Shown: one piece after another, positions 1 to 34,532 of the stretch | Layout: each line of letters starts with the position of its first letter | Position numbering within the stretch: position 1 is the stretch's first letter | Origin: a bacterium HR24 | GTDB taxonomy: Bacteria; Chloroflexota; Dehalococcoidia; SM23-28-2; HRBIN24 | Assembly (NCBI GenBank): GCA_002898715.1 | Contig: BEIA01000010.1 | Coordinates: forward strand, 1-34,532 | Length of the DNA stretch: 34,532 bases | Direction of reading: 5' to 3' | Notes under the pieces: model-generated | Database searches by the model: none | The model's input: only the letters and a program-made list of their open reading frames with translations | What the model was told of the DNA's origin: nothing | Translations under genes and position numbers: made by a program

Positions 1-361
1 GCTGCCGGTGCTGGGCATCTGCCTGGGGCACCAGGTCGTCGCGCGCGCCTTCGGGGCGCGCACCTTCAAGCTCAAGTTCGGGCACCGGGGGGCCAACCAC
101 CCCGTGAAGGACCTGCACACGGGGCGGGTCTTCATCACCTCGCAGAACCACGGTTACGCCGTCGACCCCGATGGCCTGCACGGGGGCATCCAGGTCTCCC
201 AGGTGCACCTGAACGACGGCACGGTGGAGGGCCTCTGGCACCAGGAACTGCCGGTGCTGACCATCCAGTACCACTCGGAGGCGTCGCCGGGGCCGCTGGA
301 CAATGTCTACATCTTCGACCGCTTCTTGGAGATGGTGAAGGCGCACAGGGAGGCGAGATGA
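1..361 (+). CDS. carA: Carbamoyl-phosphate synthase small subunit, C-terminal part (5' end outside window)
   Basis: Class I GATase nucleophile motif [11 protein letters not shown] and C-terminal [11 protein letters not shown]; followed by carB. Confidence 0.95.
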
Positions 362-813
362 GCATTCAGTTGCTGCGGGCCGGCCGACGTCACGCTGCGG
401 CCATCGCTCGGGTGGGGCAGGAGATCCTAGCCGAGATGGGTGCCCAGGCCGCCGCCTTGGCACTGCCCATGACCGCCGAAGGAGTGGCCCAACGCATAAC
501 TGCCTACCGCGGGCGCGGGGCCATGTTTCTGGCCCGGGACGGGCGCCGTCCTGTCGCCTTTGCCGCCCTGGAGCCCGATGCCAGCGACCCGGAGACCTGC
601 GTGCTGGGCGTGTGGGTGCTCAGGGACTACCGCCGCCGGGGCATCGGGCGGGAACTGGCGCTGATGGCGCTGGAAGTAGCCAGGGGCAAGGGGTATCGCC
701 GCTTGCGGGGCACCATACCGGAGGGGAACGAGGCGGCCCTGAGCTTCTTCGGTGAGCTGGGCTCGCTGGCCCAGGCCGTGGGCGGCGGCATGCAGTACGA
801 GCTGCCGCTGTGA
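358..813 (+). CDS. GNAT-family N-acetyltransferase
   Basis: GNAT core [39 protein letters not shown] overlap with carA stop. Confidence 0.85.
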
Positions 814-849
814 AGAGATCTGTGAACGAGGGACAGGGAGCTGCAACGT

Positions 850-3800
850 ATGGATAGTCCGCGGAAGGTCCTAATCATAGGCTCGGGACCCATCGTTATC
901 GGGCAGGCGGCCGAGTTCGATTACTCCGGCTCCCAGGCCTGTCGCTCCCTCCGCGAGGAGGGCATCCAAACCGTCCTCGTCAACCCCAACCCGGCCACCA
1001 TCATGACCGACGAGGACATCGCCGACACCGTGTACATCGAGCCCCTCACGGTGGAGGTGTTGGCACGAATCATCGATAGGGAGCGGCCCGACGGCCTCCT
1101 GGCCACCCTGGGCGGCCAGACCGGCCTCAACCTCGCCGTGGCCCTGGCCGATGCCGGTGTCCTCGATGAGTACGGTGTAAAGGTCTTGGGCACCCCTATC
1201 GAGTCCATCCGCAAGGCCGAGGACCGGGAGCTCTTCAAGCGCCTGCTGGACGAGATCGGCGAGCCGCGGCCCGAAAGCGAGACGGTCACCACCCTGGAGG
1301 ACGCCCGGCGGGTGGCCAGGGAGCTGGGCTTCCCGATAGTGGTGCGCCCCGCCTACACCCTGGGCGGCACCGGCGGCGGCATCGCCCACGACATGGAAGA
1401 GCTGGAGCATATCGTCTCCATCGGTCTGAAGGCATCGCCCATCCACCAGGTACTGCTGGAGCGCTGCCTGCTCGGCTGGAAGGAGCTCGAGTACGAGGTA
1501 ATGCGCGACAGCGCCGACAACTGCATCACCGTGTGCAACATGGAGAACCTCGACCCCATGGGCGTCCACACGGGCGACAGTATAGTGGTGGCCCCGAGCC
1601 AGACGCTCACCGACAAAGAGTACCATATGCTGCGCTCGGCCGCCCTCAAGATCATCCGTGCCCTGCGCATCGAGGGCGGGTGCAATATCCAGTTCGCCCT
1701 GGCGCCGCGCCGGGAGATAGCCTCCTGGGCCCTCTCGCCCGAGGGCCGGCCGCCGTACTACGTCATCGAGGTCAACCCCCGGGTCTCTCGCAGCTCTGCC
1801 CTGGCGTCCAAAGCCACTGGCTACCCCATCGCCCGGGTGGCGGCCAAGATCGCCGTGGGCAAGAGGCTGGACGAGATCGCCAACCGGGTGACGGGCAAGA
1901 CAACGGCGGCCTTCGAGCCGGCTCTGGACTACGTGGTAGTCAAGATCCCCCGCTGGCCCTTCGACAAGTTCCCCCTGGGCGAGCGGCGTATCGGCACACA
2001 GATGAAGGCCACCGGCGAAGTGATGGCCGTCGCGCGCACCTTCGAGGAGGCATTGCAGAAGGCGGTTCGCTGCCTCGAGTTCGGCGGTCGCACGCTGTTG
2101 TGGGAAGACCCTTCCTGGACGGAGGAGCAGGTCCGGCAGCTCATTGCCGAGCCCAACGACCAGCGTCTGTGGGCCATCATGGCCGCGCTGCGCCGGGGCA
2201 TGGAGCCCATGCAGGTCTCGCTGCTGTCCGGCATCGACCCCTGGTTCGTGGAGAAGCTCGCCGGGCTGGTGGCGCTGGAGTGGAGGCTGCTGTCCGAGCC
2301 ACTGACGCCAGAGCTCCTGCGCTCGGCCAAGCGCAAGGGCTTCCCCGACCGCGACATCGCCACCCTGGCTGACATGCTGCCCGAACAGGTGCGCGAGCTG
2401 CGCCAGAAGTGGGGCATCCGCCCCGTCTACAAGATGGTAGATACGTGCGCGGCCGAGTTTGAGGCCGAGACGCCCTATTTCTACAGCACGTACGAGGACG
2501 ACCCCGAGGCGGAGAACGAGGCCAGCGCCCTGGCGGGGCCTAAGGCGCTGGTCATCGGCTCCGGCCCCATACGCATCGGCCAGGGCATCGAGTTCGACTA
2601 TTGCTCGGTACACGCCGTTTGGGCGCTGGAGGAGGAGGGCTACCGGGCCATCATCGCCAACTGCAACCCCGAGACGGTCTCCACCGACTTCGACACCAGC
2701 GACCGGCTCTACTTCGAACCTCTGGACGAGGAAGGGGTGCGCGACATCCTAGAGAACGAGGCGGGCGACGGCGCGCCGCCGGCCAGCATCGTGCAGTTCG
2801 GCGGCCAGACCGCCATCAACCTGGCCGTGCCCCTGGACAGGGCCAACCTGCCCATCCTGGGCTCCAGCGCGGAGACCATCGACATCGCCGAAGACCGGGC
2901 CCGCTTCGAGGCCCTGCTGGAAGACCTGGGCATACCCCGCCCGCCCGGCGCAGCGGTGGAGAGCCTGGAGGAAGCGCTGGAGACGGCTGGCCGCATCGGA
3001 TACCCCGTGCTGGTGCGCCCCAGCTACGTGCTGGGAGGCCGCGCCATGGAGATCGTCCAGGGGCCGCGGGAACTGATACGTTATGTCGAGGAAGCCGCCC
3101 AGGTGGGGCAGGGCCGCGCCATCCTCATCGACAAGTACCTGGAGGGCATCGAGGCCGAAGTGGATGCCATCTGCGACGGCCACGATATCCTCATCCCCGG
3201 CATTATGCAGCACATCGAGCGGGCGGGCGTCCACTCCGGCGACTCCATGGCCGTCTACCCCGCCATCGGCCTCACAGCCGAAGAGGTGGAGACCATCGTC
3301 GACTACACGCGCCGCATCGCCCTGGAGCTGGGCGTGCGGGGACTCATGAACGTGCAGTTCGTTATCATGCGCGAGGGCGGCCGCTCCGCCGTTTATGTGC
3401 TGGAAGTGAACCCGCGTTCCAGCCGCACCGTGCCCTTCATCTCCAAGGCTACGGGCGTCCCCATGGTGCGCCTGGCGGTGAAGGCCATGCTGGGCAAGCG
3501 GCTGCCCGAACTCGGCTACCCCTATGGCCTGTGGCCCAAGCAGGGGTTGGTGGCGGTGAAGGCCCCCGTGTTCTCCATGTCCAAGCTGGCCGGCGTGGAC
3601 ACCCACCTGGGGCCCGAAATGAAGTCTACAGGCGAAGTGATGGGCATCGACCGCGACTTCCGCTCCGCGCTGGCCAAGGCGCTGCAGGCAGCCGACCTGG
3701 CGCTGAAGCCCGGCGGCGTCGTCCTGCTCTCCCTGGCCGATCGCACCAAACCGGAGGCGATCCCCATCATCCGCCGACTGGCCCAGGCGGGCTGCCGGCT

Positions 3801-4125
3801 GTATGCCACCGAGGGCACGGCGGCCCTGATCCGGGCCCTTGGGCTGGAGGTAGCCGAGGTCACCAAGCGGCTGGACCAGGGGCATCCCAACGTTATCGAT
3901 GTCATCGACCAGGGGCTCGTAGATGTGGTCATCAACACGCCCGAGGGCTCGCAGACAGCCACCCTGCGCGATGGCTTCTACATCCGGCGCGCGGCGGTGG
4001 AAAAGCGCGTCCCCTGCTTCACCTCGCTAGACACGGCCCGGGCAGCGGTGGAGGCCATGCTGGTAGACCCGGGCCACTACTCGGTCCTGCCCCTGCCCGA
4101 GTACCGCAACGGCGCCCGCCCATGA
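850..4125 (+). CDS. carB: Carbamoyl-phosphate synthase large subunit
   Basis: 1091 aa, two ATP-grasp halves ([22 protein letters not shown] and [21 protein letters not shown]), C-terminal MGS-like domain. Confidence 0.98.
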
Positions 4126-4910
4126 CAGCAGAGCGGCTCCAGCTACAGCGGGCGGTGGTGCTCTCGCAGGAGGAGGTGTGCCGCGACACGTTCCTGATGT
4201 GGCTATCCTGCCCCGCCCTCGTGCGGGGGGCCGCCCCCGGGCGCTTCCTGATGCTGCGCTGTAGCGACGGCCTCGACCCCCTGTTGCCCCGCCCCATGAG
4301 CTACCACCGCTTCCGCGACCGCGACGGCGAGCGGCAGTTCGCCATTCTCTACGATGTGCGGGGCCGCGGCACCCTCTGGCTCTCCCGCCGCCGCCCGGGC
4401 GACGAGGTGCTGGCCTTCGGACCGCTGGGCAGGGGGCTACAGGTCCGCCCTGATGCCCGCAACCTGCTGCTGGTGGCAGGCGGCCTGGGCATCGCCGGTC
4501 TGGTGGCCCTGGCCGACGAAGCGGTCGCCCAGGGACGCTCGGTGACCCTCCTGGCCGGCGCCCGCACCGCCGTCCGCCTGCTTCCTCCGTCGTTCCTGCC
4601 CCCCGAGGTGGAGGTGGTGTACGCCACCGACGACGGCTCGCGGGGCCATCACGGCCCGGTAACAGCGCTGTTGCCGGAGTACCTGGACTGGGCCGATCAG
4701 GTCTTCGCCTGCGGCCCAGCGGCGATGTTCGCCGCCATGGCCGAGACCCTGAGAGCGCGAGCGTCGCGGCGGCCGGTACAGGTGCTGATGGAGGAGCGCA
4801 TGGGCTGCGGCACCGGCATCTGCTATGGCTGCGCCGTCTTTCCGCGTCGGGGCGGGGTGCGACTGGTCTGCAAGGATGGCCCCCGCTTCGACCTGCGCGA
4901 CCTGTTCTAG
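4122..4910 (+). CDS. pyrK: Dihydroorotate dehydrogenase electron transfer subunit (FAD/2Fe-2S)
   Basis: [19 protein letters not shown]...; C-terminal 2Fe-2S cysteines [36 protein letters not shown] overlap with carB. The tool ORF 2601..4910 is over-extended. Confidence 0.92.
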
Positions 4911-4967
4911 CGAAACTGTGAGCGCTCCGTCACGTTAGTATAATTGGGTAGGGCGCCAGCGGACCGT

Positions 4968-6374
4968 GTGCCCCTAGCGGGCGCAGACGCACGAGTAAGG
5001 TGCGGTGATCAGTGGCAAGCCCTACCGCCATGCCCGGAGGGCGCGCCTTTTCCCCTCCCGCCTCTGGCCTGCATCGCCCTGGCGGCTGCGGTGCTCCTGA
5101 TCAGCTGCGCCGCCAGCGACGCGACACTCCCGCAGCAGACGCCCACGCCGGCCGCCGCGACTCGTACACCCGAGGCCGGCGAGGCTGCGCAGCGCATTGC
5201 CGTGGAGCCCTACAGTGGCGACCTGCCCTCAGCCGCTGGCGGACGTCAGATCATAGACATCGTCAGCGGCTCTGTCAGGCCGCTCTCCTGTGTCGAGCAG
5301 GTGCGGGCGCAGCAAGCCGACCGGTCTACCTTTGGCTTCGTTAGCGGGAGCGGTCCGGAGTGGCTCATCGCCGGACAGGCCCGCGTCGTAGGCGACCGGG
5401 TGGAGGTGACGCAGGCGTTCCGCTTACGGGCGTTCGGCAGCGACGCCGACCAAGGCCGCTGGCTCGTTCAGGGAGCCGGATGGCCACCCGATTCCAGGCA
5501 GTTCGCGCTATGGACGGAGCCTTTCTCCTCGGCAGCGTCTTTCGGGAAGGACGATGCCTCCGAGCTTTACGTGTTCGACAGCGAGACTGGCAGCTTGCTC
5601 AGGCTGTTCGGCACCACCGGCCTGATCGGGGACGCGGAGTGGTCGCCGCAGGGAGACCGCCTCGCTGTCATGTATCGGGCACCGGGCCTGCGGGTCGCCA
5701 TTGTATCGGCGGCGGGGGGCCCGCCGGTAGAGGTGCAGGCGCCGGCGGGCATGGAGCTCGTCCTGGCATCCCGCTGTCGCGACCTCTTTCGGGCGTCCTG
5801 CTGGTCGCCCGACGGGTCGCTCGTAGCATTGGAAAGAGCGGGCGCCAACTGGCCTGAAGGCATCTACGTTGCCACGGCGGACGGCAGCAGGCTTCAGGCG
5901 GTGGTCGAGGGGCCGGCGAGCTTCGTGCAATGGGGTCCTGACAGCAGGTCGCTTCTGGCACTCGTCGGGCAGGAGGGCGCTGCCTGGGAATTGCAGGTGC
6001 GTTACCTGGACGGACGCCAGCCGGTGCGCATCGGCGAGGCCTGGTTTGCCGGGTGGTCTCCCGACGGCCGCCTGATCGCCTACACTCGAGGCGAGTGCGC
6101 CGCGCAGGAACTGGTGCTGACCGACCCATCGGGGGCTACATCGCGGGTGCTCGCGACTGGGCTGGGCGCAGTGCTGGGATTCGTGTGGTCGCCTCGCGGC
6201 GATTTCCTGGCCCTCTCCAGCCTCGGGCGGCCCACCGACAATGCGGGGCTGCTGCTGGTCGAGCCCTCGACGCGGGCCGCGCACCGGCTCAGCAACGACC
6301 CGATGCTGGTCTCGTGGGCCCCGACAGGCGGACAGCTCATCGCTGCCCCCTTCGTGGGCGACCGGTGCACGTAG
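4968..6374 (+). CDS. TolB/WD40-like beta-propeller lipoprotein
   Basis: Lipobox-like LISC after a hydrophobic stretch; repeated WSPxGDxLA/WSPDGxLIAY blades. GTG 4968 is the likely start because a TATAAT box occupies 4939-4944; start uncertain. Confidence 0.75.
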   Translation: MPLAGADARVRCGDQWQALPPCPEGAPFPLPPLACIALAAAVLLISCAASDATLPQQTPTPAAATRTPEAGEAAQRIAVEPYSGDLPSAAGGRQIIDIVSGSVRPLSCVEQVRAQQADRSTFGFVSGSGPEWLIAGQARVVGDRVEVTQAFRLRAFGSDADQGRWLVQGAGWPPDSRQFALWTEPFSSAASFGKDDASELYVFDSETGSLLRLFGTTGLIGDAEWSPQGDRLAVMYRAPGLRVAIVSAAGGPPVEVQAPAGMELVLASRCRDLFRASCWSPDGSLVALERAGANWPEGIYVATADGSRLQAVVEGPASFVQWGPDSRSLLALVGQEGAAWELQVRYLDGRQPVRIGEAWFAGWSPDGRLIAYTRGECAAQELVLTDPSGATSRVLATGLGAVLGFVWSPRGDFLALSSLGRPTDNAGLLLVEPSTRAAHRLSNDPMLVSWAPTGGQLIAAPFVGDRCT

Positions 6375-6438
6375 TGGTCGAAACAGGGCGGGCCAGGCTA
6401 TACTCTTGCCAGCGATAACCCGAGGCAGGAGGTGTGCC

Positions 6439-7284
6439 ATGTCCGGCCACGTGTTGCGCGTGGGCAACATCGAGGTCATCGAGCTACTGGACACGCCCAT
6501 GGCCTTCCCCTTCGAGGCCTTCTTCCCCCAACAGGGGCCGCAGCCGTTCGAGGCCTACCGCCAGCTCTACCCGGGCGCCTACTCGCCCGATGGCCGCTTC
6601 CAGACCTATGCCCAGGCGTACGTGGTGCGGGCCGGCGGTCGCACCATCCTCGTCGATACCGGCGTGGGCCCCGGACCCCATGACTGGCTGGGCGGCGCCC
6701 GCGGCCGTCTCGTGGACGACATGCAGGAGAAGGGAGTACGCCCGGAGGACATCGATATCGTCGTCTTCACCCACCTGCATGGCGACCACGTGGGCTGGAC
6801 CCTGCAATACGAGGCCGGCTCTCCCCGGCCCACCTTCCCTCGCGCCCGCTACTACGTGCCCCAGGCCGACTGGGACTTCTTTACCGACCCCTCCCGAGTC
6901 GGCCAGTGGGGCACCGACAGGACCATCGTGCCCCTTAAGGACCTGGGGGCGCTGGAGCTGTTCAGCGGCGAGGTGACCCTGGCCGATGGGGTGACCACCA
7001 TGCCCACGCCGGGTCACACCCCTGGCCACACCAGCATCCTGCTTGCCTCGCTGGGGGAGCGGGCGCTCATCTGCGGCGACCTGGCCCACCACCCCGCCCA
7101 GGTGGACCAGCCCTCCTGGGTGCCCGCTTTCGACACCGACGGCGCACAGGCAGCGCAGACCCGCAGCCGGGTCCTGGACATGCTGGAGTCGGAGGGGCTC
7201 GTGGCGGTCTTCTGCCACTTCCCTGTGCCCGGTTTCGGCCGTGTAGTCAGGCTGGAGGGGCGTCGCGTCTTCCGCGCCCTGTGA
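6439..7284 (+). CDS. MBL-fold metallo-hydrolase
   Basis: HLHGDHVGW, TPGHTPGHTS and CGDLAHHP motifs; AGGAGG upstream of ATG 6439. Confidence 0.9.
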   Translation: MSGHVLRVGNIEVIELLDTPMAFPFEAFFPQQGPQPFEAYRQLYPGAYSPDGRFQTYAQAYVVRAGGRTILVDTGVGPGPHDWLGGARGRLVDDMQEKGVRPEDIDIVVFTHLHGDHVGWTLQYEAGSPRPTFPRARYYVPQADWDFFTDPSRVGQWGTDRTIVPLKDLGALELFSGEVTLADGVTTMPTPGHTPGHTSILLASLGERALICGDLAHHPAQVDQPSWVPAFDTDGAQAAQTRSRVLDMLESEGLVAVFCHFPVPGFGRVVRLEGRRVFRAL

Positions 7285-7298
7285 GAGAGCGCAGCGAC

Positions 7299-7334
7299 AG
7301 CATGCCCCGGGCCCCATGGGGCCCGGGGCATGCT
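7299..7334. terminator. 36-bp perfect palindrome between convergent genes; candidate bidirectional terminator/hairpin
   Basis: AGCATGCCCCGGGCCCCATGGGGCCCGGGGCATGCT equals its own reverse complement; no T-tract on either side. Confidence 0.6.
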
Positions 7335-7405
7335 AACAGACGCGCAGGCCCATCGGTCGCGCTCGTGCCCGGCCGACGGCTGGACGTCCGCGCAGACTAC
7401 GGTCG

Positions 7406-8506
7406 CTAGCCGCTAGCGGTCGATTGCAGGGCGAAGTGCTGCACGCTCGCCTTGGCCGCCACCCTCTGGGCGATATCCATGATGGCACGCGCCACCGGCG
7501 AGTCGGGGTCGGCCTCCACGATAGGCAGGCCACGGTCGGCCCCCTCTCTCACCGTCGGGTCCAGGGGCACCTCGCCCAGAAAGTCCAGCCCCAGGCGGGA
7601 CGCCACCTCCCGGACGAGTCCGTGGCCGAAGATGTCCACCCTGCCCTGGCAGTGAGGGCAGACGAAGTAGCTCATGTTCTCCACCACGCCGAAGACGGGC
7701 ACGTTCAGCCGCTCGAACATGCTCACCGCCTTCAGCGAGTCCTCCACGGATACGGAGTTCGGGGTGGTAACGATGACAACGCCGGTGACCGAGGCCTCCT
7801 GGGCCAGGCTCATAGAGGCGTCACTGGTGCCCGGCGGCAGGTCCACCACCAGGTAGTCCAGCTCCCCCTCCTCACTCCAGGGCACATCGTGCAGCAACTG
7901 GCGCACGCCCGTGCCGATCATGGGCCCCCGCCAGATGACAGCGGTGCCCGGCTTGAGCAGGAAGCCTAGAGAGACCACCTTCAGACCGTACCGCTCGACG
8001 ATGGAGAGGCCCCGCTCGGCCTGGAATCCGGCCGGCAGGCCCAGCATGGTAGGGATATTGGGGCCCGTCAGGTCGGCGTCCAGCAGCCCCACGCGGGCAC
8101 CGAAGCGGCGCAGGGCGAGGGCCAGGTTGACAGCGATGGTGGACTTGCCGACGCCTCCCTTGTTGGAGGCCACGGCGATGATGTTGCGCACGCCCTCTAC
8201 CGGCCGGGGACCGCGCTGCCGGGTGGCCCGCACCTCGGCCTGCATCTCCACCTCGGCATGCTCCACTCCGGGCAGGGCCAGCAGCAGTTCCTCAGCCTGA
8301 CGCTTCATCTGCTCGCGCACGGGACAGGCAGGCGTTGTCAGGGTGATGGTCACCTTCACGTTGCCGCCACAGATGGCCACGTCTTCGTCTTTAACGAAGC
8401 CGAGGCTGACGATGTCCCGGTGCAGGTCCGGGTCCTGGATGCGACTCAGGGCAGCCAGGACAGCTTCCCGGCTGACCTGACCGTCCTCAGGCCTCTTCTC
8501 GGCCAT
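7406..8506 (-). CDS. mrp: Mrp/ApbC/NBP35-family P-loop ATPase (Fe-S carrier) with N-terminal MIP18/DUF59 domain
   Basis: Deviant Walker A ASNKGGVGKSTIAVNLA; CPHC near C-terminus; N-terminal VSREAVLAALSRIQDPDLHRDIVSLGFV. Confidence 0.95.
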   Translation of the reverse strand: MAEKRPEDGQVSREAVLAALSRIQDPDLHRDIVSLGFVKDEDVAICGGNVKVTITLTTPACPVREQMKRQAEELLLALPGVEHAEVEMQAEVRATRQRGPRPVEGVRNIIAVASNKGGVGKSTIAVNLALALRRFGARVGLLDADLTGPNIPTMLGLPAGFQAERGLSIVERYGLKVVSLGFLLKPGTAVIWRGPMIGTGVRQLLHDVPWSEEGELDYLVVDLPPGTSDASMSLAQEASVTGVVIVTTPNSVSVEDSLKAVSMFERLNVPVFGVVENMSYFVCPHCQGRVDIFGHGLVREVASRLGLDFLGEVPLDPTVREGADRGLPIVEADPDSPVARAIMDIAQRVAAKASVQHFALQSTASG

Positions 8507-9176
8507 ATGCTGGACCTCCTGTCGGTGCCTCTTCTTCGATGTCCGATGTCTCCACCACGAAACGGCAGCACTCGGCCCCCCGCGCCATGAACTGCTCGCA
8601 GCGCACTGGGCGGCCGAGCAGCCGGCCGAGGAGGGCCATGTGCCACTGGCACACCTCCTCGTAGGACTGCGCTACCCGATAGTAAAGGCAGTTGTAGTCC
8701 AGTATCTCGAAGCCCTTTTCGGTGCGGCGCCACTCGGCCAAAGCCCCCTCTTCGGTCATCAGGCGGGCAAGCACCTGCACCCGTTGGGAAAGAGGCCTGC
8801 CTTCCACCAGGGGCAAATACTGGGCTGCAGCCTTCTCCAGCGCCCTCGCCAGAAGCCGTCGCCGCCTTTCGGAGGCGGAGACGTTGCTCGCTTCGGCTTC
8901 CTCCATATGCCCCACTTCCTCCAGGAGGAGCAGGGCCAGCCGGTCGTAGCGCTTGGGGTAGCAGTCGTGGCCGGCGGGGGTGAGGGCGTAGAGGTGATGG
9001 GGGCGGCCGCTGCTGCGACGCACCTCTCGGGAGGTGACCAGCCGGTCGCGCTCCAGGGCCATGAGGTGCTGGCGCACGGTAATGCGGGCGAGCCCCAACG
9101 CCCTGGCCAGGTCGTCGATAGTGGCATCGCCGTAACGCTTGAGGTGGTCGAGTATCTGTCTCTTAGTGGGGTGCAT
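8487..9176 (-). CDS. SufR-like winged-HTH transcriptional regulator
   Basis: N-terminal wHTH (TKRQILDHLKRYGDATIDDLARALGLARITVRQHLMALERDRLV); C-terminal cysteines VRCEQFMARGAECCRFVV; overlaps mrp start. Confidence 0.8.
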   Translation of the reverse strand: MHPTKRQILDHLKRYGDATIDDLARALGLARITVRQHLMALERDRLVTSREVRRSSGRPHHLYALTPAGHDCYPKRYDRLALLLLEEVGHMEEAEASNVSASERRRRLLARALEKAAAQYLPLVEGRPLSQRVQVLARLMTEEGALAEWRRTEKGFEILDYNCLYYRVAQSYEEVCQWHMALLGRLLGRPVRCEQFMARGAECCRFVVETSDIEEEAPTGGPAYGREEA

Positions 9177-9355
9177 GACGGCCCTTGGCGGCGGTGGTTG
9201 ACCCGCTCCCTAACATCCCGACTGTTACCCGATTTTAATCCGGGGCGGCTACCGTGTTGCGGTAAGCACCGTCCACTAGCAGTATACCATGGGGCGAGGA
9301 TGGAGGCACTGTTGGAAGGATTGATAAAGTGGAAACTGTAAATACCACCGATAGC

Positions 9356-9384
9356 TTGACAGCCGGCGGGCGCCTTGCTATACT
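9356..9384 (+). promoter_or_regulatory. Sigma-70-like promoter TTGACA-N17-TATACT
   Basis: Consensus -35 at 9356-9361 and TATACT at 9379-9384, upstream of the 9476 ORF. Confidence 0.75.
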
Positions 9385-9475
9385 GGCGGCGCTGGTGAAG
9401 ATTGTAACAAAGTCCCCTTGGGGACGCAACAAAATCGGCTGCGGCAACGTTAAACATTTTGAGGAGGTGAACGAA

Positions 9476-9739
9476 GTGAGCGAGGCGGCTGTGGAGGAGC
9501 GGGAGACTCAGGTGATAGAGTGCCGCCACCACTGGGTCATCGAGACGCCCAGCGGGAGCCTCAGCGTGGGCCGCTGCCGCCGCTGCGGCGCGGTGCGGGA
9601 GTTCCGCAACTCCATGCCCGACACCTACTGGGACGAGGAGTCCTCCGTGGGCGCCTGGGGCAAGAGGTCTTCGGCGGCGTCGGCCGGAGAGAAGGCCCAG
9701 GCAGGCGAGGCCGACAGCGAGCCGGCGCTAGCGCTCTAG
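9476..9739 (+). CDS. Small zinc-ribbon-like hypothetical protein
   Basis: CRHHW...GRCRRCGAVREF; GTG start with GAGGAGGTGA SD at 9461-9470. Confidence 0.7.
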   Translation: MSEAAVEERETQVIECRHHWVIETPSGSLSVGRCRRCGAVREFRNSMPDTYWDEESSVGAWGKRSSAASAGEKAQAGEADSEPALAL

Positions 9740-9762
9740 CACCTTCCTCGCGACGTGCGGAG

Positions 9763-9790
9763 GGGCCCCGCCGCGGCGGGGCCCTCTTTT
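9763..9790 (+). terminator. Intrinsic terminator
   Basis: GGGCCCCGCC-GC-GGCGGGGCCC followed by TCTTTT. Confidence 0.85.
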
Positions 9791-9854
9791 CCCGCCCCCC
9801 GCTGGCGCGTTCCAGACCGCCTTGTCCCGCGCCGCCCCTTATAATGGCCTCGAG

Positions 9855-10814
9855 ATGGACCTGCGAGTGCACATCGGTGGCGGCAAACGGGGGCTGGTGC
9901 TGGCCAACCCCGTCCTCACCGCCTCCGGGTGCTTCGGCAACGGCATCGAGTTCCTGCGCGTCTTCGACATCCAGCGCCTGGGCGGCATCGTCAGCAAGGG
10001 CATAACCTTGCGCCCGCGCCTCGGCAACCCCCAGCCGCGCATCGTGGAGACGCCGGCCGGCATGATCAACTCTATCGGCCTGCAGAACGTGGGCGTGGAC
10101 GCGGTGCTCCGGGAGCTGGCGCCTATCTGGGCCACCTGGAGCGTGCCCGTCATCGCCAACATCGCTGCCGAGCGCGTGGAGGACTATGCCGAGCTGGCCC
10201 GCCGCCTGGACGAGGCGCCTGGCGTCTCGGCCCTGGAGCTGAATATCTCCTGTCCCAACGTGGAGAACGGGCTCGAGTTCGGCTCCAGGCCCGAGCCGGC
10301 AGCAGCTGTTGTGCAGGCGGTGCGGCAGGCCACGGGCCTGCCCGTCATCGTCAAGCTGACGCCCACCGCCGGCGACGTGGTGGCCGTGGCCGCCGCCGTC
10401 GTGGAGGCAGGGGCCGATGCCCTGACCATCGCCAACACCTTCCCTGCCCTGAGCATCGATATCCAGCGCCGTCGGCCCGCGCTGGGATGGGGCTCTGGCG
10501 GCCTTTCTGGCCCGGCCATCCGCCCCATCGTCCTGAAGATGGTGTACGACGTTGCTCGCGCCGGCCTGGGCGTTCCCATCATAGGCTGTGGGGGCATCGC
10601 CACCTGGCAGGACGCGGTGGAGTACCTCATGGCCGGGGCCAGCGCCGTGCAGGTCGGTACGGCCACCTTCTTCAACCCGCGCGCCCCCCTGGAGGTGCTG
10701 GAGGGCTTGCAGGAGTTCCTGCGCCAGGAGGGCATCGAAGAGCTGCGTGAACTGGTAGGAGCGGCCGTTAGCGCGGGGCAGGCGAAAAAGGTGTATTCTG
10801 GGGCCGAGGGCTAG
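9855..10814 (+). CDS. pyrD: Dihydroorotate dehydrogenase, class 1B-type
   Basis: NPVLTASGCFGNG, ELNISCPNVENG, GCGGIATWQDAVEYLMAGASAVQVGTA; pyrK in same window. Confidence 0.93.
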   Translation: MDLRVHIGGGKRGLVLANPVLTASGCFGNGIEFLRVFDIQRLGGIVSKGITLRPRLGNPQPRIVETPAGMINSIGLQNVGVDAVLRELAPIWATWSVPVIANIAAERVEDYAELARRLDEAPGVSALELNISCPNVENGLEFGSRPEPAAAVVQAVRQATGLPVIVKLTPTAGDVVAVAAAVVEAGADALTIANTFPALSIDIQRRRPALGWGSGGLSGPAIRPIVLKMVYDVARAGLGVPIIGCGGIATWQDAVEYLMAGASAVQVGTATFFNPRAPLEVLEGLQEFLRQEGIEELRELVGAAVSAGQAKKVYSGAEG

Positions 10815-10935
10815 CCAGTAAGACCCCGTTCCTGGTATGAAAATGGGGGAGGGCTAGTCTGGACACGGCTGACGGCGGCCGGCCACCGGGGCCGGCGGAG
10901 GTGCTCATGGCAGGAGAGGGCGAGGGAGGAAGGAG

Positions 10936-12612
10936 ATGGGGTCTCCGCCATTAGCAGTCGAGTCCGCCCGGCCGACAGGCCGGCGCTGGGGCGGCCTTCC
11001 GCCCTGGACATGGGAGCTGGCCTTGGCCAGCCTGCCTGTCCTCCTGGGGCTGGCGGTGCGGCTGGTCCACGTCCTGCCGGCGGGATTCCCCCTGAACGAC
11101 GGCGGCATGTTCTACGTCATGGCGCTGGATATCCAGCGCCACGGCTTCGGCCTGCCTGACTTCACGTCGTACAACGGCTTGCGCATACCTTTCGCCTACC
11201 CGCCTCTGGCCTTCTACCTGGCCGCTGCTCTGGACAAGGTCGGGCCCTGGTCCCTGGCCGATGTGATGCGTTTCCTCCCCCTGTCGGCCAGTGTGCTGAG
11301 CATCGGCGCCCTGTATCTGCTAGCGCGGACGGTGATGGGCCGCGGGCTGGTGCCGCTGGTGGCGGCCGTCGCCTTCGCCCTGGCGCCACGTAGCTTCATC
11401 TGGCAGATCGTCGGCGGAGGCCTGACCCGGGCGTTGGGGCAGCTACTGGCGATCCTTGCCTTGTGGCAGGGCTACCTGATGTTCAGGGAGGGCAAGGGGC
11501 CGCGCCCGCTGGCCATCGTCCTCGCCTCCCTGGCTGTCCTCACCCACCCAGAAATGGGCTGGCTGGTAGCCTTCAGCTACGCCTTCTTCTTCGTCACCAT
11601 GGGCCGAAGCCGGACAGGCGTGGTGAGCGCGGCGGTGACCGCATCGGCCGTGGCCGCGCTGACCACGCCTTGGTGGCTGACGGTGCTGCTGCGTCACGGC
11701 ATCGAGCCGCTGCTGGCGGCCGCCCAGACGGGCAAGACCGACTGGCTGTCGTGGAAGTTCATCAACATGATCCAGCCGTACTTCACCGAGGAGCCCTTCT
11801 TCCCGCTGCTGGCGCTGCTCATGTATGCCGGCGGCGTCATCTCTGCCTTCAAGGGCGAACTGTTCGTGCCGGCCTGGTTCCTGCTCATCCTGTACATAGA
11901 CCCGCGCGTGGCCTACACCAGTGCCATGGTGCCCGGCTCCCTGCTGGCAGGTGTGGCGGTGTCCACGCTGCTGGACGTGGCCCAGCGAGAAGGCAGGGCC
12001 CTGCGGCTCCCACGCTGGCTGTTGGAGGCGCGGGCGCGCTGGCGGCGGTGGGCGCTCCTCGCTGCACGGCCCTGGCCGGTGGTGGGGCTGCTGCTGCTAG
12101 CAACCTACGGCACCTACTCTTCGGTGAAGGCGGACCGAGCGCCGGAATCGCCCCTGCTCTACGTGCCCGACGACGCCCGGGCGGCCATGTCGTGGATAGC
12201 CAGCAGCACGCCGGGAACGGCCAAGTTCGTCATCGTCGAGGGGCGCTACAACCCGTGGATCGATGCTATCTCGGAGTGGTTCCCGGCCCTGACGGGCCGC
12301 GTGAGCATCGCCACCATCCAGGGCTTCGAGTGGCTGGGGCTGCGGCGGTACGAAAGCCAGCATTTCTTGTACTGGGCATTCCAGGACTGCGCCTATCAGC
12401 AGGCATCGTGCCTTGATCAGCGGGCCATCATCTACAACACGGCCTTCACGCACGTCTTCTTGCCGAAGGTGGGTAATCAGGACTGCTGCATAACCCTGCG
12501 CACCTCGTTGCGGTACGACGCCAACTATCGTGTCATTTACGACGGGCCGGGCGGCACCATCTTCGAACGCGACCGGCCCGACAGGATCACCTACAACCTC
12601 CCTGTGAGCTGA
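10936..12612 (+). CDS. Polytopic membrane protein (GT-C/PTPS-related-like)
   Basis: 558 aa with many hydrophobic helices; GGAGGAAGGAG upstream of ATG. Confidence 0.7.
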   Translation: MGSPPLAVESARPTGRRWGGLPPWTWELALASLPVLLGLAVRLVHVLPAGFPLNDGGMFYVMALDIQRHGFGLPDFTSYNGLRIPFAYPPLAFYLAAALDKVGPWSLADVMRFLPLSASVLSIGALYLLARTVMGRGLVPLVAAVAFALAPRSFIWQIVGGGLTRALGQLLAILALWQGYLMFREGKGPRPLAIVLASLAVLTHPEMGWLVAFSYAFFFVTMGRSRTGVVSAAVTASAVAALTTPWWLTVLLRHGIEPLLAAAQTGKTDWLSWKFINMIQPYFTEEPFFPLLALLMYAGGVISAFKGELFVPAWFLLILYIDPRVAYTSAMVPGSLLAGVAVSTLLDVAQREGRALRLPRWLLEARARWRRWALLAARPWPVVGLLLLATYGTYSSVKADRAPESPLLYVPDDARAAMSWIASSTPGTAKFVIVEGRYNPWIDAISEWFPALTGRVSIATIQGFEWLGLRRYESQHFLYWAFQDCAYQQASCLDQRAIIYNTAFTHVFLPKVGNQDCCITLRTSLRYDANYRVIYDGPGGTIFERDRPDRITYNLPVS

Positions 12613-12626
12613 GGTGCGCAGGGGCC

Positions 12627-12869
12627 ATGGGCCCTCCCAACGAGAAGCCCCCTCCCTGGTGGCAGGAGACGTGGGTGCTGACCAGGGCTATTTTCGGCAT
12701 CCTTTTGTGGCCGCTGCTGGCCCTGGTAGCGGTAGTAGTGGCGATAGCCGGCCTGGTGGTGGCCTTCGGCACTGGCTGGCCCTGGGGCCTGATGGCCCTG
12801 GCCATTATCGCCCTGGCGGTAGCGGCCTTCGCCTGGTGGGACAGGCGACGCACGCCCCCTCAGGACTGA
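12627..12869 (+). CDS. Small two-TM membrane protein
   Basis: 80 aa with two hydrophobic segments. Confidence 0.6.
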   Translation: MGPPNEKPPPWWQETWVLTRAIFGILLWPLLALVAVVVAIAGLVVAFGTGWPWGLMALAIIALAVAAFAWWDRRRTPPQD

Positions 12870-13201
12870 CCGCCGCCTGCCTCGACGACCTCGAAGGTGT
12901 ATCGGTACCAGGTCCCGTCGGGATAGGGCGCCGTGGGCAGGGCCTGGTCCTCGAACGCCGCCACCGTCGCCGCGCCCCCCTCGCGCACGTACCGCTGGCA
13001 GTCCTCCAGGGTCTGCCAGCGCGTTATCTGGCCCATCTGCCCGTCGCCGTGTACGCCCCACAGGTACTGGATTGAGACGAAGCCGGGCTGCCGCTGCAGC
13101 ACCGACAGGACGCGAGGCATAGCCTGCTCGAGCCGGGCCTGCCACTCCTGACGGTCGCGAATGCGCGTCTTGCGGACGACGATGGAGACCACCATGGCCA
13201 C
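12860..13201 (-). CDS. ABM-like/dimeric alpha-beta barrel hypothetical protein
   Basis: MVVSIVVRKTRIRDRQEWQARLEQAMPRVLSVLQRQPGFVSIQYLWG resembles monooxygenase-like dimeric barrels; 10-bp convergent overlap with preceding ORF. Confidence 0.6.
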   Translation of the reverse strand: MAMVVSIVVRKTRIRDRQEWQARLEQAMPRVLSVLQRQPGFVSIQYLWGVHGDGQMGQITRWQTLEDCQRYVREGGAATVAAFEDQALPTAPYPDGTWYRYTFEVVEAGGGQS

Positions 13202-13245
13202 CTCCTGGCGCGCCAGTCTCTGTGCCCTGTTATACTGGATACGCC

Positions 13246-13920
13246 GTGCGAGCGCTAACCGTCGAGGCCCGCATACACGACGTGATGCAGCGGATCGAGA
13301 CGGCCTGCCATAGGGCCGGCCGCTCTCCCGACGAGGTGACCGTCATCGCCATCGCCAAGGGCTTCCCGGCCGAGGCGGTGCTGGAGGCCTACGCCGCTGG
13401 CCTGCGCCATTTCGGCGAGAACCGCGTACAGGAAGCGGCAGCCAAGCGTCCGCGCCTGGCCCATCTGGACGTTACCTGGCACATGGTGGGACACCTGCAG
13501 ACCAACAAGGTCAGCAGGGCGCTGGAGCTGTTCGACGTCGTCCACAGCGTGGACTCGCTGCGGCTGGCGCAGGAGCTGAGCCGGCGCTCGAGGCGGCGGC
13601 TCCCCGTGCTCGTGGAGGTCAACGTGGCCGGAGAGGCCACCAAGTTCGGCTTCCCGCCCGAGGAGGCGGCGGCCGCGGCCGAGGCCATCGCCCGCCTGCC
13701 CAACCTCGACGTCATCGGCCTCATGACGGTAGCACCGCTAGCCGACGACCCCGAGGAGGTGCGGCCTGTCTTCCGCCGCCTGCGCGATCTGGCCCGCTCC
13801 CTGGGCGTTCCCCACCTTTCCATGGGCATGAGCGACGACTTCGAGGTGGCCATCGAGGAAGGGGCCACCATGGTGCGCCTGGGCCGAGCCATTTTCGGCC
13901 CCAGGCCCGGGCCGGCGTGA
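13246..13920 (+). CDS. yggS: YggS/PROSC family PLP homeostasis protein
   Basis: AIAKGFP, FGENRVQEA, WHMVGHLQTNKV, LSMGMSDDFEVAIEEGATMVRLGRAIFG; GTG start chosen. Confidence 0.93.
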   Translation: MRALTVEARIHDVMQRIETACHRAGRSPDEVTVIAIAKGFPAEAVLEAYAAGLRHFGENRVQEAAAKRPRLAHLDVTWHMVGHLQTNKVSRALELFDVVHSVDSLRLAQELSRRSRRRLPVLVEVNVAGEATKFGFPPEEAAAAAEAIARLPNLDVIGLMTVAPLADDPEEVRPVFRRLRDLARSLGVPHLSMGMSDDFEVAIEEGATMVRLGRAIFGPRPGPA

Positions 13921-13945
13921 CACACATGGGGCAGGTGCTACCGGC

Positions 13946-14746
13946 ATGAGAATTGCCATCATCGGCGGTGGCGTCATGGGCGAGGCCATAGTCAGCGCCC
14001 TGCTCCGGCGGGGCGTGGCGGCCGCCGACGACATCGCCGTGTGCGAGGTGCTGGACGACCGCCGCCGCTACCTGTCCGAGAAGCATGGTGTAGCCACCTT
14101 CGCCGACGCCGCCCGGGCTGTGGATGGCGCCGGCCTGGTAGTGTTCGCCGTGAAGCCCCAGGAGTTCCCGGCAGCGGCAGCCCCCCTGGCCGGGCGCCTG
14201 GGCGAGCGCTCCGTGCTCTCCATCATGGCAGGGGTACGGCTGGCGAGCATCGTCGCCGCCCTCGGCAGCGACCGGGTGGCGCGGGCCATGCCCAACACGC
14301 CTGCCCAGATCGGCGAGGGCATCACCGTATGGACGGCGGCGCCAGGCCTGGACAGCGAGGCGCTGGAGGACATCCGCTGCCTGCTGGGCGCCCTCGGACA
14401 AGAGGTCTACGTGGACGACGAGAAGTACGTGGAGATGGCCACCGCCGTCAGCGGCAGCGGGCCAGGCTTCGTCTTCCTGCTGCTGGAGGCGCTGATAGAT
14501 GGCGCCGTTCATATCGGCCTGAGACGCGAGGTGGCCACCCGCCTGGTATACCAGACGGTGCTGGGCTCCGTGCGATACGCCGAGGTAACGGGCCGGCACC
14601 CTGCCGAGCTGAGGGCGCAGGTGGTATCTCCGGGCGGCACCACTGCCGCCGGCCTGCTCGCTCTGGAGAGAGCGGGTGTGAGGGCAGCCATCGTCGAGGC
14701 CATCGAAGCCGCCTATCGCCGGGCGCTGGAGCTGGGAGGCAAGTAG
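13946..14746 (+). CDS. proC: Pyrroline-5-carboxylate reductase
   Basis: RIAIIGGGVMGEAIVSALL, VARAMPNTPAQIGEGIT, SGSGPGFVFLLLEALIDGAVHIGL, SPGGTTAAGLLALE. Confidence 0.96.
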   Translation: MRIAIIGGGVMGEAIVSALLRRGVAAADDIAVCEVLDDRRRYLSEKHGVATFADAARAVDGAGLVVFAVKPQEFPAAAAPLAGRLGERSVLSIMAGVRLASIVAALGSDRVARAMPNTPAQIGEGITVWTAAPGLDSEALEDIRCLLGALGQEVYVDDEKYVEMATAVSGSGPGFVFLLLEALIDGAVHIGLRREVATRLVYQTVLGSVRYAEVTGRHPAELRAQVVSPGGTTAAGLLALERAGVRAAIVEAIEAAYRRALELGGK

Positions 14747-14748
14747 CC

Positions 14749-15006
14749 ATCGATACCCTCGCCTATCTCATCCAGATCGTGGCCTATGTGCTCACCCTGG
14801 CCATCTTTGCGCGGGCCATCCTCTCCTGGTTCCCCATCGACCCGCGCAACCCGGTGGTGTCGTTCTTGCACGAGATCACGGAGCCAATCCTCGCCCCGCT
14901 GCGTCAGGTACTGCCGCGCATAGGCTTCCTCGACCTGTCGCCCCTGGTGGCCATTATCCTCCTGCAGGTAGTGGCGCGCCTGGCTGCCGATGCCCTCACC
15001 GGCTAG
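14749..15006 (+). CDS. yggT: YggT family membrane protein, no canonical start codon (apparent ATC)
   Basis: IDTLAYLIQIVAYVLTLAIFARAILSWFPIDPRNPVVSFLHEITEPILAPLRQVLPRIGFLDLSPLVAIILLQV; real C-terminal part of tool ORF 14041..15006. Confidence 0.85.
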   Translation: MDTLAYLIQIVAYVLTLAIFARAILSWFPIDPRNPVVSFLHEITEPILAPLRQVLPRIGFLDLSPLVAIILLQVVARLAADALTG

Positions 15007-15010
15007 CGCC

Positions 15011-15039
15011 TTGCCGCCCTGGGCCCTGCATGGTATGAT
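15011..15039 (+). promoter_or_regulatory. Putative recA promoter TTGCCG-N17-TATGAT
   Basis: Spacing exactly 17 nt; ~34 nt upstream of recA. Confidence 0.6.
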
Positions 15040-15072
15040 GACCACGCGCAGGCGAACAAATAAGCTAAAAAG

Positions 15073-16146
15073 GTGCGTGAGCGGATGAACCAAGAAAACG
15101 AGGGCAAGTCCGACCGCCTCCGGGCCCTGGAGATGGCCATCAGCCAGATAGAGAAGGAGTTCGGACGTGGCGCCATCATGCGCCTGGGAGAGGCCAGCCA
15201 GCGGCTGCAGGTAGAAGCCATCCCTACCGGCTCCCTGGCCCTGGACCTGGCCCTGGGCGTGGGCGGCATCCCCCGCGGACGAGTGACGGAGATCTTCGGG
15301 CCGGAGATGGCCGGCAAGTCGACCCTGGCCATGAGCATCATTGCCCAGGCCCAGAAGATGGGTGGGGTGGCGGCTTACATCGACGTGGAGCATGCCCTGG
15401 ACCCCACCTTCGCCGCGGCCATGGGCATCGACGTGGGCGACCTTTTGGTCTCCCAGCCCGACACGGGCGAGCAGGCGCTGGAGATTGCGGAGGCGCTGGT
15501 GCGCAGCAACGCTGTGGACGTGGTGGTCATCGACTCGGTGGCAGCCCTGGTGCCACGGGCAGAGCTGGAAGGGGACATGGGCGAGTCGTTGCCCGGGATG
15601 CAGGCGCGTCTCATGTCCCAGGCCCTGCGCAAGCTGACCGCCACCATCTCGCGCACCCGCACCGCCGTGGTATTCATTAACCAGCTCCGGGAGAAGATCG
15701 GCATCGTCTTCGGCAGTCCGGAGGTGACGCCCGGGGGGCGCGCCCTCAAGTTCTACTCCTCGGTGCGCATCGACCTGCGGCGCGTAGAGGCCATCAAGTC
15801 CGGCAGCCAGATCATCGGCAACCGGGTGAGGGCCAAGATCGTCAAGAACAAGGTGGCGCCGCCCTTCCGCACCGCCGAGTTCGAGATTATCTTCCACGGC
15901 CCCAACGTGGGCATCGGCCGCGAGGGCGACATCCTTGACCTCGGCTCGGCCCTGGGCATCGTGCGCAAGCAGGGAGCTTTCTACTCCTACGGCGAGACTC
16001 GGCTGGGCCAGGGGCGCGAGCAGGCCAAGGAGTTCCTGCGTCAGCACCCGGCCCTGGCCGACGAGCTGGAACGGCTGATCCGCGCCAAGGCCGACGAGGC
16101 CGCACCGGCCGCCGCCTTCGCCCCTGCCGAGGCCGAGCCAGCCTAA
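15073..16146 (+). CDS. recA: Recombinase RecA
   Basis: [12 protein letters not shown] Walker A-like, [32 protein letters not shown] 15085 is an alternative start. Confidence 0.97.
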
Positions 16147-16380
16147 GCATAACGCAAGACACGCCTGGCCCTCGCTACCCGCTGGCGCCTCGTGGCCGGT
16201 TCCGGCACGCGTTACCGTCCCGCCCAAGTCCGGGCTCGTGTCGGTCGACCGCTTGCCGCTAGTCGGGCAGCGGCATGGCCCGTATACTTGGGGCGCGGTG
16301 GCCCCTGTGGCCCCGACCACCATACCTGCCACTATTGGCTTCGGGCTGCCCGCAGTTTAGACTGTTTCCAAGGTGGGAAT

Positions 16381-17550
16381 ATGGAACGAACACGTCGCAA
16401 CCTGTGGATCGCTTTTCTAGGAGAGGCGAAGGCCAACCGTATGTACATGGCCTACGCCCTGAAGGCGATGGAGGAGGGCCATCCAGAGGTGGCCCAGGTA
16501 TTCATGGAGGCGGCCGGGGCCGAGACCGTCCATGCCCTGAGCCACCTCAAGGCCCTGGGCGAGGTCCGCTCCACCCTCGAAAACCTGGTGGCCGTCACCG
16601 AGGGCGAGGCCTACGAGTTCGAGACCATGTACCCCCGTTTCATTCGCGAGGCCGAGGACGAGGGGCACCATCAGGCTGCCGAGAGCTTCCGCCTCGCTCT
16701 GGCCGGCGAGAAGGAGCACCTGCGGCGCTTCCTCGACGCCCTGCATCACCTGGAGCGGAAGACGGGGCAGAAGGCCCGGTCAGCCCCTGCGCCCGGGCGC
16801 GCCGTTGCCCCCCCGGAGCCCCTGCCCGAGGAAGCGGTGGCGGTTCCCGATGCAGCCCGCGAGATCGTCACCGAGAAGCAGCGCATCGCCCGCCTGGCGC
16901 GCATACGCGAGGTCATCTTCGGCATGCAGGACGGCCTGGTCACCGCCGCCACCGTGGGGCCGGCGGTGGCAGGGGCCACCGCCACCGGCTCCACAGTGCT
17001 GGTGGCGGGGCTGGCAGCCATCCTGGGAGGCACCCTGTCCATGTCGGCGGGCAGCTTCCTGGGCTCCCGCGCGGAGCGCCAGGTACAAGAGGCTGAGCTA
17101 GCCCGCGAGCGGTGGGAGATCGAACAGCGGCCAGAGGAAGAGCTCGCTGAGCTCATCGAGATGTACCGCCTGGAGGGCTTCACTTACGAGCAGGCGCGGG
17201 AGATGGCCGAACGGGTAGCGGCGGACAAGGAGCTCTGGCTGAAGACCATGGCCGAGAAGGAGCTGGGCCTGAGCCCCGAAGTGCTGCCGGAGCCCTCCAA
17301 GGATGCCCTGGCCATGGGTGTCTCCTACCTGGGGGCAGGTATCCTGCCCCTCATTCCCTATTTCTTCGCCGCCGGCCCGGCAGCGGTGGCAGCGTCCATT
17401 GCCATCGCCGTAGTGGCCCTGTTCGCCATCGGCGCCATCAAGGGCTGGCTGGTCCGGCGCAACCCCCTCCTTTCCGGCGCCGAGGTCACGGCCATCGGCG
17501 GCATGGTGGCGGTGGCGGCCTACTTCCTCGGCCGCGTGGCGCCGGTATGA
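16381..17550 (+). CDS. mbfA: Rubrerythrin-like diiron domain fused to VIT1/CCC1 membrane domain (MbfA-like)
   Basis: N-terminal ferritin-like ExxH helices (LGEAKANRMYMAYALKA...AGAETVHALSHLKAL); C-terminal VIT domain REVIFGMQDGLVTAATVGPAVAGA...GGTLSMSAGSFLGSRAE. Confidence 0.88.
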   Translation: MERTRRNLWIAFLGEAKANRMYMAYALKAMEEGHPEVAQVFMEAAGAETVHALSHLKALGEVRSTLENLVAVTEGEAYEFETMYPRFIREAEDEGHHQAAESFRLALAGEKEHLRRFLDALHHLERKTGQKARSAPAPGRAVAPPEPLPEEAVAVPDAAREIVTEKQRIARLARIREVIFGMQDGLVTAATVGPAVAGATATGSTVLVAGLAAILGGTLSMSAGSFLGSRAERQVQEAELARERWEIEQRPEEELAELIEMYRLEGFTYEQAREMAERVAADKELWLKTMAEKELGLSPEVLPEPSKDALAMGVSYLGAGILPLIPYFFAAGPAAVAASIAIAVVALFAIGAIKGWLVRRNPLLSGAEVTAIGGMVAVAAYFLGRVAPV

Positions 17551-17601
17551 GGAAGTGCATAGACCGCCCCTATCCTCGGCATAACTAACCATTTAGCCAC
17601 C

Positions 17602-17631
17602 TTGACTGGGGCCTTTAATAGGGCCTATGAT
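17602..17631 (+). promoter_or_regulatory. Putative rny promoter TTGACT-N18-TATGAT
   Basis: Boxes at 17602-17607 and 17626-17631. Confidence 0.55.
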
Positions 17632-17698
17632 GATGCTGAAGGTCGAACTTTAACAAGCCAGAACGCTGACGCTTGTCAGTTAAGGAAGTGAGGTCGCT

Positions 17699-19234
17699 AT
17701 GCCGGAAGGCATACTATTCGCTATCATTTTCGGCCTTCTCGGCGCGGCGGCAGGGGTCATCGGCGGCGCTGCATTGCAGCAGAGACTCACCCATTCCCGT
17801 ATCGCCGCCGCGGAGCGAAACGCCGCCCGCATACTGAACGAGGCCGAACGACGTCACAAGGAGCTGTTGATCGAGGCCCGTGAAGAGGCCCTGCGCGTCA
17901 AGAACCAGGTCGAAGCGGAACTCAAGGAGCGACGCAACGAGCTACAGCGGCTGGAGAGACGTCTCCTTCAGAAGGAAGAAAGCCTAGAACGAAAACAGGA
18001 GAGCCTGGAGCGCCGGGAACGCGGCCTCGCCGAGCGCGAGGCCCAGCTGGAAGAGCTGCGCGCCCAGCTCCAGCGCCTCGAACAGGAGCAGCGCCAGGAG
18101 CTGGAGCGCGTGGCCGGCCTGAGCGTCCAGGAAGCCCGCGACATCCTCCTGGCCGAGGTGGAGCGGGAGGTCCGCGACGAGGCCGCTCGCCGCGTCCGCG
18201 AGATCGAGCAGCAGCTCCGCCAGGAGGCCGAAGAGCGCGCCCGCAAGATCCTGGTCACCGCCATGCAGCGGCTGACCAGCGAGGTCGTATCCGAGGCCAC
18301 GGTGTCGGTGGTGCCTCTGCCCTCCGAGGACATGAAGGGGCGCATCATCGGGCGCGAGGGACGTAACATCCGCACCCTGGAGCACCTCACCGGCGTAGAC
18401 GTCATCATCGACGATACGCCCGATGCCGTCACCCTCTCCTCCTTCGACCCGGTGCGTAGGGAGATCGCCCGCGTCGCCCTGACCAGGCTCATCAGCGACG
18501 GACGCATCCACCCCGCCCGCATCGAGGAGATGGTGGAGAAGGCCAAGCGGGAGGTGGAGCAGGCCATCCAGGAGGCCGGCGAGCAGGCTGCCCTGGAGGC
18601 CGGCTGCCCCGGCCTGCACCCCGAGATCCTCAAGTACCTGGGGCGGCTCAAGTTCCGCTACTCCTACGGCCAGAACCAGCTCAAACACGCCGTGGAGACG
18701 GCCCGCCTCGCCGCCCTCATCGCTCATGAGCTGGGGGCCGACGTGGAGGTCGCCCGCCGCGGCGGGCTCCTGCACGACCTGGGCAAGGCCGTCGACCACG
18801 AGGTGGAGGGCACCCACGCCAAGATCGGCGCCGACCTGGCCCGCCGCTACGGCGTGCCGGCACCGATAGTGCACTGCATCGAGGCCCACCACGAGGAGAT
18901 CGAGCCTCAGTCGGTAGAGGCGGTGGTGGTCATCGTGGCCGACGCCCTCAGCGGCAGTCGGCCCGGCGCCCGCCGCGAGTCGCTGGAGCAGTACCTCAAG
19001 CGGCTGGAGGCCCTCGAGGGCGTGGCCTACTCCTTCCCGGGCGTGGAGAAGGCCTTCGCCATCCAGGCCGGGCGCGAGATCCGCGTCATCGTCAGGCCCG
19101 ACGAGATCGACGACCTGGGCGCCTTCCGCCTGGCGCGGGACCTGAGCCGCAAGATCCAGGAGAGCCTGGAGTACCCGGGCCAGATCAAGGTCACTGTCAT
19201 TCGCGAGAAGAGGGCGGTGGAGTACGCCCGCTGA
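17699..19234 (+). CDS. rny: Ribonuclease Y
   Basis: N-terminal TM plus long coiled coil, KH domain ([30 protein letters not shown]), HD domain ([24 protein letters not shown]). Confidence 0.97.
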
Positions 19235-19264
19235 GCCGGGCATCCAGCGTCCCGGGAGTCGGCC

Positions 19265-20038
19265 ATGCGCGTTTTGATGATAGGGGACGTGGTGGGCAAG
19301 CTGGGACGGCACGTGCTGTCCCAGCTCGTGCCCGAACTGCGTCGCCAGTACGGCCTGGACCTGGTCATCGCCAACGGCGAGAACGCCGCCAGCGGCAAAG
19401 GGCTAACGCCCGAGACGGCGCAGGAGATGCTCTCCGCCGGCGTCGACGTCATCACCTCCGGCAACCATATCTGGCAGTACCGCGAGGTGTACCCGCTCCT
19501 GGACGGCGACTGGCCCATCCTCCGCCCGCTCAACTATCCCGAAGGGGCGCCGGGCAAGGGCGTGTGGGCCCGCGACGGGGTTGCGGTCATCAACCTCCAG
19601 GGACGCGTCTTCATGCCCCACCACATCGACTGCCCCTTCCGCGCCGCCGACAGGGCCCTGGCCCATGTCCAGGGCTCGGCCCGCATCGTCATCGTCGATA
19701 TCCACGCCGAGGCCACTAGTGAGAAAGTGGCCCTGGGCTGGTACCTGGACGGGCGCGCCAGCGCCGTCGTCGGCACCCATACCCACGTCCCCACCGCCGA
19801 CGCGCGGGTGCTGCCCGGCGGCACGGCCTACGTCAGCGACGTGGGCATGACCGGCGCCCGCGACAGCGTCATCGGCGTGGACGTGGGGCCCGTGATCCAG
19901 CACTTCCTGTACCAGGTGCCCTCGCGACTGCCCCCCGTGGAGAAGGGGCCCGCGGTGCTGAACTCCGTGCTCATAGAGATAGACCCCGCCACGGGCCGCG
20001 CCCTGTCGATCCAGAGAGTCGACTGCGAGGTAGCATGA
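19265..20038 (+). CDS. ymdB: YmdB-family metallophosphoesterase
   Basis: MRVLMIGDVVGKLGR, IANGENAASGKG, SGNHIWQYRE, DIHAEATSEKVALG, GTHTHVPTAD. Confidence 0.93.
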   Translation: MRVLMIGDVVGKLGRHVLSQLVPELRRQYGLDLVIANGENAASGKGLTPETAQEMLSAGVDVITSGNHIWQYREVYPLLDGDWPILRPLNYPEGAPGKGVWARDGVAVINLQGRVFMPHHIDCPFRAADRALAHVQGSARIVIVDIHAEATSEKVALGWYLDGRASAVVGTHTHVPTADARVLPGGTAYVSDVGMTGARDSVIGVDVGPVIQHFLYQVPSRLPPVEKGPAVLNSVLIEIDPATGRALSIQRVDCEVA

Positions 20039-20039
20039 T

Positions 20040-20885
20040 ATGCCGAGCCGCGCCGACCTGCACACCCACAGCACCTACTCGGATGGCGTCCTGACGCCCA
20101 GGCAATTGGTGGACTACGCCTATTCGCGGGGCGTGCGCATCCTCGCCCTCACCGACCACGATATAACCGACGGCATACCCGAGGCGCTGGAGGCGGCCCG
20201 GGCCTACCCCGATCTCCTCCTCATCCCGGGCATCGAGATGAGCACCGACGTCCCCGGCAATGAGGTGCACATCCTGGGCTACTTCATCGACTGGCAGGAC
20301 GCCGGTTTCCAGGAGGTTCTCGCCCGCCTGCGCGACTCGCGGGTGGACCGCGCCCGCCGCATGGTGGAAAAGCTGGCCCGGTTGGGGGCGCCGGTCTCCT
20401 GGGAGCGGGTGCTGGAGCTGGCCGGCGAGGGGGCGGTGGGCAGGCCCCACATCGCCCAGGCGCTGGTGGAGGCCGGACACGTGGCCAGCGTCAACGAGGC
20501 CTTCGAGCGCTACCTGGGCCGCAATGCCCCTGCTTATGTCGAGCGAGAGAAGATGACCCTACCGGAAGTGGTGGAGCTGCTGGGCCGCGTCGGCGGCCTG
20601 GCGGTCCTGGCCCACCCCCGCGAGCTGGAGCCCGACCTGGACCGCCTGCTGCCGGAGCTCAGGGCCGCCGGGCTCGTGGGCATGGAGGTCTACTATCAGG
20701 ACTACGCGCCCGAAGAGATAGAGCGCCTGCTGGGTTGGGCGCGACGCTTCGACCTGCTGCCCCTGGGCGGCAGCGACTACCACGGCCTGGGCGGCCCCCA
20801 CCAGCGGGAGCCCGGCGACATCCCCCTCCCCGACGAGCCGGTGCAGCGCCTCTTGGAGCTGGCCGCCGTGCGGGGCCGCGTCTAG
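20040..20885 (+). CDS. PHP-domain metal-dependent phosphoesterase
   Basis: ADLHTHSTYSDGVLTPRQLV, ALTDHDITDG, LLPLGGSDYHG. Confidence 0.92.
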   Translation: MPSRADLHTHSTYSDGVLTPRQLVDYAYSRGVRILALTDHDITDGIPEALEAARAYPDLLLIPGIEMSTDVPGNEVHILGYFIDWQDAGFQEVLARLRDSRVDRARRMVEKLARLGAPVSWERVLELAGEGAVGRPHIAQALVEAGHVASVNEAFERYLGRNAPAYVEREKMTLPEVVELLGRVGGLAVLAHPRELEPDLDRLLPELRAAGLVGMEVYYQDYAPEEIERLLGWARRFDLLPLGGSDYHGLGGPHQREPGDIPLPDEPVQRLLELAAVRGRV

Positions 20886-20931
20886 CCGGCCCGTCAGCGC
20901 AGGGATAGCGGGGCCGCGTTTAGCCGCCGCG

Positions 20932-21162
20932 TCAGCGCAGGACCAGCCGCGCCACCGCCAGCCCCACCAGGATGACCCCCGTGGCCAGGCCCACCCGCCA
21001 CAGGTCGGCGAGCACGTAGCGGTGGTCGCGCAGCAGCCGGCGAGGACGGCGCTCGGGCGTTGTCGGTGGCGCCTCCTCCGGCTGAACGGCGGCCGCGGCC
21101 GGCGGAGGCCCCGCCGGGACGTGGGCGGGGCGATAGGGCGGGCGGCGACGTCGGCGGGCCAT
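20932..21162 (-). CDS. Small basic protein with C-terminal TM
   Basis: MARRRRRPPYRPAH...LWRVGLATGVILVGLAVARLVLR. Confidence 0.55.
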   Translation of the reverse strand: MARRRRRPPYRPAHVPAGPPPAAAAVQPEEAPPTTPERRPRRLLRDHRYVLADLWRVGLATGVILVGLAVARLVLR

Positions 21163-21278
21163 GGCCTCCTTCCTACAGCCCGCATTATAGACCAGCCGCC
21201 GCCTACGGCCTACGGGTCCCTCTGGCCCTGGGCCTATTGACGCCGGGCGCCGCGGTGTCCAAAATGGGGGTGGAAGGC

Positions 21279-21354
21279 GGCCCCGTGGTGTAGCGGCCAA
21301 CATGCCTCCTTGTCAAGGAGGAGAGCGCGGGTTCGAGTCCCGTCGGGGCCGCCA
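21279..21354 (+). tRNA. tRNA-Asp (GTC), CCA encoded
   Basis: Acceptor GGCCCCG/CGGGGCC, anticodon arm CCTCC-TTGTCAA-GGAGG, T-arm GCGGGTTCGAGTCCCGT. Confidence 0.96.
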
Positions 21355-21364
21355 ATTCATTTGC

Positions 21365-21471
21365 CCAACTTGACATCCTCCGCAGTCCCCCGCTCGCTGC
21401 GCACGCCGGTCGCAGCCAACTTGACACCCTTGACCAACTGTTGGCTTCGCCATTGACACGAAATGTTGGCT
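21365..21471. promoter_or_regulatory. Short-repeat cluster upstream of integrase; candidate integrase arm-type/regulator sites
   Basis: CCAACTTGACA at 21365-21375 and 21416-21426; CCAAC-T-GTTGG at 21434-21444; TGTTGGCT at 21439-21446 and 21464-21471. Confidence 0.5.
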
Positions 21472-21484
21472 AAGGGGGGATACC

Positions 21485-22402
21485 ATGCTGCAGAGGACCG
21501 ATGCCGGCACCACTACGGGCCTGGGCTGGGCGGAGTATCTGCGCCAGTGGGAGGTCCACCTGCGGGCGCGGGGGCTCGCCACCAGCACCATCGCCTGGTA
21601 CCTGGGCCTCATGCGGGAGGCAGCCGCGAGGCTGTCGGCCCTAGGCCTGCCCGAGGCCCCCGCCGCCATCACCCGGGAGCACATCGAGGAGGTCCTGGCG
21701 TCCCTCAGGGAGGGGCGCGCGCCCGAGACGCTGCGGGCCTACTACAAGGCGCTGCGGGCCTTCTACCGCTGGCTGCTGGACGAGGGGGAGGTGGCCCGCC
21801 ACCCCATGGAGCGGCTGCCCTGGCCCAAGGTGCCCCCCAGGGCGCCGCGGGGGGTGACGGCCGATGAGGTGCGGGCCATGGTGCGGGCCTGCGGGCAGGA
21901 CGTGCTGGGCCGCAGGGATGCTGCGCTGGTCGCCTTCCTGTTCGATACGGGCTGGCGGGCCTCGGAGGCCCTCCAGGCGACGGTGGCGATGGCCAGGGAG
22001 GGGACCTACCGCGCCTTGGCCAAAGGGGGGCGCGAGGTGGTGGCGACCCTCTCGCCCCGCGTCCAGGAGCTGGTCAACCGCTGGCTGCGGGCCCGGGCCC
22101 AGCTGCCGGGCGCCGGCCTTACGTCTGCCCTGTGGCTGGGGCGCAACGGCGAGCCCCTCACCCGCCACGGCCTTTACGAGATAGTCGCCGCCGCCGGCAA
22201 GCGGGTGGGGCTAGCCGTCCACCCCCACATGCTGCGCCACGGTCACGCCTATGCCTGGCTGGAGGCGGGGGGCGACGTCATGGACTTAAAGGAAAATCTG
22301 GGCCACTCGTCGGTGGCCGTGACCGAGACCTACCTGCGCTGGCAGGCGCGCGAGCGGGCACTGCGCGCCAGAGAGAGGCACGCGCCAGGGCTGGGCCTGT
22401 AG
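21485..22402 (+). CDS. int: Tyrosine recombinase/phage integrase
   Basis: N-terminal core-binding domain; catalytic residues in TGWRASEAL, HPHMLRHGHAY, LGHSSVAVTETYLRW; adjacent to tRNA. Confidence 0.93.
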   Translation: MLQRTDAGTTTGLGWAEYLRQWEVHLRARGLATSTIAWYLGLMREAAARLSALGLPEAPAAITREHIEEVLASLREGRAPETLRAYYKALRAFYRWLLDEGEVARHPMERLPWPKVPPRAPRGVTADEVRAMVRACGQDVLGRRDAALVAFLFDTGWRASEALQATVAMAREGTYRALAKGGREVVATLSPRVQELVNRWLRARAQLPGAGLTSALWLGRNGEPLTRHGLYEIVAAAGKRVGLAVHPHMLRHGHAYAWLEAGGDVMDLKENLGHSSVAVTETYLRWQARERALRARERHAPGLGL

Positions 22403-22450
22403 CGTAGTCCCTGTTCGAAAAGTCTTCACAAAAATTGGCCCGCCAAGGGG

Positions 22451-22478
22451 TTGACAGCCCTCGTTGTAAGGTTACAAT
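22451..22478 (+). promoter_or_regulatory. Promoter TTGACA-N16-TACAAT overlapped by palindromic operator TTGTAA-GG-TTACAA
   Basis: -35 22451-22456; -10 22473-22478; palindrome 22464-22477. Confidence 0.75.
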
Positions 22479-22512
22479 GTGTGCTGTAAGGCCGACGAGG
22501 AGGTGCAGGGCG

Positions 22513-22749
22513 ATGACCAGGAAGATAACCGTCAACGACGTCAGGTACCTGGGGGGCGTCACGCTCCCGGGGCAGCGTGCCAGGTTCGCGGGGGCGTTCA
22601 GGGTTCCCCCGGGGTGTCTCGAGGTCTACGGCCTGGTGCGGCCCCGGGCCGGGACCCCATACATCCACTGGCGGCTGGGGCCGGCGACGCCCCAGGCGCT
22701 GGCTCTGGCACGGGAGCTGGCCCGCGCCCAGGCCGAAACGGGGGACTAG
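22513..22749 (+). CDS. Small prophage protein of unknown function
   Basis: MTRKITVNDVRYLGGVTLPGQRARFAGAFRVPPGCLEVYGLVRP...; downstream of promoter. Confidence 0.65.
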   Translation: MTRKITVNDVRYLGGVTLPGQRARFAGAFRVPPGCLEVYGLVRPRAGTPYIHWRLGPATPQALALARELARAQAETGD

Positions 22750-22825
22750 CGCCCCCGTCGCCCCGCAAATTCCTGCCGCCACCGCGGGGCCTGATGAGGC
22801 AGGGCGGCGGAGAAAGGAGGAGGCC

Positions 22826-23335
22826 ATGCTAATGTATGACTACAGCGACTACCCGCCGCTGGTGGCCTCCCGCCGCTGTCACGAGTGCGGACAGAGGCGC
22901 GAGGTGACCGTGCGCGGTGACGGCACGTTCTACGGGGCGTGCCGGCACCTGGCCGGGAAGCTGCGGGCCGCCATCCGCCGCCACCCGGAGCCGGTCGAGC
23001 TCTGGGGCGGGAGGCCTGGCTACGCGGTCGCCCCGGCGGGGGCGCTGAATGTGTTCCCCCGCCTTCCCTACACGAATATCGCCCCCTTCAACCCGTCCCG
23101 CCAGGTCCACATCCTGGGGCGGGCGGGGGGCGTGACGGTGGGGCTATGGCTGGATGAGGGCGAGTATGTAGCCCTCACCAGCCCCGAGCATTACCCGTGC
23201 GGGGAGGAGCCGCCCCGGGTCACCCTGGGGTGGCTGCGGGAGCGCCTGCTGGTGGCCGAGGACCAGTGGTCTCCGGCCACCGGCGACACCAAAATCTTCC
23301 TGCCTCTGGACGACGAGGGAGGGGAGGACGAATGA
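22826..23335 (+). CDS. Prophage hypothetical protein with N-terminal CxxC
   Basis: MLMYDYSDYPPLVASRRCHECGQRREVTV...; AAAGGAGGAGG SD; no family recognised. Confidence 0.7.
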   Translation: MLMYDYSDYPPLVASRRCHECGQRREVTVRGDGTFYGACRHLAGKLRAAIRRHPEPVELWGGRPGYAVAPAGALNVFPRLPYTNIAPFNPSRQVHILGRAGGVTVGLWLDEGEYVALTSPEHYPCGEEPPRVTLGWLRERLLVAEDQWSPATGDTKIFLPLDDEGGEDE

Positions 23336-23353
23336 GCCTCCCCTCCCTTTTTT
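23317..23353 (+). terminator. Intrinsic terminator/attenuator spanning a gene junction
   Basis: GGGAGGGGAGG (23317-23327), 9-nt loop ACGAATGAG, CCTCCCCTCCC (23337-23347), TTTTTT (23348-23353). Confidence 0.8.
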
Positions 23354-23937
23354 CGTCCCTGCTACCATTTCCCATCGATATCCCTACTGTCGATGTCGCC
23401 TCCCCCGCCGACCTCTCCGACCCCGCCATCGCCGAGGCCATCGCCGAGGCCGTGGCCAGGGAGGCCATGGCCCAGGGCGCATCCCCCCGCTGGGCCTGGG
23501 CCTATGGGGTGCTCGTGGCTGAGGTGGTCACGGGCTGGGCCGTCGGGCCCGGCGTCGAGCGGGAGGCTGCGGAGCTAGAGCGGGCCGCCGCCCGACTCAC
23601 CTCCCCCACTGGCCTGGAGGTGCCCCGCCTCTATGTGGCCCCCTCCTGGGAGGCGCTCCAGGCCCAGGCCGAGGACATCGCCCACTGGCTGGAGGCGGCC
23701 TGGCTGGAGGCACGGCGGCGGTCGCAGGAGGAGGGGGTGCGGTGGCTAACGGTCCGTGAGGCTGCCGCCGCCCTGGGGGTGCACCCCGAACACCTGCGGC
23801 GGCTGGTGCGGGAGGGGGTGTTCCCCGCCGCCGGCGTGCGCCGCATCGGCCAGGGGCGGGGGATGCTGCTCCTGCGGGAGGACATGGTGCTGGCGAGGGC
23901 GGCGAGGGGCGGGCACCGGCCGGGGCTGGGCCTGTAG
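23332..23937 (+). CDS. Excisionase-like helix-turn-helix DNA-binding protein
   Basis: C-terminal WLTVREAAAALGVHPEHLRRLVREGVFPAAGVRRIGQGRGMLLLREDMV; ATGA overlap with preceding ORF. Confidence 0.75.
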   Translation: MSLPSLFSSLLPFPIDIPTVDVASPADLSDPAIAEAIAEAVAREAMAQGASPRWAWAYGVLVAEVVTGWAVGPGVEREAAELERAAARLTSPTGLEVPRLYVAPSWEALQAQAEDIAHWLEAAWLEARRRSQEEGVRWLTVREAAAALGVHPEHLRRLVREGVFPAAGVRRIGQGRGMLLLREDMVLARAARGGHRPGLGL

Positions 23938-23958
23938 CTCCGGGGAGGGGGACTTTGC

Positions 23959-24558
23959 TCAGGGGGGCGTCAAGGGCTGCCCCCGCCATAGCTCCTCCCT
24001 CCTCCCGAGCGCCCATTCCAGCTCGTCGTCGCTCAGCTGGTGCCGCCGGGCCCGCTCCGAGAGGGCGCGCGCGATCTTCTCTCGCCTCTCCAGGTACCAC
24101 TCCAGCACCTCCTGCGGTGCCCACAGCACCGCCACCACCTCCCAGCCGCGGGCCATCCAGTCGTAGAGCGTCTCCTCGCTGATGCCTGCCGCCTCGGCGT
24201 ACCACGCCACCACCTCGGGGTCGTGCCACCCCTGCCGCCCCCTGCGCCCGGGCCTGCGCGGGGGCGCTGCGGCGAGGCATACCTGCCAGATGACGTCCCC
24301 CTCCCGCGGGTAGCGGTCGGATATCGCCTCCACCGCCCGCGCCAACAAGTCAATGCGCCGCAGGCGCTCCTCCTGGCGCGCCATCTGCCTGATCATCAGC
24401 TCCGTCTCGGCGGCGCGCCCGCCCGGGGCGCCTGAGGCGTGGGCGATGGAGGTGGTGAGGGGGCCTGGCAGGTCGTCGCGGGAGAGGGTGGCGGGCGTAT
24501 GCATCAGGTCGTGGGCCGCCCTATGCGCCCATTGGCCCAGCGTCAACGCTACTTGCAT
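23959..24558 (-). CDS. Prophage hypothetical protein (possible HTH), own promoter
   Basis: 199 aa; VVAWYAEAAGISEETLYDWMARGW resembles HTH; isolated transcription unit. Confidence 0.65.
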   Translation of the reverse strand: MQVALTLGQWAHRAAHDLMHTPATLSRDDLPGPLTTSIAHASGAPGGRAAETELMIRQMARQEERLRRIDLLARAVEAISDRYPREGDVIWQVCLAAAPPRRPGRRGRQGWHDPEVVAWYAEAAGISEETLYDWMARGWEVVAVLWAPQEVLEWYLERREKIARALSERARRHQLSDDELEWALGRREELWRGQPLTPP

Positions 24559-24566
24559 TCGGTTCT

Positions 24567-24595
24567 AGTTTAATTCTATACGTGGCCGCTAGCAA
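24567..24595 (-). promoter_or_regulatory. Candidate promoter TTGCTA-N17-TAAACT (minus strand)
   Basis: Plus-strand TAGCAA 24590-24595 and AGTTTA 24567-24572 in a short AT-rich gap. Confidence 0.55.
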
Positions 24596-25159
24596 CTAGA
24601 GGCGGGAGACGATGCCGGTCAGGTCGTCCAGGACCAGGTGGGTGTAGACGGTGGTGGTCTGGATGCTCGAGTGGCCCAGGAGGCGCCGGACGGCCTCCAG
24701 GTTGCCCGAGCGGCGCAGGGCGGTGGTGGCGAACCAGTGGCGGAGGGCGTGGGGGTGCAGGAGGCGCCTGGGGACGCCTGCCTCCCTGCCCAGGCGCTCC
24801 ACCAGGTACTGGAGGGCGCGGGTGGTGATGGGGCGTCTGGGGTCCTGGGGCGATGGGAAGACGTAGGCGCTTCGCAAAAGTGACATTTTGCGAAGCGCCA
24901 GGAGCGCCTCCGCCACCCGAGGGTGGGCGGGCACGAGTCTGTCCTTGCGCCCCTTGCCCATCCTCACCCTGATGACCCCTCCCTCCACGTCGTCCCAGCG
25001 CAGCTTGGCCACCTCCGACACCCGCAGCCCGGCGTAGGCCATGAGGAGCACCGCCGCCAGGTCGCGGGGGCCCGAGGCCTCGGCCCGGGCGATGATGGCC
25101 TGGACCTGGGCGTCATCGGGCGCCTCGGGCAGGCGGCGGGGGGCGCGTCTCCTGGCCAT
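24596..25159 (-). CDS. Minimal tyrosine recombinase (catalytic domain only)
   Basis: 187 aa; LRVSEVAKLRW, GKGRKDRLVP, HPHALRHWFATTALRRSGNLEAVRRLLGHSSIQTTTVYTHL; lacks N-terminal core-binding domain. Confidence 0.9.
   Translation of the reverse strand: MARRRAPRRLPEAPDDAQVQAIIARAEASGPRDLAAVLLMAYAGLRVSEVAKLRWDDVEGGVIRVRMGKGRKDRLVPAHPRVAEALLALRKMSLLRSAYVFPSPQDPRRPITTRALQYLVERLGREAGVPRRLLHPHALRHWFATTALRRSGNLEAVRRLLGHSSIQTTTVYTHLVLDDLTGIVSRL
24866..24899. repeat. Perfect 14-6-14 inverted repeat (dif/loxP-like architecture) within recombinase ORF
   Basis: GGCGCTTCGCAAAA-GTGACA-TTTTGCGAAGCGCC. Confidence 0.9.
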
Positions 25160-25325
25160 GGGGCACTAGCTCCCCCAGGTGCCCCACGTCGTAGCGGCGG
25201 GCGCAGGCGAGGCAGTAAAGGTCGGCCATGTCGTCGGGCGCCAGGTAGCCGCCGCAGCGGGGGCAGGGGGGCCTAGGGTGTGGCAGCGTCCTGCGTCCAC
25301 GGGACCGCCCACAGCCAGGGCGCAT
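25113..25325 (-). CDS. Small zinc-ribbon protein
   Basis: CPRCGGYLAPDDMADLYCLACARRYDVGHLGELV; overlaps recombinase start by 47 nt; start uncertain. Confidence 0.6.
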   Translation of the reverse strand: MRPGCGRSRGRRTLPHPRPPCPRCGGYLAPDDMADLYCLACARRYDVGHLGELVPHGQETRPPPPARGAR

Positions 25326-25605
25326 GGCAGTCGTGGCAGATGGCAGTGTTGTCCCTGGTGATGTAGGCGACGGCGCCATGGCGCGACTGGCAGGCGAGGA
25401 TGCGTGCGCCCAGCTGGGCGCCCTGGGGCGTCTGGGCGAGGGGCAGCAGCTGTGGGGCCGGCTCCTGGCCGCGCAGCAGGAGCGCCCGGCCCGACCCCCG
25501 CTGCCAGGCCCAGGCGGTGGCGCCCGGGCGTGGCCAGGACTCGATGTACAGGTCCAGGCCCTGGGGCAGGGCCCGGGCCTCGTCCAGCAGGAGGTAGCCG
25601 GTCAT
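25273..25605 (-). CDS. Prophage hypothetical protein
   Basis: MTGYLLLDEARALPQGLDLYIESWPRPGATAW...ICHDCHAPWLW; ATGA overlap with upstream gene. Confidence 0.65.
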   Translation of the reverse strand: MTGYLLLDEARALPQGLDLYIESWPRPGATAWAWQRGSGRALLLRGQEPAPQLLPLAQTPQGAQLGARILACQSRHGAVAYITRDNTAICHDCHAPWLWAVPWTQDAATP

Positions 25606-25922
25606 GGCCGTCGTCGAGGGTGACGGAGCAGGAGCGCCAGGGCCAGGAGCGCCTGGGGCAGGTGGGTGACGATGCCTGCCCAGAAGGACCGGCGCGGCGG
25701 CACCCTGCCGAAAGCCCTGACGATGCCCTGCCACGTCCACTCCTCGGCCGCGTCCTCTACGTGCTCGTAGAGGGCGATGGCGATGCCGCCCACGCCCGGC
25801 GCTGCCAGGCAGGCGACCGAGGGGACGTAGGCCCAGTCATGCCCGGCGGCGTAGAGGGCGGCGAAGGCGAGGCCGGCCCCCGTCAGGGCGGCAGTGGGGG
25901 TGAGAATCGGCCTGGCAGTCAT
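25602..25922 (-). CDS. Small prophage membrane protein
   Basis: 106 aa with several hydrophobic segments, in the lysis region. Confidence 0.65.
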   Translation of the reverse strand: MTARPILTPTAALTGAGLAFAALYAAGHDWAYVPSVACLAAPGVGGIAIALYEHVEDAAEEWTWQGIVRAFGRVPPRRSFWAGIVTHLPQALLALALLLRHPRRRP

Positions 25923-25928
25923 CGGCGG

Positions 25929-26216
25929 TCACCTCAATAGCCGGTCGAGCAGCAGGGCCGCGAGGGAGATGGCGATGGGGATGCCCCAGCGCAGGAGTGA
26001 TAGCCCTCCCTCGAGCCGGTCCATCTTCGCCTCCAGCGCCTCCAGGCGTCCTGCCGCCTCCTGCCCTGCCTCCTGCAGCGCCTCGAGGCGCTCCTGCAGG
26101 ACGGCGGCCTCTTTGTCGTGGAAGGAGAGGTGGTTGTGCAGGTCGCGCTTGATGGCGGCGAGCTCGGCGAGGATGGTGGCGTAGGGGCCCTGCTTCTTCT
26201 TGGGCTTGGGCATCAC
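25929..26216 (-). CDS. Coiled-coil protein with C-terminal TM (XhlA-like lysis accessory)
   Basis: LAAIKRDLHNHLSFHDKEAAVLQERLEALQEAG...LLRWGIPIAISLAALLLDRLLR. Confidence 0.65.
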   Translation of the reverse strand: MMPKPKKKQGPYATILAELAAIKRDLHNHLSFHDKEAAVLQERLEALQEAGQEAAGRLEALEAKMDRLEGGLSLLRWGIPIAISLAALLLDRLLR

Positions 26217-26416
26217 TTACCGCGGGCGGCGATGGCGTCCCGCAGCCCCTCCACGACCATGTAGATGCCCACGCCCACCATCTCGGCCACCTGGGCCTCC
26301 TTGCTGACGTCGATGACGCCCGTGGCCGAGAGGATGAAGGCGACGAAGGCACCCACGGCCAGCCAGAACTTGCGGCTGGCGAGCTTCTGGGCCAGGTACT
26401 GTCTGTCCATCGTCAC
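26213..26416 (-). CDS. Holin-like protein
   Basis: 67 aa, LASRKFWLAVGAFVAFILSATGVIDVSKEAQVAEMVGVGIYMVVEGLRDA; next to amidase. Confidence 0.75.
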   Translation of the reverse strand: MTMDRQYLAQKLASRKFWLAVGAFVAFILSATGVIDVSKEAQVAEMVGVGIYMVVEGLRDAIAARGK

Positions 26417-27211
26417 TCACCTCCCCCCGTGTGCCTCTCTGTCGAACACATGCGCGATCAGGTTGGCGATGTGCCTGCGCACCGTCTGCTGCTGCTCTGG
26501 CGGCTCGCCAAGGATGCTCGTGGGCGTGTCCAGCGCCGCCTCCACCGCGCCCTGGAAGACGACGCCCGTGGGCAGGATGACGTAGCCGTTGGCCAGGTCG
26601 CGCAGGAAGTCCGCTAGCGTCCCCTCCCGCTCCACGACGTTCAGAGCGGGGCCTATTACTCGGTAGCGCACCTTCTCGTCCAACCGCGGGTCCGGCATGC
26701 TCTCGCCCCCTCCCTTGCTCTGTAGCCTTGCCACTGCCGTCAGCACCTCCGGCCACGGGATGCGGCCCGAGGGGCAGGCAGTTGGGGCGCTGCCGAAGCG
26801 CGTCATCTCCCTGTGTTCCCAGAGGGTCACCTGGCGCTCGATGGTTTTCCACCCATAGACATCGGCGCACCAAGCTATCACCCTTGCCAGAGCTTCCACC
26901 TGCTGCGGCGTGAGCCTCTCGCCCGCCCACCCCTCGTGCTCCACCGCCACGAAGCGCCGGTTGGCCTCAAGGGAGCCTGAGGCCCACACCACCAGGTCGG
27001 TGTCATAGTGCTGGTATATCTCGCCGCCGCGGGCGACGGAGAAGTGCCAGCTCGCCTGCCTCTCAGGGCGGTCTAGCTCAGCGAGGGCAGCAGCAAGTGG
27101 CCCTTCCATGCTGTGGGCCACTAAGCCCTCCTTCCTGCTCCTCGTGAGGGCGCCGTAGCCCACCTTATGGGCAGGCCCGGGCCGGTAGATGGCGAAGGGA
27201 GCGATGGGCAC
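26417..27211 (-). CDS. N-acetylmuramoyl-L-alanine amidase (Amidase_2-like endolysin)
   Basis: ASWHFSVARGGEIYQHYDTDLVVWASGS...RFVAVEHEGWAGERLTPQQVEALARVIAW. Confidence 0.85.
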   Translation of the reverse strand: MPIAPFAIYRPGPAHKVGYGALTRSRKEGLVAHSMEGPLAAALAELDRPERQASWHFSVARGGEIYQHYDTDLVVWASGSLEANRRFVAVEHEGWAGERLTPQQVEALARVIAWCADVYGWKTIERQVTLWEHREMTRFGSAPTACPSGRIPWPEVLTAVARLQSKGGGESMPDPRLDEKVRYRVIGPALNVVEREGTLADFLRDLANGYVILPTGVVFQGAVEAALDTPTSILGEPPEQQQTVRRHIANLIAHVFDREAHGGR

Positions 27212-27405
27212 TATCCCAGCCTCCGCTCGATGGCGTCCAGGCGGTCGAGGATGGACTGGAGCGCCTGCTTGATGTCGGCGTTGGCGAGGGTAGCCTTGGC
27301 TAGTAGCTGCCTCGCCTGCCGCATCGCCTCCTGCCTGGCCACCTCCTCAGGGCCGGGCTCAATGCGAATGCCTGTCTCCGGGTGTATCGTCACCTTGACC
27401 TTCAT
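27211..27405 (-). CDS. Small coiled-coil prophage protein
   Basis: 64 aa, overlaps both neighbours by ~1-4 nt. Confidence 0.55.
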   Translation of the reverse strand: MKVKVTIHPETGIRIEPGPEEVARQEAMRQARQLLAKATLANADIKQALQSILDRLDAIERRLG

Positions 27406-27866
27406 GTGACCGTCACCACCGCCGCCGCCAGGACGACGCCTAGCTCCGGCTCCACCACCTGCAGCGTGTAGGTGCCGGGAACTGTGGCCGTGAAGGGCAC
27501 CTGGACGCTCCCGTCAGGCCCAGGGGTGTATGTATGCTGCTGCCCCAGGACGTCCAGGGTGATGGGCGCTCGGTAGGCGGCAGGCTCGCCCGTCTCGGCC
27601 ACGGCCCAGCGCAGGGTGACCGTTCCCTGCTGGCCCACCGCGAGCTGGGCGGGGGCCGCGATGCTCGGCCGCAGGTAGCGTGTGCCGTCCCACCTGTCGC
27701 CGGGCTGAATGGGCAGCCAGGTGCCGTCGGGCCTCTGGGCGGTGCGCAGCTCGTAGCCCTGCGGCACCACGTAGGGCGCGGCCCACGGCTCCGTGGGCAG
27801 CGCGAACTCTATCTCGATGAGGTTGGCCACGAGGCCGTCGCTCGTCCTGACTAGTGCCGCCCTCAT
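27402..27866 (-). CDS. Prophage hypothetical/fibre-associated protein with Ig-like C-terminus
   Basis: MRAALVRTSDGLVANLIEIEF...PGPDGSVQVPFTATVPGTYTLQVVEPELGVVLAAAVVTVT; ATGA overlap with upstream gene. Confidence 0.65.
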   Translation of the reverse strand: MRAALVRTSDGLVANLIEIEFALPTEPWAAPYVVPQGYELRTAQRPDGTWLPIQPGDRWDGTRYLRPSIAAPAQLAVGQQGTVTLRWAVAETGEPAAYRAPITLDVLGQQHTYTPGPDGSVQVPFTATVPGTYTLQVVEPELGVVLAAAVVTVT

Positions 27867-28564
27867 GAGACCGGCTCCACCCACTCGATGATGACGATGC
27901 CCGCAGCGCCATTGCCGCCGTTGGTGGTGCCGCTGCCACCGCTCCCACCGCCCCCGCCCGGGCCCTGGCCATTCTGGCCATTGCCTGTGCTGGCGCCGTT
28001 CCCTCCGGGGCCGAAGCCGCCGCCGCCGCCGCCGGGGCTGCTGCCGCCGGTGCTGAAACCGCTGCCGCCGCCGCCGCTGCTGCCGCTGCCGCCGCCGCCG
28101 CCGACTAGGACCGCCTCGCCCAGAACCACCGGGGTGGAGGTGCCACCGGGGGAGCCGCCGCTGCCGCCGCTCGATACACGGCCTGCATTTACTGGGCCGG
28201 CGATGGCGCTGCCGCCGCTGTTGGTGCCGGCGCTGCCGCCACCCAAGGCTTGGACGAGCGTTACGCCGCCCATGCTGACGCTGCTGTTTCCACCTGCTGA
28301 CCCGTTCCCACCGGCCGTCCCGCCTGCCCCCCCTGCGCCGACGGTGATGGACAGGTCGCCCGTGACGCGTATGGGGAAGCGGTAGACGGTGCCGCCGCCC
28401 CCACCGCCGCCGTTGGCACCGCCGTTGCCGCCCCCACCACCACCCGCGACGGTGACCCACACCAGCTCCACCCCGGCCGGCCGCACCCAGGTGCCGGAGG
28501 CGGTGAAGAGCTGCTGGCGCAGGCGACCACCGGCCGCTGCAGCCGGGTAGGTAAAGATGCCCAT
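27863..28564 (-). CDS. Glycine-rich phage tail/fibre protein
   Basis: LFTASGTWVRPAGVELVWVTVAGGGGGGNGGANGGGGGGG... ending GAAGIVIIEWVEPVS. Confidence 0.8.
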   Translation of the reverse strand: MGIFTYPAAAAGGRLRQQLFTASGTWVRPAGVELVWVTVAGGGGGGNGGANGGGGGGGTVYRFPIRVTGDLSITVGAGGAGGTAGGNGSAGGNSSVSMGGVTLVQALGGGSAGTNSGGSAIAGPVNAGRVSSGGSGGSPGGTSTPVVLGEAVLVGGGGGSGSSGGGGSGFSTGGSSPGGGGGGFGPGGNGASTGNGQNGQGPGGGGGSGGSGTTNGGNGAAGIVIIEWVEPVS

Positions 28565-28565
28565 G

Positions 28566-28916
28566 CTACGTCACCACCGCCCCTGAGATGTTGAGGTGGA
28601 TAGCGCCCGCCGTGCCCTGGCTCGCCTGCAGCTTGTCGCCAGGCTCCATGACGATGTCGAGGCCGTCCATCTTCAGCGTTTGACGGGGCTCTACCGAAGC
28701 AGTGCTCAAAAGGTGGTGCACATTTGTGCCGTCCACGTGGGCGAGCGTGATGGTGGCAGGGTTCGCGGTCGTGTTGCAGGCGATGATGCTGTTGATGATG
28801 ACCTTCGTGTTGGCGGGCACCGTCGCTGCCCCGAAGCGCCGCAGCGTCAGGTCAGCGAGCGTGGTGCCAGGCACTCCCTTGTAGAGGTTCGCTGGCTCGT
28901 AGTTGACCCACGGCAT
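28566..28916 (-). CDS. Phage structural/tail-associated protein
   Basis: 116 aa in the tail module; beta-rich (NANTKVIINSIIACNTTANPATITLAHVDG-like). Confidence 0.65.
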   Translation of the reverse strand: MPWVNYEPANLYKGVPGTTLADLTLRRFGAATVPANTKVIINSIIACNTTANPATITLAHVDGTNVHHLLSTASVEPRQTLKMDGLDIVMEPGDKLQASQGTAGAIHLNISGAVVT

Positions 28917-28917
28917 G

Positions 28918-29787
28918 CTACATCCCCGCCCAGGCCAGGTATTGGGTAGAGGCCGTCTCCATCTCCAGCACGTCGCCGTTGCTGCGGCCGAGCTTGAGGC
29001 GGCCGTCGGAGCTGCTCACGTAGAGGTTGACGCCGCTTGCGGGCGCAGGCGGTGCTGCTACCGGCAGCAGGTTCTGCGCCACCTGCACGGCGTAGTAGCG
29101 GGCCTGGCCGGTAACGGCATAGGCCCAGGGCAGCAAGTCGGTGTTGTAGCGGGTCGTGACCAGCGCCTCGTTGCCGGTGGCGCTGAGCGCCGTCACCTCA
29201 CTCAGCCGCTGTGCCAGCACCACCACGAAGTATGGCCTGGCCACCGTGTCTGCCGTCTGCCGCTGGATGCGCAGCTTGACGCGGTTCAGGTTCGTGGCAT
29301 CGTAGCCGACGTTGATTTGCAGGAGCGCCTTGAGGGTGGTGGCGTGCCGCCACACCGGGGGCAGCAGGCGCCAGGCGCCGGCGGTAGCGTTGTATGCGCT
29401 GTGCCAGACGTAGACGCTGGCGTTGTCGGTGCCGTCGGCGCTCACGAGCCAGGCCTGGAGCAGGTGGTGGCTGTCCCAGACGAAGCTCACCAGCTCCGTC
29501 CAGTCGCCCACGGTGGCGCCGAGGGTGCCGGATGCCTCCACCACCGTCAGGTAGGTCGTCCAGGCGAGGCCGGTAGCGGCGGCTGGCGAGCTGACCAGGG
29601 TGCGCCCTGCCTGGATGGGGGCGGCGAGGCGAGCGATGGCGTTGGGGCCCGTCCCCACCATCAGGTCGCCCTTGGCCTGTGTCTTGGCCGGCGCTGTCTC
29701 GTTCAGGTTGTCGCGTAGATGGGTGTTGAGGTCGGCAGCGGTGACGATCTCGCCCGTCTGCCACGTCTTTGGAGTGGTCCACGGCAT
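28918..29787 (-). CDS. Phage tail protein
   Basis: MPWTTPKTWQTGEIVTAADLNTHLRDNLN, a common phage tail/fibre N-terminus. Confidence 0.8.
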   Translation of the reverse strand: MPWTTPKTWQTGEIVTAADLNTHLRDNLNETAPAKTQAKGDLMVGTGPNAIARLAAPIQAGRTLVSSPAAATGLAWTTYLTVVEASGTLGATVGDWTELVSFVWDSHHLLQAWLVSADGTDNASVYVWHSAYNATAGAWRLLPPVWRHATTLKALLQINVGYDATNLNRVKLRIQRQTADTVARPYFVVVLAQRLSEVTALSATGNEALVTTRYNTDLLPWAYAVTGQARYYAVQVAQNLLPVAAPPAPASGVNLYVSSSDGRLKLGRSNGDVLEMETASTQYLAWAGM

Positions 29788-29799
29788 GACTCTCGCCTC

Positions 29800-31275
29800 C
29801 TATACCGCGAGCTTCGTCGTCTGCCCGAGGGCCGAGGAGCCCAGCACCCACCAGCCCGACTCGGCGGCAGCATCGGACAGGCGCCAGAGGGTCTCGTGGC
29901 GCCGGCCTGGGCCGATGCGGTGCTCGATGGCCTCGATCCAGAAATCGCCGCTTATGCCCATCTGCGTGCCCACCCCCGTCGCCACTACGGTGATGCGGTC
30001 GGAGATGCGGCGCTGGAGCGCCTGCGAGAGCAGCGCGTCCGAGGCGGAAGCGGGGAGCGTCATCACCAGGAGCGGTATGGGGTCGCGGTATTTCGCGACG
30101 ATGTACCGGGCCAGGTCCTGGGCTAGATTGCGGTCCCCGTAGAAGTCTCCCTCGAACGTCCACCTGCGGCGGCCGTAGCGCCCCTCGCTGGCAGCATCTG
30201 TATGCCGCACCACCGTCGGGTCGCCCGGCACCATGGCTGTGCCCCGGGCCCGCGCCTGGTCGATGCTCGCCACCTGGCGTGTGTTGTTGTTGTGCACGAC
30301 TATCTTCATGGCGTCGGCGAACTTGCTGGTGGTGATGGTGATATCGCCGCTGGGGACGCCGCTCACGACGATGTCGGAGCCCAGCACCGGGTCGGCCCAG
30401 GCAGCTACGAAGCCCTCGCCCTGATAGGTGGCCCAGAGCTCCACGGACGCCTGGGGCTGGACGGAGATGGGGACGGCGCTCGCCTGCCACAGCACCGCCT
30501 CGGGCTGCTGCGTGTAGGTGACGACATCCAGGGTGGCGCTGTTGTAGATGTCCCGTAGGGGGTCGAGCTCTTGGATGGAGCTGTAGCATAGGGGAGCGCC
30601 CGGGTCGTCGCTGAAGGTGGCCTGGCTCGTGAGGTGGTCGGCCTTCAGCCGGTGGTGCCGGTCCTCGAAGACGATGCTCCCGTCCTCCCCCTCGTAGAGG
30701 AAGCCCATCTCCTGGTCCTCCAGCTTCCTGAGGGCGGCGAGGGCCGATGCCCCCTTCCCGGGCCACCACACGGTGAGGACGGTCTTGCCGGGGTCGACCT
30801 GACGCAGGGTGGCCGGCCACCCCACCGCGTCCAGCACGGCATTGACGGCCGTGCCGGTGGCAACGTTCTGCTGCGGGGCGAGGCTTATGTCCGTTGCTGC
30901 CAGCCGGCTGAAGGGCCCCAGGGCTGTGAGTATGGCGGTGGGCACCTCGCCTGCGCGCCGCACGCCGGGCTCGATGGTGTCGAGGTAGCCCGTCCAGATG
31001 GTGACGGCCACCGGCGCCGTGGCGCGCAGCCGCACTAGCCGGCCAGGCAGCATCCTGCCATACAGGGGCGACGCCGTGTTGAAGGGGCTGTAGGTGCCGT
31101 CGTCGTTGAGGAGGGTGGCCCTGAGCCTCCCTGCCGAGGCCCGGCCTGCCAGCTGCGAGGCGTGGTCGCGGCCACGGGAGCACTCGATGGAGATGACGTC
31201 CTGCGTCACATCGTCACCTGGCCCGAAGGCGCCGTCGCCGTCCCAGTCCACCTCCAGCACGTAGCTGCCCGGCAC
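29800..31275 (-). CDS. Phage minor tail protein
   Basis: 491 aa; VDWDGDGAFGPGDDVTQDVISIECSRGRDHASQLAGRASAGRLRATLLNDDGTYSPFN; next to tape measure. Confidence 0.8.
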   Translation of the reverse strand: MPGSYVLEVDWDGDGAFGPGDDVTQDVISIECSRGRDHASQLAGRASAGRLRATLLNDDGTYSPFNTASPLYGRMLPGRLVRLRATAPVAVTIWTGYLDTIEPGVRRAGEVPTAILTALGPFSRLAATDISLAPQQNVATGTAVNAVLDAVGWPATLRQVDPGKTVLTVWWPGKGASALAALRKLEDQEMGFLYEGEDGSIVFEDRHHRLKADHLTSQATFSDDPGAPLCYSSIQELDPLRDIYNSATLDVVTYTQQPEAVLWQASAVPISVQPQASVELWATYQGEGFVAAWADPVLGSDIVVSGVPSGDITITTSKFADAMKIVVHNNNTRQVASIDQARARGTAMVPGDPTVVRHTDAASEGRYGRRRWTFEGDFYGDRNLAQDLARYIVAKYRDPIPLLVMTLPASASDALLSQALQRRISDRITVVATGVGTQMGISGDFWIEAIEHRIGPGRRHETLWRLSDAAAESGWWVLGSSALGQTTKLAV

Positions 31276-31279
31276 CGCC

Positions 31280-33580
31280 TCACCTCCCTAGTAGGCCGTG
31301 GAAGGCCCCGCGCCGCAGCGCGTCGCGCACGATGGCCGTTATACGCTCCTCGAACCCCAGCTCGCCGTATACCGGCCCGTGCACGGCAACGTTGACGACG
31401 ATACCCCCACCCACCACAGCGGGGGTAGGCGCAGCAGTGGGGGCCGGCATCCCGGCCACTAGGCCCGTAACGTCCCCCATCAGGCCCTTCAGGTCGGGCA
31501 GGCCCGACTCGATGCCGGCCATGAGCCCCTCCATGATGGCCCGCCCGTGGGGCACCAGGAGCCGCACGTCGTCGGTAAGGGGGCCCTTCCAGGAGGTGAT
31601 CTTGTCCTTCAAGTCCCCGAGGACGCCCTTGAGCTCCCCTGCCATGGACTTGATGCCGTCTATGAGCCCCCGGATAAGGGCACGCCCGGCGCCCCACAGC
31701 AGGCTGCCCAGGTCGCCGAGGGCGTCTAGGATTTGGCCTGGTATGCCTCTAACCGTCTCCAGCAACCCCCACAGCGCCATTCCTACCCCGTCTTTCATCC
31801 TGTTGAAGGCCCCCACCACCAGGTCACGGGCTGCATCTGCTGCCCCCGCCACCAGGTCACGGGCGTTGCCCATGATGCCCGCGGCCAGATCACGCAGCGC
31901 GGACACGGCCCCGACCACACTATCCTTCATGGCCTCGAAAGCACCCACTACCAGGTCACGGGCCGAATCGGCGATGCCAGACAGGGCGTCCCTCAAGGCG
32001 CCGAAGGTGGCCTCGCCCGCTTCCTTGAGGCCGTTCCAGATGCCCTCGAGGGCCTCCTTGGCACCGTTCCAGATGCCCTCTAGCTGGGCCTTTAGCTGCT
32101 CGAATGCCTCCCGCACCTTGTCGCGGATGCCGAAGGCGTTGGTGGTGAAGAGGACCACCAGCCCCGCCGGCCCCAGCAGTATCAAGGAAGCGATGGAGAC
32201 GATCTCCTGCCAGTTGCGCGCCAGGAAGTCCTTGACCTCGCCCCAGATCCTGACGATGTGGTCACGCACGAAGTCGAAGGCCTGCATTATCTGGTCGCGG
32301 AAGATGAAGGCAGCCACGCCTGCCCCGATGAGGCCCACGGCGATGAGGCCCGCCGGCCCCAGCACGGGCAGGAGCCCCATGATGGAGGACATGAGGGGGC
32401 CGGCGATGGCCGATGCCAGGCCCGACAGAGCGCCCGTGACGCTGCCGATGACGGGGGCGAGGGGCCCGGCCAGGGCGGCCACGATCTGGAAGGCCGGCCC
32501 CAGCTGCTGCGTGAGCTCCGAGGCCCGCCCCAGGATCTCGTGCCCCAGGATCCTGAGCTTGGCAGTGATGGTGGAGTCGATCTGGTCGGCGGCCTGGGCC
32601 GTTGCGCCCTGGACGCTTTGTAGGTCTACCTGGAACTGGGCCAGGGAGCCGCCCGACTGGGCCAGAGCGTTGGCGAGGGCAGGGCCGGCGCGGGTGCCGA
32701 AGAGGTCGATGGCCAGCTGCGCCCTCATGGCCGGGTCCTCCATGGACATGAGGGCCTGGGTGAGCACCTGGAACTTCTCGGCCGGCGAGAGGGCGAGGAA
32801 CTGCTGGAGGGCATCGCCCGAGAGGCCGATCTGCATGCCCAGCTGGGCGAGCTTCTGCTGGCCCGTCTCGCTGGTGTCGGTGAGGACGTTCAGGGCCTGG
32901 TTGAACGCCCGCGCCGTCCCCTCGGCGTTCACGCCGGCGGTGGCGAAGAGGTTGATGTAGCCCAGGGCGTCGTTCACCGAGAGCCCCAGGGCCGAGAAGC
33001 TGGGCGCCATGCGGTTGAGGACGTCCAGCGCCCCCTGGACGTCGGTGCCGAAGCGCCGGTGGGACTCCACCAGGGCGTCCATGATGCCGGTGGCGTCCTC
33101 GGCCGTGAGGCCCCAGGCGTCCAGCACGTCGTCGAAGAGGGCCACGGCCTGCGCCGCGTCCACACCCGTCACCTTGCTGAAGTCCAGGTAGGCCTGTGCC
33201 AACTGCCGCATCTGGACAGCATTGGACGTGCTGACGCCCTGCAGGGTGGCGAGACCCTCCATGACGGCGGCGATGGCCTCGCGGCCCTGGGTGTTGGAGC
33301 GGAAGAGGTCGTTCAGGACGCCCGTCATGGCCCGCACGTCCGCCGCCGAGGCCCCGGTGACGGCCCCGAAGCGGGCCATGAGCTCGCTTGTCTGCAGCAC
33401 GTCCTGCGCCAGGGCCTGGAAGGCCTCCCCCACGCCGAGGCCGGCCAGGGCACCCAGGGCCGTCCGCACGAGGCCCGACACGTTGCCGAGCCCGCCCAGC
33501 CGCTCCTGGACGCCGGCGAGGGCCGCCGAGGCCTCGTCCCTGGCCCGCAGCAGCAGCTCCAGCGTGGCGCTAGCGGCCAT
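31280..33580 (-). CDS. Phage tail tape measure protein
   Basis: 766 aa; N-terminal TP901-type motif (FGAVTGASAADVRAM...LDVLNRMAPSFSALGLSVNDALGYINLFATAGV), hydrophobic middle, helical repeats. Confidence 0.93.
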   Translation of the reverse strand: MAASATLELLLRARDEASAALAGVQERLGGLGNVSGLVRTALGALAGLGVGEAFQALAQDVLQTSELMARFGAVTGASAADVRAMTGVLNDLFRSNTQGREAIAAVMEGLATLQGVSTSNAVQMRQLAQAYLDFSKVTGVDAAQAVALFDDVLDAWGLTAEDATGIMDALVESHRRFGTDVQGALDVLNRMAPSFSALGLSVNDALGYINLFATAGVNAEGTARAFNQALNVLTDTSETGQQKLAQLGMQIGLSGDALQQFLALSPAEKFQVLTQALMSMEDPAMRAQLAIDLFGTRAGPALANALAQSGGSLAQFQVDLQSVQGATAQAADQIDSTITAKLRILGHEILGRASELTQQLGPAFQIVAALAGPLAPVIGSVTGALSGLASAIAGPLMSSIMGLLPVLGPAGLIAVGLIGAGVAAFIFRDQIMQAFDFVRDHIVRIWGEVKDFLARNWQEIVSIASLILLGPAGLVVLFTTNAFGIRDKVREAFEQLKAQLEGIWNGAKEALEGIWNGLKEAGEATFGALRDALSGIADSARDLVVGAFEAMKDSVVGAVSALRDLAAGIMGNARDLVAGAADAARDLVVGAFNRMKDGVGMALWGLLETVRGIPGQILDALGDLGSLLWGAGRALIRGLIDGIKSMAGELKGVLGDLKDKITSWKGPLTDDVRLLVPHGRAIMEGLMAGIESGLPDLKGLMGDVTGLVAGMPAPTAAPTPAVVGGGIVVNVAVHGPVYGELGFEERITAIVRDALRRGAFHGLLGR

Positions 33581-33782
33581 GGCGCCTGAGCCTCCTCACC
33601 TCCAGCTCCTCCAGCTCCCGCCGTGCCCGCAGGATGAGCAGGGCCCCTTCTACCCAGCGCAGGGGCAGGCGCGCAAGGTCAAAGGGCGAGCAGTTGAACT
33701 CGCGGCAGAGGGCCATGACGGCGGCCACGTCAGCCAGCTCCTTCGGCACCTTCCCTGAAAGCAGCTCCAGCCGGGCGATTTT
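33570..33782 (-). CDS. C-terminal (T) extension of tail assembly chaperone GT, reached by frameshift
   Basis: KIARLELLSGKVPKELADVAAVMALCREFNCSPFDLARLPLRWVEGALLILRARRELEELEVRRLRRHGR in frame +1 relative to 33730..34188. Confidence 0.8.
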   Translation of the reverse strand, partial: KIARLELLSGKVPKELADVAAVMALCREFNCSPFDLARLPLRWVEGALLILRARRELEELEVRRLRRHGR

Positions 33783-34188
33783 TGGCGTCCAGGCGGCGGG
33801 AGGCGTAGTAGGAGTCCACGGCGTCCATGAGGGCCCGCACCAGCCAGTCGGGCAGCCGCTCGATGGCCCGCCTCCTCTCCTCCACCGTCCCCACGGGCAC
33901 CTTCCGCCCGTCCTTGTCGGCGAGGCTCCAGTCCAGGATGGCGTGGACCAGGAGGGCACGGCGGGCGGCCAAAAGGTCCAGCTCCAAGGGGATCTCCGCC
34001 CCCCTGGCATCGGAGGAGGAGAGGAGCATGCGGGCCCGCAGCCCCTCCCGCTCCACCGCCACCGCCACGCCGTAGGGCAGCTCGGCGTAGACCTCCACCC
34101 AGTCCTCGGAGCCCTCGAGGCGGGGGACGGGCAGGTCGCGCAGGTAGATGCGGTGCCGGGCCTCGGGGTCGATGAACAGGCTCTCCAT
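33730..34188 (-). CDS. Tail assembly chaperone G
   Basis: 152 aa, between tail tube protein and tape measure; MESLFIDPEARHRIYLRDLPVPRLEGSEDWVEVYAELP. Confidence 0.8.
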   Translation of the reverse strand: MESLFIDPEARHRIYLRDLPVPRLEGSEDWVEVYAELPYGVAVAVEREGLRARMLLSSSDARGAEIPLELDLLAARRALLVHAILDWSLADKDGRKVPVGTVEERRRAIERLPDWLVRALMDAVDSYYASRRLDAKNRPAGAAFREGAEGAG

Positions 34189-34198
34189 GGCGGGCCTC

Positions 34199-34532
34199 CT
34201 AGGGCAGGCTGGCGACGTCGTTCTGGACGCGGACGACGAAGTCGGCAGCGAGCGCCGGGTCGTACTCGCTCTGGAACTCGAGCTCCATCACCGTCATGCC
34301 GTCCTCCTCCTCGGGCGGGAGCGCCCCCACCTCCCGCCACCGCCCGTAGGCGTCGATCTGGACGAAGCGCCGGTAGGTGCCGGAGATCACGGGGCCCTCG
34401 ATGTGCAGCCGCAGCTTGCGGGGGGAGGCGGCGGCGAACTGGGCCCACTCGGCAGCCCAGGTGCTGTTGAAGACCCCCCGCAGGGTGATGCTCAGCTCCC
34501 GCCGCTGCTCGGAGTGGAGGCTGAAGACGTCT
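34199..34532 (-). CDS. Major tail (tube) protein, C-terminal part; 5' end outside window
   Basis: Minus frame open to the edge: DVFSLHSEQRRELSITLRGVFNSTWAAEWAQFAAASPRKLRLHIEGPVISGTYRRFVQIDAYG...; position upstream of G/GT. Confidence 0.7.
   Translation of the reverse strand, partial: DVFSLHSEQRRELSITLRGVFNSTWAAEWAQFAAASPRKLRLHIEGPVISGTYRRFVQIDAYGRWREVGALPPEEEDGMTVMELEFQSEYDPALAADFVVRVQNDVASLP

Follow-up and report, generated by a model that had tools for sequence, protein, structure and literature searches.

A perfect hairpin across the overlap of two genes in bacterium HR24 as a candidate translational-coupling lock with a latent terminator

Does expression of one early prophage gene depend on translation of the gene before it? 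The question is raised by a hairpin at the junction of two overlapping genes, here called B and C, in the window (the whole stretch of bacterium HR24 DNA that we analysed, 34,532 nucleotides). A preliminary description of this DNA had reported an 11-bp perfect stem followed by six Ts at 23317-23353, with the Shine-Dalgarno (SD) sequence of gene C in the left arm and an ATGA start/stop overlap in the loop; the sequence bears out each of these points (Table 1). It had also assigned the right arm and T-tract to codons 3-7 of gene C. Both do lie in gene C, but the arm already includes the last base of codon 2 and the T-tract reaches the first base of codon 8.

Genes and a candidate ribozyme upstream of the junction

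Genes A, B and C each scored as coding in the stated frame and in no other, and two genes stand between gene C and the integrase gene. Judging by its resemblance to the sigma-70 consensus, the TTGACA-16-TACAAT sequence in the gap after the integrase gene is likely the promoter of the early operon. From about 24 kb to the end of the window, the minus strand carries phage-type genes, namely an endolysin, probable tail genes and a second recombinase. A homologue search with gene B found none. Gene C had been called excisionase-like, a label for which its short C-terminal helix-turn-helix is the one feature; the excisionase domain model TIGR01764 was barely passed (29.1 bits, cut-off 28.8), and the N-terminal 130 residues had no match to a known family. 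On these domain matches, an excisionase identity would be premature.

Two observations concern the neighbouring phage genes. The minus-strand gene at 24596-25159 of the window encodes a 187-residue recombinase that lacks the N-terminal SAM-like domain and is 61% identical to a protein of a viral contig (L107), which also shares tail genes; it is probably a conserved phage gene. Within the minus-strand recombinase gene, at 24866-24899, lies a 14-bp perfect inverted repeat (GGCGCTTCGCAAAA/TTTTGCGAAGCGCC). A phage (L106/L107) with a tail-tape-measure-like protein of 59% identity and a recombinase of 61% identity showed no recognisable early operon up to the contig end.

Between genes A and B lies a candidate type II hammerhead ribozyme, near-perfect in its predicted form. 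The Rfam type II hammerhead model scored 33.6 bits here (E = 2.9e-5 in a search of 351 bases), short of its gathering score of 37. The core (CTGATGA, GAAA and GUC) is intact, stem II has 3 bp, and loop I and the 3' tail could form a 6-bp pseudoknot; the candidate sequence has the core, the three stems, the cleavable NUH and, as a possible pairing, the loop I/3'-tail pseudoknot by which type II hammerheads are recognised. Hammerheads of this type are known in prophages (PMC3088659). Loop III of the candidate holds the gene A stop codon TAG, and directly after the candidate comes the SD of gene B; likewise, several hammerhead matches above cut-off in genomes of the same class precede an SD-like sequence and a start codon. 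A strict pattern of core and three stems gave no second site in 1.07 Mb of the bacterium's own genome. If active, the hammerhead would sever the A transcript from B-C and leave gene B first in the message that bears the B/C hairpin.

Table 1. Features of the B/C junction and the surrounding locus (positions in the window)
Feature	Position	Strand	Basis or remark
tRNA-Asp gene	21279-21354		Precedes tyrosine recombinase gene
Tyrosine recombinase (integrase) gene	21485-22402		After tRNA-Asp gene
Promoter-like TTGACA-16-TACAAT, sigma-70-like	22451-22478	+	11/12 consensus match only; gap after integrase
Gene A, 78 aa	22513-22749	+	No family match; stop TAG 22747-22749
Type II hammerhead ribozyme candidate	22731-22808	+	Between genes A and B; Rfam match
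Hammerhead core	GAAA 22735-22738; CTGATGA 22791-22797	+	
Hammerhead stem III	22738-22744/22752-22758	+	7 bp
Hammerhead predicted cleavage site	After C22759	+	GUC
Hammerhead stem I	22760-22766/22784-22790	+	7 bp
Gene B, 169 aa	22826-23335	+	No known family; CxxC...CxxH-like motif; stop TGA 23333-23335 in hairpin loop
Outer helix, left arm GGACGA	23308-23313	+	Fold
Hairpin left arm GGGAGGGGAGG	23317-23327	+	Sequence, fold; holds gene C SD
Gene C SD GGAGG	23323-23327	+	4 nt 5' of ATG
Loop ACGAATGAG, 9 nt	23328-23336	+	Contains ATGA stop/start overlap, 23332-23335
Gene C, 201 aa	23332-23937	+	C-terminal helix-turn-helix, residues 138-176
Hairpin right arm CCTCCCCTCCC	23337-23347	+	Last base of gene C codon 2 to first base of codon 6
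T-tract TTTTTT	23348-23353	+	Sequence
Outer helix, right arm TCGTCC	23353-23358	+	Fold; present in read-through RNA alone

Fold, rarity and conservation of the B/C hairpin

The perfect stem of 11 bp becomes 12 Watson-Crick pairs when A23316-T23348 is counted, and stem and outer helix together amount to about 20 bp. The outer helix (GGACGA/TCGTCC) was absent from the preliminary description. Across 71 nt, the predicted minimum free energy was -39.1 kcal/mol, compared with -21.3 +/- 2.95 kcal/mol for shuffled sequences (z = -6.05; 0 out of 200 shuffles as good); the hairpin alone was predicted at -25 to -27 kcal/mol, and at -13.7 kcal/mol at 70 C. The terminator scan of the window had missed 23317-23353 because it permits loops of up to 8 nt and the loop here has 9 nt.

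Our scan of 1,065,520 bases of the bacterium's own genome (1.07 Mb, 52% of the assembly, taken as stretches) yielded six perfect stems of at least 8 bp with a T-rich tail, the B/C hairpin being the strongest. At 103 coding NTGA junctions, a number that is approximate since the gene calls came from a simple purpose-made codon-usage caller, the perfect stem enclosing the start codon reached 12 bp at B/C, followed by 9, 8 and 8 bp, with most at 3-5 bp; B/C was the sole junction with an enclosing perfect stem of at least 10 bp. Called coding sequence totalling 341 kb contained no sense T6 run other than the one at 23348-23353. Two codons of the right arm, CTT (3.9%) and TTT (7.9%), are disfavoured, and the product over the five codons is 1.4e-4.

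When both arms were recoded synonymously according to host codon usage, a stem of at least 11 bp appeared in 0.065% of 20,000 recodings, and 0 out of 20,000 had the T-tail as well. With the SD arm fixed and the right arm alone recoded, these frequencies were 4.4% and 0.39%, respectively, indicating that the purine-rich SD accounts for part of the hairpin and not for all of it. First-order Markov copies of 432 kb, in five replicates, contained zero stems of at least 11 bp with a T-tail. The combination of hairpin and T-tract exceeds chance expectation well; given a genome of about 2 Mb, it may conceivably be a rare by-product. By total minimum free energy, the B/C junction ranked 11 out of 103 NTGA junctions and others folded as stably overall, so that the unusual traits of B/C are its local perfect hairpin and T-tract, not its total folding energy. 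A lenient scan admitting weaker T-tracts showed no intergenic enrichment, and its step size skipped the B/C hairpin itself.

Several other structures were considered and set aside. Seven viral contigs contain this stem pattern too, three of them with the loop AATGAG, which we judged a coincidence: none has a clear T-tract, and the copy in L061, checked against open reading frames, is intergenic. A hairpin upstream of a gene at C1:49385, at first sight with a start codon in its loop, was rejected, the SD and likely start of that gene lying downstream; a possible frameshift site (CTT TTT TCG) was dropped when neither reading frame nor structure gave it support, and a minus-strand terminator at the B/C hairpin was rejected for want of a T-tract on that side. 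Elsewhere on own-genome contig C1, the region from 48 to 64 kb (L010, L011) has up to 14 perfect inverted repeats of at least 9 bp per 4 kb, compared with a mean of 1.1, many of them within called open reading frames. Two near-identical hairpins on this contig, at about 49385-49415 and 50820-50855, have a common tail (TTTTGTATTTGG) and are apparently duplicated terminators or attenuators.

The preliminary description had called for a check of covariation in relatives. Searches for gene C homologues by sequence and by a two-row profile, covering viral contigs, genome contigs, phages, 61 relatives and 393 genomes of the class, returned one paralogue and otherwise short helix-turn-helix matches only, leaving no second homologue to compare. 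This sole full-length homologue, in the bacterium's own genome (C1:123182-123709, minus strand, 42% identity), is similar to gene C from codon 1 onward, in support of the start assigned to that gene. The paralogue's own start keeps the ATGA overlap with the upstream open reading frame and has the SD GGGAGGA; the junction folds no better than its shuffles (z = +0.17), without the hairpin, the CCTCCC arm or the T-tract. The ATGA overlap is the conserved trait, and the hairpin would be either a later addition, a feature lost in the paralogue or an accident. The paralogue (L006/L059) stands between a 488-residue open reading frame of no known phage family and a directly following tyrosine recombinase, and the region is possibly a second mobile element.

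Predicted masking of the gene C start and possible termination at the junction

Our best explanation, to which we give about even credence from sequence and predicted folding, is that the B/C element is a translational-coupling lock of the prophage early operon with a latent terminator included. Genes B and C are co-directional coding genes that overlap by ATGA, and the SD of gene C is hidden in the predicted structure, with an unpaired probability of about 0 at both 37 and 60 C and the AUG in the loop; opening 23317-23347 was predicted to cost about 33 kcal/mol at 37 C and about 23 kcal/mol at 60 C. Hairpins around the ribosome-binding sites of coupled genes silence those genes until upstream ribosomes unfold them (PMC12548453; PMC6728339). 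On mRNA free of ribosomes at the end of gene B, the 12-bp hairpin would mask the gene C SD and leave free 30S subunits unable to initiate gene C, while ribosomes reaching the end of gene B would unfold the hairpin and then reinitiate, or admit new 30S subunits, at the overlapping ATG. The outer helix would be no aid to termination, since its bases are transcribed after the U-tract, and can only have a role in strengthening the lock in read-through RNA. The U-tract probably adds a latent intrinsic terminator that would fire mainly when gene B is untranslated, so that loss of gene B translation would silence gene C twice, through the masked SD and through the ended transcript.

We prefer the masking of the SD because the whole gene C SD is buried in the hairpin, and we regard it as the better-supported half of the explanation because it requires no assumption about RNA polymerase. 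From the sequence, the predicted fold, the rarity in the genome and the geometry of SD and overlap, we infer occlusion in vivo, ribosome-driven opening and termination; the best-supported of these inferences is that gene C would depend on gene B translation via the SD, not necessarily via termination. The preliminary description had proposed that upstream ribosomes melt the hairpin, expose the SD and permit read-through, making gene C dependent on them. The predicted SD occlusion, the loop geometry and the terminator score are consistent with that proposal, whereas the hairpin is absent in the sole homologue. Against a coupling lock we also count the stems of at least 11 bp that the SD arm alone brings about in the recodings and the other NTGA junctions with equally stable overall folds.

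In its sequence features, the B/C hairpin is a textbook intrinsic terminator, with a GC-rich stem of 11-12 bp, a 9-nt loop and a U-tract directly after the stem. Its T-tract has an nT score of 4.42, and its d score (d'Aubenton Carafa) is 42, compared with 27-33 for three likely real terminators of the same genome. These three belong to the other five sites with hairpin and T-tail in the 1.07 Mb, two of them lying 23 nt past a stop codon and one between genes, which makes it plausible that the host uses intrinsic termination. If the B/C hairpin is a terminator, transcripts would end there when untranslated and continue past it when translated; the gene B stop codon lies in the loop, so that gene B ribosomes would overlap the stem. 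Experiments in E. coli showed termination falling from about 90% to <10% when a stop codon stood 5 bp ahead of a terminator, and recovering once translation was removed; a terminator placed within a gene's first 100 bp, by contrast, stayed largely efficient although ribosomes were translating that gene (PMC4824070). By the footprints given there, a ribosome on the stop codon would collide with an RNA polymerase at the U-tract, and the effective block would instead come from a ribosome just upstream, on the left arm; a ribosome trailing closely would thus already cover that arm with the stop codon still ahead of it. The host encodes Rho, and Rho polarity would also be possible if gene B were untranslated. 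With a coding purine excess of -0.002, close to zero, the host resembles the species that couple transcription and translation in a survey (PMC13323073), which is weak evidence of coupling here.

Could termination at 23350-23356 be the main control, with read-through needing a ribosome close behind RNA polymerase through the end of gene B? The perfect stem followed by six Us has a d score of 42 and is the best in 1.07 Mb, the E. coli terminators placed at stop codons or early in a coding region (first 100 bp) show the behaviour that such an attenuator would need (PMC4824070), the stop codon is in the loop, and gene B is long enough for a ribosome to catch up. However, the sole homologue shows no conservation and we found no substantial competing antiterminator pairing, the left arm alone pairing weakly upstream, and we consider this possibility doubtful. 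The same stem and U-tract could also be a constitutive terminator that closes the A-B transcript, with gene C kept low via read-through, as where RNA polymerase outruns ribosomes. The two other strong T-tailed hairpins 23 nt past stop codons would fit such a role, but the hairpin begins within gene B and codes, in its right arm, for residues of gene C, the paralogue is similar from codon 1, no promoter-like site turned up between B and C, and the near-zero purine excess weakly opposes runaway transcription; we think it very unlikely.

That the hairpin has no function strikes us as rather unlikely. It would then be a by-product of a long purine-rich SD facing Leu-Pro-Ser codons, or a palindrome perfected by template switching, and the ATGA overlap alone would couple gene C to gene B. 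The paralogue, with an SD and ATGA and without the hairpin, speaks for this, as do the low complexity of the arms and the ease with which a fixed SD arm meets a complementary partner (the 4.4% of recodings); yet the frequency falls to 0.39% when the T-tail is asked for and to 0 out of 20,000 when both arms vary, the hairpin is unique among the 103 junctions, and the U-tract requires rare codons. We advance only tentatively the fullest version of the coupling lock, in which one hairpin would serve as terminator and as SD lock and a single upstream ribosome would release it in both roles, in an operon with a self-cleaving hammerhead at A/B, two RNA structures thereby tying each downstream gene to its neighbour's translation.

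Relation to known systems and meaning

The B/C junction shares overlapping stop and start codons, and an SD in a structure that ribosomes could open, with translational coupling by RNA unfolding (PMC12548453), as in genes VII and IX of phage f1; it differs in packing SD, AUG and stop into one short perfect local hairpin that is followed by a U-tract. As in pyrBI-type attenuation and the stop-codon terminators of the tR2 constructs (PMC4824070), a terminator hairpin overlaps the end of an upstream open reading frame, where a trailing ribosome would suppress it. By contrast, the upstream frame is a 169-residue gene and not a leader peptide, and the terminator doubles as the start region of the next gene. 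Ordinary intrinsic terminators have the same GC-rich stem and U-tract, but the B/C hairpin spans a coding junction and does not lie downstream of a gene, and its loop has 9 nt. Devices of this kind are known; what makes the B/C variant unusual is that SD, stop, start, terminator stem and U-tract are fused within 37 nt.

Should the hairpin prove not to work, it would warn against trusting striking hairpins in GC-rich genomes unless comparative or transcript evidence backs them. If lock and terminator are both real, these 37 nt would be a compact all-or-nothing coupler that makes the second of two overlapping genes dependent on the first at two levels, and would offer a natural test case for the distance between ribosome and RNA polymerase in a little-studied bacterial lineage.
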